Part shown: piece by piece, positions 1-64,000 of the stretch
Layout of the letters: each line of letters opens with the position of its first letter
How positions within the stretch are numbered: the stretch's first letter is position 1
Assembly: GCA_014802045.1 (NCBI GenBank)
Contig: JAAVDA010000018.1
Location: 27,467-91,466, forward strand
DNA length: 64,000 nt
Direction of reading: 5' to 3'
Source: Bacteroides sp.
GTDB lineage: Bacteria > Bacteroidota > Bacteroidia > Bacteroidales > Muribaculaceae
The notes under the pieces: model-generated
What the model was told of the DNA's origin: nothing
What the model saw: only the letters and a program-made list of their open reading frames with translations
Databases searched by the model: none
Translations under genes and position numbers: made by a program

Positions 1-587
1 CGGGTGAGGGCGGCGGCCCAGAGGGGTTCGTTGGCGGGGGAGGGGATGAGGTAGCCGCTTACGGCTTGACGGGCGCTGAGGCGGTGGAGCTGTTCGTCGA
101 GGGGTAGGGTTGACCAGTCGCAGGCTATGAGGTCGGCGAGTATGCGGTCTACTTCCGGTTGGATATGATCGAGCTCTCCGCGCCGGGCGCTGATATAGAG
201 GAGATGGGGGAGATATGCCCATGAGGGGATGAGGGGTGTGTGGCGGTAGGCTGCGACTAAGCGGTCTGTGAGGCTGACAAGGGTGTCACGCCAGAGTTGC
301 GGGCCGCGGTCGGCTTCATCAAAGCCGCGGTCGTAGATGAGGCGGTATAGGGAGCGGATGAGGAGATGGGCATGCTGCACGGAGGACTGGGCATTGATGC
401 GGCGGATGAGTTCGGGGTAGAATTCGCCCAGCTGGCGGCGCAACTGTGTGCGGTCAAGTCCTTCGTCATCGCAGAGGTTGATGAGTTCGTTGATGTCGTC
501 GATGTTGGCTATGAAGCGTTCGTCGATCATCGGTGTGATTGGGGAGAGAATCACGCGTTTGCGTAGGGTGGCGATTTCTTCGGTCAT
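1..587 (-). CDS. Unknown protein, 3' end outside window
   Basis: An open frame runs from ATG at 587 to the window edge without a stop (about 195 codons seen). It begins MTEEIATLRKRVILSP and is rich in Leu, Arg and Asp. It looks soluble and mostly helical, with no signal peptide, membrane segment or motif I recognise. Its ATG overlaps the TGA of the upstream recombinase/NusG-like gene as ATGA, so the two are probably translationally coupled and share the invertible promoter. A role in the phase-variable locus is inferred from position only; the product is unknown. Confidence 0.75.
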   Translation of the reverse strand, partial: MTEEIATLRKRVILSPITPMIDERFIANIDDINELINLCDDEGLDRTQLRRQLGEFYPELIRRINAQSSVQHAHLLIRSLYRLIYDRGFDEADRGPQLWRDTLVSLTDRLVAAYRHTPLIPSWAYLPHLLYISARRGELDHIQPEVDRILADLIACDWSTLPLDEQLHRLSARQAVSGYLIPSPANEPLWAAALT

Positions 588-2008
588 GCTACGGTGGGGT
601 GTGGGAGGGAGGTTACTTTTCGTAGGAGGCGGGAGTCGATGTCGGCTCTCCATTCAAGGCCGTTGTTGCCCCATAGGATGAGGCGGTAGACGGTTGGAGT
701 TTTGATGCTTTCGATGCGACCTTTGTGGCCCATGAACATGTCGCCGATGACTTCTACTATGTCGTCGGGCCGGAGGTCTATTGTGCCAATTGGGTAGAGG
801 TCCATGTCAGGGCTGAATATTCCGATAGCGGTCTGGAATTCAAGCATGGCAGAGTCTGGTATGGTGGCATATGGGCTGCCGGTGTCGGTTGGGCGTCTGT
901 AGCACCAGGCTATATCGCCGATATGGCGGAATATTCGGGGGATATCTGTGATGCGGCTACGGAAGAAGACAATGTCGGCAATCAGGGGTTGGTTGCAGTA
1001 GGTGAGTTTCTTTTCGATGCGCCGGGCTATCTCAACGCTGGGATAGAAGAGTTGTGGGGCGGTGAATGGGAGGGCGTGTAGGCGGGAGGTTAGAGACTCG
1101 AATCTCACACCGGGGCGCAGACGCATTGCATGCCAGCAGAGGGGATTGGAGAGGAGAATCGATTCTATGTCGGGAAGTGGTCGTGAGGAGTTTTTGCGTG
1201 GGCAGACAGTCAGTGCCGGAATGCCTGGAGGTGTGTGGCCGAGTGCCGAGACTGCCTCGCAAGGAGTGGCTCCGGCTGCGATGGTGGCATAAGCCCAGTA
1301 GCTTTGAATGGTTGCTTCGGCTGTGGTGAATACGGTTATGTTGCGGCTGCGCATTAGGGAGAGTAGTGAGGAGTCAAGCCGGGCAAGCACTTGTTTGTTG
1401 GTGGCTTGCGATTGTGAGAGGGGAAATATATATTTCCGGCGTGGGGTAGAATATGTATTGGCGATTTCAGCGGAGGTATCTGTCAGTCTGTCGGTGGTAT
1501 CCTTGTCGAGATATGCGATTTCTGACAATGATATAGAGGGGTTGAGTAATGCGAGGGTGAGCAGTGAGGCGGTGAGCTTTAGGTCGGGCTGAAGGCGTTC
1601 GGTGGTGCGGATGAGTTGGAGTAGACGCTCGAAGCTGACTGAGTCGATGCGACAGTCGGGCATATCTGGCGATAACTTCTTAATTTTGTCTTTAATCCAT
1701 GCAAACTCATCGTCTGATGTTTCATCCTTTCCCTTTAAGGAGGAGTATAGAGCGGAGAGGCTGTTGATATAGTGTAGGGCGGTTTTACGGGTATGACCCG
1801 ATATGATCATATTGACATACCAATCTGCAAGCATCTCGCGGGAAACGGCTGATATATCATGGGGATATATGGCTGTGAAGGATTCGAATGCGGTGAGTGC
1901 TTTCAGATAATTTGTTGCTGTAGACTGGGGGAGGGAAATGGCCTTATCCCGAAGTCCGGCAATCAAATTGTCAATATAGTTGAGTTGTGAATCAGGTGTT
2001 TGAGTCAT
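584..2008 (-). CDS. Dead tyrosine-recombinase-like domain fused to NusG/UpxY-like antiterminator
   Basis: Residue numbers are from ATG 2008 (474 aa). An in-frame ATG at 2101 would add 31 residues, but a perfect palindrome lies between the two, so 2008 is preferred. Residues about 5-92 resemble the SAM-like core-binding domain of phage integrases. Residues about 120-268 resemble the catalytic domain: SLSEIAYL sits where an R-x-SE box is expected, and SALGHTPP keeps the GH box. The catalytic Arg, the HxxR motif and the Tyr are not visible. Residues about 290-400 match the NusG N-terminal domain (CWHAMRLRPG, QPLIADIVFFR, IPDSAM), and about 415-440 a KOW motif (DMFMGHKGRIE). UpxY proteins antiterminate Bacteroides capsule operons. 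I infer a locus-specific antiterminator with a non-catalytic DNA-binding module; I know of no described example. Confidence 0.75.
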   Translation of the reverse strand: MTQTPDSQLNYIDNLIAGLRDKAISLPQSTATNYLKALTAFESFTAIYPHDISAVSREMLADWYVNMIISGHTRKTALHYINSLSALYSSLKGKDETSDDEFAWIKDKIKKLSPDMPDCRIDSVSFERLLQLIRTTERLQPDLKLTASLLTLALLNPSISLSEIAYLDKDTTDRLTDTSAEIANTYSTPRRKYIFPLSQSQATNKQVLARLDSSLLSLMRSRNITVFTTAEATIQSYWAYATIAAGATPCEAVSALGHTPPGIPALTVCPRKNSSRPLPDIESILLSNPLCWHAMRLRPGVRFESLTSRLHALPFTAPQLFYPSVEIARRIEKKLTYCNQPLIADIVFFRSRITDIPRIFRHIGDIAWCYRRPTDTGSPYATIPDSAMLEFQTAIGIFSPDMDLYPIGTIDLRPDDIVEVIGDMFMGHKGRIESIKTPTVYRLILWGNNGLEWRADIDSRLLRKVTSLPHPTVA

Positions 2009-2067
2009 TCGGAGTATTTTAACTTTCCGAATTGTTCGGGTAATTCTTCCCGACCCCCCGACGAGGT

Positions 2068-2083
2068 GGTGTTTATAAACACC
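2068..2083. repeat. Perfect 16-bp palindrome in leader
   Basis: GGTGTTTATAAACACC is fully self-complementary. It lies between the two possible start codons (2101 and 2008) of the recombinase/NusG-like gene. In RNA it would form a short hairpin just before the preferred start. It could be a leader signal for the antiterminator or a protein-binding site. Confidence 0.5.
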
Positions 2084-2113
2084 CGGAGGTTTCCATAGCA
2101 TATGTGGAGGTCT

Positions 2114-2141
2114 TGATTCATTGTCAAAGCAATAGGAATCA
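2114..2141 (-). promoter_or_regulatory. Leader hairpin between invertible promoter and first gene
   Basis: TGATTCATTG (2114-2123) pairs with CAATAGGAATCA (2130-2141), leaving a small bulge. It lies in the predicted 5' leader, downstream of the TSS near 2183. UpxY-type proteins act on 5' leaders of their operons, so a structured leader fits, but the stem is imperfect. Confidence 0.3.
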
Positions 2142-2159
2142 AAGAGTCGTCTTATCCAA

Positions 2160-2183
2160 ATCTCTTACGAAGAGATATGGATT
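2160..2183. repeat. Left inverted repeat of invertible segment
   Basis: This 24-bp sequence is the exact reverse complement of 2341-2364. Its outer 17 bp, ATCTCTTACGAAGAGAT, is itself a palindrome (7-bp arms, 3-bp centre), like a site bound by two recombinase subunits. Identity stops sharply on both sides. Confidence 0.9.
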
Positions 2184-2340
2184 GACACACAAAAGTAATC
2201 CTATTCTTCGAATTCTCCAAACATATTAAGAAATTAAAAGCATCCCTAACTATTCTATAAATCCGGCAAATGCAATGAAGAGATGTGACGTTATAGTCAT
2301 TCTTGAGTTGTAATTTATTGCCAATCCGAAGTTTATGCTT
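2184..2340. promoter_or_regulatory. Invertible DNA segment (promoter switch)
   Basis: 157 bp lie between perfect 24-bp inverted repeats. The segment holds a complete leftward promoter and no gene. This is the architecture of the Mpi-controlled promoters of Bacteroides capsule loci. As assembled the promoter faces the recombinase/NusG-like gene (ON). Flipped, it would fire rightwards towards the 3' end of the GH3 gene (OFF). No active invertase is encoded in the window, so the enzyme must act in trans. Confidence 0.82.
2190..2221 (-). promoter_or_regulatory. Bacteroidales promoter inside invertible segment
   Basis: On the minus strand, TTTG (2221-2218) is followed after 20 bp by TACTTTTG (2197-2190). 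This matches the Bacteroides -33 TTTG / -7 TAnnTTTG consensus in both boxes. The predicted TSS is near 2183, inside or at the edge of the left repeat. Confidence 0.8.
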
Positions 2341-2364
2341 AATCCATATCTCTTCGTAAGAGAT
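2341..2364. repeat. Right inverted repeat of invertible segment
   Basis: Exact reverse complement of 2160-2183 over 24 bp, with core ATCTCTTCGTAAGAGAT. An 80-codon open frame starts at 2335 and runs across it, but it has no family resemblance and is not called. Confidence 0.9.
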
Positions 2365-2627
2365 GTTGAATCAGTCCCTTATTTTTCCCTTAATAAAAAA
2401 ATTCTGAAATTGGTTAGATGGCAAGATCTGTGCAATCTTGCTTATTGCGGTGTGAAAAGTGGAGAAGGGATAGTGGGATATAAACGAGTCAATAGCAAAA
2501 CCCGGTTGAAAAGTCTAAAAAAACTTCCACCATTGACTTGTGTGGTGCTGTGGCCGGAAGTCAGTGGCGGAAGTTGATTATCGTGTCGGTGCTAATGGGG
2601 GCGGACGAAGGGGGGGGAAGTGATTAT
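2365..2627. other. Non-coding gap between switch and PUL
   Basis: No convincing gene. A small hairpin, GCAAGAT/ATCTTGC at 2421-2441, has no adjacent T-run. No clear terminator is seen after the GH3 gene that ends at 2628. An OFF-oriented invertible promoter would read into this gap. Confidence 0.5.
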
Positions 2628-4883
2628 TCAATCATGCCAGGCGATGCCAGGGGCGCTGATTTCAATCGGTAGGCAAGCGCTTATCGCATCGGATGCGGTG
2701 CCAATCAGGATTTCAAATTCGCCGGGCTCTACAATCCATTGTTGTCTGTTGTCATCAAAGTAAGCAAAAGCATTTTTGTCGAGAGTGAGAGTTGCGTTGA
2801 CAGTTTCGCTCGGATTAATCTTAACCTTTTTGAATGCTTTGAGTTCTTTATACGGGCGTGGAAGCGAACTTTTCTTGTCGTGGACATAGACCTGGATAAC
2901 TTCTGAGCCGGCGCGGTTTCCGGTGTTGCTGACCGGAACGGTCACAGTTATGGTGTCGTCACTTCCAGACAGGGTGGGTGTGGAGAGCTGTGGTTTTCCG
3001 AGAGCGAAGGTGGTGTAGCTCAGTCCGTGTCCGAAGGCATAGTTCACGTTGGTTGATGGGAGTCGGTCGGTATGGCGGTAGCCGATATCAAGGCCTTCTT
3101 TATAATACACTTTTCCATCGACACCGGGATACATCTCGGGGGCGGAGTTGGTGTGAGGGGCATAATCGGTAAGAGAGGAGGCAAATGTGAAGGGGAGTTT
3201 GCCTGATGGGTTAACGTGGCCGAATATCACATCGGCAATCGCGTTGCCGGCTTCAGAACCGATATACCATCCCTGGACTATTGCGGGGACTTTGTCTTTC
3301 CATGGCATCGAATAGGCGTTGCCTGTGAGCATGACCACGACTGTGTTGGGGTTGGCTTCGGCGAGTGCGGTGATGAGTTCGTCCTGTGCGTAGGGAAGCG
3401 AGAAGTTCTTGCGGTCGGTTCCTTCGCAGTCTTGGTGGTCAGACTTGTTTAATCCGCCAATGAATATTACCATGTCGGCTTCACGGGCAGCTTTCACCGC
3501 GTTGGCAATAAGCTGCTGAGATGAGCGGGAGTCGGCGAGATTCTGTCCGGTAGTCACTCCGTTGTATTCTCCGGTGGTGTCGCCCACATAGCCACGCTCG
3601 TAATTCACCTCAATGCCCCAGGTTGCGGCATGGGCAGCAATGCCTTCGAGCGGCATGGTCTCGCGCTGCACTTTAAGAGATGAGGAGCCTCCGCCTACGG
3701 TCATCATTTTTATGGCGTTTTCTCCAACCAAAAGTATGCGTTTCACATCTTCGGCAACCGGAAGAAGATTGTGGTTGTTCTTGAGCAATACGATGCCTTC
3801 GCCGGCAATACGGCGGGCTGCATCATAGTGGTCCTGACTGTTGAGGGACCCATAGGGGCGATTACGGTTCATCTCGGTGCGCATAATCAGGCGGAGCACT
3901 CTGGCTGCTTTGTCGTCGAGGAGAGCTGTGTCAGCTTTTCCTTCGGAGATGAGCTTCAGATACGGACGGGCAAGATAGTAGTCGTCGTAGGCATTGCTGG
4001 CTCCGTTGGCAAGTCCGTCGGTCCAGGAGCCGAATTCCATATCAAGACCGTTTGCCGCGACTTTCTCTGTATTATGCACGGCTCCCCAGTCGCTTATTGC
4101 AACGCCGTCGAATTTCCAGTCGCCTTTGAGTATGTCGAGCAGCAGGGTAGAATTTTCGCAAGCGTGATCACCGGCATATTTGTTGTAGCCGGGCATTATG
4201 GCCCATGCTCCTCCCTCTTTTATGGCGGCTTTGAAGGCAGGGAGATAAATCTCATGGAGAGTGCGGTCGTCGACATATACATCCACGTGGTCTCGGTCTA
4301 TCTCCTGATTATTGAGTGCGTAATGTTTCACGCAAGCTGCCACTCCATTTGCCTGGACACCTTGGATGTAGGGCACAACCATACGCGACGTGAGATAGGG
4401 GTCTTCGCCCATATATTCGAAATTACGTCCGTTGAGGGGCGAACGATAGATATTCACTCCCGGGCCGAGAAGCACATTCTTGTTTCTGTATCTCGCTTCT
4501 TCACCAATCGACTTGCCGTAGAGGGCGGCCATGTCAGGATTCCAGGTAGCGGCCAGGCAGGTGAGTGCGGGGAACGCCACACAGGAGTCGTTGGTGGCTC
4601 CGGCCTGATCCCATTCGTCCCACAGCACGTCGGGACGGATGCCGTGAGGCCCGTCTGTGCACCATATGCCCGGAATGCCGAGTCTCTGCACTCCCGGAGA
4701 GCTGAATTTGCTCTGTGCATGGATTATCGCGATTTTGTCTGCCACGTTCATGCGTGAGAGTGCGTCGTGCACCCTTTCTTCAAGCGGTTTTGTGTCGTCA
4801 AGATATATCGGAGTCTGGGCGGCAGCATAGAGTGATGCTGCTCCCACCAGCAGGGTTAAGGTAGTTTTCAGGGTCATAACCAT
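2628..4883 (-). CDS. GH3 beta-glucosidase, secreted
   Basis: About 751 aa with a signal peptide ending near AAAQT. The (beta/alpha)8 domain carries the KHY motif and the nucleophile Asp in AISDWG (about residue 265). A second alpha/beta domain and a C-terminal fibronectin-III-like domain follow, the full BglX-type layout. GH3 enzymes of this type remove terminal beta-glucose from oligosaccharides, probably in the periplasm. The frame opens with TTG at 4895, but ATG 4883 begins 1 nt past the GH5 stop and suits the signal peptide. It is the last gene of the PUL operon. Substrate linkage cannot be read from sequence. Confidence 0.9.
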   Translation of the reverse strand: MVMTLKTTLTLLVGAASLYAAAQTPIYLDDTKPLEERVHDALSRMNVADKIAIIHAQSKFSSPGVQRLGIPGIWCTDGPHGIRPDVLWDEWDQAGATNDSCVAFPALTCLAATWNPDMAALYGKSIGEEARYRNKNVLLGPGVNIYRSPLNGRNFEYMGEDPYLTSRMVVPYIQGVQANGVAACVKHYALNNQEIDRDHVDVYVDDRTLHEIYLPAFKAAIKEGGAWAIMPGYNKYAGDHACENSTLLLDILKGDWKFDGVAISDWGAVHNTEKVAANGLDMEFGSWTDGLANGASNAYDDYYLARPYLKLISEGKADTALLDDKAARVLRLIMRTEMNRNRPYGSLNSQDHYDAARRIAGEGIVLLKNNHNLLPVAEDVKRILLVGENAIKMMTVGGGSSSLKVQRETMPLEGIAAHAATWGIEVNYERGYVGDTTGEYNGVTTGQNLADSRSSQQLIANAVKAAREADMVIFIGGLNKSDHQDCEGTDRKNFSLPYAQDELITALAEANPNTVVVMLTGNAYSMPWKDKVPAIVQGWYIGSEAGNAIADVIFGHVNPSGKLPFTFASSLTDYAPHTNSAPEMYPGVDGKVYYKEGLDIGYRHTDRLPSTNVNYAFGHGLSYTTFALGKPQLSTPTLSGSDDTITVTVPVSNTGNRAGSEVIQVYVHDKKSSLPRPYKELKAFKKVKINPSETVNATLTLDKNAFAYFDDNRQQWIVEPGEFEILIGTASDAISACLPIEISAPGIAWHD

Positions 4884-4884
4884 A

Positions 4885-6150
4885 TTATTTATCAAGTTGA
4901 ATAGCCGTGATATAATCGTTATAGACGGTCATTCTGTCTGTGTGTGCGTTTGTAAGAAATGAGTCGAGCAATAGCTGTCCTCGCTGTGGGGAGCAGTGTT
5001 TGCGTGCCTCGCGTATGTCGGAGTATGTGGCGCGGGGAGCCTCTACGAATGCCACGAGTTCGTCAAACCATCCGGAGGGAGGGGTCACACCGGTCATCGC
5101 GCTGTCGCCGAGTTTCTTATATGGCCAGAATGTGTAGCCGATATTATTATCGCGCATCACATTGACAAACGATTCCATCCATTCGCAGGTGTTGTGTCCG
5201 ATTTCACCCATATACATGGGCAGGTCTGTGCGGTTGCGGAAATCGATTATTTCGGCTATTGCCTCGGGCGTTGGCTCTCCTCCATAACGGTGGCAGGTAA
5301 ACATGATGTTATCGTCGAAAGACCAGTCGGTGAAGTTGCCGAAATAGCCGTTCCATTGCGGTCCGCCGAGAAGAATGATATGGTTGGGGTCTACACTTCG
5401 GATAGCTTCGACCGCTCTCTTGTAGAGAGGCTCTACGGCAGCATTGAGTTGAGTGCGTTCGTCGCCGTCCCAATATGTGGCAATAGGCTCATTGGCCAGT
5501 TCGTAGCCGAGAATAACATCGTTGTCTGAATAGCGGGATGCGATGGAGCGCCAGATGTCGACAAACTGTTCCTGTGCCACCGAATCTGTAAATAGCCATG
5601 GATAGCCGTAGCTGTCGTCGATATTGTCGCCGGTCTGACCGCCGGGACAATCATGCATATCAAGAATCAGGCGCAGACGGCAGTCTCGTGCCCATGAAAT
5701 GCAACTGTCGAGTCGGCGGAATCCCTCGGAAGCATCGTTCAGGCCCATATAGTCTTCGTTGGTGAAGAGCTTGTAGTGGAAAGGGATGCGCACAGTGTTT
5801 GCTCCGGTCGATGCTATAAACTCGAAGTCGGAACGAGTGATGTAGCGGTCTTTGAATTCCTGCCAGAAGCGTTTGGCTTCTGTGGGACCGACCAGTTGCG
5901 AGAGAGCCTCGTTGATCATGCGCGGAGAATTAACTTTGCTGAATCCGAACATGTAGCCTTCGGGATTGAGCCAGTTGCCGGTGTTTGTTCCTTTGATAAA
6001 GAATTTATTTCCGTGGGAGTCAATCAGGTCGCGGCCCTCCACACGGATGAAGTCTCTGCCGGCTGTCTCTTTGGTATGGCAGGAGGTTAGACCGCCGAGC
6101 AGCAGGACAATCAGGGCGGCAGTGCGAATCAGAAGTGCGGTAGAGGTCAT
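4885..6150 (-). CDS. GH5 glycoside hydrolase lipoprotein
   Basis: 421 aa. The N-terminus has a lipoprotein signal with lipobox LTSC (Cys24), so it is probably membrane-anchored and possibly surface-exposed. The GH5 fold shows RIPFHY, the acid/base Glu in ELANEP (E221) and the nucleophile Glu in YMGEIGH (E316). It ends about 70 residues after the catalytic core with no added carbohydrate-binding domain. GH5 covers endo- and exo-beta-glucanases, mannanases and others; with GH9 and two GH3 neighbours a beta-glucanase is likeliest. It lies 3 nt downstream of the next GH3. Confidence 0.88.
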   Translation of the reverse strand: MTSTALLIRTAALIVLLLGGLTSCHTKETAGRDFIRVEGRDLIDSHGNKFFIKGTNTGNWLNPEGYMFGFSKVNSPRMINEALSQLVGPTEAKRFWQEFKDRYITRSDFEFIASTGANTVRIPFHYKLFTNEDYMGLNDASEGFRRLDSCISWARDCRLRLILDMHDCPGGQTGDNIDDSYGYPWLFTDSVAQEQFVDIWRSIASRYSDNDVILGYELANEPIATYWDGDERTQLNAAVEPLYKRAVEAIRSVDPNHIILLGGPQWNGYFGNFTDWSFDDNIMFTCHRYGGEPTPEAIAEIIDFRNRTDLPMYMGEIGHNTCEWMESFVNVMRDNNIGYTFWPYKKLGDSAMTGVTPPSGWFDELVAFVEAPRATYSDIREARKHCSPQRGQLLLDSFLTNAHTDRMTVYNDYITAIQLDK

Positions 6151-6153
6151 GAT

Positions 6154-8490
6154 TTATAAGTTGGGTGATTCATATCTTATAGTTTCAGTGCATGAGGCTG
6201 TGGCTTTGAGAGGGCCGGTCATGAATTCAAATGCTCCTTTTTCGAGAAGCCATTTTCCGTCGGCACCAACAAATGCCAGTGCTGAAGCGGGAAGAATGAA
6301 TGTGACCCGGCGCTGTTCGCCTGGAGCGAGGGATATTTTCTCGAAGTCTCTGAGTCGGCACACGTCGGGCGACACTGATGCGATAATATCGCGGCTATAG
6401 AGCATCACGGTCTCCTGCCCTGGTAGCTTGCCGGTGTTGGTAACGTCGACACTGATTCGGAGGGTATCGGAGGGGGTGAACTCCTGTCGGTCGACTTTGA
6501 GACCGGAGTATTCGAATGAGGTGTAGCTTAGGCCGAAACCAAACGGCCACTGCACATCGATATCGGCATTGTAGCCATAGGCACCGCTCATGGTTTCGAC
6601 AGTCTCGCAGGGTTTGTGGTCGTAGGTGGCCATACCATTGACCCATTTCGGGTAGGTGAACGGTAGTCTGGCGCTGAAATTATGCCGGCCTACCAAAAGT
6701 TGCGCAAGCGCATCGCCACCATAGTTGCCCGGAAGCATAATGTCGATTATCGCGGCAGTGAGGGGTTCAATCTCGCGCACTATCCGAGGCCTACCCTCGT
6801 TGAGCACCATTATAACGGGCTTGCCTGTTGCGGCAAGAGCTTTGACGAGCGCAGTCTGGTTGGGCGAAAGTGTGAGGTCGTTGATATTGCCCGGAGTCTC
6901 TGTGTATGAATTCTCGCCTATGCAGGCTATGATTACATCCACACTCCTCGCAGCGGCTACCGCAGCATTGATTCTTAAATTCTGCTCGTCTGCCCAGCGA
7001 CCATAGTCGGCCACATAATCCATGCCTTGTTCGAGAACCACATTGGAGGCACCAAACTCATTGCAAAGAGCTGTGTAGATGGAATTGTAGCCGTTGTGGT
7101 AGACGGCATCGTCGGTTCCCTGCCAGGTGTATGACCATCCGCCGTTGAGAGCCCGGAGCGAATTGGCGTTTGGTCCGGTGAGAAGTATGCGCGTGTTCGG
7201 GGCGAGGGGCAGGATGCCGTTGTTTTTCAGCAGTATCTCACTCTGCAAAGCCATTTCGAGCGCAACCGCTGCATGGCTTTCGCTTCCGAACAGTGGATAA
7301 TCGGCAGGGTTGGTGACGGGCTGCTCGAAAAGGCCAAGACGCAGCTTGCAGCGGATTATGCGGGCCACCGCATCGTCTATCCTCTCCATCGATACTTTAC
7401 CCTCCTCGACAAGTTGCTTCAGGAGAGTGCAGAATTGAGTGTCATAGGGGGTCATAGACATATCTATACCGGCATTTATGGCAAGCATTATCGCCTCTTT
7501 ATAGTCGGCGGCCACCTTATCGCGGCGCCAGAGATTATGGATATCGGCCCAGTCTGTCACAATCATGCCATCCCAACTAAGCTCATCTTTCAGCCACACG
7601 GTGAGAAACTCATGGTTGGCATGAAACGGGATACCGTTGACAATTCCGGAATTAACCATCACAGACAGGGCTCCAGCCCGGATGGCCTCCTTAAATGGAT
7701 GGAAGTATTTCTCTCTCAGATCGGCAAGACTTACGGAGACGGGGGTGCGGTCTTTGCCGCTGGTGGGATTGCCATAGGCCATATAGTGCTTGAGGCATGC
7801 GCCCACGTTGTATGGCCCGATATGATTGGCATCATCACCCTGGTATCCGCGCACCATCTCCACGGCCATTGCTCCGTTGAGACAGGGGTCTTCACCGAAG
7901 CTCTCCCAGATGCGGCTCCACACAGGGTTGCGCCCCAGATCCATAACCGGATTAAAGACCCACGGAATTGAGCCTGCGCGCGATTCATAGGCGCATATTG
8001 CGGCTCCCTGCCTCACCAAGGCACGATTGAATGTGGCCGCCATATTTATTTCCTGCGGGAATAGTGTGCCCCCGGTGGTATATGTGGTGCCGTGATTCTG
8101 ATCCACGCCATAGATATCCGGGATGCCGATATATCTCATCGAGGCTTCCTGGATGTCGCTGATGAGGCTATACCACGTGTCGCGTGGCTGGGCATGCCCC
8201 TGAGCGGTGTTGAGTATGGACCCGACGCGGTATTTATTGAAGATAGTGTCGAGAAGGGCGGAATCGGTGACCGGCCGTCCGGCCACAGTGCTGTCGGCAC
8301 AGACCATGTCGACCACAACCTCACACATCTGGCCGACTTTATCATCAAGCGACATCCGGCTCATTATTGAATCAACACGCCGCTCGATCTCTCTGTCAGT
8401 CGGGATAGCTGCCCGGCTGCCGGACTGCTCGGGGAAATGACTGCATGAGACAAGTAAGCCCACGATAGTGGAAAGAAATATCCTCTTCAT
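6154..8490 (-). CDS. GH3 beta-glucosidase lipoprotein
   Basis: 778 aa with a lipoprotein signal (GLLVSC, Cys16). It has the GH3 features KHYMAYG, MVNSGIVNG and the nucleophile Asp in VTDWADI (D313), then the second domain with the GENSYTE loop and a C-terminal fibronectin-III-like domain. It resembles the second GH3 type of beta-glucan and xyloglucan PULs more than it resembles the GH3 at 2628. The two GH3 enzymes may therefore split linkages or chain lengths. It is packed between the ThuA-like gene (12 nt) and GH5 (3 nt), so polycistronic. Confidence 0.9.
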   Translation of the reverse strand: MKRIFLSTIVGLLVSCSHFPEQSGSRAAIPTDREIERRVDSIMSRMSLDDKVGQMCEVVVDMVCADSTVAGRPVTDSALLDTIFNKYRVGSILNTAQGHAQPRDTWYSLISDIQEASMRYIGIPDIYGVDQNHGTTYTTGGTLFPQEINMAATFNRALVRQGAAICAYESRAGSIPWVFNPVMDLGRNPVWSRIWESFGEDPCLNGAMAVEMVRGYQGDDANHIGPYNVGACLKHYMAYGNPTSGKDRTPVSVSLADLREKYFHPFKEAIRAGALSVMVNSGIVNGIPFHANHEFLTVWLKDELSWDGMIVTDWADIHNLWRRDKVAADYKEAIMLAINAGIDMSMTPYDTQFCTLLKQLVEEGKVSMERIDDAVARIIRCKLRLGLFEQPVTNPADYPLFGSESHAAVALEMALQSEILLKNNGILPLAPNTRILLTGPNANSLRALNGGWSYTWQGTDDAVYHNGYNSIYTALCNEFGASNVVLEQGMDYVADYGRWADEQNLRINAAVAAARSVDVIIACIGENSYTETPGNINDLTLSPNQTALVKALAATGKPVIMVLNEGRPRIVREIEPLTAAIIDIMLPGNYGGDALAQLLVGRHNFSARLPFTYPKWVNGMATYDHKPCETVETMSGAYGYNADIDVQWPFGFGLSYTSFEYSGLKVDRQEFTPSDTLRISVDVTNTGKLPGQETVMLYSRDIIASVSPDVCRLRDFEKISLAPGEQRRVTFILPASALAFVGADGKWLLEKGAFEFMTGPLKATASCTETIRYESPNL

Positions 8491-8502
8491 ACGGATAGTA
8501 GC

Positions 8503-9312
8503 TTATTTTTCAAACGGATTGCCTTTAGGGCTGAGGCTGACCACATATCTGAATGCATTGAGCGTGAGAAGATTCTGGGTGGCATCGGTAAATCCGCGGT
8601 CGCCGTGACCGTAGTTGAGATATACCATTCTGTAGGCCGGATTGCGCCATGCCACCGGAAAATCGCCGAAGCTTATCACGTCTTTTATGCCAAGGGGATA
8701 ATTGCGAGGAGATATGGAGGCGAGGATCTCGATATTTTTATTTTCGCGGGGTGAGGGATTCCACTGATACCATTCGCTTTCGGGAGCAACGAATTCGCCG
8801 GGAAGGTTTTTGGTCACCGGACTGTCGGTGGTGTCAAGAGTGAGCAGCACACACTGTGGCGGCCAGTTGTTGCAATAGAATGTTCCGCATCCGAGAAACT
8901 GATTTAGCCAGGGCCATTTTGTAGAAGCGTCGTTGTAGGCAGCGGCATGAAATCCGAGCCAACCGCCGCCGTTTTCCATATATTTCTCGAATACGGCACG
9001 CTGCTCCGGTCCTTCGGGCGATGCATTCACGGCAATGATAATGTCGTAGGCAGACAGACTGTCGTAATCATAGCCGGCCAGTGAGGTAGTGGTTTCAAGA
9101 ATATAGCCGTCGCCATAGGTGAGGCGCTTGAAGAAATCTATGGCCTGGCTGGCAAACTGCACATGAGCTTCTTCAGCGGTGTCGGAGTAGAACAGAAGCG
9201 CCTTGAAGCGTGGTGCGCGTGCATAGTTTGCAGGATAGCCGTTGTCGTCGGCCACAGAAGGGAGAGTGACAAGCACAAGCAGGCTTACGATGATAGCTTT
9301 GATATAGTTCAT
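8503..9312 (-). CDS. Secreted ThuA-like domain protein
   Basis: 269 aa with a signal peptide (cleavage near PSVADD). Most of the protein is a ThuA-like, glutamine-amidotransferase-type fold: GGGWLGFHAAAYND, then SEWYQW and the closing YLNYGHGD. ThuA-like proteins are common in Bacteroidetes sugar loci, but their activity is poorly defined. A paralogous domain is fused to the GH18 protein at 18199, which ties the two halves of this locus together. It sits between GH9 (13 nt) and GH3. Confidence 0.8.
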   Translation of the reverse strand: MNYIKAIIVSLLVLVTLPSVADDNGYPANYARAPRFKALLFYSDTAEEAHVQFASQAIDFFKRLTYGDGYILETTTSLAGYDYDSLSAYDIIIAVNASPEGPEQRAVFEKYMENGGGWLGFHAAAYNDASTKWPWLNQFLGCGTFYCNNWPPQCVLLTLDTTDSPVTKNLPGEFVAPESEWYQWNPSPRENKNIEILASISPRNYPLGIKDVISFGDFPVAWRNPAYRMVYLNYGHGDRGFTDATQNLLTLNAFRYVVSLSPKGNPFEK

Positions 9313-9325
9313 GGGGTGATATTGA

Positions 9326-11812
9326 TTAGTTGTCAGAATTATAGCTGATTAGTTCAACGGGTTCAGACGCCTGTTCGGTAGCGGCCACAAGAGCGAGCCA
9401 TTTGCCTGCCGATGTGAGCCATACCTCTTTATAGCAGGCGTTGTTGATCTGAGGCCAGTAAGGCTCATCGGAATCGCCGAGAGATCTGATTCCAACAGGC
9501 ATGGCTCCAATAATCTCGCCGGAAGAAAAGTTATTTAGCGACGGATAGCGGCTGCCCTCTCCGTATATTAACGACTGAGCAAACGGATTCTTGCCGACCA
9601 CCCAATATAATTGCTCGCGGGCTATATCCATGAGCCTGCGGTCGCCGAGGATATTGCCACAGATGGCGGCTGCTTCTCCCATAGACATATGTACGGCAAG
9701 ATTGCCATTGAAAATATTAAACCATATCGGGAAGCGGCGGACCACAAATCCGGGAGCCACCTGAATGCCCTTTTCGGCTTGAGCGGTAAACTGCCGGGGG
9801 GCATCGTCGGGCGGAAATAGATGGACAGAAAAGAAGGCTTCGGTGTCGAGATATTCGTCGCTGCGGTATATTCCGGCCGGAATCATGCCATATGGTGCAG
9901 TATAGCTCATGAGGCTTTTGATGTATTTGCCGTAATCTTCGATAGATTTACGCCAGAGAGTGCAGTCGGGATGCGACGGCTGAGTGAGGCAAAGCGTGGC
10001 CATGGCGTGCATGAACACCTGCTCACGGCTCTGGTGGATGAAATGAACCACAGAGCGGTGGTCCGGATTGCGATAGAAGAATCCTGTTATGGCAGCATCG
10101 CCGATTGATTCGTGACTCTGGGAGGCGAGCACATAGTCTGCGTAGTTTCTGGCATCTTCGGCATAGCGGCTTTCGCCAGAAAGGAGATAGAGGAGCGAGG
10201 CGGCCCATGATGCAGTGGCCATAAACTGGCTTTCTCCGGTGCAATAGGTGTGTTCGTAAGGACTTATCCATCCTCCGAATCCGTGTTCTTCAAAGCCGGC
10301 TTTGGCGAAATCATAGTCTTCTATAGCTGCTTTCCGCAGATAGTCGACCAGCATCGGGTCCGTGCCGTCGTCGAGCACCCGGGCAGCGTAAGCCTCGTAG
10401 GCCGCGTAGAGGTAATTGTCGAAAGGGAGATTCTGCACTCTCACGCTTGAAATATCATCATGGCTCCCCACTATGCCGTCCTGCCAGATGAGAAGCCCCA
10501 TGCTGCTGGCATGATACCCGTCGGACAGACGGCTGCGGAGCACGAAATCAAGTCCCCACAATGCCTCCTCCCTCAGTCGGGAGGCGAGAGCCGGGTTTGA
10601 ATAGCGTCGGGATTCATAAAGTTTGAGGAGCGAAAAGCATACGTCGGCGGTCTGTAGGGTCTGCTGTGAGAGGTCGCCCGCATCGTGCCATCCGCCGCTA
10701 TATGGACGTTTCATGCCGGCGTGTTCGCTGAAAAGATCGGTGTGACATCTGGAATGGATGCCCGGCACGGGATAGCCACAACGCTGACAGAAAATGAAAT
10801 TAAGCACTTTCCAGCATGAGCGGTCCCATAGTCCGGCTTCGCCAATAGAGAAAACGTCGGTGGAAAGTGAATCTGCAATTATCCGGTAGTTGCCGGGGAG
10901 AGACACGGGGCTGAAATCGATCACTCCGTATGTGCCGGTAGATTCATCGCGGCGTGTGATAGTGCTCTCATATACAGTTCGGTTGTCGGGTGAGCTGACC
11001 AGCTTGAATGTGTGGCCGCTCAGCCTGGCTCCGCATATGGCAGTCTTTTCGCCATTGGCTGAATATCCGCTTTGGGAATATATAATCCGGCCGTCAGAGA
11101 GGTTCCAGCCGCTCACTTTTTCGGGATTGGCTATCGTCTGGGCCGATATGTCGTGGATGAGGAAGATAGCTTCTGAAGCTGTGGGCAGATCGCGGCCATT
11201 GACCGATACGCTCAGCGAAATATCGTCCACACAGTCGCGACGGAGATCGGCAATTTCAAGGTAGCAGCGGTTGAGGGTGTTGTTCTTCAGCTGGATAAGG
11301 TGGGCGCCGGTGGGAGGATTAAAGCCTTTGCCCGAAGGGGTTTTGTTGTTGAAAGACAGATTGATATTAACTACTCTTATGCCGGGACATCGGGGCTCGA
11401 TGGTGAGACACAGACGATTGTAGCGCTCCAGCGATATGCCTCCAAGACGGAGTGTGGCCACGGCATGGCCGTAGAGCGCATAGTCAGGGTCGTCAGGAGA
11501 CCCTTTGGCGCGGGTGGTGCCCGTGTTGAAATTCACGTGCATCACGGTAGCGGTGTCTGCGTCCGAGAGGTTGATAAGCTTGCCTGCACAACGCCATTCT
11601 CCATGGAGTTTCCGGGAGTCGGCCACCTGTTTCATATCAGCCTCCGCTTCGAGTGAGATTCCGTCGGTGTGGCTGAGCGGCTCATGGATATATCCGGAGC
11701 GTACTAATGCCGATTCAAATTTTGCGTCGGTAGTCTGGCCGACAGCCTGGCATAACGGAGATGAAAAATATATAGCCGCAAAGCATAGCGACAAGAAACG
11801 TGAGGTCGACAT
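9326..11812 (-). CDS. GH9 glycoside hydrolase with N-terminal accessory domains
   Basis: 828 aa with a signal peptide. Residues about 30-225 form a beta-rich, carbohydrate-binding-like module. About 240-325 is the Ig-like domain typical of GH9 (IIYSQSGYSANGEKTA). The catalytic (alpha/alpha)6 barrel follows, with GGWHDAGD (Asp377/380), VGKNPFAQSLIYGEG and the C-terminal Glu region NNACYKEVW. GH9 enzymes are mainly endo- or exo-beta-1,4-glucanases, but some are exo-beta-glucosaminidases, which matters given the nearby GlcNAc genes. It is the first gene after the intercistronic terminator at 11871. Confidence 0.87.
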   Translation of the reverse strand: MSTSRFLSLCFAAIYFSSPLCQAVGQTTDAKFESALVRSGYIHEPLSHTDGISLEAEADMKQVADSRKLHGEWRCAGKLINLSDADTATVMHVNFNTGTTRAKGSPDDPDYALYGHAVATLRLGGISLERYNRLCLTIEPRCPGIRVVNINLSFNNKTPSGKGFNPPTGAHLIQLKNNTLNRCYLEIADLRRDCVDDISLSVSVNGRDLPTASEAIFLIHDISAQTIANPEKVSGWNLSDGRIIYSQSGYSANGEKTAICGARLSGHTFKLVSSPDNRTVYESTITRRDESTGTYGVIDFSPVSLPGNYRIIADSLSTDVFSIGEAGLWDRSCWKVLNFIFCQRCGYPVPGIHSRCHTDLFSEHAGMKRPYSGGWHDAGDLSQQTLQTADVCFSLLKLYESRRYSNPALASRLREEALWGLDFVLRSRLSDGYHASSMGLLIWQDGIVGSHDDISSVRVQNLPFDNYLYAAYEAYAARVLDDGTDPMLVDYLRKAAIEDYDFAKAGFEEHGFGGWISPYEHTYCTGESQFMATASWAASLLYLLSGESRYAEDARNYADYVLASQSHESIGDAAITGFFYRNPDHRSVVHFIHQSREQVFMHAMATLCLTQPSHPDCTLWRKSIEDYGKYIKSLMSYTAPYGMIPAGIYRSDEYLDTEAFFSVHLFPPDDAPRQFTAQAEKGIQVAPGFVVRRFPIWFNIFNGNLAVHMSMGEAAAICGNILGDRRLMDIAREQLYWVVGKNPFAQSLIYGEGSRYPSLNNFSSGEIIGAMPVGIRSLGDSDEPYWPQINNACYKEVWLTSAGKWLALVAATEQASEPVELISYNSDN

Positions 11813-11870
11813 GGGATAGATGGTGAAAGTAGTTTTTTCCGGCTGAAGAGGTCAGGCGGACAGGATAATA

Positions 11871-11906
11871 AAAAAGTCACACACGGACCCGGGCCGGGCC
11901 CGTGTG
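11871..11906 (-). terminator. Intrinsic terminator between binding genes and enzyme genes
   Basis: A GC-rich hairpin (arms 11880-11892 and 11894-11906, one mismatch) is followed on the minus strand by ACTTTTTTATT. It sits after the surface lipoprotein gene and before GH9. It should lower enzyme transcripts relative to susC/susD. Confidence 0.7.
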
Positions 11907-11962
11907 CGACATCATCAAAACCATCCGAGAAGGAATTGTTGGGTGTGGATGGGGTCTATTTG

Positions 11963-12907
11963 TCAGCGGACTATCTGGAAGGTCCAGTGGGTAGAGCTTA
12001 TAGCCCAGCTATCATCGCAGATAATGTGGAGACCGCCTCCACCGGGAGCGATAAGGATGAGGTGTTCGTCGTCGAGCATGGCTACATCGAATTCGGCGGG
12101 AAGGTCGAGGTAATAGCTTTCCTGACCGTCGACAATCTGGTGAGGCAGGGGAATGGAGAGCTTCATGGTGCCTATCCAGCCGAGATCGGCTTTCTCGGGT
12201 GTGGTGCCCGAGATGAGGGTAAAGGTGCCCTTTTTCTCAGTGCCGTCACTGTAGTGGACGGTGACGTTCGGACCGCCATCCACATCGAATTTCACCCATT
12301 CGTCCATGCTTACGGTCTGGCCGGTCCATTCGTCGGTGTCTCCAATACCGTAGCACACCCAGTTGGGACCAGTGGCCGACCATCCATAGCCTCCGCCACC
12401 TACGCAGCCCCATGAGCCGTCGATATATTCATAGTTGCCGTTTTCGTAGTCGCGGCCAACCCACCACTGCCATGTGCGGCCTTCGGCGCTTCCGCCGGTC
12501 AGAGCCTTGAACAGGGGGTCGAGCTCATTGTCTATGGTCTCAACCACGACAGGGATAGTAACCGGAACGAATGTGCCCGAACAAAGCAGAGTGGCGGTAA
12601 ATTCGAGCTGACCGGCAAAGGGGACTATTACATCGACATAATTCTCAGTGCCACATCCGAGCATCGTGGTGCCGACTATGTAGTTGAGCTGACACTCGTA
12701 GCCGGAATTATTGTATACACGGATTTTGTTGGAGTGCTGACTTCCGTTTTCGAAAGAAAATGACGAGGCAAACTGCTGACTGAGTTTCTGGGGGTCACTG
12801 CTGACATTGGCAAATGCTTCGTGGTCGTCGGCCACAGAAGTGTCAAGACAAGAGGTCAGACCCACTAAGGCGCAAAAGGCCAGCGACAGGATATGTTTGG
12901 TTTTCAT
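11963..12907 (-). CDS. Putative surface glycan-binding lipoprotein
   Basis: 314 aa with a lipoprotein signal (VGLTSC, Cys20). No catalytic family is recognised. The middle is rich in Trp, Gly and Tyr (WQWWVGRDYENG, GSWGCVGGGGYGW), and the tail continues with DSWAISSTHWTFQI. Position right after SusD is the usual place for a SusE/SGBP-type outer-membrane protein that helps capture the glycan. Function is inferred from location, signal and aromatic content, not from a family match. Confidence 0.7.
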   Translation of the reverse strand: MKTKHILSLAFCALVGLTSCLDTSVADDHEAFANVSSDPQKLSQQFASSFSFENGSQHSNKIRVYNNSGYECQLNYIVGTTMLGCGTENYVDVIVPFAGQLEFTATLLCSGTFVPVTIPVVVETIDNELDPLFKALTGGSAEGRTWQWWVGRDYENGNYEYIDGSWGCVGGGGYGWSATGPNWVCYGIGDTDEWTGQTVSMDEWVKFDVDGGPNVTVHYSDGTEKKGTFTLISGTTPEKADLGWIGTMKLSIPLPHQIVDGQESYYLDLPAEFDVAMLDDEHLILIAPGGGGLHIICDDSWAISSTHWTFQIVR

Positions 12908-12919
12908 GTGGGGTAGTGA

Positions 12920-14716
12920 TTAATAGGGTGAGGTATAATTGCCTTCTGATGTGCTCCAGCCGGGATTCTGCACCAGAACACCCTCCGATTTACGTATTTC
13001 ATCGTCGGGGATGGGGAGCCATCCTTTGGTTTCGGGACGCATGGAGATGGTGATATTGCGTGTGGTTCCGTCGCACATGCAGTCGATATTTGAACGGTGC
13101 TGGTCTACCACGTCGAGTTTGCCCCAGCGCTTGAGGTCAAAGAAGCGCAGTCCTTCGAATGCAAGTTCCCAACGACGCTCGTTCTCTATGTTTTCGGCAG
13201 AGTAGGGGAGCGGTTCGAGTCCAACGCGGGCACGCACCCTGTTCATGCCGTCGGCATTACCGGTCAGCTCTGAGTGCATGAGCAGAACGTCGGCAAAGCG
13301 GATAGCGAATTCGTCCATGAAGTTGCATGACATATAGTCGTTGTCAGAGGCATGGATGCCGGGATAGAGATACCAGTAGAGAGCTATAGCGCCGGGACCG
13401 TTCTGGCTGTCTTTGGAGGTCACTTCATTCGAGTGGACGTTGATAGCGATATACTTCTTATTGAAGAGGTGGGTGTCTTCTACCTGGTGACCGCCATTGT
13501 CATGGTAGGTCATGCCTTCGGCGGGATCGTCAACATTGAGAATCGAAGCCTTTTTGCGGGGGTCTGACGAAGGCCATGTGTTGTAGATATTGGGTGTGAC
13601 AGTGCCACCTCCCCAACCGGTTCCGAAGGGATACACACCTCCCCAGCCGTCGCCGTCGCTGTTGGGATTGTCGGCATCCTGATAGCGCGGACTGAAGAAG
13701 AGCACGCTGAGGTTGCGGGCATAATATTGCTGGCCCCAAGCATGTTTGATGGCAAATACAACCTCGGGGTTGTCTCTGTAGCCGGGGGTGCGCTCCTCGC
13801 CGTCGTTGAGACGCCATCCCAGCCATCCGGCGCAGTCACCGAGCCAACTGTAGCCCTGCTCTTTGTTGAGCCAGTAGTCGCCGGCGGCGGAGAAGGCCCA
13901 AAGATCGCCAAACTGAGGGGTGAGGTCGTGACCCGACTTGCTGATGCAGTCTTCAAGATATGCCACAACATTGGTTTTGCCGATAGTGCCGCCATCTTCG
14001 GGGAGCACTATATCACTCTTTCCGTAGACACCCGAATAGAACAGATACACGCGAGCCAGAAGCGCCTCGGCGGCCCAACGGGTTGCATGGCCGTCAGTGC
14101 CCACACCGTTGAGTGATGCGTGGGGCAGGGCTGGGAGCAGTTCTATGGCTTTCTTGAGGTCGGCGGCTATCTGACCGTAGGCTTCGTCTACAGGCGCCTG
14201 AGGCAGATTTATAGGCTCGGGAGTGAGGGGCATAGGCACGTTTTCGAAGAATCTCAGGAGGTCAAAATAGTAGTAGGCTCTCATGAAGTATGCTTCGCCC
14301 ATTATACGGTCATGGCTGTCCGTGTCGCCGTCCCAGTCGATGATGTCGTCTACAGACAGGAGATAGTTGCAGCGGTAGATGCCTTGGTACATGCGAGACC
14401 AGAAACCGGAATAGAAATTGTCGTTGGTCTTCTTGTAGTTGGCTATTGCCTGAGCCACGGCATCGTCTTTGCCGGCGGCCCCAAGACGCTCATCGCTCAT
14501 AAGTTCGGCAATGAAGAGGGGATTGTTTTGAGGAGCGTCACAGTCACCCATTACCGGGCGGTATATGCCTGTGATTATCTCGTTGGCATCGTTTACGTTG
14601 GCCGGGAAGTTGCTTGAGTCTTTAGATGTGAGGTTGTCTGTGTCAAGAAAGCTTTCGGAACAACCGGTGAGAATGGCTGCGGTCACTGCACCGCAAAGTA
14701 TTGTTTTTATATTCAT
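12920..14716 (-). CDS. SusD-like glycan-binding lipoprotein
   Basis: 598 aa RagB/SusD-family outer-membrane lipoprotein (lipobox ILTGCSES, Cys19). It has the TPR-like helices (GEAYFMRAYYYFDLLRFF) and the C-terminal family signature ENERRWELAFEGLRFFDLKRWG. SusD proteins cap the SusC channel and bind the target oligosaccharide. It lies 11 nt after susC in the same operon. Confidence 0.95.
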   Translation of the reverse strand: MNIKTILCGAVTAAILTGCSESFLDTDNLTSKDSSNFPANVNDANEIITGIYRPVMGDCDAPQNNPLFIAELMSDERLGAAGKDDAVAQAIANYKKTNDNFYSGFWSRMYQGIYRCNYLLSVDDIIDWDGDTDSHDRIMGEAYFMRAYYYFDLLRFFENVPMPLTPEPINLPQAPVDEAYGQIAADLKKAIELLPALPHASLNGVGTDGHATRWAAEALLARVYLFYSGVYGKSDIVLPEDGGTIGKTNVVAYLEDCISKSGHDLTPQFGDLWAFSAAGDYWLNKEQGYSWLGDCAGWLGWRLNDGEERTPGYRDNPEVVFAIKHAWGQQYYARNLSVLFFSPRYQDADNPNSDGDGWGGVYPFGTGWGGGTVTPNIYNTWPSSDPRKKASILNVDDPAEGMTYHDNGGHQVEDTHLFNKKYIAINVHSNEVTSKDSQNGPGAIALYWYLYPGIHASDNDYMSCNFMDEFAIRFADVLLMHSELTGNADGMNRVRARVGLEPLPYSAENIENERRWELAFEGLRFFDLKRWGKLDVVDQHRSNIDCMCDGTTRNITISMRPETKGWLPIPDDEIRKSEGVLVQNPGWSTSEGNYTSPY

Positions 14717-14727
14717 GGCTGTAGCGG

Positions 14728-17700
14728 TTAGAACTTAAGATTTACACCGATGAGGAATGTGCGCGATGAAGGATAAAATCCCTGGTCCACGCCCTGTACC
14801 CAGCTTGTGCCACCCCAGTTGCCGTCGGTGCCGATTTCAGGGTCGAAACCTTTATAGTTGGTGATGGTGAAGAGATTGTTGGCGCTCACATAGAAACGGC
14901 ACTGGCTCAGAGGCATCTTCGGGAAAATGGTCTTGAAATCATAGCCGAATGTGAGGTTCTGGAGACGGAGATAGTCGGCATCGTCTACGAATATGTCGGA
15001 AATGTATGACCAGTTGGTGCTGGAAGTGGTGGCGGGTTTCGGATAGCGGTTGCTTGTGCCCTCACCGGTCCATACCTGGCTGGCAAGATTGTAGGTCCAG
15101 TTGTCGTAACCGGATGAGTTATGGTCGCGATAGCAGTTGGCAATCTGCTGTCCGAATGCTCCGTAGAAGTTGGCTCCGAGGTCAAAGCCCTTATATGTGA
15201 GCTGGATATTGAGACCCACTGTGACATCGGGATGGGGGTCGCCGATATTCATCTTGTCTTTGTCTGAAATCTGTCCGTCGCCGTCGCGGTCAAAGAAGAT
15301 TACGTCGCCGGGAGTGGCCTGTGGCATGATTTTCTCTCCGTTGGCATTCACATAAGAGTCAATCTGAGCCTGATTCTGGAATACTCCGAGAGTCTTGTAG
15401 CCGTAGAAGAATCCGATGGGCTGTCCGACCTCGATTCTTGAGATGAATCCGGAGTTTTGCAGCACGGCGTCGCCGGGTCCGTCGATTGTGCCGGAGTCAT
15501 TGGCGAGGCGGGTCACTTTGTTTTTGTTGTAGGCCATGTTGGCGCCGATAGAGTAGCCGAGTCCGCCGATATTGTCTCTCCATGTGAGGCCGAGTTCGAT
15601 ACCCTGATTGCGCACGTCGCCACCATTCACGGTAGGAGCGCCTGTGCCGTAGGAAGCAAGGATAGGAGCGTTGACGAGCCAGTCTTTAGTGGTCTTGCGA
15701 TACCAGTCGAACACGAGACTGAGACGGCTGCTGAAGAAGTTGGCGTCGATACCGGCATCCCACTGGTCGGAGCGTTCCCATGTGAGGTCGGGATTGGCGA
15801 TTTTGTTGGGGTATGAGCCGATCACCTTACCCACTTTGTCGTCGCCGAAGAAATAGTCGGCACCTCCGATGGCGATAGTGGCGAGATACTGGAAGTTGGC
15901 AATGTTGCAGTTGCCGTTCTGACCCCAGCTTGCGCGGAGTTTCAGTCGGGTGAGCCAGTCGCGTGTGTCTTCCATGAATTTCTCTTCGCTGATATTCCAG
16001 CCTGCGGAGAAAGATGGGAACACACCCCAGCGGTGGCCACGGGCGAAGTTTGACGAACCGTCGGAGCGGACGGTAGCGGTAGCCATATATTTGCCGTCGA
16101 AGTCATATGTGAGTCGGCCGAAATAGGAGTTGATGGCTCCCTTTCCGCTCGGATTGCCCCAGATGCCCCATGCAGCGCCTTCATAGTCTACGGCCTGCGA
16201 AGTTCCATTGCCGATATATGCGTGGAGCCAGTCGCCGAAAGTGTTGTCCTTGCGGCTTGCGCCAACGCTTTCTCCCAGACCCCATTTTTCGGCCGACATG
16301 CCTGCGAGGGCGCTCACATTATGCTGGTTTATTTTGAAATTGTAGGCAATAGTGTTTTCCCATGACCATGAGAGGTCGTTGCCCGAACCCTGACTGATGT
16401 TGTCTGTGTCGGCCGACCCGAATGGCGCGTCATTGTAGGGAGTGGTGTAGCTGCGTGAGGTCCAGCCGCTGTAGCCGAAACCGAAATTGGTGCGGAGCAC
16501 GAGATTCTTCACCGGTTCGAGCTGGAGATAGAAGTTGCCGCGTGCAGAATAGTTCTTGTTGTTGTTTTGGTCAGCTCCGCCGCGGGTTGCTGCGCGGAGA
16601 GGATTCTGCTGGGAGTCGTTGAGCCAGCTTGCGCCTTTGGTGAATTCGCCGTCTTCATCGAAGAGGGGCATGAGGGGTGATGCCTTGAGGGCTGTGCGCA
16701 CAGTGTTTGACCATGCACCGCCTGTGCTGATTGCGTCAAGACCATTCTTGTTGGTGAAGTTGAGCATAAGGTTTTCACCAATCACCAGCAGGTTGCGGTC
16801 TTTGGCCTTGATGATGTTCCAGTCTGAATTGATGCGGGCGGTGTAGCGCTCGAACTTGGAGTCGATATAGTCGCGGAGCATCACGCCCTCCTGAGATGTG
16901 TAGCCCAACCCGATGGAGTAGGAGCCCATTGCACTGCCGCCGCTCACACCGAGGTTATAGCTTTGCTGAGGAGCATTGCGGCCTATCATTTCGTCAAGCC
17001 AGTCTGTGCCGTTCCATCCGTTTTCTATGCGCGACCACACGTCGGCCGGCACGATAGATTTCCAGTCGAGCGGATTGTTGCCCTCAAACATGCGGGCCAC
17101 ATCATAGACATACATATATTCCTTGGCATTGAGCATCTGCGGACGCTTGGCGATATTCTGCCAGCCGACATAGGCATCGAGGCTCACATTGGTGCGCCCT
17201 TCGCTACCATGTTTTGTGGTGACAAGAATCACACCGTTGGCGGCGCGTGCGCCGTAGATGGCTGTTGAGGCTGCGTCTTTAAGGATATCGAGACTTTCGA
17301 TATCGTTGGGGTTGAGAGCGCTCAGATTGGACATAGTGCCTACCAATCCGTCGATAACCACGATAGGATTGGTGTCGCCGTTGGTGCCCACACCACGGAT
17401 GTTGACCTTGAAACCCGAGTCGGGCTTGCCGCCCTGGCTGGAGATATTCACACCCGGAGTCTGTCCCTGAAGGGCTCCGATAGCCGAGACGGTGTTGCGT
17501 GAGGCGATTTCGTCGCCTTTCACCTGGGTTGTGGCGCCGGTGACAAGACGTTTTTTCTGCACACCGTAGCCTATAACCACAACTTCGTCGAGCATGGTCT
17601 GGTTTTCCTCAAGCACAACCTTTATATCGGTGTCGCCTGCATTTACCTTTACGGTTCTGGAAGAATATCCCAGATAGGTGAACTTTACGGATGACCCTAC

Positions 17701-17895
17701 GGGAGCCGTAATATGGAAATTTCCGTCAATATCGGTAGCGGTGTAGACGCTGCTGTCATTGACTAAAGTCACCCTTACACCGATAAGCGGTTCGCCGCCG
17801 GTGTCTACCACTGTGCCACGCAACGATAGGTTCTGTGCCGTTACCGACATCAGACTTATCAGGGCGAGCAACAGCACTGTCAGTCTAAATCTCAT
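14728..17895 (-). CDS. SusC-like TonB-dependent outer-membrane transporter
   Basis: About 1055 aa. The signal peptide (MRFRLTVLLLALISLMSVTAQ) is followed by the carboxypeptidase-regulatory-like domain (LRGTVVDTGGEPLIGV), the TonB-box-like segment (EVVVIGYG), the plug, and a 22-strand barrel ending LIGVNLKF. It imports oligosaccharides with SusD. The frame opens with GTG at 17925, but ATG 17895 starts the signal peptide directly. First gene of the PUL operon; the -7 box is at 17962-17969. Confidence 0.95.
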   Translation of the reverse strand: MRFRLTVLLLALISLMSVTAQNLSLRGTVVDTGGEPLIGVRVTLVNDSSVYTATDIDGNFHITAPVGSSVKFTYLGYSSRTVKVNAGDTDIKVVLEENQTMLDEVVVIGYGVQKKRLVTGATTQVKGDEIASRNTVSAIGALQGQTPGVNISSQGGKPDSGFKVNIRGVGTNGDTNPIVVIDGLVGTMSNLSALNPNDIESLDILKDAASTAIYGARAANGVILVTTKHGSEGRTNVSLDAYVGWQNIAKRPQMLNAKEYMYVYDVARMFEGNNPLDWKSIVPADVWSRIENGWNGTDWLDEMIGRNAPQQSYNLGVSGGSAMGSYSIGLGYTSQEGVMLRDYIDSKFERYTARINSDWNIIKAKDRNLLVIGENLMLNFTNKNGLDAISTGGAWSNTVRTALKASPLMPLFDEDGEFTKGASWLNDSQQNPLRAATRGGADQNNNKNYSARGNFYLQLEPVKNLVLRTNFGFGYSGWTSRSYTTPYNDAPFGSADTDNISQGSGNDLSWSWENTIAYNFKINQHNVSALAGMSAEKWGLGESVGASRKDNTFGDWLHAYIGNGTSQAVDYEGAAWGIWGNPSGKGAINSYFGRLTYDFDGKYMATATVRSDGSSNFARGHRWGVFPSFSAGWNISEEKFMEDTRDWLTRLKLRASWGQNGNCNIANFQYLATIAIGGADYFFGDDKVGKVIGSYPNKIANPDLTWERSDQWDAGIDANFFSSRLSLVFDWYRKTTKDWLVNAPILASYGTGAPTVNGGDVRNQGIELGLTWRDNIGGLGYSIGANMAYNKNKVTRLANDSGTIDGPGDAVLQNSGFISRIEVGQPIGFFYGYKTLGVFQNQAQIDSYVNANGEKIMPQATPGDVIFFDRDGDGQISDKDKMNIGDPHPDVTVGLNIQLTYKGFDLGANFYGAFGQQIANCYRDHNSSGYDNWTYNLASQVWTGEGTSNRYPKPATTSSTNWSYISDIFVDDADYLRLQNLTFGYDFKTIFPKMPLSQCRFYVSANNLFTITNYKGFDPEIGTDGNWGGTSWVQGVDQGFYPSSRTFLIGVNLKF

Positions 17896-17961
17896 GTGAT
17901 TAGTTTTTTGGTTAAAATTTTTCACTTTTCAGTTTTTCAGAAGGCTGGTTTTTATCTGTCA

Positions 17962-17969
17962 CAAAATTA
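17962..17969 (-). promoter_or_regulatory. -7 box for PUL operon
   Basis: TAATTTTG on the minus strand matches TAnnTTTG. The expected TSS is near 17955, giving a leader of about 60 nt before ATG 17895. No good -33 box at the usual spacing, as expected for a promoter that needs the HTCS activator. Confidence 0.55.
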
Positions 17970-18100
17970 CCCAACCCTCAATAGGGAGGGGTTTAGAAAC
18001 AATCATATTGGGTTTGAAATCTATCACAACACGCTTTTATGGCGTTTTTTCAACCTATTCACCTTTGAATTTCACGCATGTATGGTGGTGAAAACAATGC

Positions 18101-18122
18101 AGGCCCGCGTCACCGCGAGCCT
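18101..18122 (-). terminator. Possible terminator after GH18 gene
   Basis: AGGCCCGCG and CGCGAGCCT pair with one mismatch around TCAC. On the minus strand only a short TTGTTTT follows, so it is a weak intrinsic terminator. The remaining 17926-18198 gap is AT-rich and holds only this and the susC promoter. Confidence 0.4.
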
Positions 18123-18198
18123 ACACATAAGATGATCCTTTTTTACTTAATCTTTTTTACCTAACACGAGTAATAACCTAAATCTTTGAGTAGTCTTT

Positions 18199-19896
18199 TC
18201 AGTTTTTTTCAAGAGCCCATCGGATGGCGTTGGCAAACATGAGTGTGAAGGCATCCGATTCAAACAGTGTGGGGCTGTGACCCGGCTGGAAATATACGTT
18301 TCGCGCTTTCATCCGTGGGTTGCTCCATATCACCGGGTGGTCTCCCATGCGTATGTCGGAAGCAGGCGTGTAGCTGTTTTCATCAACAGAGGCTATCACC
18401 TCCACATTCGGCCGCGGAGAGGTGTGATATGTGTACCACTCATCATTTGTCAGCACGAATTCCTGCGGCACTCCCGCCATGACAGGGTGGTTGACATTCT
18501 CAACAGTCACCTTCCCGTCGGCAAGCGGGGCTATGTAATTCTTGAATGTGATACCGCCCATGAAATCGGAGAACCATTGCCAGAGGGGATAGCCGTCGAA
18601 CTCCCCGAGAAGAGTGGCATGATGGAAACCAATCCATCCTCCGCGACCGTTCTCGATATAGTCTGCAAATGCTTTCTGAGCCTCCTCCGGCCATGTGTAG
18701 GGCGGAAAATCGAGCTGTATGATGAGATCGTAGTCGGCCAGATAAGTTTCCGTGACAGGAAATGCGTTGCGGAGCTCGGTTATTGCCAGGCCATGGGTAT
18801 CGGCATAGCCGTTGAGCCACTTCATGGCGCGTTCGGTAAAGGGTCCGTGCTGACCTCCACCTTCGTTGAGCACGAGAATCTTTCGCTTGTCGGTGGCATT
18901 CTTTAGGCGTGAGGCGAGAAGATTGCGCAGTGTGCCGTGGTCGTCGTCGCCGGCATAGTCCCAATACATCACTCCGAGAAGGTCATTGTTGAGTATATAG
19001 TCACACTTCAGGCTGAGTGAATGGGCATCGTCGTAGCCAACCACCGGCACGCCGTCTGAATTGACTATGAAGGGAACTTTTGCAGTGTTGTCAAAGATGA
19101 GTTCATACCCATCGCCGGCTTCGATGTTGCGGAAGTCGCGGCCTTTCAGCTCTTTGCCTCCGCGGCCATAGAATGGGACGCCCATCACGAGTTTGCCTGC
19201 CGGAACACCTTGTGCCAGATGATGTCTGACAGATTTGTCGCACGTCATAGCTGATGTGTTTTCCGATTGAAAGAGCGGCGCATGGTGGAGGGGCGCATCG
19301 GCCATATCATAGGTCATGATATTAACAAAGTCGAGATAGGGCATCACGGCTCTGAAATCCACATAGTCGGCTCCTGCAGCGGTGGCAATGGTGAGTAGCC
19401 TGTCGGCACCGAGTGTGGTGCGGAGTTCTTTCAGAAGGAGAGTGAAGTTGGCCGTGTCATCCGGGCTTGATGAAATGCCGGCAGCGCTGCTTCCGGGATA
19501 TTCCCAATCGATATCTATGCCATCGAGATTGTATTGCTCTACAGCGCGGAGGCAGTCGGCGGCAAATTTCTTGCGGAATTCTGGAGATGCGGCCATCTCG
19601 CTGAAGCGTCCGCTTCCCCAGCCCCCCACCGAGAGAAGCACTTTCAGCTCAGGATTATTGACCTTGAGAGCTGATATGGCAGACAGGCGGGTGGGATTGC
19701 TTATTTCCAAGCCATCGAAAGTTTCGTTGACGTGGCCGAAAGCGTAGTTGATGTGGGTGAGAGTTGACGGGTCGGGGATAACATCACTCCACGAGGTTAC
19801 ATAACCCACTATCACCTTGGCCGATGCCACGGTGGGAAGGCTCATCGCCAGCATGGCGGAGAGGATTATTCGAAAAAGTGTGGTGGTAGGACACAT
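18199..19896 (-). CDS. GH18 chitinase fused to ThuA-like domain
   Basis: 565 aa with a signal peptide (cleavage near VASAK). Residues about 27-330 are GH18, with SVGGWGSGRFS and the intact catalytic motif DGIDIDWE (125-132), then MTYDM. Residues about 340-565 are a ThuA-like domain (GGWIGFHHAT, DEWYTYHTSPRP), related to the separate protein at 8503. GH18 enzymes cut chitin or GlcNAc-containing glycans (also Asn-linked glycan cores for endoglycosidase types). Downstream of the transporter, nagB and kinase genes, it fits chitin or chitooligosaccharide breakdown. The fusion is unusual. Confidence 0.88.
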   Translation of the reverse strand: MCPTTTLFRIILSAMLAMSLPTVASAKVIVGYVTSWSDVIPDPSTLTHINYAFGHVNETFDGLEISNPTRLSAISALKVNNPELKVLLSVGGWGSGRFSEMAASPEFRKKFAADCLRAVEQYNLDGIDIDWEYPGSSAAGISSSPDDTANFTLLLKELRTTLGADRLLTIATAAGADYVDFRAVMPYLDFVNIMTYDMADAPLHHAPLFQSENTSAMTCDKSVRHHLAQGVPAGKLVMGVPFYGRGGKELKGRDFRNIEAGDGYELIFDNTAKVPFIVNSDGVPVVGYDDAHSLSLKCDYILNNDLLGVMYWDYAGDDDHGTLRNLLASRLKNATDKRKILVLNEGGGQHGPFTERAMKWLNGYADTHGLAITELRNAFPVTETYLADYDLIIQLDFPPYTWPEEAQKAFADYIENGRGGWIGFHHATLLGEFDGYPLWQWFSDFMGGITFKNYIAPLADGKVTVENVNHPVMAGVPQEFVLTNDEWYTYHTSPRPNVEVIASVDENSYTPASDIRMGDHPVIWSNPRMKARNVYFQPGHSPTLFESDAFTLMFANAIRWALEKN

Positions 19897-19933
19897 GACT
19901 GATATTTTTGTCAGGATTGTTGGTTGATTGGAT

Positions 19934-21244
19934 TCAGCATTCGGTGGTGACGGATGTGTCTCTGTCGGCCGGACGTATTCTCGACCCCCATATAGCGTAG
20001 GAGAGCATAAACAGTTCGCAGGCGGTCACGAGCCACCAGGTGTAGCGCCATGAGCCGGTGAGGTCGGCGCATATGCCCTGAAGCAGAGGCAGGATGGCTC
20101 CTCCAACCACTCCGGTCATGAATACACCGGAGGCTATGGTTGTGTAGCGTCCCAAATCCTTGATGGCAAGGGTGAATATGGCTCCCCACATTATGGAGTG
20201 ACAGAGTCCGGCAATGGCAAGAAGCCAGGGATTGTCGGTCATTATGGCGCAGACGGTGAGAAGCGTGGCGCCGGAGGTGGTGACGGTGAGCTGCATGCGT
20301 GGCGACACAGTGCTGAGAGTGCTCCCGATAAGGCGCCCGACGAGTATGCCTCCCCAGTAGACTGTGGCTATGAGAGAGGGGGATGGCATGTCGAGGTCAA
20401 CGGCATACATCGTTATATTGGCTCCGATGCACACTTCGGCTCCTACATAGCAGAATATCGCGGCCACACCCAGACGGAGATGGCGGAAAGACCAGACGCT
20501 GCGGCCTGTGGTGTCGGTTGCCGACGCTCTTGTGCCGCTGATATCCGGCAGTGGCACGAGGTAGAGTCCGGCACCGATTATGGTCATTATGCATGCGAGC
20601 GACAGAAACGGAATCATGAGCATATCAGTCTGAATGGCATCAACGGCCACTCCGCCAAATATTATACCTGTCACGAAATAAGGTGCGATGGTTGTGCCGA
20701 TTGCATTGGCCGAGCCACCGATGGCAAGGCGCTGCACACTCTGGGTGCCCTGCACGTGGCAGGCGGAGAGGTAGGGGTTTATAACAACCTGAAGCACAGT
20801 TGCGCTACCACCCACCGTGAACGACCCCAGAAGAAACACTATGAATGCCGGCGGGAGAGAGAGGTTGCCGAGTAATATGGTCCATTCGGGGTAAGAAGCC
20901 GAGAGCCATGCTGAAGCAAAGAAAAGCAGCAGCCCTCCGCTCATCATGAACAATCCGCGTATGAGAGTGGCCCGGTAGCCGTAGCGGTTTACGAGCCGCG
21001 AACCGAGGCCGCCACACAAGGGATAGGCCAGAAACCACGAAAAGGTGATCAGTGTGGCAAAGGTGTTTTTCAGAGAGCCCATTCCGTTGAGAAACGCGCT
21101 TTTGAGGGGTGCCTGAAACTGGGTGTTGACCGTGGTGAGGAATCCTACCACGAAAAATAGTATCACCATAGTGACAAATGCTGTCACATAACTGGTGCGG
21201 AAAGTGGCGGAGGGGCCGCCGGGTGTGGCTATCGTGTTGTCCAT
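19934..21244 (-). CDS. MFS sugar transporter (FHS family, GlcNAc candidate)
   Basis: 436 aa, about 12 membrane segments, without the long central loop of many MFS proteins. The N-terminus (FFVVGFLTTVNTQFQAPLK) has the glucose/galactose-fucose symporter (GluP/FucP) signature. Followed 4 nt earlier by nagB, it probably imports GlcNAc or another hexose across the inner membrane, like Bacteroidetes NagP. Substrate is inferred from neighbours. Confidence 0.85.
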   Translation of the reverse strand: MDNTIATPGGPSATFRTSYVTAFVTMVILFFVVGFLTTVNTQFQAPLKSAFLNGMGSLKNTFATLITFSWFLAYPLCGGLGSRLVNRYGYRATLIRGLFMMSGGLLLFFASAWLSASYPEWTILLGNLSLPPAFIVFLLGSFTVGGSATVLQVVINPYLSACHVQGTQSVQRLAIGGSANAIGTTIAPYFVTGIIFGGVAVDAIQTDMLMIPFLSLACIMTIIGAGLYLVPLPDISGTRASATDTTGRSVWSFRHLRLGVAAIFCYVGAEVCIGANITMYAVDLDMPSPSLIATVYWGGILVGRLIGSTLSTVSPRMQLTVTTSGATLLTVCAIMTDNPWLLAIAGLCHSIMWGAIFTLAIKDLGRYTTIASGVFMTGVVGGAILPLLQGICADLTGSWRYTWWLVTACELFMLSYAIWGSRIRPADRDTSVTTEC

Positions 21245-21248
21245 GATA

Positions 21249-21992
21249 TTAACGCAGAAGGTTTATGTCAATCTGTGAGGCGGCCTTGGCATCGAGCAGA
21301 AACTCACAATCGGGATGCAGTTGCAGGACTGATGCGGGGAGGTCGGGGGTGACGGGTCCGCAGAGCATGCGGCAGACAGTTTCAGCTTTGTTGAAACCTT
21401 TGGCCACGAGAATTATGCGTCGTGCGTGCATTATGTCGCGAATGCCGAGTGTCACCCCTCCGAGTTCGGCGTCGTCAGGACTTGCGGTCTCCCTACGGAT
21501 ACGGGCTTCAAGCGCAGAGTCCATCTTAGAAGTGCAAGCTGTGTTGTTGAGCGGAGTGCCCGGCTGATTGAAACCGAGATGGCCATTCTCGCCGAGTCCG
21601 AGAATGAGAAGGTCTATGCCTCCGCGCTTCTTGATTTCATTCTTAAAGTGCATGCAATCAACGGAAAAGTCGGCAGACCGTGTTGGGAGCATGAGGAAAT
21701 GAGAATCATCTATGCCGAGACGGTCTATAATCTCGGTGCGGAGCATAGTGTAGCATGCTCCGGCATATTCCCTGTCTACACCGGTCACTTCGTCAAGGCC
21801 GAAAAATGTGGTCTGACTCACATCAAAGTCAAGATGGTCGTGGATATCGCATACCAGGCGGTGGATATTGCCGGTGGTGCGTCCGGTGGAGAGACCAATC
21901 ACGGCCTGCGGGCGCTCACATATTGTGGCAACGATACGTCGGGCGGCAGTGATGTCAAATTCCTGCTCGCTATCTGCTATTGTGATTTTCAT
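21249..21992 (-). CDS. nagB: Glucosamine-6-phosphate deaminase
   Basis: 247 aa, the normal length for NagB. It shows GLSTGRTTG, FFGLDEVTG and the active-site segment GLGENGHLGFNQPGTP. It converts glucosamine-6-phosphate to fructose-6-phosphate and ammonia in the cytosol, the entry of amino sugars into glycolysis. Its ATG overlaps the ROK gene's stop as ATGA (21989-21992), and the transporter follows after 4 nt. No NagA deacetylase is present in the window. Confidence 0.93.
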   Translation of the reverse strand: MKITIADSEQEFDITAARRIVATICERPQAVIGLSTGRTTGNIHRLVCDIHDHLDFDVSQTTFFGLDEVTGVDREYAGACYTMLRTEIIDRLGIDDSHFLMLPTRSADFSVDCMHFKNEIKKRGGIDLLILGLGENGHLGFNQPGTPLNNTACTSKMDSALEARIRRETASPDDAELGGVTLGIRDIMHARRIILVAKGFNKAETVCRMLCGPVTPDLPASVLQLHPDCEFLLDAKAASQIDINLLR

Positions 21993-22957
21993 TGTAGTAT
22001 GGCGGCTTCTTTGGTTATGTTGCTGTTCATTGCTACGGCTGCGGCTCCCAACAGACCGATGTAAGCGGGATTCAGGCGGGTGAGAACCACGCCGTTGGTC
22101 ACGAAGCGCATGGTGTGTTTGTGGAGGCGGAGCAAGATGTTGTTATACATCATCGGGTCGCTAACTATGCCTCCTCCCAACACCACTGTGTCGGGGTCAG
22201 ATACCCTGACGAGATTCATGATGAGGTTGGATATGGCTTGGGCGGCGTTGTCTACCAGCAGTTTGCATAGAGAATCGTTTTTGCGTGCCAGTTCGTAGAT
22301 GCGCCTTACATCCACACGGGTGTCGGCGGGCAGTTCGAGAGCCGACTCCGGATAAAGGGGGCGCATCATCCTGGCGCAGATGTCAAATCCGCTTCCGGAA
22401 GCTATTGTTTCCACACAATCCGTGCGGCCGCAGCAGCATTTAGCCCCGGTGTGTACTCCTACCTGAGTGTGGCCAACTTCTCCGGCATTGAAGTGGCTGC
22501 CTGCGGTCAGGCGACCGTCTATAACCATTCCGGCGGCGATGCCGGTGCCGATATTGATATAGATGAAATTGTCGCTCATGCGTCCGTAGCCCCAGCACTG
22601 TTCTGCCAGAGTGGCGCTCTTCACATCGTTGGCAAGAAAACATGGCATTCCGAAAGTCTCGGAGATTTCATATGCAAGCTCGATGGGCTGGGAGCGGTCG
22701 AGATCAATCTGGAGCCAGTGGCCCGCCTCGGTGTCCACACGCCCGATCATTCCGATGCCTATGGCATTCGGATTCCGGTTGCCGCAACCCACAGTGCTCA
22801 GATAGTCGGCCAGCGATGATCTGATTATGCCTACGGCCGACTGCTGATTGACATATCCTGTGCGGTATTGTTTGCTCGCAAGAATATTGCCCTCACTGTC
22901 CACTTCGCCTATCAGCAGTTTCGTACCGCCGAAATCCATTCCTAAATATGTTTCCAT
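21989..22957 (-). CDS. ROK-family sugar kinase
   Basis: 322 aa from ATG 22957, which starts METYLGMDFGGTK; the frame extends to 23002 but that start gives no family sequence. The ATP-binding motif is GMDFGGTKLLIGEV. The zinc site is GAKCCCGRTDCVE, and the sugar site includes GEVGHTQV. No N-terminal helix-turn-helix, so a kinase and not a repressor. With nagB next to it, an N-acetylglucosamine or glucosamine kinase is likely; glucokinase is possible. Confidence 0.87.
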   Translation of the reverse strand: METYLGMDFGGTKLLIGEVDSEGNILASKQYRTGYVNQQSAVGIIRSSLADYLSTVGCGNRNPNAIGIGMIGRVDTEAGHWLQIDLDRSQPIELAYEISETFGMPCFLANDVKSATLAEQCWGYGRMSDNFIYINIGTGIAAGMVIDGRLTAGSHFNAGEVGHTQVGVHTGAKCCCGRTDCVETIASGSGFDICARMMRPLYPESALELPADTRVDVRRIYELARKNDSLCKLLVDNAAQAISNLIMNLVRVSDPDTVVLGGGIVSDPMMYNNILLRLHKHTMRFVTNGVVLTRLNPAYIGLLGAAAVAMNSNITKEAAILQ

Positions 22958-22982
22958 GTGATGTGTGATTAGTATCCGCTTG

Positions 22983-22990
22983 CAAAAGTA
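22983..22990 (-). promoter_or_regulatory. -7 box for ROK-nagB-MFS-GH18 operon
   Basis: TACTTTTG on the minus strand, ending 25 nt before ATG 22957. Supports the short start and an operon separate from the HTCS gene upstream. Confidence 0.6.
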
Positions 22991-23035
22991 GCTCCTTATC
23001 ACCCGTCGTATGGTTGAAAATTCGTCAAAACAGGT

Positions 23036-26000
23036 TTAAATCTTGCTCGGACTGCATCCAAACTGTTTTTTGAAGCATGTGCTGAAGTATTTCGGATCGG
23101 AGAAGCCAATCATATAGGCCACCTCGCTGATATTGTAGTTGTGAGTGGAAAGGAGGTCTTTCGCACGGTTGAGACGCATTATCCGCATGAATTCGTTAGG
23201 CGACTGTCCGCTCAGAGCTTTGATTTTATTGTAGACAGAGGTGCGGCTCATGCCGAGGTCGGCGCAGAGTTCATTGACGGAATATTCTGAATTGGCCATG
23301 TTGCTGTTGATGGCTTCCATGGTGCGGGTCATGAACCGGCGGTCGAGTTCGTTTGTAAACTCTTCGCGGCCCGGAGTGCAGTCTTCGGCGAGCACTCTGC
23401 GTCCGAGTTCCTGCCGGCTCTTTATAATATTGCGTATTCTTGCTCGGAGCACCACTATGTCAAACGGCTTTATCACATAGTCGTCGGCACTCGCTTCAAG
23501 TCCGGCCACAATATCGTTTCTTCCTGCCAGACCAGTGAGCAGAATCACAGGTATGTGACTGGTGTCTATATTGCTCTTCAGGATGTGGCAGAGCTCGTCG
23601 CCCCGCAGGCGTGGCATCATCACGTCTGAAATCACCAGGTCGGGATTCAGTTCCTTTATCTCGTCGAGAGCTGAGTTGGGATTGTCGGTGGTTATTACAT
23701 TATAGTCGTCTTTAAGATTATCCTTGAGGAATGAAAGCATATCTTTGTCGTCGTCGATAATAAAGATGGTGCTTCTGGCATCAGAAATATCTGTGGGGAT
23801 ATTTTCTGCTCCTTCGGGATGGTCTTCTATCGGTTTGTCGGCCAGAGGGGCATGATAGCGGCGGGCAAACCGCAAAGGAAGTTCGACTATAAATGTACTC
23901 CCTTTGCCGGGCTCGCTTTTGAAACTGATGGTGCCTTTGTGCTCGCTCACCAGTCTGCGGGTGATGAGGAGACCGAGTCCGGTGCCTGAGGAGTCGCATC
24001 CGGCAGCTTCTCTGGATCGGTGGCGACGCTTGAACACATGTCGGGCGTCTTCTTTGCTCATTCCGATACCGGTGTCGGCTACCGACAGACTCCAGCGGCG
24101 ATTACCCACCGGTCTGGCCGAAAGAGTCACAGTGCCGCTGGCGGTGTATTTTATGGCGTTTGAGAGGAGATTGTCAACAATGTGGTCAAATTTCTCAGGG
24201 TCAATCATCACCGATTCAAGTTCGGAATCCACCACACATTCTATGCTTATGCCTTTGAAGAAAGCTACGGTGGAATAATCTTCCACGCATACCTGCAGAT
24301 GACGGAGTATGCTGACCGGCTGCACCTGAAGAGTGCGCTGTCCGCGAATCTCACGCCTCAGTCCAAGGAGTTCGTCGAGCATTCCGATGGTCTTGTCTAT
24401 GCCTGAGCGGGCCTGCCGCAGATTCGAACGTGAATTTTCGCTCAGTGTCGAATCAAGTTCCACATTGAGCAGGGGCGCTTTGATCATCGACATGGGTGTG
24501 CGGATATCGTGAGCAATGGCAGCGTAGGAGCGGAGCTGGGATTCGATATGGCGTTCGCGCCGGCGACGTCTTATATATGTAACCACAAAAATCAGCAGGC
24601 AGGCTCCCACAAGGATATAGGCGAGTATGGCCCACGGACTCAGCCAGAAGGGTCTGAGCACAGTGATAGCGAGATGGCGTTCGCCGAAAGGCTCTCCGCT
24701 ATAAAGGTCTATGGCTTTTACCGTGAGGGTATAGTTGCCGGAGGGGAGATTCTGATAACGGATGCGTCCGCTTGCTCCTGCAGTGTGGGCGGTTTCCTCA
24801 TAACCTCCGAGGGAGTATTCCACACCTATACGCTGTGGAGAAGCATAGTTGATTATCACATATTCAAGGTCGATATCATTCTGATTGTGGCGCAGTTCGA
24901 TTCTGTCGGTGATATTGATGTTTTGCAAAAGAGGTGAGTCAGGCTCTTCCGGACTCACCGGACGGTCATGCATTCTGAAGTCGGTGAAAAGTATGTTGCC
25001 TCCGGCGGTGTAGTTTATATCGTCGAGAGGGTTGAACACCACACACCCTTCGGCTGTGCCGAGCATTATGATTCCTGAGCGACTGTTCATTCCACCGCCG
25101 GCATTGAACACACCACTGTCTGTGCCGAGCAGATCGGTGAAGCGCGTGAGCCGATTGTCTGTGGGGTTGAGACGGTAGAGGTCGGTCTCAGTGCAGAGCC
25201 AGATGCATCCGCTGTTGTCGCGGGCGAGAGAATATATTGTGTTGGAGCTCAGCCCATGGGCTGTGGTGAAGAGAGTGGCGTGTCCGGTCTGGCGGTTGTA
25301 GCGTATCAGGCCGTCACCCTGAGTAGCTATCCATAGGTCGTCGGTAATAGTGTCCGGCAGAAGCACTCTCACGGGATATTTAATCCTAATGCTGTCGAAT
25401 GTCTGAGTCCATTCGAAGGAATCAGTGTCGGGATTATAACGCCCCACTCCTTTATTTCCGCCGAAAAGCGGCTGTGAATGATCGGTTACAATTGTGGCTA
25501 TGCAATCTTCATCGTAATAACGATAGCTGCCATCGTTGATGTTATAGCGTGTGAGAGGGCCATTGATCCCTCCAATCCAGATATTTCCATCGGGTGTGCC
25601 GTAGCCGGCAAACACATAGTCAGTGCCTAAGCCGTCGGCTTTTCCGGGAGTCTGTGTTGGCAGTCGGGTCTCTCGGCCGGTCGTTTTGTCTACAATCGTA
25701 AGGCCTTCACCATAAGTGCCAATAAGTATCCGTCCACGGGAGTCTTCTCCAAACGAGAGCACTTCGCTGGCGAGATAATCGTTTCGCTGCAGGTAGTGCC
25801 ACCATCTGTTGAGCGACGGACTGAAACGGCTCGCACCCTTGTCGGTTCCATACCAGATGTCTCCTTCTGAATCTTCGAATATTACGTTCACATAGTCCGA
25901 CACCAGTGTGTCGTGCAGGCCTTTCTTCGAGCGGATAGTCTTGATAGCCTGATTGAGAGGAGCCACATAGTTGAGCCCGTTGTGGCTTGTGCCTATCCAG

Positions 26001-26914
26001 ATGCCGTTGTCGCGGTCCACATGGATATCTGTCACTGAATTGCTTGATAGCTCCACACTATCGTCGTCTCCGTCATGGTAATGATAAAGGAGTGTATTGT
26101 CTGAAGTGTTTATCAGATATACGCCGGCTCCATCTACCCCTATGAGGAGGCTGTCGGAGCCATAGTTTTTCATGGCATTGACCGGCATAGGGGGGAGATG
26201 AAAAGCCGGGCTCACTCTCTTTTCGTCGGGACTGAGCACAAACACTCCCTGGGTGAAGGAGCCAATATAGACTTTGTCTGATGACAAAGCCAGAGAAAGA
26301 ATATGAATACCTTCAGTACCCTCCACAAACTCAGCTCTATATCCGCTCCCGCGCTCAACCACATGATAGAGCCCGTGGTCTGTGCCCGCATAATAACCGC
26401 CTTGACCGTCGTGGGCCACACTCCTCACCAGTTTGCCATCGAGCACCATCTTCTCTATTTCTCCGCCGGGAGTCCACTTATATAGCCCGCGGTTGGTGCA
26501 TACCACAACAGTGCCATCGGCGTTGATAATGAAATTATAGATATGAATCGAAGTGTCGCTGAAACTTATCTGACGGTCAAACCGGTCGAGATTACGGTTG
26601 TAGCGATACACTCGCCCTGATTTCAGGGCAATCCACAGCGAGCCGTCGGGACCGGTGGTCATAGATGTGGCCGACTGGATATGGTCGCTGTAGGCATCTT
26701 CCGGTTCTATGGGATAATGCTTCATTATATGTCCGTCGAAGCGGTCAAGGCCGGAGTTTGTGTAAATCCACATGTATCCCTCCGGATCATCGTCAATCTC
26801 ATATACCTGGCGGCTGGACAATCCGTTGCGCACATTTATGTGACGAACCATCGCGTCCGACAGATGGGCTGTGCAGATAAAAAGCACCACGAGCAAGAGT
26901 CGGAGGCAATTCAT
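23036..26914 (-). CDS. Hybrid two-component system regulator (HTCS)
   Basis: 1292 aa from ATG 26914, which begins a signal-anchor MNCLRLLLVVLF; the frame runs back to 27028 but the -7 box at 26942 rules that start out. Two seven-bladed periplasmic propellers (many GLxxxxV/IWIGT repeats) lead to a Y_Y_Y domain (NYTLTVKAIDLYSG), one membrane helix (WLSPWAILAYILVG), HisKA (AHDIRTPMS), HATPase (NLLSNAIKYT, GTGLGL), a receiver with Asp in VISDVMMP, and a C-terminal AraC helix-turn-helix. HTCS proteins bind a breakdown product in the periplasm and switch on the adjacent PUL. The likely targets are the operons at 22957 and 17895. Confidence 0.95.
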   Translation of the reverse strand: MNCLRLLLVVLFICTAHLSDAMVRHINVRNGLSSRQVYEIDDDPEGYMWIYTNSGLDRFDGHIMKHYPIEPEDAYSDHIQSATSMTTGPDGSLWIALKSGRVYRYNRNLDRFDRQISFSDTSIHIYNFIINADGTVVVCTNRGLYKWTPGGEIEKMVLDGKLVRSVAHDGQGGYYAGTDHGLYHVVERGSGYRAEFVEGTEGIHILSLALSSDKVYIGSFTQGVFVLSPDEKRVSPAFHLPPMPVNAMKNYGSDSLLIGVDGAGVYLINTSDNTLLYHYHDGDDDSVELSSNSVTDIHVDRDNGIWIGTSHNGLNYVAPLNQAIKTIRSKKGLHDTLVSDYVNVIFEDSEGDIWYGTDKGASRFSPSLNRWWHYLQRNDYLASEVLSFGEDSRGRILIGTYGEGLTIVDKTTGRETRLPTQTPGKADGLGTDYVFAGYGTPDGNIWIGGINGPLTRYNINDGSYRYYDEDCIATIVTDHSQPLFGGNKGVGRYNPDTDSFEWTQTFDSIRIKYPVRVLLPDTITDDLWIATQGDGLIRYNRQTGHATLFTTAHGLSSNTIYSLARDNSGCIWLCTETDLYRLNPTDNRLTRFTDLLGTDSGVFNAGGGMNSRSGIIMLGTAEGCVVFNPLDDINYTAGGNILFTDFRMHDRPVSPEEPDSPLLQNINITDRIELRHNQNDIDLEYVIINYASPQRIGVEYSLGGYEETAHTAGASGRIRYQNLPSGNYTLTVKAIDLYSGEPFGERHLAITVLRPFWLSPWAILAYILVGACLLIFVVTYIRRRRRERHIESQLRSYAAIAHDIRTPMSMIKAPLLNVELDSTLSENSRSNLRQARSGIDKTIGMLDELLGLRREIRGQRTLQVQPVSILRHLQVCVEDYSTVAFFKGISIECVVDSELESVMIDPEKFDHIVDNLLSNAIKYTASGTVTLSARPVGNRRWSLSVADTGIGMSKEDARHVFKRRHRSREAAGCDSSGTGLGLLITRRLVSEHKGTISFKSEPGKGSTFIVELPLRFARRYHAPLADKPIEDHPEGAENIPTDISDARSTIFIIDDDKDMLSFLKDNLKDDYNVITTDNPNSALDEIKELNPDLVISDVMMPRLRGDELCHILKSNIDTSHIPVILLTGLAGRNDIVAGLEASADDYVIKPFDIVVLRARIRNIIKSRQELGRRVLAEDCTPGREEFTNELDRRFMTRTMEAINSNMANSEYSVNELCADLGMSRTSVYNKIKALSGQSPNEFMRIMRLNRAKDLLSTHNYNISEVAYMIGFSDPKYFSTCFKKQFGCSPSKI

Positions 26915-26941
26915 GTAATGGTATAGATTATGGTTAAGCGG

Positions 26942-26949
26942 CAAAACTA
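26942..26949 (-). promoter_or_regulatory. -7 box for HTCS gene
   Basis: TAGTTTTG on the minus strand, 27 nt before ATG 26914. Fixes that start. Confidence 0.5.
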
Positions 26950-27130
26950 AGGCATTATGACCATAATCATCCTTGCCGACGGGTGATGTTCCTCCGGCAG
27001 AGAAAGAGTTGAATTCTAATGGTCTCATATAAAACGTATTCTACAATCGCCTTCTGAACGACTTTCAAAGCGTTTTTTATATAGCGCCACAAATTTACAT
27101 AAAAAATATCAGTCCATTAATAAATTTTAC

Positions 27131-27138
27131 TACTTTTG
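27131..27138 (+). promoter_or_regulatory. -7 box for DUF5009 gene
   Basis: TACTTTTG, 25 nt before ATG 27164. No clear -33 box. Divergent from the HTCS promoter. Confidence 0.6.
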
Positions 27139-27163
27139 CAGCCATTAAAAAACACTTTTGGAA

Positions 27164-28255
27164 ATGGGAAAACAAGCATCATCACATCGGTTACTGTCGC
27201 TTGATATCGTGAGGGGTATCACTGTTGCGGCAATGATAATGGTCAACAACGGTTATGGAAATTCGTTTACCATGCTCCGGCATGCAGAATGGAACGGTCT
27301 GTCTTTATCAGACTTCGTTTTTCCATTCTTTCTGTTTATCATGGGGGTGTCGATCTTCTTGTCTTATTCAAGGAGAGGCTTCACGTTCAATTCACGCGCG
27401 TTTATGAAAATATGTAAGCGCACAGTGCTCCTGATTGCTTTCGGCCTTGCGTTAAACTGGTTTGCCAAGTGGCTATACACGGATTTAGCAACGAGCTTTG
27501 AGCAGTTGAGATATTGGGCGGTGCTTCAGCGCATAGCGGTGTGCTACTTCCTGGTGTCGGTTTTCGCACTGACCGTCAATCATCGGTTCACGATTCCGGT
27601 GGCTATCGGACTCCTTGTGTGCTACACTTTTATTCTTGTCTATGGAAACGGCATGATTAATGACCGTGAGCAAAATCTGCTCTGGAAGGTTGATGAATAT
27701 CTTTTTGGAGAGAACCATCTCTACCGGTATAGCTCCATCGATCCGGAAGGGCTTGTAAGCACCATATCCTCGCTTGCCAACGTGCTGTTTGGATTTTACT
27801 GCGCTATGATGATGAGCAAGGCCAACACAGTGATTAGCAAAGTCAATGTGTTTTTTACAGTGGGCACCATCCTTATTTTCGCAGGATTCCTAATCAATTT
27901 CAGTGTGCCTTACAATAAAACTGTGTGGAGTCCGAGCTTCGCCTGCATCACCTCGGGAGCGTGTGCGCTACTGACTGGTCTGATGATGAAGTGGATTGAT
28001 GCGGAGGGACGGAGAGGTCCGTGGGTCAGCTTCTTTGAAGTGTTTGGCATCAACGCACTGATTCTCTATATCTCCAGCGAATTTCTGGCGATTGTGTTCG
28101 GTAAGCTCGGGGTGAGTCAGGCATTGTTTGGATTCGTATCGGCGGTGATACCGGTCGATGTGCTTGCTTCTCTGGCCTACGCTACAATATTTATGCTCAT
28201 CAACTGGCTTATCGGCTTCCTGCTCTGGAGGCGCCGAATTATCATCAAAATTTGA
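27164..28255 (+). CDS. DUF5009 / NagX-like membrane acyltransferase
   Basis: 363 aa from ATG 27164; a TTG two codons earlier is less likely. About 10 membrane segments. The opening SLDIVRGITVAAMIMVNNG and FVFPFFLFIMGVSI match the family of human HGSNAT (heparan alpha-glucosaminide N-acetyltransferase) and bacterial NagX. NagX genes often sit with GlcNAc transport and catabolism genes. It could modify amino sugars across the inner membrane, but activity is not proven. Transcribed away from the HTCS gene. Confidence 0.85.
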   Translation: MGKQASSHRLLSLDIVRGITVAAMIMVNNGYGNSFTMLRHAEWNGLSLSDFVFPFFLFIMGVSIFLSYSRRGFTFNSRAFMKICKRTVLLIAFGLALNWFAKWLYTDLATSFEQLRYWAVLQRIAVCYFLVSVFALTVNHRFTIPVAIGLLVCYTFILVYGNGMINDREQNLLWKVDEYLFGENHLYRYSSIDPEGLVSTISSLANVLFGFYCAMMMSKANTVISKVNVFFTVGTILIFAGFLINFSVPYNKTVWSPSFACITSGACALLTGLMMKWIDAEGRRGPWVSFFEVFGINALILYISSEFLAIVFGKLGVSQALFGFVSAVIPVDVLASLAYATIFMLINWLIGFLLWRRRIIIKI

Positions 28256-28274
28256 TGGACCGGAAATATATCTC

Positions 28275-28320
28275 AACGGTCGGCCTCAAACAATAAGTGA
28301 TGGCCGACCGTTATTTTTTT
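28275..28320 (+). terminator. Strong intrinsic terminator
   Basis: AACGGTCGGCC (28275-28285) and GGCCGACCGTT (28302-28312) form a perfect 11-bp stem followed by a T-run. Ends the DUF5009 transcript. Confidence 0.9.
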
Positions 28321-28710
28321 TCATCAGGCAAGAAAGAGCCCTTTTGGGGGTAATGTAAAAAAGCGGTTGTTAAAAAGTGATTGTTGAGCTAATGAAAGCA
28401 ATGTGGCAGGCCGGGATGGCCCGATATCTTGTTTGCCTCGCACGTGTCGTGCGGGGTGGATAGTATCACATATCTCCCACGACCCCGGAGAGGGTCGGGC
28501 TAATTGTAAACCAATATGTTCATGAATGTTATGATAAGTCTGCGCGGTACGACCCGCTCCGGGGTCGGAATGTGATTGGGGCTGACTGTTCCCGGCACGG
28601 CACGTATCAGTTAACAAAATCATGGCCCTCCGGGCCTTTTTTATGATACCACCCACTTTGTAGGGGATGAGGTTTCGCCTACAAATTGTATGGAATTTTG
28701 TATGGGATAA
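28321..28710. repeat. Non-coding gap with REP-like palindromes
   Basis: No gene. CGACCCCGGAGAGGGTCG (28480-28497) and CGACCCGCTCCGGGGTCG (28550-28567) are inverted copies (17/18) about 52 bp apart, each also internally palindromic. The layout matches the pair at 46135-46205, suggesting a dispersed repeat family. A second GC hairpin with T-run, GGCCCTCCGGGCC at 28624-28636, could terminate rightward transcription. Confidence 0.55.
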
Positions 28711-28750
28711 AAAGTAAATCCGCCGTAACTTTTTTGAGTTACAGCGGATT
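28711..28750 (-). terminator. Terminator of tRNA-Ser
   Basis: Arms 28717-28730 and 28737-28750 (14 bp, one mismatch) with a T-rich stretch after them on the minus strand (TACTTTTT). Confidence 0.8.
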
Positions 28751-28760
28751 CGCTTTGATT

Positions 28761-28850
<90 letters not shown>

Positions 28851-28897
28851 TGAGCTATATTTTCGTGCTGTGGCTCGCTCTTGAGCCGTTTGCGATG

Positions 28898-28905
28898 CAA
28901 AGTTA
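28898..28905 (-). promoter_or_regulatory. -7 box for tRNA-Ser
   Basis: TAACTTTG on the minus strand. The 17 bases TTTGCGATGCAAAGTTA around it are identical to those at the tRNA-Lys promoter. Confidence 0.65.
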
Positions 28906-28934
28906 ATAATAATTTTTGAAATAATAAAATAGAA

Positions 28935-29276
28935 TCAATGAATTTCTTCCCATTCTGCGTCAATCACCTGTTCTTCTTTTATAGTAGAGGTGGTTTGACT
29001 ACCGTCGGTTTGTGTGTTGGTGGTGGTGACGGCCACATCTTCGTAGGCCACATATTCTCCCATTTCGCGGGTGATAACCTTGCGATGGCGGTGGGTGGGT
29101 TCTGACCAGCCTCCACGGCGGGTTGAGCGGGATGAGGCAGTGTTGTTGGCCGATGTGGCCTGGCGATAGGCCGACTGCATCTGGCGGCGAAACTTACGCA
29201 TGGCCAGATATCCCTTGATTATGGGCTGGAGAATGAATATTGCTAAAATTATGAGAAGAAGTCCGATAAATGACAT
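28935..29276 (-). CDS. DUF4834 family membrane protein
   Basis: 113 aa. One N-terminal membrane helix (SFIGLLLIILAIFILQPII), a basic linker (MRKFRRQM) and an acidic tail ending DAEWEEIH. This is the pattern of DUF4834, a small Bacteroidales family of unknown function usually found next to phosphatidylserine synthase, as here. Third gene of the psd-pssA operon. Confidence 0.78.
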   Translation of the reverse strand: MSFIGLLLIILAIFILQPIIKGYLAMRKFRRQMQSAYRQATSANNTASSRSTRRGGWSEPTHRHRKVITREMGEYVAYEDVAVTTTNTQTDGSQTTSTIKEEQVIDAEWEEIH

Positions 29277-29339
29277 AGTATGCTAAAAGATAAATGGGTG
29301 GGGAGATAGTAATGTTAATGCCCGGGAGGTTGGAAGTGT

Positions 29340-30047
29340 TCAGGCTTCCTTGCGCATTGTGGCCGATATGAGGATGTAGAGCAATATGGCCCATGCAAGT
29401 CCGGGGAGTCCTTCGGTGATGACGAAAATCGCGGCGGCGGCAAGCATTATGTAGCGTCGGAAATTATTGCGCCATCCGAAGTCGGAGAATTTGAGGGAAA
29501 ACATGGGCAGGCTGCTGACCATGAGCAGAGCCACGAGGAGCATGATTACAGCCACGATTGCATTCCCGGGATAGCCGTGGGCATGAATCCATGCTACCAT
29601 TCCGATCCAGAAGATTGCGTTGGCTGGGATTGGAAGGCCGATGAATGATGTGGTCTGACGGTCGTCTACATTGAATTTTGCGAGTCTTAAGCCGCCCATC
29701 ACTGCTATGATGAGTGCTGTATATGCCCACCATACGGGGGTGCCGTCGTTGGCGGCCACGATGGTGTTATACATCAGCATGGTTGGGGCGAGCCCGAAGC
29801 TGATAAGGTCGGAAAGGGAGTCGAGTTCTTTACCAATCAGGGAGTAGACGTGAAGCAGGCGGGCCATTGCGCCATCGCAGAAATCAAAGACTGCCGAGGC
29901 GGCTATGAAGAGAAACGCCCATTGATATCCGGCCATGGGACCGATTGTTTCGGAGTAGCGAAATGCAAATATGCAAGCGAGTGCTCCCGAAAGGAGGTTC
30001 ATGCAGGTTATTGCGTTGGGGATGTTGGCTCTCAGGCGGCTTAACAT
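29340..30047 (-). CDS. pssA: CDP-diacylglycerol-serine O-phosphatidyltransferase
   Basis: 235 aa inner-membrane protein with about 7 helices. It has the CDP-alcohol phosphotransferase motif DFCDGAMARLL...GKELDSLSD (D-x2-DG-x2-AR-x8-G-x3-D-x3-D). It makes phosphatidylserine from CDP-diacylglycerol and serine, which Psd then decarboxylates to phosphatidylethanolamine. 36 nt downstream of psd. Confidence 0.93.
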   Translation of the reverse strand: MLSRLRANIPNAITCMNLLSGALACIFAFRYSETIGPMAGYQWAFLFIAASAVFDFCDGAMARLLHVYSLIGKELDSLSDLISFGLAPTMLMYNTIVAANDGTPVWWAYTALIIAVMGGLRLAKFNVDDRQTTSFIGLPIPANAIFWIGMVAWIHAHGYPGNAIVAVIMLLVALLMVSSLPMFSLKFSDFGWRNNFRRYIMLAAAAIFVITEGLPGLAWAILLYILISATMRKEA

Positions 30048-30083
30048 TGTTTTCGAGTGGTTGGGTTGGCTGGAGATGGGTGG

Positions 30084-30764
30084 TTAGTGATTCTTGCGCC
30101 GAGGCAGTCGGGCTATCGGGGTGATTCCGCCGATGGTCTTGTCTTTGATGTCTACAAGTATCTCGGCATCGAGTGGCAGGAAGATGTCGACTCTTGATCC
30201 GAATTTTATGAAGCCGAGATGTTCGTCGACGGTTATGTGGTCGCCCGGTTCGGCATAAGTCACTATGCGGCGTGCCACGGCTCCCGCAATCTGGCGCACC
30301 ACGATTTCGTCGCCGTTGGTGGCTTTTATCAATATGGTGCTTCGTTCGTTTTCGGTGCTCGATTTGGGAAGATAGGCCGACATGAAGCGCCCGGGATGAT
30401 GGCGCACGAGAAGCACTTCTCCGTTGACAGGGCACCAGTTGGCATGCACATCGAATATGGTCATGAATACCGAGAGCTGAATCACCCGGCGGTGAAGACA
30501 CTCGCCTTCATACACCTCTTCGAGAGCTACCACTCGACCATCTACGGACGACACGATCACTCCGTCGGTAGAGCCTTTGAAATGGCGCTTGGGGGAGCGG
30601 AAGAAGTTGAGCACAAGCAGAAAGATCACCCCCGATACGGTGGAGAATATTGTCGGAATGACCGCAGGGCGGATAAACATCCATGCAGAGGCGTTGATTA
30701 CCCCCAGCATGAGCAGGAGGATAATCAGAATATTGGTGCCTTCGCTATGTATCTTTACTTTCAT
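30084..30764 (-). CDS. psd: Phosphatidylserine decarboxylase
   Basis: 226 aa from ATG 30764 (MKVKIHSEGT); the longer frame to 30839 is rejected because the -7 box at 30813 lies inside it. Two N-terminal membrane helices, then the decarboxylase domain with the self-cleavage site Gly-Ser in KFGSRVDIF, which makes the pyruvoyl cofactor. This is the short Psd form common in Bacteroidetes. First gene of psd-pssA-DUF4834. Confidence 0.92.
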   Translation of the reverse strand: MKVKIHSEGTNILIILLLMLGVINASAWMFIRPAVIPTIFSTVSGVIFLLVLNFFRSPKRHFKGSTDGVIVSSVDGRVVALEEVYEGECLHRRVIQLSVFMTIFDVHANWCPVNGEVLLVRHHPGRFMSAYLPKSSTENERSTILIKATNGDEIVVRQIAGAVARRIVTYAEPGDHITVDEHLGFIKFGSRVDIFLPLDAEILVDIKDKTIGGITPIARLPRRKNH

Positions 30765-30812
30765 TTGTCTCGAAAATGGCGGCGCGATGGTGTGGAGCGC
30801 TGATTTAACGGA

Positions 30813-30820
30813 CAAAGATA
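30813..30820 (-). promoter_or_regulatory. -7 box for psd operon
   Basis: TATCTTTG on the minus strand, 48 nt before ATG 30764. Fixes the psd start. Confidence 0.6.
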
Positions 30821-30925
30821 GCGCATTTTTTTGTAACATGCCTCCTCTTCGTCCTAAAAAACCAAAAACTCGGCGCTGCGACTGATTTTTGTCCCCCGTG
30901 AGAGGGGTTTTTCATGTAAAAAGCC

Positions 30926-30933
30926 TATCTTTG
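30926..30933 (+). promoter_or_regulatory. Possible -7 box for fucO with long leader
   Basis: TATCTTTG gives a predicted leader of about 230 nt. The leader has small hairpins (TATGGA/TCCATA near 31055-31070) and a 13-codon frame from 30987. No known riboswitch was recognised. Nothing else is seen in 30840-31169. Confidence 0.4.
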
Positions 30934-31169
30934 CCTGCTGACTGTGCGGTCTGCAGAAATCCTTATGAAATTCTAATAACATAAATATGTGTCCGAAATT
31001 ATTTAATGCGGTGTCTTATAAATTATGAGGCGGACTTTACGAATCCGGCTTCAGTTGCTATGGAACTCCATAACGCCATCAGCCCCGGATGCAAAATTTC
31101 ATCCTCATACTTTCATAATCCACTACAATAAATAATTTAGAACACATATATAGAAACTCGATAATATAT

Positions 31170-32324
31170 ATGGTACAAAGATTTATTCTCAACGAGGTGT
31201 CTTATTTCGGACCGGGTGCGCGCAAGGTGCTTCCGGAGGTAGTGGAGCGTCTGGGCAAAAAGAAAGCTCTGGTAGTGACAGATAAGGGACTGGTGAAATT
31301 CGGTGTGGCCGGAATGGTCACCGAAGTGCTCGACAAAGCAGGGATAGCCTACGAGGTGTTTAGCGATGTGAAGCCCAACCCTACCGTTACCAATGTGAAA
31401 GACGGCATCGAGGCATTCCGCAATGCCGGTGCAGATTTCATCATAGCCATCGGCGGGGGGTCATCGATGGACACCGCCAAAGGTATCGGTATCGTGATCA
31501 ACAATCCTGAGTTCTCCGACATCGTGTCGCTCGAAGGATGCGCTCCGACGAAAAATAAGAGTGTGCCTATCGTGGCTCTCCCCACCACTGCCGGCACAGC
31601 GGCTGAAACCACCATCAACTATGTGATTATCGACGAAGATAAAAAGAAGAAGATGGTATGCGTGGATCCCAACGATATTCCTGCTGTGGCCATCATTGAT
31701 GCCGAACTGATGTATTCACTCCCGAAGAGTCTCACGGCCGCCACAGGCATGGACGCTCTCACCCATGCTATAGAGGGCTATATCACCAAAGGGGCGTGGG
31801 ATATGAGCGACATGTTTGAGATTGAAGCAATCCGCATGATCCACCGCAATCTGCAGAAGGCGGTAGACGAGCCTTCCAATGCTGATGCACGCAATGGTAT
31901 GGCAGTGGCCCAATATATAGCAGGCATGGCATTCTCCAATGTGGGTCTCGGCCTCGTGCATGGCATGGCTCATCCTATGGGCTCGCTCTTCGATGTGCCC
32001 CACGGTGTGGCCAACGCCCTGCTTCTCCCCACCGTGATGGAGTTCAATATGCCTGCATGCATGGATAAGTATCCCCGCATAGCCGAGGCTATGGGTGTGG
32101 ATATTACCGGTATGACTCCCGAAGAAGCGTCGCAGGCAGCTGTTGAGGCAGTGCGTCAGCTTGCACTCAATGTCGGCATACCTCAGCATCTTTCAGAGCT
32201 CGGCATTACTGCGGCCGATATCCCCGCCCTTGCAGAGCAGGCCATCGCCGATGTCTGCACCCCCGGCAATCCACGCGAAGTGACTCTTGAAGACATCAAG
32301 GCACTCTACACAAAAGTGCTCTGA
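31170..32324 (+). CDS. fucO: Iron-containing alcohol dehydrogenase (lactaldehyde reductase type)
   Basis: 384 aa, full length for group III alcohol dehydrogenases. NAD-binding GGGSSMDTAKG and the iron-binding GLVHGMAHPMGS...VPHG are intact. FucO reduces L-lactaldehyde, from fucose or rhamnose breakdown, to 1,2-propanediol. No fucose or rhamnose genes are nearby, so it stands alone; another alcohol or aldehyde substrate is possible. Codon use is strongly biased, suggesting high expression. Confidence 0.85.
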   Translation: MVQRFILNEVSYFGPGARKVLPEVVERLGKKKALVVTDKGLVKFGVAGMVTEVLDKAGIAYEVFSDVKPNPTVTNVKDGIEAFRNAGADFIIAIGGGSSMDTAKGIGIVINNPEFSDIVSLEGCAPTKNKSVPIVALPTTAGTAAETTINYVIIDEDKKKKMVCVDPNDIPAVAIIDAELMYSLPKSLTAATGMDALTHAIEGYITKGAWDMSDMFEIEAIRMIHRNLQKAVDEPSNADARNGMAVAQYIAGMAFSNVGLGLVHGMAHPMGSLFDVPHGVANALLLPTVMEFNMPACMDKYPRIAEAMGVDITGMTPEEASQAAVEAVRQLALNVGIPQHLSELGITAADIPALAEQAIADVCTPGNPREVTLEDIKALYTKVL

Positions 32325-32342
32325 TTAGCCGGATAAAACAAT

Positions 32343-32388
32343 TACGGACACCTGCAGCCGCATTGGGCTCGGGTGTCCGTATTCTTTT
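32343..32388 (+). terminator. Terminator of fucO
   Basis: TACGGACACC (32343-32352) and GGTGTCCGTA (32372-32381) form a 10-bp stem followed by TTCTTTT. Confidence 0.85.
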
Positions 32389-32405
32389 GCCGTGGGATAA
32401 TAAGA

Positions 32406-33542
32406 TTATCTCAGACGGTATTCCACAACTACCGGGTTTGACTCAGGGGTAAGACCGCTGCTTTCAATTGCCGTGGCTATAAGACGGTCCATTTGGTCTT
32501 TATCGGTGCCGAATGCTTCGGCGTCTATCACGGCTATATACCCGTCGGAAGTCCCGTTTGCGAAAAGTATATCGGGAAGTTTTGAGTCGGTATTTCCAGT
32601 GACATCATCAGTAATATCAGCTATGGCAACAGTTTTGGTGTCAGAGGGAGTAGCGAGCCATAGCCTGAACGCGGAGAAATCAGGAGCAGAAGTAATCATC
32701 AGCTTAGAGACACCATCGGTGGAAATGCTGTTTATGAGTGTCCCCTCACGTTTGCCCTCCATTGTGCCGAATTCTGTCGGAGCTAAAGTTTGTTCGTATC
32801 TGGCAAGAGTCTGCACGTCGGGGATGTCTGCAATCATCGTGTCGCTGTAGCTATTGAGCGCAGGGTCATATACCCTTGCCTCATTGCACCATGTGGCCTC
32901 CATCACCTTTCCACCGTCAATTTCCACAAAACGGTTGGATGTGGCGATATCCGACAGCGCATTAGCCGGAGCCAAGGCCATGAGTTCATTGCCCGTAGGC
33001 GAATAGAGGTGCCAGTTCAGGGAGTCCGATTGTGAATAGGTGAGTAGTCGCTCAGGTAGAGCTATTATATTATCGGCTGGTGTCGATAGGGTGTATGCGC
33101 AGTTAAACTGACCTTCAGGACCGTAGCTCAGCATGCGGTTGCTTCCGTCTGTTACCAGGACCGAGGTGTCAGTCACGGCAAAATCAATCAGTGTGAACGG
33201 CGTGATCTCTCCCGGCCCTCCACCTCTCTGGCCTATAGTGTGAAGGAATCTGCCTGTATTGGCATCGAAAACAGATATGGTTCCCATTCCTGCCGTGCGG
33301 CCTTTCTCCGCGTAGACATAGTAACGCCCATCATGTTTTATTGTTTTCCTGACCGTGCCGATCACTACTGAATCACTGTTTTCGAGTGGAACGACTCTTA
33401 CCACCTCTATGAAATCTGAGAGATTGGCTGAGGAGAGTTCATCGGCATTGCTCACATCAAAGAAGTGAGACGACCGGGGAGTGTCTGCCACACACCCGCT
33501 CATTATTGCGGCAATAGCAAGAACCGAGAAGTAATGTTTCAT
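32406..33542 (-). CDS. 6-bladed beta-propeller lipoprotein
   Basis: 378 aa from ATG 33542; the frame's earlier TTG at 33572 is less likely. Lipoprotein signal (IAAIMSGC). The body looks like the 6-bladed beta-propeller (DUF4934-like) family of Bacteroides: VVPLENSDS, FDANTGRFLHTIGQRGGGPGE and following blades. Function of the family is unknown; such proteins are probably surface or periplasmic binding proteins. Last gene of a three-gene operon from 35175. Confidence 0.72.
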   Translation of the reverse strand: MKHYFSVLAIAAIMSGCVADTPRSSHFFDVSNADELSSANLSDFIEVVRVVPLENSDSVVIGTVRKTIKHDGRYYVYAEKGRTAGMGTISVFDANTGRFLHTIGQRGGGPGEITPFTLIDFAVTDTSVLVTDGSNRMLSYGPEGQFNCAYTLSTPADNIIALPERLLTYSQSDSLNWHLYSPTGNELMALAPANALSDIATSNRFVEIDGGKVMEATWCNEARVYDPALNSYSDTMIADIPDVQTLARYEQTLAPTEFGTMEGKREGTLINSISTDGVSKLMITSAPDFSAFRLWLATPSDTKTVAIADITDDVTGNTDSKLPDILFANGTSDGYIAVIDAEAFGTDKDQMDRLIATAIESSGLTPESNPVVVEYRLR

Positions 33543-33583
33543 ATATAAAGGGAGGGGGTGATATTTTGTCAAGCTAAGTAAAA

Positions 33584-34108
33584 TCAGTCAGAGATCACTC
33601 CGGTAACCACACAAGGTGATCCCCCACGCCATGGAAGCATACCGTAATAGCGTTCGTAGACTACGGTGACTTTACGCCCGGTGCCTTGCAGTGGCTGAAG
33701 AATTCTGGCAAGAGAGTCGGAGCGGACGGAGAATGTGAAGTCGCGGGTGTAGACGCGGGTGGTATCGGCAAGCGCCCTTTCGCTTATCATCTCAGCTTCG
33801 AAAGTCTTGAATATGATACCGCGTTTTTCTACATTGGTTATGTAGCCCGACGCGTGAGCCTCAGTGACATATGGGTTGAAATACCGGATATAGAACCATG
33901 CTCCAAGCACTATGAGACAGATAAACACTATCCAAGCAAGCACTTTGCGCCCGCGATGGCGGCGTTTTGGCGCAGATGGAGCCGGAGTGTCGAAGTCAAT
34001 CACTCTGTTATCTCCGCTTCTGTCCGGACCCTGGTTTGGAGTGGGAACTGTGGCGGGAGATTCGTCGGGCTCTCCGTCGAGGAAATAGTCTTCGTGGTCG
34101 TCTCTCAT
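33584..34108 (-). CDS. Membrane-anchored hypothetical protein
   Basis: 174 aa. A disordered acidic N-terminus, a basic stretch (KRRHRGRK), one membrane helix (about residues 55-75) and an extracytoplasmic beta-rich domain ending MLPWRGGSPCVVTGVISD. I do not recognise a family. ATGA overlap with the flippase-like gene suggests coupled translation and a related envelope job. Confidence 0.65.
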   Translation of the reverse strand: MRDDHEDYFLDGEPDESPATVPTPNQGPDRSGDNRVIDFDTPAPSAPKRRHRGRKVLAWIVFICLIVLGAWFYIRYFNPYVTEAHASGYITNVEKRGIIFKTFEAEMISERALADTTRVYTRDFTFSVRSDSLARILQPLQGTGRKVTVVYERYYGMLPWRGGSPCVVTGVISD

Positions 34109-35175
34109 GAGTTCTGGGGTTTAACGGATGTGTGTCGCTTGTCAATCGCTATAGCGATAAATGTGAAGATACCGAGCAAAATGAGAAAAATAGTCTGACA
34201 CCCCATTACCGTGTTGGCAAATGTGGTGGCGTATTCTTTTGTGAGTCCTGTCACTCCGGAGGCATACATCGACAGGCCGAACATTATGGCCCATTGCCAG
34301 GGCCCTATTCCGCCGTTGGAAGGCACCGCCATCGACAGGCTCGAAAGGACGAAGCATACGAGCACTGCGGTCGGGCCATAGAGCATCGCCACCTCTGCCG
34401 TGACAGGAAAGGCGAAAAAGGCGAGATAGAGCTGAAGGAAATAACAACCCCAGATTAACAAGGTGTAGAGCAGCCACATACCTTTGCCCGGCATGGTGAT
34501 TACTACAGCAAAACCCTGCCAGATTCCTTTGAAAAGGCCGGTGACCAAAGCTACGGGGCGTGCCTGCGGATAGCGGCGCACTATAACCACAACCGCCACT
34601 GTCAAAGCGGCGAGGGAGATCCAGAGCCATGGAGAGCGCAGGATTGAAATGATGCCGCTGTAGGCCTCGGGGTTTTGCTGGAGATAGCTCATGAGCTGGG
34701 AGTTTGCCACCACGAATGTGAGCAGAGTGAGCAGCAGCACGGTGAGGGTGTCGCTGAGGCGGTCGCATATCATGGAGCCAAACACGGTGGAGAACGGAGC
34801 CTGCTGACGGGCTGAGATATATCCTGTGCGCCACAATTCGCCCAAACGTGGCAGCACGAGGTTGACGGCGTAGGTGCCGAAGATGGAAAGCACGAGTATG
34901 AATAGCGGCGGACGGACATGGAGCGCATTGAGCTGTATGCGCCAGCGCAGTGCTCTGAACACGTGGGAAAACACACTCACTACCAGGCCGGCAGCCAACC
35001 AACCGAAATGGCATTGGGTGCGGATGATATGGATCATCTCGCCGAAATCTATATCGGTGAAAAGCAGCCAGCAGAGTCCCACCGTGATGAGCGGGGGCAC
35101 TCCGTATTTAAGCGCAAGTCGCCACCAGGTGGTTGAGTTGCGCCTGACCGATTGTGAAGAACTGTCGGTAAGCAT
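34105..35175 (-). CDS. Flippase-like / LPG-synthase transmembrane domain protein
   Basis: 356 aa with about 8 membrane segments. It belongs to the UPF0104 / lysylphosphatidylglycerol-synthase TM (AglD-like) family: FRALRWRIQL, NLVLPRLGELWR, SLSMAVPSNGGIGPWQWA. It lacks the C-terminal transferase domain of MprF, so lipid or glycolipid flipping is the usual guess. A -7 box ends 4 nt before its ATG, predicting a leaderless mRNA. Divergent from rnz. Confidence 0.82.
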   Translation of the reverse strand: MLTDSSSQSVRRNSTTWWRLALKYGVPPLITVGLCWLLFTDIDFGEMIHIIRTQCHFGWLAAGLVVSVFSHVFRALRWRIQLNALHVRPPLFILVLSIFGTYAVNLVLPRLGELWRTGYISARQQAPFSTVFGSMICDRLSDTLTVLLLTLLTFVVANSQLMSYLQQNPEAYSGIISILRSPWLWISLAALTVAVVVIVRRYPQARPVALVTGLFKGIWQGFAVVITMPGKGMWLLYTLLIWGCYFLQLYLAFFAFPVTAEVAMLYGPTAVLVCFVLSSLSMAVPSNGGIGPWQWAIMFGLSMYASGVTGLTKEYATTFANTVMGCQTIFLILLGIFTFIAIAIDKRHTSVKPQNS

Positions 35176-35178
35176 GGC

Positions 35179-35218
35179 GCAAAGTTACATAAAAATCATG
35201 GTTTTTGCGTAACTTTGC
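35179..35218. promoter_or_regulatory. Divergent promoters with symmetrical -7 boxes
   Basis: GCAAAGTTAC (35179-35188) and GTAACTTTGC (35209-35218) are perfect inverted copies. They place TAACTTTG 4 nt before ATG 35175 (minus) and 7 nt before ATG 35225 (plus). The TSS should fall at or next to each ATG. Confidence 0.75.
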
Positions 35219-35224
35219 AGAGTT

Positions 35225-36142
35225 ATGGCGCAATTTGAGATAGACATACTCGGGTGTGGGTCTGCCACCCCGTCGGCGCGACACAATCCGTCGTGTCAGG
35301 TGATTAATTTCCGCGGAAGGCTCATGATGATTGACTGCGGAGAGGGCGCACAGGTGGAAATGCGCAAGATGAAACTGAGTTTTGCACGCCTCACTAATAT
35401 ATTTATCTCCCATATGCACGGCGACCATGTGTTTGGTCTCCCGGGACTCCTCTCCACTATGGCTCTTCACGACAAAGGGGGGAGTGTGGAGATCTGGCTT
35501 CCGGCCGACGGGGTAGAGGTGATGAAGAGCATCACCGACTATTTCTGCCGTGAGAGCACATTTGAGATCCGACTGCACGGAGTGGAGGGGAGTGGCGGTG
35601 AGATTTACCGTGACCATGCCTTGTCGGTAACTGCTTTCCCGCTCTACCACAGGGTGGCATGCTATGGGTATGTGTTTAGGGAGTTGCCCAAGCCCAGACA
35701 TATCAACGGAGAGATGGTGAAATTTTATAACGTGCCTGTGTCCAAAATGGCGTCTTTGAGAGATGGAGCTGATTTTGTCACACCTGACGGCACGGTTATA
35801 CCTAACAGCAGGCTAACTTCGCCCCCGGACCCGGCGGTAAGCTATGCTTATTGCTCTGATACAGTTTTTTCAGCAAAGGTGGCTGAGGCAGTCAAAGGGG
35901 TCGACCTGCTGTATCACGAGGCTACCTATGATGATGCTTTCGCGGCAAAGGCTCGGGAAAGGGGACACTCCACGGCCCGTGAGGCTGCTATTATAGCCCG
36001 AATGGCCGGAGTAAAGAAGCTTATGATCGGCCACTATTCAAAGCGCTATTCTGATGCTGACCTTCTCGTGAGTCAGGCGCGTGAAGAGTTTGATGCCGTA
36101 ATCCCTGCCGACGAAGGGCTTCGGGTGGAACTGCTTAAATAA
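35225..36142 (+). CDS. rnz: Ribonuclease Z
   Basis: 305 aa, full length. Metal-binding SHMHGDHVFG, plus GCGSATPS near the N-terminus, YCSDT and the C-terminal His in GHYSKRY. It removes the 3' trailer of tRNA precursors that lack an encoded CCA, such as the tRNA-Lys at 37911. Followed after 24 nt by tadA, another tRNA maturation enzyme. Confidence 0.93.
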   Translation: MAQFEIDILGCGSATPSARHNPSCQVINFRGRLMMIDCGEGAQVEMRKMKLSFARLTNIFISHMHGDHVFGLPGLLSTMALHDKGGSVEIWLPADGVEVMKSITDYFCRESTFEIRLHGVEGSGGEIYRDHALSVTAFPLYHRVACYGYVFRELPKPRHINGEMVKFYNVPVSKMASLRDGADFVTPDGTVIPNSRLTSPPDPAVSYAYCSDTVFSAKVAEAVKGVDLLYHEATYDDAFAAKARERGHSTAREAAIIARMAGVKKLMIGHYSKRYSDADLLVSQAREEFDAVIPADEGLRVELLK

Positions 36143-36166
36143 TCTTTAGAACGTATACTTGGTATA

Positions 36167-36601
36167 ATGACTGATGAGTATTATATGAATCTCGCTCTGG
36201 ATGAGGCCCGCAAGGCTGCTTTGGAGGGGGAGGTGCCGGTGGGTGCTGTGGTGGTTGTCAATGACCGCGTGATAGGGCGGGGTCACAACCTTACGGAGTG
36301 TTTGAATGATGTGACAGCACATGCTGAGATGCAGGCCATAACGGCTGCAGCCCAGACTCTGGGTGGGAAATATCTGAAGGGATGCACGCTTTATGTCACC
36401 GTAGAGCCGTGTCTCATGTGTGCAGGTGCCTTAGGTTGGAGTCAGATAGACAGGATTGTCTATGGTGCTTCCGACCCGAAGAGGGGGTATTCCACTTTTA
36501 CTCAGTCGCCATTTCATCCTAAGACCACTGTGGTGAGCGGGGTTATGGCCGAGGAATGCGGGGCTATGATGAAAGACTTCTTCTCGTGCCGACGCAAATG
36601 A
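36167..36601 (+). CDS. tadA: tRNA-specific adenosine deaminase
   Basis: 144 aa. Zinc and catalytic motifs HAEMQAI (His-Ala-Glu) and PCLMCAGAL (Pro-Cys-x2-Cys) are intact. It makes inosine at position 34 of tRNA-Arg(ACG). Cotranscribed with rnz. Other nucleoside deaminases share these motifs, but the length and the C-terminal FFSCRRK fit TadA. Confidence 0.88.
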   Translation: MTDEYYMNLALDEARKAALEGEVPVGAVVVVNDRVIGRGHNLTECLNDVTAHAEMQAITAAAQTLGGKYLKGCTLYVTVEPCLMCAGALGWSQIDRIVYGASDPKRGYSTFTQSPFHPKTTVVSGVMAEECGAMMKDFFSCRRK

Positions 36602-36664
36602 TAGACTCCCCGGAGTCAGGAAAAATCCGGAGGGGTATGAAGCATATGGGCAAGAACTTATTCG

Positions 36665-37800
36665 TCAGTGGTTTAGATCTTCGAGAGTGAATATTGAACG
36701 GAGTTCAGCATCGCTCATAGCTGCAAGCCATTTCTCGCCTGTGGCTACTGTGAGGTCGGCAAGTTGCTTCTTGTCTTGTATCATAGCATTAATCTTTTCT
36801 TCAAGTGTTCCTTTGGTTATGAAGCGAAAGACCTGAACATTACGATGCTGACCTATACGATAAGCGCGGTCTGTGGCTTGCGTCTCAACAGCTGGATTCC
36901 ACCAAAGGTCATAGGGGATTACGTTAGTTGCTGCCGTTAAGTTCAGACCTGTTCCCGCTGCTTTCAGAGAGAGGATGAATACTTGTTGTGAGCGGACATT
37001 CTGGAATCGTTCTACCATTTCCGTGCGTTTTTTTCAGTGGGGTGCCTCCATGCAAGAACATAGACTGTATCCCGGCTTTTTCAAGTATCTTCACCAGAAG
37101 GTTGCCCATTTCTCTGAATTCTGTGAAAATAAGTACTTTTTCTTCGTTTTCCGCAATTGTACGCACAAGGTCTGTCAAGAGTATGGATTTCCCGGAAAGT
37201 TCGGCATCAGATTGGTTTGTTTTAAGAAATTGCGCAGGGTGATTGTATATCTGTTTTAACGCCATTATCATCTGCAATACGAGTCCTTCGCGTTTGAACA
37301 ATGATGCGTGATCTTTTCCTTCAATACCTTCGATTTCACGCATGGCATCATTGAGAGTCTGTTGATAGAGTGCGCTTATTCTGATAAGCGATTTTCCACG
37401 GGAGTTCCGCTCATTGCTATATGTGACATAGCAGGGATTGAATTGATCGCTTTTGTTTGAGCCGTGGCTGTGTTTTTTATATTTTGAGCCTCATCTATTA
37501 CAAGCAATTCCCATTTCTGTTTTTTATTTGGCAACATCGCTTCTCATCACTCCATATGAAGTGAGCATGATGAAGTGAGCAGGATTTCGGCACTGAATGT
37601 GTCGAGGTTGCGCGTTGGGCCATGGTAAATTCCTACATTCAGCGCCGGGGCGAAGCGCTCACATTCTTTTTGCCAGTTAGCAAGCAAACCTGTTGGCACT
37701 ACAACAAGTGCTTTCCGTTTCTCAAGCCGGCCATCTTCTTTTAATTTCAAAAGCACTGCGATAATCTGAAGTGTTTTTCCAAGCCCCCCCTTTTTTTACT
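36665..37800 (-). pseudogene. Decayed SNF2-family DEAD/H helicase
   Basis: Pieces of one SWI/SNF helicase lie in order on the minus strand. They are GGLGKTLQIIA (Walker A, near 37795), a LANWQKECERF segment, VIDEAQNIKNT (motif II), MSGTPVENRLSE, then the C-terminal helicase half with LKAAGTGLNLT and TDRAYRIGQHRNVQV. Lesions: a 14-bp tandem duplication (37556-37583); an in-frame stop and internal deletion of roughly 80 codons at 37373-37390; one extra A in an A7 run (37028-37034); and loss of everything before Walker A. C7/T7 runs at the 5' edge add another likely shift. Confidence 0.85.
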
Positions 37801-37864
37801 AATAGACTGAGGTTTGTCACAGACCCTATATTCTTCAGTATTCTTCGATTTGGGTAAAAAAAAG

Positions 37865-37898
37865 AAAAATGCTGAAATCAAGTGATTTCAGCATTTTT
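37865..37898 (-). terminator. Terminator of tRNA-Lys
   Basis: GCTGAAATCA (37871-37880) and TGATTTCAGC (37883-37892) with flanking A5/T5 runs; works on both strands. Confidence 0.85.
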
Positions 37899-37910
37899 CT
37901 ATTTTGGTCG

Positions 37911-37983
37911 TGACCCCGGAGAGGCTCGAACTCTCGACCCAATGATTAAGAGTCATTTGCTCTACCAACTGAGCTACGGAGTC
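37911..37983 (-). tRNA. tRNA-Lys (anticodon CTT)
   Basis: 73 nt. Acceptor GACTCCG pairs with CGGGGTC. D-loop AGCTCAGTTGGTAGAGC; anticodon loop CTCTTAA gives CTT; T-loop AGTTCGAGC. The next bases are CGA, so CCA is not encoded, unlike tRNA-Ser at 28763. Confidence 0.96.
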
Positions 37984-38018
37984 AGGATGCTTTATGCGGC
38001 TTTTCCGCTTTTGCGATG

Positions 38019-38049
38019 CAAAGTTACGACTATTTTTTATTATGGCAAA
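38019..38049 (-). promoter_or_regulatory. Full promoter of tRNA-Lys
   Basis: On the minus strand TTTG (38049-38046), a 19-bp spacer, then TAACTTTG (38026-38019). Both boxes match the Bacteroidales consensus. Confidence 0.8.
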
Positions 38050-38121
38050 ATTTTTGATGAAAAAATCTAAAGAAATTTTTCGGGAGAGCGGTTAGTGGGG
38101 AATTTTAGCTAATTTCGGGGC

Positions 38122-38712
38122 ATGAAAATGATTGACGATAAGCTGAAAATTGCTGTGTTTGCTTCCGGAAACGGGAGCAATGCCGAGAATATCATCCGTT
38201 TTTTCCGCGAGAAGGGGAGTGGCGGTGAAGTTGTTTTGGTGGTATGCAACCGCCGCGAGGCGGGGGTTGTGGGGCGTGCGGCAGCGCTTGGTGTGGATGT
38301 GGCTATTCTGAGCCGTGATGAGCTTGCGGATAGCGGGCGTGTGCTTGCAATGTTTGAGGCGCGAGGGGTCAACTGTGTGGTGCTTGCCGGTTTTCTTCTG
38401 ATGGTGCCTCCTTATCTGATAAGACGCTATGAGGGTAGGATGGTAAATATCCATCCGTCTTTGTTGCCGAAATTCGGGGGCAAAGGGATGTATGGCCACC
38501 ATGTGCATGAGGCTGTGGTGGCAGCGGGGGAGTGTGAGACAGGCATAACTGTCCACCTTGTCAGTGAGGAGTATGACAAGGGACAGATTTTGTTTCAGGC
38601 GCGTGTGGCCGTTGCGCCGGGCGACACGGCTGCTGATGTGGAGCGCAAGGTGCGTGAGCTTGAGATGCGCTTCTTTCCGGGAGTGATTGCCCGCCTGGGT
38701 TCAGATGATTGA
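38122..38712 (+). CDS. purN: Phosphoribosylglycinamide formyltransferase
   Basis: 196 aa. [13 protein letters not shown] (phosphate binding), [17 protein letters not shown] (catalytic His and Asn) and the [10 protein letters not shown] tail are complete. It adds the C8 formyl group in purine synthesis, using 10-formyl-tetrahydrofolate. Its last 12 nt overlap the convergent GH130 gene. A weak -7-like TAATTTCG lies at 38110-38117. Confidence 0.93.
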
Positions 38713-39708
38713 GTTGCGGCGTGTCCAGTCTACAATCTCGGGAATGTAGCCGAAAGCTACCCCGGTGACGGTGTCGGCACATCCGTAGTAGACGGCTATA
38801 CGGCCGGTTTCGGGGTCGTGAAGAGCGGCACAGGGAAATGTGACGTTTGGCACATCGCCTGTGAGCTCATAGATTTCTCTGGGAGAGATAAGATATGGGC
38901 CGCTTCGGGCTGTGGCTTTCCAGGGTTGCTCAAGGTCAAGCAGAGCCGAGCCGAAGGCATAGACATATCCGTTGCATGAGCGGAGCACTCCGTGATAGAT
39001 CATGAGCCACCCTTCGGAGGTTTCTATCGGTATGGGACCGGCACCGATTTTCATGCACTGCCATGCGCTTTGCTCAAATGCGGCCGGGCTCATCACGTGG
39101 CGGTGATGTCCCCAGAATTCCATGTCGGGCGATTCGGAATAGAATATGTCGCCGAAGGCGGTGTGGCCGGTGTCGCTCGGACGCGATAGCATGGCGTAAC
39201 GGCCATTGATTTTACGGGGGAAGAGGACTCCGTTGCGATTGTAGGGCAAAAAAGCGTTTTCGAGTTGGTGGAATGTGCGGAAATCGTCGGTCCATGCAAC
39301 TCCTATCGTCGGCCCGTGGTAACCGTTGCACCATGTCACCCAGTATCTGCCGTCGATTTCCACGACTCTCGGATCATATCCATATTCCCAGTGTGCTATC
39401 TCGGGGTCGGCGCCGGTGAAGCACACATCTTCCTCATTGATATGCCAGTTTATGCCATCGTGGGAGAATCCGGGATGTAGGCGCATGCGGCGGTTGGTGT
39501 CGTCGCAGCGAAACACTCCGGCAAATTCCCAGCCATCTTTGCCGTAGGGCACCACGGCCGAATTGAAAATACTGTTGGAGGTGGGCAGGAGATTGCGGGG
39601 TATGATTGGATTGGCGGCTGAACGCCACATTATCTCATTGCTCCCCTGAGGTCTCTCCTCCCAGGGCATATGGGGCAGCGGTTGTCCCTTGATTGTCAGT
39701 CTGCTCAT
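38701..39708 (-). CDS. GH130 beta-mannoside phosphorylase
   Basis: 335 aa from ATG 39708. The GH130 signature is clear: [36 protein letters not shown] (catalytic Asp) and [19 protein letters not shown]. It lacks a signal peptide, so it is cytosolic. The sequence is closest to the GH130_2 group that cleaves Man-beta-1,4-GlcNAc or mannooligosaccharides with phosphate. Its first 25 codons lie inside the 3' end of the MFS gene in another frame. Confidence 0.88.
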
Positions 39709-41035
39709 ATTGTTGTTGTGTTTCTTGGGCAATTTGTTCGGCTTTGGTGTCGGGGTGTGTGAATGGCACGAACCATGTGATTAGAAATGCGGGGATGGTG
39801 GCCACCATGACGGCGGCAAAGAAACTTCCATAGCCGAGCGCATCGCAGAGATAGCCGCTCATGGCTCCGGTGAGCATCACCGAGAAGTTCATTATCCCCG
39901 ATGCAAAAGCGTAGTGTGCCATCTGGTGAGGGCCGGGAGCCACTTGCTGCATCATGAATAGGGTGAGGCCTACGAATCCGAATCCGTAGCCGAAATATTC
40001 CACAATTATGGCTCCTGCAATCACGACCATGCTCTCGGGCTGAAGCCATGCGAGCAGTGCATAGGCCGCGAAGGGTATATTGAATATGCAGCATAGGGTG
40101 AAGAGCGACCGTTTGAGGCCACGGTGGGCGGTGAAATAGCCTGCGAGAAGTGATCCGAGCAGAAATGCCGCCGCTCCGCAGGTGCCGTAATATAAGCCTA
40201 TCTGCTCGTTGGTCATAGCGAGGCCGCCCGACCCACGGTCGCTCATGAGAAAGAGCGGCACGATTTTCATCACGAATCCTTCTCCCAGACGGTAGAGAAT
40301 AATAAAGGCTATGTAATACCAGATATAGCGTTTGGTAAAGAAAGCGGTTATCACCGCGCGCAGACCGTTCAAGCCCTCTTTTACCGACCGGGCGCCCGAT
40401 GCGGGTTTCTCAGAAGAGGGGACTATACGGGTGTGCCATGCGCCGAGAAGCAGCAATATCGCCCCGATGACTGCGAGCACAATCATCCAGGCGTCTACGA
40501 AATGCTGGCGGGCGGGGGTGTCGGAGCCGGCAAACGTGTGGGCCAGCACTCCCGCGAGGCCTACGAGTCCTCCGGTGGCCACAAGTTTGGCAAGATTGTA
40601 GAATGCTCCCTGCCACCCTATGTAGCGCGACTGGTCACGGCCTGAAAGTTCAGACATATATACCCCATCGGCTGCGATATCGTGGGTGGCACCGCTGAAA
40701 GCTACCACGGCAAAAAGGGCTATCATTATGGCGAAGCAGTCAGGAATATGGAGGGCGAGAGCTCCGATGCCAAACAGCAGTCCGCTGAGAATCTGGGTGG
40801 AAACGACAAAAAATTTCTTTGTGCGGAATATCTCAATAAATGGACTCCATAGAAATTTTATGGTCCAAGGCCACATGATCAGGGATGTCCAGAAAGCAAT
40901 CTCGGCGTTTGGTATGTCGAGGTTCTTGAACATCACAGCTGCAACCATGTTGAGCACCACAAACGGCAGTCCCATGGCGAAATATACGGTTGGTACCCAA
41001 CCGAGCGGGTGATTTTTCCGTGAGGTTTGATTCAA
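39635..41035 (-). CDS. MFS transporter (AmpG-like; mannoside candidate)
   Basis: 466 aa with about 12 membrane segments, starting [17 protein letters not shown] as in AmpG-like permeases. A TAA lies in frame 12 nt upstream, and the next ATG would remove part of the first helix, so TTG 41035 is the likely start. The hydrophilic tail ([15 protein letters not shown]) overlaps the GH130 gene. With GH130 it probably imports beta-mannosides or Man-GlcNAc, as in Bacteroides N-glycan loci. No mannobiose epimerase is nearby. Confidence 0.82.
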
Positions 41036-41121
41036 GGTGGTAAAGATTTATAAGGGGTGAAAAGAAGTGGTATTCAGGTGTGGGTGCTTGTCTTTGCAGT
41101 GGGCAGACTTTGGCAGCAGGT

Positions 41122-41910
41122 TCATTCAAAGCGATAGGTGATTGTGCCGGTCTGTTCGGCCGGCGCATCCTCGTCTACAGAAAACCGGGATCTGAGAGCA
41201 GCCTGTTCGCAGCTGCGGCGCGCCGCGCTGTTGGAGGCCACAGCTCCTGTGCCGGAGGCATACGTGGCGCCAACCACCTTGCCCTGACGGTTCACTCTGA
41301 CCGATACGACAATGGTGCCTGTGGCTGTGCCCGCAGGCTTTTCCCACGAAGCGAGTGTGCGGCCTTTCAGGTTGGTGCCGGGCATTCCGGAGAGTGCTCC
41401 CGAAGAGGCATTGCCGTTGGGCGAGCCGCTTGTGCCGGATGATGATTTTCCAGACTGTGTTCCGCCGAAGCTCACACGGTTGCTTATCCGTTCGGCCGCC
41501 TCTTTCTGTCGCCGTTCTTTCTCTTGTGCTTCAAGCTCTTCCTTGGTGGGGCCCGGCTTTTCGGGCTTCGGTTCCTCACGCACCTTCATCGGCGACTCCT
41601 GCTTGGAGCTTATCACCGGGGTCGGAGCCTCTCCTGCCGGTCCGGCGTCGGTGAGGTCTTCAGTGGCCGGAGCTGCATCGCTTGCCGATGCCGGCGCGGG
41701 AGTGGGTTCTGAATGCTGTGGTTCGGGAATATCTCCGGCCATCACATATTCTCCGGCCAGAAGAAGCTCGGATGTGTCTTCCGGAGGCCACACGCGGGGC
41801 GTGTCGCCGGTGTAGGTGAGATACATCGACAATAGCAGAAGCATGACTCCTACAAATATTATTGCGGTGGAGACAGCCGAGATTATGCGGGCTTTCTGTT
41901 CGGGGGTCAT
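41122..41910 (-). CDS. TonB-like energy transducer
   Basis: 262 aa. N-terminal membrane helix, a Pro/Glu/Lys-rich periplasmic linker (EEPKPEKPGPTKEELEAQ), a Gly/Ser stretch, and a C-terminal TonB-like domain (GTIVVSVRVNRQGKVVGATY). It links the ExbB/ExbD proton motor to outer-membrane SusC-type transporters. ATGA overlap with exbD (41907-41910). Confidence 0.85.
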   Translation of the reverse strand: MTPEQKARIISAVSTAIIFVGVMLLLLSMYLTYTGDTPRVWPPEDTSELLLAGEYVMAGDIPEPQHSEPTPAPASASDAAPATEDLTDAGPAGEAPTPVISSKQESPMKVREEPKPEKPGPTKEELEAQEKERRQKEAAERISNRVSFGGTQSGKSSSGTSGSPNGNASSGALSGMPGTNLKGRTLASWEKPAGTATGTIVVSVRVNRQGKVVGATYASGTGAVASNSAARRSCEQAALRSRFSVDEDAPAEQTGTITYRFE

Positions 41911-42341
41911 TTTCCGGCGGGTTTTGCCGACGAGGGTGCCGGTTTTGTGGCGAGAACCATCTTAAGACCATTGCGTGCACCGAGGTCGAGCACCTCTACA
42001 AGGCGTCCGTAGGGCACTTCGGCATCGGCATATATGGCTATGAAATCTTCAGGCTGTTGCTGCTGCACGAGCTGCAGGAATCCCAGCAGCTGGTCTTCGG
42101 CAAGAGCCTGCGGCTCATGGTCGCCGAAAGAGGCATAGATAATCTGATCCTTGTCTATATACACCCTTGTGCCAGGCTTCAGTGCAGTCTGCTCCGAACT
42201 CTGCGGCAGGTTTATTTCGAGGGCGGTGGGAAACACGAAAGTCGACGTCACCATGAAGAATATAAGCAATAGAAATATAACATCGGTCATAGATGCCATG
42301 GAGAAAAGCGACGTCATGTCGTAGTGTCGTTTCAGAGCCAT
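41907..42341 (-). CDS. exbD: ExbD/TolR-family proton channel protein
   Basis: 144 aa. Short cytosolic start, one membrane helix with the conserved Asp (SMASMTDVIFLLLIFFMVTS), and a periplasmic domain with LPQSS and VPYGRLVEVLDLG. Partner of ExbB. Confidence 0.9.
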   Translation of the reverse strand: MALKRHYDMTSLFSMASMTDVIFLLLIFFMVTSTFVFPTALEINLPQSSEQTALKPGTRVYIDKDQIIYASFGDHEPQALAEDQLLGFLQLVQQQQPEDFIAIYADAEVPYGRLVEVLDLGARNGLKMVLATKPAPSSAKPAGK

Positions 42342-42362
42342 AGTGCCGTAGGAGCTTACTTG

Positions 42363-43091
42363 TTATTTCACCGGTTCGTTGAGGAGGTCCATAAATTCCA
42401 TGGTCTTGCCCTCAAGCAGATTCATCACACCGTTTATTCGGGCCACGAGATAATTGTAGGCAAACAGGGCTATGATACCAACCACCAGACCAGCCACTGT
42501 GGTGACAAGAGCTTCGTAGATGCCTCCGGCGAGCACATCGATATTTGCGCCCGACCCCGCGCTCGCAAGATTATAGAACGCTTCGACCATGCCGATCACA
42601 GTGCCGAGAAATCCGATCATCGGAGCTCCGGCCGCGGTGGTGGCAAGCCAGGGGAGTCCCTTGCCCAGATTGGCCACCTCGATGTTGCCGGTGTTCTCTA
42701 TCGCCACGAGCACATCGTTCATCGGGCGCCCTATGCGGCTTATCCCTTTTGAAATAAGACGGGCATAGGGAGTGTTGGTCTGCCGGCAGAGATTCTGGGC
42801 GGTTTCAAGCTCACCGTCGTGGATATAGTCTTTTATGCGCTGCATGAAGGTGGAATCCTCTCGGGCGGCTCTGCGTATCACAATGGCACGCTCAATAAAG
42901 ATATAGACCGCTATGACCGACAGCACGAGAAGCGGAATCATAACGAAGCCGCCTTCCACGCATAGCTGCCACACGGATAGTTCCTGCACAACCGGGGGTT
43001 CGGCTGCCACCGGGATGAGGCTGCTGTCTATGCCCACGGTGTCGGCCACCGCGGGCTGTATCTGGGCGAGAATAGAAAGAGGTAGTGACAT
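42363..43091 (-). CDS. exbB: ExbB/TolQ/MotA-family proton channel protein
   Basis: 242 aa, three membrane helices (about residues 50, 155 and 195), with GLPWLATTAAGAPMIGFLGTVIGMVEAF and LVTTVAGLVVGIIALFAYN typical of the family. With ExbD and the TonB-like protein it forms the energy module for TonB-dependent import. 32 nt after pdxJ. Confidence 0.92.
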   Translation of the reverse strand: MSLPLSILAQIQPAVADTVGIDSSLIPVAAEPPVVQELSVWQLCVEGGFVMIPLLVLSVIAVYIFIERAIVIRRAAREDSTFMQRIKDYIHDGELETAQNLCRQTNTPYARLISKGISRIGRPMNDVLVAIENTGNIEVANLGKGLPWLATTAAGAPMIGFLGTVIGMVEAFYNLASAGSGANIDVLAGGIYEALVTTVAGLVVGIIALFAYNYLVARINGVMNLLEGKTMEFMDLLNEPVK

Positions 43092-43123
43092 GGCTGTATG
43101 GATTGTTGTGAAAACTTCGCGGT

Positions 43124-43837
43124 TTATTTAAGACACTCTTTATAAGCCTTTATTGTCGCTTCGAGGCCGAGATACAGGGCGTCTGATATAAGAGCGTGGC
43201 CTATAGACACTTCGTTGAGATAAGGCACTTGCTCGCGGAAATATTTCAGATTCTGTAGGCTAAGGTCGTGGCCGGCGTTTACTCCGATGCCGCATGCGTG
43301 AGCCGCACGGCTTGCCTCGGCAAAAGGTGTCACGGCAGCCTCGCGGTCTGCTTCATAGCCGTCGGCATATGGCTTTGTGTAGAGCTCCACCCTGTCGGCT
43401 CCCGCTTTTGCGGCCATCTGTATGTTGTGGGGATTGGTGTCGGTGAAAATTGAGGTTCTGATTCCGGCATCGCGAAGCTTTTCCACAATCTCCGTGAGGA
43501 AGTCCATGTGTGCCTCCACATCCCAGCCCGAATTAGAAGTGAGCTGTCCCGGAGCATCCGGCACAAGGGTCACCTGCTCGGGTTTCACCTTGAGCACGAG
43601 ATCCATGAATTCGGGGGTGGGATATCCCTCAATGTTGAATTCGGTCTTCACGAGCGGCCGCAGCTTAAACACATCGTTACGGCGTATGTGGCGTTCGTCG
43701 GGGCGGGGATGCACTGTGATTCCGTCTGCACCGAATCTCTCGCAATCTATGGCAAACTTCTCCACATCGGGGTTATTCTCACCCCGGGCGTTGCGCAGAG
43801 TTGCCACCTTATTGATGTTTACACTAAGTTTTGTCAT
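43124..43837 (-). CDS. pdxJ: Pyridoxine 5'-phosphate synthase
   Basis: 237 aa. Typical PdxJ sequence: [46 protein letters not shown] and [14 protein letters not shown]. It forms pyridoxine 5'-phosphate from 3-amino-1-hydroxyacetone phosphate and deoxyxylulose-5-phosphate. First gene of the pdxJ-exbB-exbD-tonB operon; no clear -7 box upstream. Confidence 0.95.
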
Positions 43838-43920
43838 TTTTAATAATTACACACGGTCTTTGAAAACCTGTCGCACGGCGGCAGTGTTTATTTATATAAG
43901 GAAGTGTGGGGATTTTTTAT

Positions 43921-43928
43921 TAATTTTG
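43921..43928 (+). promoter_or_regulatory. -7 box for ACT-like gene and nadK
   Basis: TAATTTTG; predicted TSS near 43935, so the N-terminal half of the usual CBS protein cannot be encoded upstream. Confidence 0.6.
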
Positions 43929-44008
43929 CACCTCCTTAGGCAAATCAGACCACAAAAATAGTCACAATACTTCAGATTTCATAGATTTTGACCCCGAAAG
44001 ATGACATA

Positions 44009-44386
44009 ATGATGCGGAAATCGCCGGATTTCAACCCCTTGAAGTCGCAGCTTCACCACAGCCCCGCAAGGCTCTTCCCCGAAGTGGAGGAGAGTAGCGA
44101 GCTTTCGGTGGCATGCTATCGGGCTGACTACTCGGCCTCACGCATAGCCTCGGCTGTGGAAGACGCCGAGGCCCATCTGCTCAACCTCAACGTCACCTCC
44201 GAAGTTCTGTCGTCGGGAGAGATTGTGGTAGACCTTCGTGTGAGTCACCGAAATGCCGCCGCCGTAGCCCGATCACTTGAGCGCTACGGATTTGAGGTCA
44301 TTGCAGTGAGAGGCGCTTCAATCAATGACACTGACGACACGCTCTCGTCGCGTGTTGGAGAGCTACTTGCCCATCTCAACGTATAA
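44009..44386 (+). CDS. ACT-like domain protein, CBS domains missing
   Basis: 125 aa from ATG 44009 (a TTG at 43988 is weaker). The segment YSASRIASAVEDAEAHLLNLNV...VSHRNAAAVARSLERYGFEV matches the C-terminal ACT-like part of CBS-domain proteins that precede NAD kinase in Bacteroidales. Those are about 215 aa with two CBS motifs first. Here only the ACT part is left, and the promoter sits just upstream. It may be a genuine short variant. Next gene nadK after 32 nt. Confidence 0.6.
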   Translation: MMRKSPDFNPLKSQLHHSPARLFPEVEESSELSVACYRADYSASRIASAVEDAEAHLLNLNVTSEVLSSGEIVVDLRVSHRNAAAVARSLERYGFEVIAVRGASINDTDDTLSSRVGELLAHLNV

Positions 44387-44418
44387 TACTCTATTCTACG
44401 TACCATCCCCACCCACGC

Positions 44419-45294
44419 ATGAGAATAGCCATATTCGGAAACACCTATCAGGGCGCCTATGCTCATGAGCTCCGCCGTTTCTTTGACGGGCTTCGCCGCT
44501 ATCCCGATATAGCTCTGGAATTTGAGCCATCCTATCGCGACTATCTTCTCGGGCTCCTCGGTGCCGGCTCTCTACCTCCGGCGCGCAGAGGATGTTGCCC
44601 AGATGAGGTAGATCTCGTCATCAGTATCGGAGGCGACGGCACCTTTCTCCACACCGCCAACTCCGTGGGCGAGGCCGAGACCCCGATTATGGGGCTCAAC
44701 TCAGGCCACCTCGGCTACCTCTCGGCCGCTCCAATCACTGATGTAGACAAAGTAATCACCGACATTATTGAAGGTCGTTATATAGTGGAGCCCCGCTCCA
44801 TGCTTCAGGTTTCCACCCCCGACTCCCACCGGCTGCCCCGCCGTCCGTTTGCTCTCAATGAGATAGCTGTGATGCGCGAAGCCACAGCCTCAATGATTTC
44901 GGTAGACACTCGTATAGACGGCGAACCGCTCGCCACATATCTCGGGGACGGATTGATAATAGCCACCCCCACCGGAAGCACCGCCTACAATCTCTCGGCC
45001 GGAGGTCCGATTCTGGCTCCTACCGCTCCGAGCTGGGTCATTACTCCCGTAGCTCCACATTCTCTCACCATGCGGCCGCTCGTGGTGAGCGACCGCACCC
45101 GCATAGAAATCACCGCCCGGTCACGCTCCAACACCTTCACGGTTGCAATCGACGGCAATCCATGGACTCTTCCCATCGGAAGCACCGTCACAGTGAGCCG
45201 CGCCGCGTATGTCACCAACGTTGTGCGCCTCCCGGGCCACACTTTCATAGACTCCCTACGCGAAAAACTGCTCTGGGGGGCGGCCGGCAAATGA
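44419..45294 (+). CDS. nadK: NAD kinase
   Basis: 291 aa. ATP/NAD motif GGDGTFLHTAN, TPTGSTAYNLSAGGPIL and NEIAVMREA are intact. It phosphorylates NAD to NADP. Its TGA overlaps the next ATG as ATGA. Confidence 0.93.
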   Translation: MRIAIFGNTYQGAYAHELRRFFDGLRRYPDIALEFEPSYRDYLLGLLGAGSLPPARRGCCPDEVDLVISIGGDGTFLHTANSVGEAETPIMGLNSGHLGYLSAAPITDVDKVITDIIEGRYIVEPRSMLQVSTPDSHRLPRRPFALNEIAVMREATASMISVDTRIDGEPLATYLGDGLIIATPTGSTAYNLSAGGPILAPTAPSWVITPVAPHSLTMRPLVVSDRTRIEITARSRSNTFTVAIDGNPWTLPIGSTVTVSRAAYVTNVVRLPGHTFIDSLREKLLWGAAGK

Positions 45295-46022
45295 GCGGAC
45301 GGTTAGAGGGATTTGATGCTGAGATAGTAAGGGTCGGGGGCTCCTTCTGCCATCCCGACTTGGGTGTCGTCACTGTCGCTGTTCGGCGTAGCGGTCACAC
45401 ATTCCGTGCCTCATGGAAGAACGGTCGACTAATGGTTTCCATACCGCCCGGAGGGTCTGTGCATACCTTTCAGGAGGCTCTCTCCCGGCTCCTTCCCCGG
45501 CTTATCGCCTCGCGTCCGTCGCTCATCCTCGATGAGGCTCATCCCATCGTTTGTCCCGGGCTCGAAATCCGGTTCCGGCCCAATCCCCTGATTCCGGCAG
45601 GGATTGTTGCCACGCCCCGCCTGCCGGTCACCTATGTGGAATATTCCTCCTCAATCACCCCGTCGGCCGAAGCTCTCAGCCGCATCTCTTGTCGCATAGC
45701 GGCCACTCTTGCCGAGACGCTCCTTCTGCCTCGGGCGCGTCAGCTCGCAGCCGAGGTTGGAGCCACTCCGTCGGGCTGGCGTATAGGCCGCGGGCATAAA
45801 GTGCTTGGCACCTGCGACTCACGCCGCATCATCACCCTCTCCTCGATGGTCGTATTTCTTACTCAGGAGCTGCGCGACTACATTGTCTTCCACGAACTCG
45901 CCCATCTGTCGGAGATGAACCATTCCCCACGCTTCCACGCCCTCTGCAACCGCTACTGCTCCGGCCGCGAAACCGGGCTACGCCGTGCCCTCCTCGCCTA
46001 CCCGTGGCCCATCCTCCGCTAA
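45291..46022 (+). CDS. YgjP-like (DUF45) metallopeptidase
   Basis: 243 aa from ATG 45291; an earlier ATG at 45162 lies inside nadK and is rejected. The C-terminal zinc motif HELAHLSEMNHSPRFH (HExxH plus a downstream His) is typical of YgjP/DUF45 proteins. Their substrate is unknown. Translationally coupled to nadK. Confidence 0.83.
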   Translation: MSGRLEGFDAEIVRVGGSFCHPDLGVVTVAVRRSGHTFRASWKNGRLMVSIPPGGSVHTFQEALSRLLPRLIASRPSLILDEAHPIVCPGLEIRFRPNPLIPAGIVATPRLPVTYVEYSSSITPSAEALSRISCRIAATLAETLLLPRARQLAAEVGATPSGWRIGRGHKVLGTCDSRRIITLSSMVVFLTQELRDYIVFHELAHLSEMNHSPRFHALCNRYCSGRETGLRRALLAYPWPILR

Positions 46023-46049
46023 TCTCCCGCATCCCCTCGCCCGCTCGGT

Positions 46050-46290
46050 CCGCGTAGCGGGCAAATATGGTAGGCTCGGGTGAGGAGCGCCGAGGGCGCG
46101 ACGTAACCCGGGTACAACACGCGTCCCCATGAATCGACCCCGTAGGTGGTCGCACATCATATACAGCACCGATTAGACATTCATATCCGACCACCTACGG
46201 GGTCGTAATTCGTTTTGTCCCCTTGTACCCGGGTGAGGGCGGCGCTCCGCACCTCCCTCACCCGGGCCTACGCTATCGCGCGCCTACGGC
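46050..46290. repeat. Long imperfect inverted repeat (REP-like element)
   Basis: Centred on the perfect pair CGACCCCGTAGGTGGTCG (46135-46152) and its reverse complement (46188-46205), 35 bp apart. Outward the match continues with gaps through ACCCGGGTACAA, GGAGCGCC and GGTAGGC/GCCTAC, giving arms of roughly 100 bp. No coding frame is supported. It matches the pair at 28480-28567 in layout. Confidence 0.7.
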
Positions 46291-46366
46291 GCTTGCTGCC
46301 CCGCCGGCAGCGCCTCATATAGAAGCGGATTCACCCGGACCTACCCTATCACGCGCCTACGGCGCT
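46259..46366 (+). repeat. Two 35-bp direct repeats
   Basis: 46259-46293 and 46332-46366 are identical at 32 of 35 positions (both contain GCGCCTACGGCGCT). The first copy overlaps the right arm of the inverted repeat. The rest of 46367-46490 has no visible gene. Confidence 0.75.
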
Positions 46367-46490
46367 ACTCCACGCGTCCCTGCTCACCGCGCGTCTCCCC
46401 ATCACGCCATCCACCTGGGGCGATTGGCGAAAAGGGTTAATTATTACTATATCTATCGTCGAGAATGAGGATATTTCGCGGGCATTGAGT

Positions 46491-46498
46491 AATTTTGC
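46491..46498 (+). promoter_or_regulatory. -7 box for DUF2723 operon
   Basis: TAATTTTG, 31 nt before ATG 46530. A longer frame beginning at TTG 46485 is rejected because it would start upstream of the TSS. Confidence 0.6.
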
Positions 46499-46529
46499 AC
46501 TTTCAATCACGCGATTCCGCATCATTGCA

Positions 46530-49500
46530 ATGAAAAAATACGAGATTATCAACAATGCCCTCGGCTGGCTCTGCTTTCTGATAGCCGCCGTGACCTACCT
46601 GCTCACTGTTGAGCCTACTGCCAGTTTCTGGGACTGCCCGGAGTTTATACTCCAGGCATTCAAACTCGAAGTCGGTCACCCGCCGGGCAACCCCATATTC
46701 ATGCTTGCCGGCCGATTCTTTGTCAATTTCGCCGGCGGCGATATATCTAAGGTGGCCATCTGTGTCAATATCATGTCGGCACTGCTCAGTGCGGCCACCA
46801 TCCTGCTTCTTTTCTGGACAATCACCCATCTGGTGAAGCGGCTCATCGTGGCCGACGACGCTAAAGAAGTGTCGGTCATAAAGATGCTTGCCATCTTCGG
46901 CTCCGGTATTTGCGGCTCACTGGCCTACACATGGTCAGACACCTTCTGGTTTTCGGCCGTGGAGGGTGAGGTCTATGCCTTCTCTTCGTTCTGCACAGCG
47001 CTGGTGTTCTGGCTCATCCTCAAGTGGGAAAATCGGGCAGACCAACCCCACTCAGATAAATATCTCATTCTTATAGCCTATGTGATAGGCATCTCAATTG
47101 CCGTTCATCTGCTCAACCTGCTCTGTATTCCGGCGATTGTTCTTGTGGTCTACTACCGCCTTTGGCCGAAGACCAATGCCAAGGGTTCGCTCATCGCGCT
47201 CCTCGTGTCGTGTGTGATTGTCGGCCTGATTCTCTATGGTCTCGTGCCGGGCTTTATCGAGATTTCTCAGTATTTTGAGCTTTTCTTTGTCAATGTGGTC
47301 GGACTCAGCTTCAACAGCGGCACCATAATATATGCCGTCATGCTTCTGGCCTCATTCATCTGGACCGTGCGCGAGCTCTATGCCCAGCGCAGCGCGGCGA
47401 TGATCCGCCTGTCGGTGTTCATCACCATCACCCTTTCGGGAATGCTCTTTATTGGCGACAATCTCTGGGTGGCGTTCATTCTTTCGGCTGCTCTTGCCGT
47501 GTGGCTCGTGAGATGCCGCCATCTGCCGGTGAGAATCCTCAACCTGGTGATTATCTCCACTTTCGTTATCTTTATCGGCTATAGCTCCTATGCTCTTCTG
47601 CTCATCCGCTCCAACGCCCACACGCCGATGAATCAGAATGCTCCCGACAATGTTTTCGCTCTCTCTTCTTATCTCAACCGCGAGCAGTATGGCGACCGTC
47701 CGCTCTTCTATGGCCCCACACTCAATTCATTCGTGCTCTACGAAGTGGACGGCAATTCCACAACCCCCGTGGTGAAAGAGGGCAAGCCTCTATATTCAAA
47801 AGAGGTGAAGGCCTCCGATTCCGACCCCGACCGCTATCTCCTCACTGGCCATAAGAAGGAATATACCATGGCTCCGGAGCTCAACATGCTCTTCCCTCGC
47901 ATCTATAGCGGCACCGATCCCCATCCGCAGGCCTATGTAGACTGGATCGGTATGCGAGGAAAGCCGGTGGAAGCCACAAAATATGTGGATAAGGAGGGCA
48001 ATGCGCTCCAGAAGGTCTATGCCGTGAAGCCCACTATGGCCGAAAATCTTCAGTTTTTCCTCGTCTATCAGCTCAATCACATGTACTGGCGCTATTTCAT
48101 GTGGAATTTCGCAGGTCGCCAGAATGATATCCAGGGCAACGGAGAGGTGAACCACGGCAACTGGATTTCGGGTATCCCGTTTATCGACAACGCCCGCCTG
48201 GGCGACCAATCGCTTCTGCCCGCCGAGGAGGGAGCGGCCAACAAGGGGCACAATGTGTTCTATATGCTTCCCCTCATCATGGGTATCATCGGTCTGGGTT
48301 GGCAGGCATTCACCTCAAAGCGAGGCATTGAGCAGTTTTGGGTGGTGTTCTTCCTCTTCTTCATGACCGGTATAGCCATCGTGCTTTATCTCAACCAGAC
48401 CCCATCGCAACCCCGTGAGCGAGACTATGCTTTCGCAGGGTCGTTCTATGCCTTCTCCATCTGGATCGGCATGGGTGTGGCCGGTCTGTGGCGTCTGATT
48501 GTCAATATCATCGCTCCCCGCAAGCAGGTTGAGGCCTCGGCGGCGGCTCTTTATTCTCACGAAGAGACGGCTCCGCTGCGCGGCAAATCACTTCCTGCCG
48601 TTATAGTGGCCTGTGTGGTAGGACTGATTGTGCCCCTCCAGATGGTGTCGCAGACCTGGGATGATCATGACCGCTCCAATCGCTACACCACACGAGATTT
48701 CGGCAACAACTATCTCAACTCGCTTGACCAGAACGCTATCATATTCACCAACGGCGACAACGACACCTTCCCCCTCTGGTATGCTCAGGAGGTTGAGGGC
48801 ACCCGTACAGACGTAAAGGTGGTGAACCTTTCTTATCTTACCACCGACTGGTATGTGGATCAGGTGCGCCGTCCGTCATACGAGGCTCCCGGCATAGACA
48901 TGCAGGCCAAGCCCGCCGACTATGCCTACGACCGTCTGCAGTTTGCCTACTTCGCCAACCCCGACACTATGCCTGTCAACGCGATTGCATCTCTGCAGCA
49001 GCTCTATTCTCCCTCTTCGCGGCAGAACGACTGGGGTGTCACCGTGATGCAATATCCCAACACCTATGTGCCGGTCGACACCTCAGCGATGATTCGCGCC
49101 GGCCGCATCACCGCTTCAGAGGCTCAGGCTGCTGATTCGGCCATACCGTTTGACCTTAGCAAGGAGGGCTCGGGCGTTACACTCAGCCAGATTATATCCC
49201 TCGATATGATAGCCACCTCCGCGCTCAACGGATGGAACCGGCCCGTCTATTTTGCCATGACGGTGCCCGAACGCTACTATCTCGGTGCCTCACCCTATCT
49301 CCGCAACACCGGTCTGGCTTATGAAGTAGGGCCTGTGCGCAGCTACGACGATAAGCCCTCGATTAATCTTGAGAAGATGTATCGCAACGTGACTGAAAAC
49401 TGGCAGTGGGGTGGCCTCGACAAGGTTGACGACCCGTCGTCGCTCTACCTCGACGAGACTGTGCGTCGTATGGTGGCCACACATCGTTCGGCCATGATAG

Positions 49501-50036
49501 ACCTCGCCACAGCTTTTGTCAACGAAGGTATCGAAGCAGACCAGATGCTCGGACGCGACTCCGCTTCGGCCTATCTCAGCGACTATTCCCGTGCCGAGCT
49601 GCCCAAAATACGCACTCATGCCTATGAGCGCGCCCGCGAAGTGCTCGACCTTATGCTTGCCAAGCTGCCGCTCAGTGCCGTGCCCTTCTCCGTGCCCGAC
49701 GGACAGCAGGTGGGCGACCTCTATGTGCGCCTCGGAGCCCTCACCGAAAATGATGAAGACACCGAAAAAGGCATAGCCCTGCTCTCCGACGAGATAGACC
49801 GCATTGCAGGCAAGGTTGTCTACTATCAGAGCCTCGCTCCCTGGCAGTATGCCACTCTGCCCCACGCCGACCGCTACACCGACCAATATTATCTCATGGA
49901 TCTCATTCAGACCTATGTCTATGCCGGAGGTGATCTTGAAGAACTGCAGCAGAGGCTCACAGACCGCGGGGTGGATATCTCGCGCCAGAATGCCTTCATT
50001 CAGAAGCAGCAACAGAAGCAGCAACAGAAGCAATGA
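46530..50036 (+). CDS. DUF2723 membrane glycosyltransferase (O-mannosyltransferase-like)
   Basis: 1168 aa from ATG 46530. About 14 membrane helices in the first half and later a large periplasmic domain. The family signature TASFWDCPEF...LEVGHPPGNPIF is at the N-terminus, and GDNDTFPLWYAQEVEGTR and RERDYAF follow. DUF2723 proteins are distant relatives of protein O-mannosyltransferases (human TMEM260). Likely role: transfer of a sugar from a lipid donor to periplasmic proteins. ATGA overlap with the deacetylase gene. Confidence 0.87.
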   Translation: MKKYEIINNALGWLCFLIAAVTYLLTVEPTASFWDCPEFILQAFKLEVGHPPGNPIFMLAGRFFVNFAGGDISKVAICVNIMSALLSAATILLLFWTITHLVKRLIVADDAKEVSVIKMLAIFGSGICGSLAYTWSDTFWFSAVEGEVYAFSSFCTALVFWLILKWENRADQPHSDKYLILIAYVIGISIAVHLLNLLCIPAIVLVVYYRLWPKTNAKGSLIALLVSCVIVGLILYGLVPGFIEISQYFELFFVNVVGLSFNSGTIIYAVMLLASFIWTVRELYAQRSAAMIRLSVFITITLSGMLFIGDNLWVAFILSAALAVWLVRCRHLPVRILNLVIISTFVIFIGYSSYALLLIRSNAHTPMNQNAPDNVFALSSYLNREQYGDRPLFYGPTLNSFVLYEVDGNSTTPVVKEGKPLYSKEVKASDSDPDRYLLTGHKKEYTMAPELNMLFPRIYSGTDPHPQAYVDWIGMRGKPVEATKYVDKEGNALQKVYAVKPTMAENLQFFLVYQLNHMYWRYFMWNFAGRQNDIQGNGEVNHGNWISGIPFIDNARLGDQSLLPAEEGAANKGHNVFYMLPLIMGIIGLGWQAFTSKRGIEQFWVVFFLFFMTGIAIVLYLNQTPSQPRERDYAFAGSFYAFSIWIGMGVAGLWRLIVNIIAPRKQVEASAAALYSHEETAPLRGKSLPAVIVACVVGLIVPLQMVSQTWDDHDRSNRYTTRDFGNNYLNSLDQNAIIFTNGDNDTFPLWYAQEVEGTRTDVKVVNLSYLTTDWYVDQVRRPSYEAPGIDMQAKPADYAYDRLQFAYFANPDTMPVNAIASLQQLYSPSSRQNDWGVTVMQYPNTYVPVDTSAMIRAGRITASEAQAADSAIPFDLSKEGSGVTLSQIISLDMIATSALNGWNRPVYFAMTVPERYYLGASPYLRNTGLAYEVGPVRSYDDKPSINLEKMYRNVTENWQWGGLDKVDDPSSLYLDETVRRMVATHRSAMIDLATAFVNEGIEADQMLGRDSASAYLSDYSRAELPKIRTHAYERAREVLDLMLAKLPLSAVPFSVPDGQQVGDLYVRLGALTENDEDTEKGIALLSDEIDRIAGKVVYYQSLAPWQYATLPHADRYTDQYYLMDLIQTYVYAGGDLEELQQRLTDRGVDISRQNAFIQKQQQKQQQKQ

Positions 50037-50659
50037 TTGAACGCCCCTCGCGGCTACAGCGTATATTTGTTCCCGGAGCCCTTTGGCGCATGCCGTCTGA
50101 GGGGGTCGGGAACAAGTGTGTCTGGCTCACGTTTGACGATGGTCCGGTGCCTGAAGTCACCCCCTTTGTGCTCTCCCTCCTTGCCGAACGAGGCATCAAA
50201 GCCACCTTCTTTATGGTTGGCGACAATGTGAGACGCAATCCGGGTCTCTTTGACCGCATCCGGGCCGAAGGCCATTCTTGGGGCAACCACACCATGCACC
50301 ATCTCAAAGGCCTCGGCTGCTCCACTCCCGATTATCTCGCCGATGTGGCCGAGGCTCACGCTTTAATCGGCTCTCCGCTTTTCAGGCCGCCCCACGGGCT
50401 GCTCCGGCGCAGTCAGGCGCATGCCCTCGCCATGACTCATCGCATGGTGATGTATGATCTCGTGACACGCGACTATTCCCGGCGCCTCACCTCGGCCCAT
50501 GTTGTTGCCAATGTGCGCCGCTATGCCCGCCCCGGCTCCATAATAGTGTTTCACGACTCCGTCAAGGCTTTCCCGCGTCTTCGCGAAGCCCTTCCGGCCT
50601 CCATCGACTGGTTAATATCACAAGGTTATGAATTCCGAACCATCCCAATGCAGCTCTGA
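50033..50659 (+). CDS. Polysaccharide deacetylase (NodB-like)
   Basis: 208 aa. NodB motifs: TFDDGP (metal and base), NHTMHH (HxxxH), RPPHG and a late HDS. No signal peptide or membrane helix, so cytosolic or translocated by an unseen route. The family removes N- or O-acetyl groups from glycans. Coupled to the DUF2723 gene and overlapping queG by 32 nt. Confidence 0.88.
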   Translation: MIERPSRLQRIFVPGALWRMPSEGVGNKCVWLTFDDGPVPEVTPFVLSLLAERGIKATFFMVGDNVRRNPGLFDRIRAEGHSWGNHTMHHLKGLGCSTPDYLADVAEAHALIGSPLFRPPHGLLRRSQAHALAMTHRMVMYDLVTRDYSRRLTSAHVVANVRRYARPGSIIVFHDSVKAFPRLREALPASIDWLISQGYEFRTIPMQL

Positions 50660-51569
50660 CCTCTTACCATCGCGTCTCTCCTCCATTCTCACCGAAGCCG
50701 GAGTATATCGCTTCGGTATAGCGCGTGCCGAGTCTGTCGACCCGGCTGAAGCGGCTGCCTACGGCGATTGGATTGGCCGTGGTTGCCACGCCGGAATGGA
50801 CTATCTTGACCGATATGCCGATGTGCGCTCAGACCCCCGTCTGCTCCTTCCCGGAGCTTCTTCTCTCATAGTCTGCGCTTTTCCCTACGCCCGTCCGATG
50901 CTTCCGGAGCAGGGAAAGCTCCGGATAGCCTCATATGCTCTGGGCGATGATTACCACGAAGTGGTGCGCAAGCGTTTGCGCAAAGCTGCGGCAGAAATAG
51001 ACTCCCGGTGCGGCTCCGTGTCGAGGGTGTGTGTCGACACCGCCCCCCTGCGAGAGCGCTATTGGGCCGTACGCGCCGGTCTCGGCTTTATCGGTCTCAA
51101 CGGACAGCTCATACTTCCCGACGCAGGGTCCTACTTCTTTATCGGCACCATAATCACCAATCTGGCTCTTCCCCCTTCAGAGCCATGCAGGCTTCGCTGC
51201 CTCGGCTGCCGAAGATGCATAATCTATTGTCCCGGTCAGGCAATAGCCTCCTCCGGACGCCCTGAAATCGACGCGCGCCGCTGCCTGAGCTATCTCACAA
51301 TCGAACATCGCGGCCCGTTCACTGTGGCTCCCCGTCTGGGCAACCGTGTGTATGGTTGCGACACTTGCCAGACCGTCTGCCCCCACAATATCCATGCCGA
51401 GCCCGTAGAACCGCTCCCGGAGTTTCAGCCGCGTCCGGCGCTGCTCAACCTCACCCGCAGTGACATCCTTGGTATGAATGCCGATGGCTTTTCACAGCTT
51501 TTCCGTCATTCGGCCGTGAAGCGAGCCGGCCTCTCCGGCCTTCAACGCAACGCCTCCGCCTGCGACTGA
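50628..51569 (+). CDS. queG: Epoxyqueuosine reductase
   Basis: 313 aa. Two [4Fe-4S] clusters: CLGCRRCIIYCP and CDTCQTVCPHN. Also RYWAVRAGLGFIG for cobalamin binding. It completes queuosine synthesis in tRNA. Its 3' end overlaps the convergent HEPN gene by 28 nt. Confidence 0.92.
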   Translation: MNSEPSQCSSDLLPSRLSSILTEAGVYRFGIARAESVDPAEAAAYGDWIGRGCHAGMDYLDRYADVRSDPRLLLPGASSLIVCAFPYARPMLPEQGKLRIASYALGDDYHEVVRKRLRKAAAEIDSRCGSVSRVCVDTAPLRERYWAVRAGLGFIGLNGQLILPDAGSYFFIGTIITNLALPPSEPCRLRCLGCRRCIIYCPGQAIASSGRPEIDARRCLSYLTIEHRGPFTVAPRLGNRVYGCDTCQTVCPHNIHAEPVEPLPEFQPRPALLNLTRSDILGMNADGFSQLFRHSAVKRAGLSGLQRNASACD

Positions 51570-51961
51570 CCTATGATACTCAATAATTTTTCGATAAACT
51601 CTTCGGCTTTAGGATAGAGGGGCTCAATGTCCTCTTGAGTCCAATCTGTCAAATCATCATAATCTCCAGTCTGCCGCATTCTGAAAAGGGCGCTTAAAAG
51701 CGTCTTATCTTCATGTGTCAGAATTTCTGTCTTCACAAAATGCAGATTCATCATGTGGCTTACTCCCGAATGGGTTGAGGCCTCAATCCCATTTTTTATC
51801 AGCAGCGCTTCGCAGGCATAGAACGTAGCATAATATAGTCTGTTGGCTGTCAGGCTCCAAAATTTCCCGGCCATAACATACTCGGCCTCTCTCAGAGTTG
51901 CTCTGCTTTTTTCCACTCTGTAATCTACTATGGCCTGTCGGTCTAATGGTGAAAGCGTCAT
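51542..51961 (-). CDS. HEPN-domain protein (UPF0332 type)
   Basis: 139 aa, all helical. ATLREAEYVMAGKFW, ANRLYYATFYAC and the RQTGDYDD stretch match HEPN proteins of the UPF0332 group. The classic RNase motif R-x4-6-H is not obvious. With the nucleotidyltransferase 8 nt upstream it forms a MNT/HEPN pair, a common toxin-antitoxin module in which the HEPN part is the toxin. Confidence 0.82.
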   Translation of the reverse strand: MTLSPLDRQAIVDYRVEKSRATLREAEYVMAGKFWSLTANRLYYATFYACEALLIKNGIEASTHSGVSHMMNLHFVKTEILTHEDKTLLSALFRMRQTGDYDDLTDWTQEDIEPLYPKAEEFIEKLLSIIGQSQAEALR

Positions 51962-51969
51962 GATGAGGT

Positions 51970-52308
51970 CTAATTTTCAAATATCAGTATTGAGTCACGT
52001 TCCACATTCTTATAAAAAGGGAGGAAGAAGCGCTTTTCCCATCCTAGATAGGTGTGAACCCTTGCATTGATTACTTCATCAAAGTCTTCGCCCACAGCCT
52101 CTATAAGCATCGCAATCCTACACTCCTCGGCAAAAGGCAGATGTTCATCTCCATTCACCAGGATGTGGATGTCCCAATCAGAATCCGGTCTGCTGTCTTT
52201 TCTTGCCCGGGAACCATACAGGTACATTCGCGACTCAGGCGGGAGAGTCATTGCAGCCCGTTGTCTGAGCGCGTTGATAAGAGGTTGATGTCTTTCAGGA
52301 TAAGTCAT
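51970..52308 (-). CDS. Minimal nucleotidyltransferase (MNT)
   Basis: 112 aa. The active-site motif GSRARKDSRPDSDWD is a complete GS-x-DxD nucleotidyltransferase signature. MNT antitoxins can inactivate HEPN toxins by AMPylation. It is the first gene of the pair. Its -7 box (52313-52320) ends 4 nt before the ATG, predicting a leaderless mRNA. Confidence 0.86.
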   Translation of the reverse strand: MTYPERHQPLINALRQRAAMTLPPESRMYLYGSRARKDSRPDSDWDIHILVNGDEHLPFAEECRIAMLIEAVGEDFDEVINARVHTYLGWEKRFFLPFYKNVERDSILIFEN

Positions 52309-52312
52309 GGTG

Positions 52313-52320
52313 CAAAGATA
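52313..52320 (-). promoter_or_regulatory. -7 box for MNT/HEPN pair
   Basis: TATCTTTGCACCATG on the minus strand places the box 4 nt from the start codon. Confidence 0.65.
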
Positions 52321-52532
52321 TAAAAACTTTGTTGTTATAACGAGAAAACGTGGAAAAATCCCACCTCATGATTCCACGGCCCTATTCCACATCCCTTTTA
52401 TCCGCCCCGCGCCTCCCTACTGATGCCCCCAAATACCATCCGTTTCACCTCCTTTAGGTTGCCTTAGGTTAAATAATCTTAAACGGGGGGGGGTAGTTAA
52501 TAAATGTTGTTTTAGTTCAGAAATTATTTACT

Positions 52533-52540
52533 TAAATTTG
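52533..52540 (+). promoter_or_regulatory. -7 box for second susC/susD operon
   Basis: TAAATTTG. Expected TSS near 52547, leader about 75 nt, AT-rich. The rest of 52321-52532 shows no gene; it contains a run of G at about 52485. Confidence 0.55.
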
Positions 52541-52621
52541 TGGCAATTCTATTTTCCTTAACAATCCGTGAGAAAGAATAGAAGTAAGAATTACTTAACC
52601 TTAATTTACTAACAAAACAAC

Positions 52622-55600
52622 ATGTGTAATTACCTCCGCACAATGAGCAAACGGCTTTCGGGCTTGCCCGCACTGCTGCTCACGCTTTGTGTGCTGACGT
52701 TTACGGCTTTCACGGCCTCTGCGTCGGCAGCGCCTGCGCCCGACACGGCTACAGGCACAGTAATGGACTCATTCGGCGATCCTCTGCCCGGTGCTTCCGT
52801 TGTGGTGCTCGGCACCACCCTCGGCGGTTCTACCGACATCGACGGCAACTTCTCTATCGCAGGAGTCAAAGAGGGTGCAACTATCCGCATCAGCTTCATC
52901 GGCTGCAAGCCTGTTGAAGTGAAATGGGAAGGCACACCTATTAATGTAACACTCGAAGACGAAGGCAACTCCCTCGATGAGGTTGTTGTTGTAGGTTTCG
53001 GTACTCAGAAGAAAGCAAACCTCACCGGTGCTGTCTCCACCGTTTCTGGTAAGGAGATTGCCGCTCGTCCGGTCAACACCGTAGCCGACGCTCTTCAGGG
53101 CATGGCTGCCGGTCTCGACGTGCTCGGCGCTGCCCGTGGTGGTCAGCTCGGTGCCGCCCGTACTATGAATATTCGTGGTACCGGTTCGATTGGCTCCGGA
53201 TCTTCGGTTAATCCCCTCGTGCTCATCGACGGTATGGAAGGCGATATCAACCAGCTCAACCCTGCCGACGTTGAAAACATCTCTATTCTTAAAGACGCAG
53301 CCGCTTCTTCTATCTACGGTTCGCGTGCTGCCGGTGGTGTGATTCTTATCACAACCCGCACAGGTAAGGAGGGTAAAGTGTCTGTGAACTACAGCGACTC
53401 TTTCCGTTGGAGCAAGGCTGTAGGCATGCCTAAGATGGCCGACTCCTGGACATGGGCAAGCGTAATGAATCAGGCTGCTGCCAACAGTGGTAACGGTTGG
53501 TTCTCTCAGTCTTATCTTGACAAACTCAAGGAAGTTGTGGCCGACCCCTCGAAGGCTACCATGTTCCGCAACCCCAGCAACAACCACTGGGAGGTTTGGG
53601 ACGAAACCGATATCCTTCCTCTCGCTAATACAGACTGGCTTGAAGAACACTTCGGCACAACTCCTTTCTCGCAGGAGCACAACATCTCGCTCAATGGTGG
53701 CACAGATAAGTATAACTACTACTTCTCCGGCAATATCCTCTCTCAGGACGGTACACTCCGCTATGGTAAGGATAATCTGCAGCGCTACACCCTCAATGGC
53801 AAAATCAACGTGCAGATTGCCAAATGGCTCACTTTCGGCTACAGCTCTCGCTGGTATCGCGGTCACTATGACGCTCCCTCTTTCGTGAGCGAGGCTGCTT
53901 CCAACGAGCTCTACCACAATATCGTGCGCTACTGGCCTATCATCCCCACCTACGACCCCAACGGTTATCCCGTAGTTGAGTCGTTTATCGACGGTATGCA
54001 GAACGGCGGTCGTTATAAGACTACTGAAGACAAACTCGACCATCAGTTCAATTTCCGTATCACTCCCATCGACAACCTCATCGTAAACGCTGAGTTCAAC
54101 TATCGTTCGCGTCACTACAACCGTTCTCAGGACGTTCAGCAGGCCTATGGCTGGGACTGCGATGGTGTGCCCTACCAACGTAACCCCAACGGTTATCCTT
54201 ATGGCGCAGGTGGCGTGGGCAGCCGTATGCTCGAACGCAACCTCCGTTCAAACTACTTTAACCCCAACGTCTACGCTACTTACAACTTCAAAGTGGCTGA
54301 GGATAATGACTTCAAGGTGATGGCCGGTTTCCAGAGCGAATGGTACAACCAGAAATGGTTCCAGGCTTCTCGCAATGGTATCATCAACGGTCTCCCCTAT
54401 CTCTCGATGACCGATGGAAAGACTACCACAGTTTCCGGTGGTGAGGATACATGGTCAACCGCAGGTTTCTTCGGCCGTATCAACTACGACTACAAAGGTC
54501 GCTACCTCGTGGAAGGTAACCTCCGCTATGACGGTTCTTCACGTTTCCGTGCTGACAGCCGCTGGACATGGAGCCCCTCTTTCTCACTCGGATGGAATGT
54601 GGCAAGCGAAGCTTTCTGGGAAGATTTCACACAGACTTGCAATCAGCTCAAACTCCGCTACTCTTGGGGTAAGCTCGGTAACCAGGATACAGACAACTGG
54701 TATCCCACTTACGTGACCATGGGTTATGCAGCCAACTCTGCCGGCTGGCTCACTAATGACGGATCGGCTCAGGGTGCAATTGCTTCTATGCCCGGTCTCG
54801 TTTCTTCGTCACTCACTTGGGAAAAGAACCGTACATGGGACATCGGTCTTGACTGGAGCCTCTTCAACAACCGTCTGACCGGTACCATCGACTATTACAA
54901 CCGCCGCACTATCGATATGGTAGGTCCCGGCTACACACTTCCCGGCGTGTTCGGTGCTTCTGTGCCTAACACCAACAACCTTGCCATGACCTCCAAAGGT
55001 TGGGAACTTTCTATCAGCTGGCGTGACCGCATCCAGGATTTCACCTACGGCGTGACATTCAACCTCTACGACCACACCACTACCGTAGACGACTATCCCA
55101 CCAATGAGAACTACAGCCTCAGCAACTACTACAACGGAGCAAAACTCGGCGATATCTGGGGTTACACCACAATCGGTATCGCTAAGACCGACGAGGAAAT
55201 GAACGCTCACCTCGACGCTCTTGATGCTGCCTACACTGCTAAACATGGTCATGCTCCCGCTCGTCCCCGCACCGGTCAGAACCAGCTCGGCACAGGATGG
55301 CAGGCAGGTGATATCATGTATGCCGACCTTGATGGCGACGGTATCATTTCATCAAATGAAAACACTCTCAGCGACCACGGCGACCGTAGCATAATCGGTA
55401 ACACCACTCCCCGCTATAACTTCGGTCTCAATCTCGAAGCACAGTGGAAGGGCTTTGACCTCAAGGTGTTCTTCCAGGGCACTATGAAGCGCGACTACTG
55501 GGCAAGCGGTCCTATGATGTTCGGCGCATGTCAGCAGGGCAAATGGCAGGCTGTTGTGTTTGAACCTCACACCGACTACTTCCGTCCCGCCGACACCACC

Positions 55601-55933
55601 GATCCCCTCGGTCCGAACGTTGATTCTTACCTCCCCCGTGTAAACTGGGGCGGCCCGGGCAACACATACACTCAGACACGCTACCTGCAGAACGCTGCAT
55701 ACTGCCGTCTGAAGAACGTTACAGTGGGTTATACCATTCCTCAGGATCTTACCCGTAAGATTTATGTTGAGCGTGCCCGCGTATTTGTATCCGGCGAGAA
55801 CCTCGCAAATATCACCAACTTCACCAAGATGGGCGACCCCGAGCTAATCGAGGCCTACAACAATGGTTACGGTTTCGCTAAGGTTTATCCTATCTCGCGC
55901 GTGTTCTCCGTTGGTCTTAACGTAACTTTCTAA
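52622..55933 (+). CDS. SusC-like TonB-dependent transporter (second pair)
   Basis: 1103 aa from ATG 52622 (or 1096 from 52643). Signal peptide, carboxypeptidase-regulatory-like domain (GTVMDSFGDPLPGASVVV), TonB-box-like EVVVVGFGTQKK, plug and barrel ending SVGLNVTF. Codons are strongly skewed to CGT, GGT, AAC, TAC and CTC, unlike the first SusC, which suggests high expression. No hydrolases, sensor or sigma factor genes lie nearby. Confidence 0.95.
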   Translation: MCNYLRTMSKRLSGLPALLLTLCVLTFTAFTASASAAPAPDTATGTVMDSFGDPLPGASVVVLGTTLGGSTDIDGNFSIAGVKEGATIRISFIGCKPVEVKWEGTPINVTLEDEGNSLDEVVVVGFGTQKKANLTGAVSTVSGKEIAARPVNTVADALQGMAAGLDVLGAARGGQLGAARTMNIRGTGSIGSGSSVNPLVLIDGMEGDINQLNPADVENISILKDAAASSIYGSRAAGGVILITTRTGKEGKVSVNYSDSFRWSKAVGMPKMADSWTWASVMNQAAANSGNGWFSQSYLDKLKEVVADPSKATMFRNPSNNHWEVWDETDILPLANTDWLEEHFGTTPFSQEHNISLNGGTDKYNYYFSGNILSQDGTLRYGKDNLQRYTLNGKINVQIAKWLTFGYSSRWYRGHYDAPSFVSEAASNELYHNIVRYWPIIPTYDPNGYPVVESFIDGMQNGGRYKTTEDKLDHQFNFRITPIDNLIVNAEFNYRSRHYNRSQDVQQAYGWDCDGVPYQRNPNGYPYGAGGVGSRMLERNLRSNYFNPNVYATYNFKVAEDNDFKVMAGFQSEWYNQKWFQASRNGIINGLPYLSMTDGKTTTVSGGEDTWSTAGFFGRINYDYKGRYLVEGNLRYDGSSRFRADSRWTWSPSFSLGWNVASEAFWEDFTQTCNQLKLRYSWGKLGNQDTDNWYPTYVTMGYAANSAGWLTNDGSAQGAIASMPGLVSSSLTWEKNRTWDIGLDWSLFNNRLTGTIDYYNRRTIDMVGPGYTLPGVFGASVPNTNNLAMTSKGWELSISWRDRIQDFTYGVTFNLYDHTTTVDDYPTNENYSLSNYYNGAKLGDIWGYTTIGIAKTDEEMNAHLDALDAAYTAKHGHAPARPRTGQNQLGTGWQAGDIMYADLDGDGIISSNENTLSDHGDRSIIGNTTPRYNFGLNLEAQWKGFDLKVFFQGTMKRDYWASGPMMFGACQQGKWQAVVFEPHTDYFRPADTTDPLGPNVDSYLPRVNWGGPGNTYTQTRYLQNAAYCRLKNVTVGYTIPQDLTRKIYVERARVFVSGENLANITNFTKMGDPELIEAYNNGYGFAKVYPISRVFSVGLNVTF

Positions 55934-55946
55934 ATCTGATCTCAAT

Positions 55947-57980
55947 ATGAATAAATATTTCAGCTCTGCCATCGCTGTGGCAGCCGTTCTGGGCCTCTCC
56001 GCCTGCAACGACTACCTCAATCAGGAGCCGGAGGATAAGCTTATTCCCGAGAACTACTTCAATTCAGAAGCAAATCTCAGAGCCTACACGCTCAACTTCT
56101 ATACGATTCTTCCCTCTCACTCCAATAATGTCTACGAGCTCGGCACATTCTCGTCGGATAATGGCACCGACAACCAGGCCTACCGCACTGCATCCACAAT
56201 GTGGGTGCCCGGTGAATGGCGCACAGGCAATGGTACTGAAAACTGGAGCTTCGGCAATGTGCGTTCGCTTAACTATTTCCTCAAAAACGCTCTCGAAGCT
56301 GTTGAGGCAGGTGAGGTGAGCGGTTCTGAAGACCTCATCAATCAGGCTCTTGGTGAAGGATATTTCTTCCGTGCCTATACCTACTGGACCAACTATAGCG
56401 CTCTCGGCGACTGGCCCATCAACGACGACGTGCTGCCAGACGATAAGGAAGTGCTTCTTGAAGCCTCTGAGCGTCAGCCCCGCCATAAGGTGGCTCGCCA
56501 CATTCTTGCAGACCTTGACCAGGCTATCAAATATCTCCCCGAGTCTTCCTCTTATGGTAAGAACGGTGTGACTAAGAATGTAGCCTACCAGTTCCGCAGC
56601 CGCGTGGCTCTGTTTGAAGGCACATGGTTGAAGTACCACAAGGGCACTGCCCTCGTGCCCGGTGGACCCGGATGGCCCGGCAACACAGCTCTTCTCGATG
56701 GTTTCAACATCGACACCGAGATTTCCTATTTCCTCACTGAGGCAATGAACTCTGCCAAGGTTGTTGCCGATCAGTTTGTCAACAATCTCGTGCAGAATAC
56801 CGACACTCCCGAAGGCATGACTGCCGGTTTCGTAGAGGCTAACCCTTACTACTGCATGTTCTGCGTGGACAACTCGGGTAAGTATGACGAGGTGCTTATG
56901 TATCGTTCATACAACCTCAACTACTCTCAGGCCACACAGATGCAGGCTCAGTTCCAGAAGAACGCCGGTGGTACAGGTTGGACCCGCGGTATGGTCAACT
57001 CATTCCTCATGCGCAACGGTCTTCCCATTTATGATGCAGCTTCCGGCTATGATCCCGCATGGGAGAATCAGGGCGTTTCGGCCACTATCCAGGGACGTGA
57101 CTCTCGTCTGACCATCTTCACAAAGGGCGATAACTCAATTATCTCTCTCGGTCTTGACGGAAATTCCCCCAACCTCTACAACATGAACTGGCTCTTCAGC
57201 GCCGACAATACCACCCGCTGTCCGACAGGTTTCGCTGTCAAGAAAGGTCAGGGTTATGACTACGCCGGTGCTCAGGGCAACCTCCAGTCTACAACAGGTT
57301 CTATCACTTTCCGTGCAGCTGAGGCTCTTCTCAACTATATGGAGGCTGATGTTGAGCTCAATGGTTCTGTCAGCGGTACTTCTGACGGTTACTGGCGTGC
57401 TCTCCGCAACCGTGCTTACGTAGACCCCGACTACAACAAGACCATCGCTGCTACAGTTATGGCCGAAGAGGCTAAGGGCGACTGGGGTGCATACTCCCAC
57501 GGTTCTTATGTTTCTTCCCTTATCTACAATGTTCGTCGCGAGCGTCGTAATGAGCTTTGCGCTGAAGCTCTCCGCTTGATGGACCTTCGCCGCTGGTGTG
57601 CTCTCGACCAGATGATCAATACTCCCTATCAGATTGAGGGTATCAAGTATTGGGGCACTGTCTACAATGACCCCAACTCACCCCTCGCCATCAAGGATGC
57701 CGACGGCGAATACATCGAGCCCGTTGTTGATCCGGATAGCTCCGAAGGCAATATGTCTCCTAAGGAAAACAGCCTCTATGTTCGTCCTTATCAGATTACC
57801 AAGGCCAACAACCTGGTGTGGAACGGTCTCACTTTCACCCGTGCCCACTATCTGTCGCCAATCGGCCACGATGCGTTTGTCAACGCTTCTGCCGATAAGA
57901 ACGATCTCTCGACAACTGTTATCTATCAGAACCCCGGCTGGCCTATTGAAGGCAACGTAGGCGCTTCAAGCCTCGACTGA
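55947..57980 (+). CDS. SusD-like lipoprotein (second pair)
   Basis: 677 aa RagB/SusD protein with lipobox LSACND, longer than the first SusD (598 aa). Carries EGYFFRAYTYWTNY and the C-terminal RRERRNELCAEALRLMDLRRW. Shares the high-expression codon pattern of its susC, 13 nt upstream. Substrate unknown; a glycan or a glycopeptide is possible. Confidence 0.93.
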   Translation: MNKYFSSAIAVAAVLGLSACNDYLNQEPEDKLIPENYFNSEANLRAYTLNFYTILPSHSNNVYELGTFSSDNGTDNQAYRTASTMWVPGEWRTGNGTENWSFGNVRSLNYFLKNALEAVEAGEVSGSEDLINQALGEGYFFRAYTYWTNYSALGDWPINDDVLPDDKEVLLEASERQPRHKVARHILADLDQAIKYLPESSSYGKNGVTKNVAYQFRSRVALFEGTWLKYHKGTALVPGGPGWPGNTALLDGFNIDTEISYFLTEAMNSAKVVADQFVNNLVQNTDTPEGMTAGFVEANPYYCMFCVDNSGKYDEVLMYRSYNLNYSQATQMQAQFQKNAGGTGWTRGMVNSFLMRNGLPIYDAASGYDPAWENQGVSATIQGRDSRLTIFTKGDNSIISLGLDGNSPNLYNMNWLFSADNTTRCPTGFAVKKGQGYDYAGAQGNLQSTTGSITFRAAEALLNYMEADVELNGSVSGTSDGYWRALRNRAYVDPDYNKTIAATVMAEEAKGDWGAYSHGSYVSSLIYNVRRERRNELCAEALRLMDLRRWCALDQMINTPYQIEGIKYWGTVYNDPNSPLAIKDADGEYIEPVVDPDSSEGNMSPKENSLYVRPYQITKANNLVWNGLTFTRAHYLSPIGHDAFVNASADKNDLSTTVIYQNPGWPIEGNVGASSLD

Positions 57981-58034
57981 TAGCTTCAGCATCAACCTTG
58001 CCTAATCATCCGTAATTAGGTTACTGATACGCCC

Positions 58035-58071
58035 GCGGGCGGCTCCTATAATGGGGTCGCCCGCTTTTTTT
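58035..58071 (+). terminator. Terminator of second susC/susD operon
   Basis: GCGGGCG (58035-58041) and CGCCCGC (58058-58064) followed by T7. Confidence 0.85.
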
Positions 58072-58182
58072 ATTAATTGAGGGAACCATTTTCCTTGTGG
58101 GGCGGTTATAAGAATAGCTTGTTTTCTCTTGGAAAACCGGCTGCAATGCGTTTCAACCAATCTCAGACATATTTTCAGCATT

Positions 58183-59655
58183 ATGCCACTACGCAACGTC
58201 CTAATCCCGATAGCACTAATTGCTGCTTCGACAGCCATGGCCCAGACTGCCACCGATGCCGTAAGCCTTGATTCGTGTCGCCACATGGCGCTCCGCTCCA
58301 ATAAGCAGCTCCTTATCCGAGCAGAGGCTGAGAAAGCCGCACACTACACCAACCGCGAGGCATTCGCAGCATATCTTCCGGCTATTGACTTTGCCGGAGG
58401 CTACACATATAATCAGAAGAAGCTCTCTATCTTCGATTCCGACCAGCTCCTCCCCACCAAGACATTTGATCTCGAGACTCAGTCCTATCAGTTCAACCTC
58501 GTGAAGAATCCCATGACCGGCGAACCGGTAAAGGGTCCCGACGGACAGTATGTGCCCGAGACTGTGGCCCTCATACCGAAAGAGGCCATGACATATGATA
58601 TCCACAATGTGTTTTTCGGGGCGATCACCCTTACCCAACCCGTGTATATGGGAGGTAAGATTGTGGCGATGAACAAACTCACAAAATTTGCCGAAAAGAT
58701 GGCCCACGAACTCCGAAGCAGTGAGGCCGAAAATATAATATATGCAGTAGACGCGGCCTATTGGCAGGTGGTGTCGCTCAAAGCCAAGCGCAAACTCGCT
58801 GTGAGCTATCTTGCGCTGCTCGACACCCTTCACCATAATGTGAGTGCAATGGTGGAACAGGGTGTAGCCACCCGCTCCGACCTCCTCACCGTTGACGTGA
58901 AGCTCAATCAGGCACAGGTAGACCTTACGAAGGTGGACAACGGCCTCGTGCTCTCGCGCATGGCTCTCGCGCAGGTGTGCGGTCTTCCGGTCAACACTCC
59001 GATGACGCTTTCTGACGAAGATGTGGAGCTCACCATCCCACAGGGTGAGATGCCATCTACCTCATATAATATGGAGGAGGTCTATTCCTCCCGCTCCGAC
59101 CTGAAAGCTCTCGGCTACGGAGTGAAGGTGATGGATCAGAAGGCACGCGTGGCCATGTCGGCCATGCTTCCCAACGTGGCTATAGTTGGAGCATATTCTT
59201 TCAGCAACCCCAATATGTTCGACGGTTTCAAGAAGCGTTTTGACGGAGCTTTCTCGGTCGGCGCAATGGTCAGCATTCCAATATGGCACTGGGGTGGAAA
59301 CTATAATAAATATCGTGCGGCCAAGTCAGAAGCCCGTATGGCGGCTCTGGCTCTCGACGATGCCCGCGAAATGGTGTCGCTTCAGGTGAGTCAGAGCGCA
59401 TTTCGCGCTCAGGAGGCCGTAAAGACCTTCCGCATGACCACCGCCAATCTTACCAAAGCCGACGAGAATCTGCGTCAGGCCAACCTTGGGTTCAGAGAGG
59501 GCGTGATGACCACCGACAATGTGATGGAGGCACAGACTGCATGGCTCAAAGCCAACTCCGAGAATATCGACGCAATGATCGATGTGCATCTCTGCGATGT
59601 GTATCTCGCCAAGGCTCTCGGTCGGCTCGATGTGGCCGGTTCCTACCTTAAATAA
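58183..59655 (+). CDS. TolC-family outer-membrane efflux protein
   Basis: 490 aa from ATG 58183, which gives a signal peptide (LIAASTAMAQ); the frame extends to 58129. Contains two TolC repeats with long helices (EAEKAAHYTNREAFAAYLP; VSQSAFRAQEAVKTF). It forms the outer-membrane duct of a tripartite exporter with the next three genes. Confidence 0.88.
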   Translation: MPLRNVLIPIALIAASTAMAQTATDAVSLDSCRHMALRSNKQLLIRAEAEKAAHYTNREAFAAYLPAIDFAGGYTYNQKKLSIFDSDQLLPTKTFDLETQSYQFNLVKNPMTGEPVKGPDGQYVPETVALIPKEAMTYDIHNVFFGAITLTQPVYMGGKIVAMNKLTKFAEKMAHELRSSEAENIIYAVDAAYWQVVSLKAKRKLAVSYLALLDTLHHNVSAMVEQGVATRSDLLTVDVKLNQAQVDLTKVDNGLVLSRMALAQVCGLPVNTPMTLSDEDVELTIPQGEMPSTSYNMEEVYSSRSDLKALGYGVKVMDQKARVAMSAMLPNVAIVGAYSFSNPNMFDGFKKRFDGAFSVGAMVSIPIWHWGGNYNKYRAAKSEARMAALALDDAREMVSLQVSQSAFRAQEAVKTFRMTTANLTKADENLRQANLGFREGVMTTDNVMEAQTAWLKANSENIDAMIDVHLCDVYLAKALGRLDVAGSYLK

Positions 59656-59674
59656 TTGAAATAAAACACTCACT

Positions 59675-60685
59675 ATGGATACTACCACCAATTCTTCTGC
59701 CGAACGCCGCGAATCGCGCGCGCTGGCTCTCGCTCTTGTCATTGTGATCTGTGCCACGGTGGCTCTCGCCATCATTGGCTTCTGTTTCCTCAATCAGCCC
59801 GACGAAATAATCGAAGGGCAGGCCGATGCCACATCCGTAAGGATTTCGGGCAAGCTCCCGGGGCGCGTGATGGAGTTTTATGTCCACGAAGGCGATATGG
59901 TGCATACGGGCGACACTCTCGTGCATATCCACTCTTCTCTTGCCGAGGCAAAGCTTATGCAGGCCGAGGCTCTGGAAGATGTGGCCTCCGCACAAAACCG
60001 CAAGATTGATGCCGGCACCCGCACCCAGATAGTGCAGACCGCCGCCCAGCTCGTGGCTCAGGCTCAGGCTGCCGAAACCATAGCAAAGAAGACCTACGAC
60101 CGTATGGAAGCCCTCTATAAGCAGGATGTGGTCTCCGCTCAGAAGCGCGATGAGGCCAAGGCGGCCTATGATGCCGCTGTAGCAGCCCGTCAGGCGGCTG
60201 CGAGTCAGCTCAGTCTTGCCAAGGCAGGCGCCCAGAGCGAAGACAAGCAGAGCGCAGCGGCCATGGTCACTGCAGCCCGCGGAGGAGTGAAAGAAGTGGA
60301 GAGTCTGCTGGAAGATCAGTATCTCACAGCTCCATGCGACGGCCAGATTGACCAGATTTATCCCGAACCCGGCGAGCTCGTGAGCCTCGGAGCTCCGATA
60401 ATGAGCCTGCTCAAGGTTTCAGACAAGTGGGTCACTTTCAATGTGCGCGAGGAGCTGCTCAACGATATGCAGCTCGGCCAGACAATCAAGGTGATGATTC
60501 CGGCTCTCGGCAAGATGGAGACCGATGCTAAGATATACTATGTGCGCGACCTTGGCAGCTACGCCACATGGCGCGCCACCAAGGCCACCGGCGATTGGGA
60601 TTCACGCACGTTTGAGATCAAAGCCCGCCCCGTGGAGTCTATTCCCGCGCTTCGTCCCGGAATGACCGTGATCTACAGACCGTAA
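59675..60685 (+). CDS. HlyD-family membrane fusion protein
   Basis: 336 aa. One N-terminal membrane helix, then a biotinyl-lipoyl-like half (VRISGKLPGRVMEFYVHEGD), an Ala/Gln-rich coiled coil, the second lipoyl half (APCDGQIDQIYPEPGELV) and a beta-barrel domain. Bridges TolC and the inner-membrane permeases. Confidence 0.9.
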   Translation: MDTTTNSSAERRESRALALALVIVICATVALAIIGFCFLNQPDEIIEGQADATSVRISGKLPGRVMEFYVHEGDMVHTGDTLVHIHSSLAEAKLMQAEALEDVASAQNRKIDAGTRTQIVQTAAQLVAQAQAAETIAKKTYDRMEALYKQDVVSAQKRDEAKAAYDAAVAARQAAASQLSLAKAGAQSEDKQSAAAMVTAARGGVKEVESLLEDQYLTAPCDGQIDQIYPEPGELVSLGAPIMSLLKVSDKWVTFNVREELLNDMQLGQTIKVMIPALGKMETDAKIYYVRDLGSYATWRATKATGDWDSRTFEIKARPVESIPALRPGMTVIYRP

Positions 60686-60716
60686 AGAAAAGCAAAAGTC
60701 ATCTAAGCAAGATAGT

Positions 60717-61880
60717 ATGTGGAAGATATTCCGACAATCGGTTGAGTATGGATGGCATCGCCTCACCTCGCGCAAGGTATATCTTGTGTGTATGACGGTT
60801 GTGCCCCTGCTCTGCACTCTCTTCTTTCTCGACCTCATGAAGGCCGGACTGCCGCTCAAGGTGCCGGCAGCGGTGGTCGACCTTGACCAGTCGCAGCTTT
60901 CGCGCCGGGTGGTGCGCAATCTCGCCTCTACCGAGCTCGTTGATGTGTGCTATAAGGAAGAGAGCTATCATTCGGCTCTCTCCAAGGTGCGCAGCGGAGA
61001 GATATTCGGTTTCTTCCTCATCCCTCGTGATTTCCAGAAAGATGCGCTATCAGGAGCAGGAACCACTGTGTCATTCTATTCCAATCTCACGGTCTATGTG
61101 CCCGGATCTCTCGTGTTCAAAGGGTTTAAGACCGTGGCCGTGACTTCGGCCGGCGGGGTGGCTCTCACCACTCTCAGCTCGCTTGGTATCAACGAGACCA
61201 CTGCCGGAACTCTTCTGCAGCCGGTGGTGCTCAATCAGAACGAACTCCATAACCCATGGACCAACTATTCCATCTATCTGAGCAACTCTTTCATTCCCGG
61301 TGTGATTGCTCTCATGGTGGCTCTCATGGCCTGCTATACTATCTGTGAGGAGATTAAGAATGGCACCTCGATTCAGTGGCTCAGCCAATCGGGAGGTTCT
61401 ATGCTCATGGCCGTGATTGGCAAGCTGCTGCCGCAAGCGGTGGTGTTTGGCGCTGTGGGAGTGTTCATACAGATGGTGATGTATCGCTGGTGTGGGTTCC
61501 CTCTCAATTGTCCGCCGCTCCACATGATTGCCGCTATGCTTTTGCTCGTGCTTGCAAGCCAGGGCTTTGCTCTGATTTTATGCTGTGCTGTGCCCAATCT
61601 GCGTCTGTCGGTAAGCCTGGCGTCGCTCACGGGCATCCTTGCCTTCTCTCTGGCTGCATATTCATTCCCGGTGCAGAGCATGTATGGCGCTCTTGGCATA
61701 TTCAGCTATATTCTTCCGGTGCGCTACTACTTTCTGATCTACACCGACCAGGCTCTCAACGGAGTGGCGCTCTATTACTCCCGATGGTTTTACGCAGCTC
61801 TTCTTCTCTTCATCATAGCGCCGCTTCCTCTCCTGCCGCGGCTTAAGAAACATTGTCTCAACCCCGTCTACATTCCCTGA
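60717..61880 (+). CDS. ABC-2 type permease (first)
   Basis: 387 aa. One N-terminal helix, a large extracytoplasmic loop (about residues 45-175) and five C-terminal helices, the ABC2_membrane_3 / YhhJ-YbhR layout. Motif QSVEYGWHRLTSRKVYLVCM at the start. No ATP-binding domain of its own or nearby. Confidence 0.87.
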   Translation: MWKIFRQSVEYGWHRLTSRKVYLVCMTVVPLLCTLFFLDLMKAGLPLKVPAAVVDLDQSQLSRRVVRNLASTELVDVCYKEESYHSALSKVRSGEIFGFFLIPRDFQKDALSGAGTTVSFYSNLTVYVPGSLVFKGFKTVAVTSAGGVALTTLSSLGINETTAGTLLQPVVLNQNELHNPWTNYSIYLSNSFIPGVIALMVALMACYTICEEIKNGTSIQWLSQSGGSMLMAVIGKLLPQAVVFGAVGVFIQMVMYRWCGFPLNCPPLHMIAAMLLLVLASQGFALILCCAVPNLRLSVSLASLTGILAFSLAAYSFPVQSMYGALGIFSYILPVRYYFLIYTDQALNGVALYYSRWFYAALLLFIIAPLPLLPRLKKHCLNPVYIP

Positions 61881-61881
61881 T

Positions 61882-63081
61882 ATGAATAGACTGTTCTCAT
61901 GGTTCGGATCGCTCTTCAGAGTCTGGCGCAGGGAATTCCGTCTGGTGTTCTCCGATGCCGGTGTGATGATATTTTTCTTTGGCCTTCCTACCCTCTATCC
62001 CTTGGTCTACACGCTCATCTATAACCCCGAGGTAATCCGGAATCTCCCCATAGCGGTCATAGACCATAGCCGCACCGCCGAAAGCCGGCGTCTGGCCCGC
62101 ATGATTGATGCCACCGATGGTCTTGAGGTGTGGCAATATGTGCCAGACAAGCCTGCCGCCAAACGGCTCATGGACTCAAAGGAGGTTTTCGGTGTCCTTG
62201 AGATTCCGGCAGACTATGCCAAACGTCTCGGGCGTGGCGAACAGGCCAATGTGACCTATTTTGCCGATATGAGCCTGCTCCTGCGCTACCGCACAGCCGC
62301 CTTTGCCCTCACTAATGTGCAGCTTGAGCTTGGCTCCCAGTTGCGTGCCGAGGCTGTCGATGCCGCCGGATTGCTTGTGCCGGGCGGTCTCACGGGGCAG
62401 TCCATCCAGGCCGATTCGATTATGCTCGGCGACCCCACTCAGGGCTTCGCCTCGTTTATTATGCCGGGAGTGTTGGTGCTCATCCTTCAGCAGAGCCTTA
62501 TTCTCGGAGCCACAATGCTTGCAGGCGGAGGCTACGAACGCCGTCGGCGCAACGGTGGCATCGACCCTCTCGCCGTCAATGCCTCCACATCGGCCACTCT
62601 GCTCGGGAAGACACTCTGCTATCTGGTGCTCTACGTCCCTCTGACCCTTTATGCGCTCCATCTTGTGCCTCTCATGTTCTCCCTGCCTCATGTAGGCAAT
62701 GTGTGGCACTATCTCGTGTTTATCCTCCCCATGCTTCTCGCCTCTTCTATGCTTGCCATGTGTATAGCCGTTTTTGTGAGAGAGCGTGAGTCGTCGATGC
62801 TCGTGGTTGTGTTCACCTCAGTTGTGTTCCTGTTCATGAGCGGTCTCACCTGGCCACGCTATGCCATGAGCAGCTTCTGGCAGCTGATGAGCGATTTCGT
62901 GCCCGCCACATGGGGAGTGGAAGGATTCATCCGCATGAATTCCAACGGTGCAAGCATAGCTCAGGAATCTCATCCCTATCTGATGCTCTGGGGTCTGTTT
63001 CTGCTCTATTTCGTGGTTGCATGGATTCTCTGCCGCGTGGCCGGCCTCTATTCGTCGCGCCGTAGGCCGGCTCTCAGATAG
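61882..63081 (+). CDS. ABC-2 type permease (second)
   Basis: 399 aa, same topology as the previous permease and probably its heterodimer partner. Starts 1 nt after its stop. Contains GLPTLYPLVYTLIYNPEV and VIDHSRTAESRRL. Last gene of the exporter operon; the ATPase must be supplied from elsewhere or is not needed. Confidence 0.87.
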   Translation: MNRLFSWFGSLFRVWRREFRLVFSDAGVMIFFFGLPTLYPLVYTLIYNPEVIRNLPIAVIDHSRTAESRRLARMIDATDGLEVWQYVPDKPAAKRLMDSKEVFGVLEIPADYAKRLGRGEQANVTYFADMSLLLRYRTAAFALTNVQLELGSQLRAEAVDAAGLLVPGGLTGQSIQADSIMLGDPTQGFASFIMPGVLVLILQQSLILGATMLAGGGYERRRRNGGIDPLAVNASTSATLLGKTLCYLVLYVPLTLYALHLVPLMFSLPHVGNVWHYLVFILPMLLASSMLAMCIAVFVRERESSMLVVVFTSVVFLFMSGLTWPRYAMSSFWQLMSDFVPATWGVEGFIRMNSNGASIAQESHPYLMLWGLFLLYFVVAWILCRVAGLYSSRRRPALR

Positions 63082-63142
63082 TCACAGCTATATTTTTCCA
63101 TCCATTTTTCAGGGTGGTAATCTCAGAGTGGGCGATTTTTAC

Positions 63143-63150
63143 TAACTTTG
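63143..63150 (+). promoter_or_regulatory. -7 box for cysE
   Basis: TAACTTTGCACCATG: the box ends 4 nt before ATG 63155, predicting a leaderless mRNA. Confidence 0.65.
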
Positions 63151-63154
63151 CACC

Positions 63155-64000
63155 ATGTCGCTGCAACACCCCTCAAACCTACGCCCACTCTGCGAGTCGG
63201 CCGTACGTCAGACCACAGAGGCTCTGGCGCGTGTGGATATGCTCCCGGACGCATCATCGGGCACTCTTTCGGTACCCTCCCATCGGGCTGTCCACCGGAT
63301 TGTTGACCTCTGCCGCTCCATGCTTTTTCCGGGATTTTTCGGAGAGTCGTCGGTGAGTCGGTCGGGCGTGGCTTATCATATAGGAGTTGCGGCCGAAGAG
63401 CTTATGTCGCTCCTCACATCGCAGATTGTAGCCTCGCTCAGCTTCTGCAGCGGTTGCGGAAATCATAGTGACAATGCGGTGCTCAAGGCCCGCGACTTTA
63501 TCTTGCAGCTCCCTGAGATGCGGCGCGTGCTCACCGCAGATGTCGAGGCCACCTATGCCGGCGACCCTGCCGCCACCTCTGTAGAGGAGGTGATATTCAG
63601 TTATCCCGGTGTCAGAGCCACGATTTCCTATCGCATTGCCCATGCGCTCACCCTTCTTGATGTGCCGGTGCTTCCTCGCATGGTGTCGGAGATGGCTCAT
63701 AGCGAGACCGGTATCGATATTCATCCGGCCGCTTCTATTGGCGAGGGTCTCATGATTGACCATGGTACCGGAGTGGTGATAGGCGCCACAGCCATAATAG
63801 GGCGCAATGTGAAGATTTATCAAGGTGTCACTCTCGGCGCACGCAGTTTTGTGCGTGATGCCGGTAATAATCCCGTCAAAGGACTTCCGCGCCACCCCAT
63901 CGTGGGCGACAATGTGGTAATCTACTCCAACACCACTGTTCTCGGCCGTATCACCATAGGAGAGGGTGCGGTGATAGGAGGCAACCTTTGGGTAACCGAA
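63155..64000 (+). CDS. cysE: Serine O-acetyltransferase, 3' end outside window
   Basis: 282 codons seen, no stop before the window edge. N-terminal helical domain, then hexapeptide left-handed beta-helix repeats (DIHPAASIGEGLMIDHGTGVVIG, KIYQGVTLGA, IVGDNVVIYSNTTVLG). The catalytic His is in IDHGTG and the acetyl-CoA loop in YQGVTLGA. It makes O-acetylserine for cysteine synthesis. Confidence 0.92.
   Translation, partial: MSLQHPSNLRPLCESAVRQTTEALARVDMLPDASSGTLSVPSHRAVHRIVDLCRSMLFPGFFGESSVSRSGVAYHIGVAAEELMSLLTSQIVASLSFCSGCGNHSDNAVLKARDFILQLPEMRRVLTADVEATYAGDPAATSVEEVIFSYPGVRATISYRIAHALTLLDVPVLPRMVSEMAHSETGIDIHPAASIGEGLMIDHGTGVVIGATAIIGRNVKIYQGVTLGARSFVRDAGNNPVKGLPRHPIVGDNVVIYSNTTVLGRITIGEGAVIGGNLWVTE

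Follow-up and report, generated by a model that had tools for sequence, protein, structure and literature searches.

A dead tyrosine-recombinase domain joined to a UpxY-like antiterminator, and a candidate leader RNA hairpin beside its genes

What does a recombinase domain that has lost its catalytic residues do when it is joined to an antiterminator of transcription? The question is raised by a gene near the start of the stretch of DNA analyzed here (the window; 64,000 nucleotides, G000:C18:27467-91466 of a 2.22-Mb draft genome that is 75.7% complete). A first-pass annotation had proposed that one open frame encodes a dead tyrosine-recombinase-like domain followed by an antiterminator, and profile comparison and AlphaFold modeling confirmed this fusion (Table 1). 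Residues 7-268 are tyrosine-recombinase-like, and residues 289-466 comprise NGN plus KOW. The frame is open to an ATG at 2101, but we favor a start near 2008 because the R1 element described below occupies the intervening stretch and because most aligned relatives start near the 2008 position. The protein has no other match in its own genome at E ≤ 0.001.

Table 1. Features of the fusion locus, in window positions
Feature	Position	Strand	Basis or remark
Second operon gene, 183 aa, unmatched in Pfam, continues beyond the window; polysaccharide biosynthesis genes after it	1..530	minus	
Fusion gene, 474 aa: dead tyrosine-recombinase domain plus UpxY-like NGN-KOW antiterminator	584..2008	minus	ORF, profile comparison, AlphaFold model
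KOW domain, residues about 411-466	611..778	minus	Sequence search and model
NGN domain, residues about 289-397	818..1144	minus	NCBIfam UpxY; RfaH/NusG match
Catalytic-like domain, residues about 123-268; lacks Arg, Lys hairpin, HxxR and Tyr; GH retained	1205..1642	minus	Alignment, hhalign, model
Core-binding (SAM-like) domain, residues about 7-110	1679..1990	minus	Pfam Phage_int_SAM, hhalign, model
R1: predicted hairpin, then GGGTCGGGAAGAATT, about 50 nt before start codon	2034..2109	minus	Covariation; sole strong genome match; family-wide beside fusions
Gene-proximal inverted repeat arm; core site 2160-2176, ATCTCTTACGAAGAGAT	2155..2183		Probably in transcribed leader (start site inferred)
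Candidate Bacteroidetes-type promoter TTTG-N20-TACTTTTG, inside the invertible segment, facing the gene (ON)	2190..2221	minus	-7 boxes by script; TTTG and spacing by eye
Distal inverted repeat arm; core site 2348-2364	2341..2369		Repeat search

The N-terminal domain aligned with intact invertases at an hhalign probability of 99.4%. The C-terminal domain aligned with canonical UpxY at 99.6% (E = 5.7e-24; 54 fusion C-domains, 51 of them used, against 13 canonical ones) and matched the NCBIfam UpxY model, bearing out the predicted NGN-like stretch and KOW motif. The AlphaFold model (pLDDT 83.6) agrees with the profile comparison on both halves. Structure prediction had been proposed as the check on the initial reading and did not refute it: with VIA-align applied to Foldseek's list of matches, a tyrosine-recombinase (integrase) fold, core-binding plus catalytic domain, was found at the N-terminus and an NGN fold at the C-terminus.

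Canonical UpxY is a single NGN-KOW protein of about 170-200 aa, which is also the size of the canonical frames seen here. The fusion resembles it in its NGN-KOW half, its place at the head of a polysaccharide operon, its invertible-type promoter, and its putative leader element. It differs in that about 285 of its 474 residues are an N-terminal addition derived from a recombinase and in that it scores below the curated cut-off of the UpxY model NF033644 (34.5 bits, E = 1.9e-8; cut-off 100 bits). That model matched all 19 fusion members scanned at E ≤ 0.1 (best 5.9e-17), and the NCBIfam LoaP model matched 9 of the 19. The best sequence match to a solved NGN-KOW structure was 8f5g (E = 7e-4 in one search and 0.008 in another), whose title describes a NusG-RNA complex. 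On a quick C-domain tree, 54 fusions formed a branch separate from the 13 canonical UpxY (SH-aLRT 95). The fusion in L092 (1841-3016, plus strand), a more divergent recombinase-NGN fusion, has a long branch among canonical UpxY and possibly arose in a separate fusion event. The same locus holds an intact-looking invertase (121-1464) and inversion sites at 1501 and 1667.

The catalytic Arg-Lys-HxxR-Tyr set of tyrosine recombinases is not found in the fusions. Against 16 intact invertases, we aligned 34 of 53 distinct rows plus L088 and L092; this count excludes the 13 distant rows as well as L030, L050, L052, L056, L057, and L058. The Tyr is absent and the Lys hairpin deleted in 36/36. The first Arg is still present in 4/36, the second Arg in 11/36, and the GH His in 7/36. 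For the window's own protein, the alignment agrees with the first-pass annotation, which had reported the loss of the catalytic Arg, HxxR, and Tyr and the retention of the GH box. In the three pairs close enough for estimation (L033/L034, L072/L073, and L020/L022; the others are saturated or more distant), dN/dS was 0.14, 0.08, and 0.14 for the N-domain and 0.03, 0.01, and 0.21 for the C-domain. W63, Y80, Q199, and W238 are invariant or nearly so among 19 and 31 diverse members. The missing catalytic residues, together with the low N-domain dN/dS, indicate that catalysis was lost while the domain was maintained.

The fusion is a family and not a single case. It matched 93 of 397 same-family genomes at E ≤ 1e-5, part of these through the C-terminal half only; from the locus titles, we read this taxonomic family as Muribaculaceae. 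Among 42 named loci in GTDB species genomes, the titles were Muribaculaceae (20), Porphyromonadaceae (13), Bacteroidales (5), and, once each, Duncaniella muris DSM 103720 (an isolate), Paramuribaculum, Alistipes (L048), and Clostridiales (L043). In an order-wide search of 295 genomes, the window's own match was the only one of the 51 matches listed to span both halves, a test that a very divergent fusion could escape. On this both-halves test we rejected a fusion elsewhere in the order, though L048 is titled Alistipes and L043 Clostridiales. A phage origin was also rejected, as 26 pattern matches in viral_contigs yielded 0 confirmed by tblastn. Several members depart from the common form. A distant clade (L060 and L062-L073, n = 13; e.g., L064:9851-11305) is about 20-26% identical, and L050, L052, and L056 are longer (558-717 aa) and carry extra sequence. 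L111 (G036:C11, ORF 1453-2550, minus) is a 366-aa frame with a dead N-domain and no recognizable NGN-KOW half in frame.

Across 41 relative genomes, all 23 non-fusion matches to the N-domain profile sit in frames that match the intact-invertase profile (E = 3.9e-9 to 2.9e-197). Judged by sequence, the N-domain is derived from the same invertase family as intact capsule-promoter invertases. The Bacteroidales tyrosine DNA invertases found beside invertible capsule promoters share its core-binding and catalytic fold and are clearly homologous; the fusion differs from them in lacking the arm domain, Lys hairpin, and Tyr and in being joined to an antiterminator. In L082, L083, and L091, an invertase, an inversion site, and a canonical upxY gene are adjacent. 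A recombinase frame and a UpxY frame share a strand, separated by 0.4-0.9 kb, in 3 of 29 order-level loci (L170, L173, and L181, from L160-L188). The fusion therefore unites genes that are neighbors elsewhere, and a simple deletion could create it. According to excerpts of PMC12118408, a tyrosine invertase adjoining an invertible promoter and upxY has already been described, and excerpts of PMC8748976 mention one upxY fused to part of wecA as a case of degeneration. Searches of open-licence PMC papers, by title listing and abstract opening, turned up no recombinase-UpxY fusion.

The fusion gene heads a surface-polysaccharide operon, as a UpxY gene does. Farther downstream in the genome are genes for Polysacc_synt_2, a DegT aminotransferase, NeuB, a flippase, and glycosyltransferases. 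In 10 relatives, the gene after the fusion scored above the cut-off for polysaccharide export, synthesis, or modification in 6 (polysaccharide export in 2, then UDP-sugar dehydrogenase, acyltransferase, CpsB/CapC, and TupA-like kinds), resembled a flippase weakly in 1 (L050), and was unmatched in 3. By eye, flippase-like genes follow the distant members L060, L062, and L065, and no polysaccharide-type gene follows L063, L064, L066-L068, or L070-L072 on the same strand; these last are perhaps stand-alone regulators. As for upxZ, which follows upxY in capsule operons, Pfam recognized no UpxZ in the window's second gene, and it gave no match of any kind there or for the corresponding gene in L036, L049, and L061. 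Two Bacteroides fragilis UpxY proteins are without UpxZ, according to excerpts of PMC7593976.

Upstream of the gene, the two repeat arms are 93% complementary with 157 nt between them, and a perfect 24-nt repeat core flanks the promoter. We called the promoter from what we take to be the Bacteroidetes-type consensus; a further TAnnTTTG lies 28 nt upstream of it. The core inversion site, ATCTCTTnnnAAGAGAT, occurs in its own genome only in the two window arms, even when one mismatch is allowed. L020 and L022, which represent two congeneric species, have their homologous segments in opposite orientations: the identity is 78% reversed versus 60% as read, the promoter half is identical, and the flanks are 67 and 91% identical. 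By these sequence comparisons, the window promoter lies in a segment of invertible type. The capsule-type setting that had been suggested thus gained support from both the polysaccharide operon and the promoter. The draft genome holds one intact invertase of this family (G000:C11:46099-47328; L190:5100-6329, minus), which is 63% identical to the invertase adjoining sites in L088. The surrounding 12 kb contains no inversion site. In this incomplete genome, it is the likely flipper of the window promoter and would act in trans. By eye, it adjoins a run of ORFs resembling a sigma factor, an anti-sigma factor, and SusC.

We searched 700 nt upstream of the fusions for the inversion site, allowing up to 2 mismatches (shuffle chance 0.004 per sequence). 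It was present at 18/43 close fusions, 13 of them with both arms, versus 1/13 distant fusions. Homologs therefore do not always lie beside such promoters, the point that the first-pass annotation had proposed to check. The inverted repeats at three loci (L036, L039, and L061) differ from it in sequence. Among the 397 family genomes, ATCTCTTnnnAAGAGAT occurs in 128, versus 3 for the pattern read backwards, which indicates that the inversion site belongs to a general system. It is often paired, with copies roughly 165-290 nt apart and the 3-nt center reversed between arms. Some site-bearing genomes are without a fusion match (e.g., G023, G064, G074, and G077), and we discarded the idea that the site is the private binding site of the fusion. 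Overall, the initial reading was supported in part: for the fusion, the dead domain, the NGN-KOW half, the operon, and the invertible promoter. Binding of recombinase-like DNA sites is still a hypothesis, and binding of the inversion site would not be general.

A different element was found in the leader. The motif GGGTCG, which forms the 3' side of the predicted R1 hairpin, occurs within 150 nt upstream of the start in 17/38 close fusions versus 14/362 other ORF starts. In 19 aligned leaders, 83% of the cells in the 9-pair apical stem are paired. Stem covariation was 0.531, compared with 0.321 in shuffles (0/500) and at most 0.286 when the stem was slid along the alignment. The apical 9-pair stem is thus well supported by the alignment, whereas basal pairs drawn from one sequence had poor support (over 20 pairs, 61.6% of cells paired) and were rejected. 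The evidence for the hairpin is comparative, since the window leader folded by itself is no better than shuffled sequence (z = -0.72). Rfam returned no credible match in window positions 1900-2700 (best mir-259, E = 0.2, 20.2 bits versus a threshold of 50), and the minus strand of the leader contains no intrinsic-terminator-like site.

When the R1 model was run over 90 sources (870 kb), all 22 matches at E < 0.01 fell where a fusion begins; for L025 and L028, the match is inside a 5' extension of the fusion frame. The window's genome has one strong match (E = 5.8e-10; next 2.14). In the 397 genomes, comparison of two match lists placed 22/22 R1 matches (E ≤ 0.001) just upstream of fusions. R1 was discovered in and aligned from the same fusion loci, so that the 5 of these 22 lying outside the model (G244:C8, G088:C17, G201:C29, G228:C26, and G375:C58) are the independent ones; the strict filters of this search lose weak matches. 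R1 was absent at the canonical UpxY loci searched (L078, L079, L082, L083, L091, L097, L098, and L101). At least one cultured isolate, D. muris DSM 103720, has both the fusion gene and R1; its contig stops shortly past the fusion and contains a single inversion site instead of a pair. At the sequence level, then, the element specific to the fusions is the leader hairpin and not the inversion site. Among the 43 close fusions, 12 have R1 and the site, 10 have R1 alone, 6 have the site alone, and 15 have neither. At E < 0.01, 21/43 gave no R1 match, so that recognition either differs among the fusions or does not extend to all of them. Some canonical upxY genes have a leader motif of another kind: GTAACTnCnTG is common to the leaders in L078, L082, L083, L091, and L181, with a second conserved stretch (GAAT/GATT-type) about 40 nt beyond it. 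GTAACT near a repeat occurs in 5 of 15 short-frame rows; one row among the 15 is a fusion truncated by a contig end. This is possibly the matching leader element of canonical UpxY.

Excerpts of two papers describe UpxY proteins as stopping premature termination in their own 5' leaders (PMC7819879 and PMC7315117), and excerpts of a third describe LoaP, a NusG paralog of Bacillota, as needing or binding a leader RNA hairpin (PMC12691694). By analogy, we propose that the fusion is a UpxY-like antiterminator specific to the operon it heads and that its dead invertase domain now serves to recognize the target, a proposal in which our confidence is evenly balanced. Counting against it are the unremarkable folding of the window leader by itself, the close fusions without an R1 match, and the lack of a terminator-like site on the minus strand of the leader. 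The promoter would be flipped by the intact tyrosine invertase encoded elsewhere (G000:C11). With the promoter ON, the leader would be transcribed and the fusion protein made. The protein would then be recruited at the R1 hairpin, its NGN domain would bind RNA polymerase, and premature termination would be suppressed, allowing the long operon to be read through. The N-domain would have been co-opted to recognize nucleic acid and would thereby tether the antiterminator to its leader, either at the RNA hairpin or at the underlying DNA. The resemblance to LoaP lies in a NusG paralog tied to a leader hairpin, which here covaries and is a putative binding site; LoaP is without a recombinase domain, and the likeness is in the presence of a hairpin. 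RfaH, as described in excerpted sources, differs: it is a stand-alone protein working in trans, and the element it recognizes is DNA (ops).

Target recognition is the most likely role of the N-domain, favored over an inversion lock or a protein contact. Under the lock, the dead domain would join or compete with intact invertase at the sites, such that the first product of the ON operon blocks further flipping while NGN-KOW antiterminates independently. The shared descent with invertases fits this idea, as does the site that directly follows the promoter in its ON orientation. L088 has an intact-looking invertase adjacent to a site pair and a fusion, and L031 has the same arrangement, with an invertase frame cut by the locus end and sites with one mismatch. 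The lock is nonetheless improbable, given that the site pair occurs in just 13/43 close fusions, that R1 is kept at 10 fusions without the site, and that many basic residues have been lost. With 25/43 close fusions lacking a site within 700 nt, binding of the inversion site is not general. Still less probable, and indeed very unlikely, is that the N-domain is a passive relic of the joining of an invertase gene to a neighboring upxY, with the C-terminal half doing all the work. The adjacent genes in L082, L083, L091, L170, L173, and L181 are what such a history would leave, and in 3/3 close pairs the N-domain shows a higher dN than the C-domain, but strong purifying selection on the N-domain (dN/dS 0.08-0.14) and its four nearly invariant residues speak against it.

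Somewhat unlikely, though ahead of both, is a module for protein interaction or autoinhibition that has no nucleic-acid role and, for example, masks the RNA-polymerase face of NGN until loading or binds the product of the second operon gene. Many hydrophobic positions and a fusion-specific stretch (RRKYxFPLxQS, LWAxAAL) are kept while basic residues fall. From invertases to fusions, mean net charge drops from +5.4 to +1.6 in the core-binding part and from +8.8 to +3.5 in the catalytic part, and the majority of 26 basic positions conserved in invertases are gone. The fusions keep 12-31% of basic positions, compared with 27-85% in six control recombinases. Five of these controls keep 46-85% but are closer to invertases (28-55% identity); the sixth, L127, whose divergence equals that of the fusions (20% identity), keeps 27%. 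Because L127 keeps about as few basic positions as the fusions, their loss is not diagnostic for DNA binding, and we do not take it as proof that such binding was lost; the pattern leans against the ancestral mode of DNA binding. Any partner protein is hypothetical, which counts against this explanation. Returning to target recognition, we entertain a fuller history that we consider less likely than not: a phase-variation invertase, through loss of catalysis and fusion, may have become the part of an antiterminator that recognizes a new leader RNA element. A single recombinase family would then provide the ON/OFF flip of the promoter as well as the licensing of elongation on one operon.

How UpxY proteins find only their own operon is, to our knowledge, an open question. 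The covarying R1 leader hairpin, as predicted from the alignments, is a new element. The derived, dead invertase domain and the family-specific hairpin make own-operon recognition by specialized NusG paralogs directly testable. If our proposal is true, a tyrosine-recombinase fold would be used outside recombination, in the control of transcription elongation, and the fusion may link two switches of bacterial coats, promoter flipping and antitermination.
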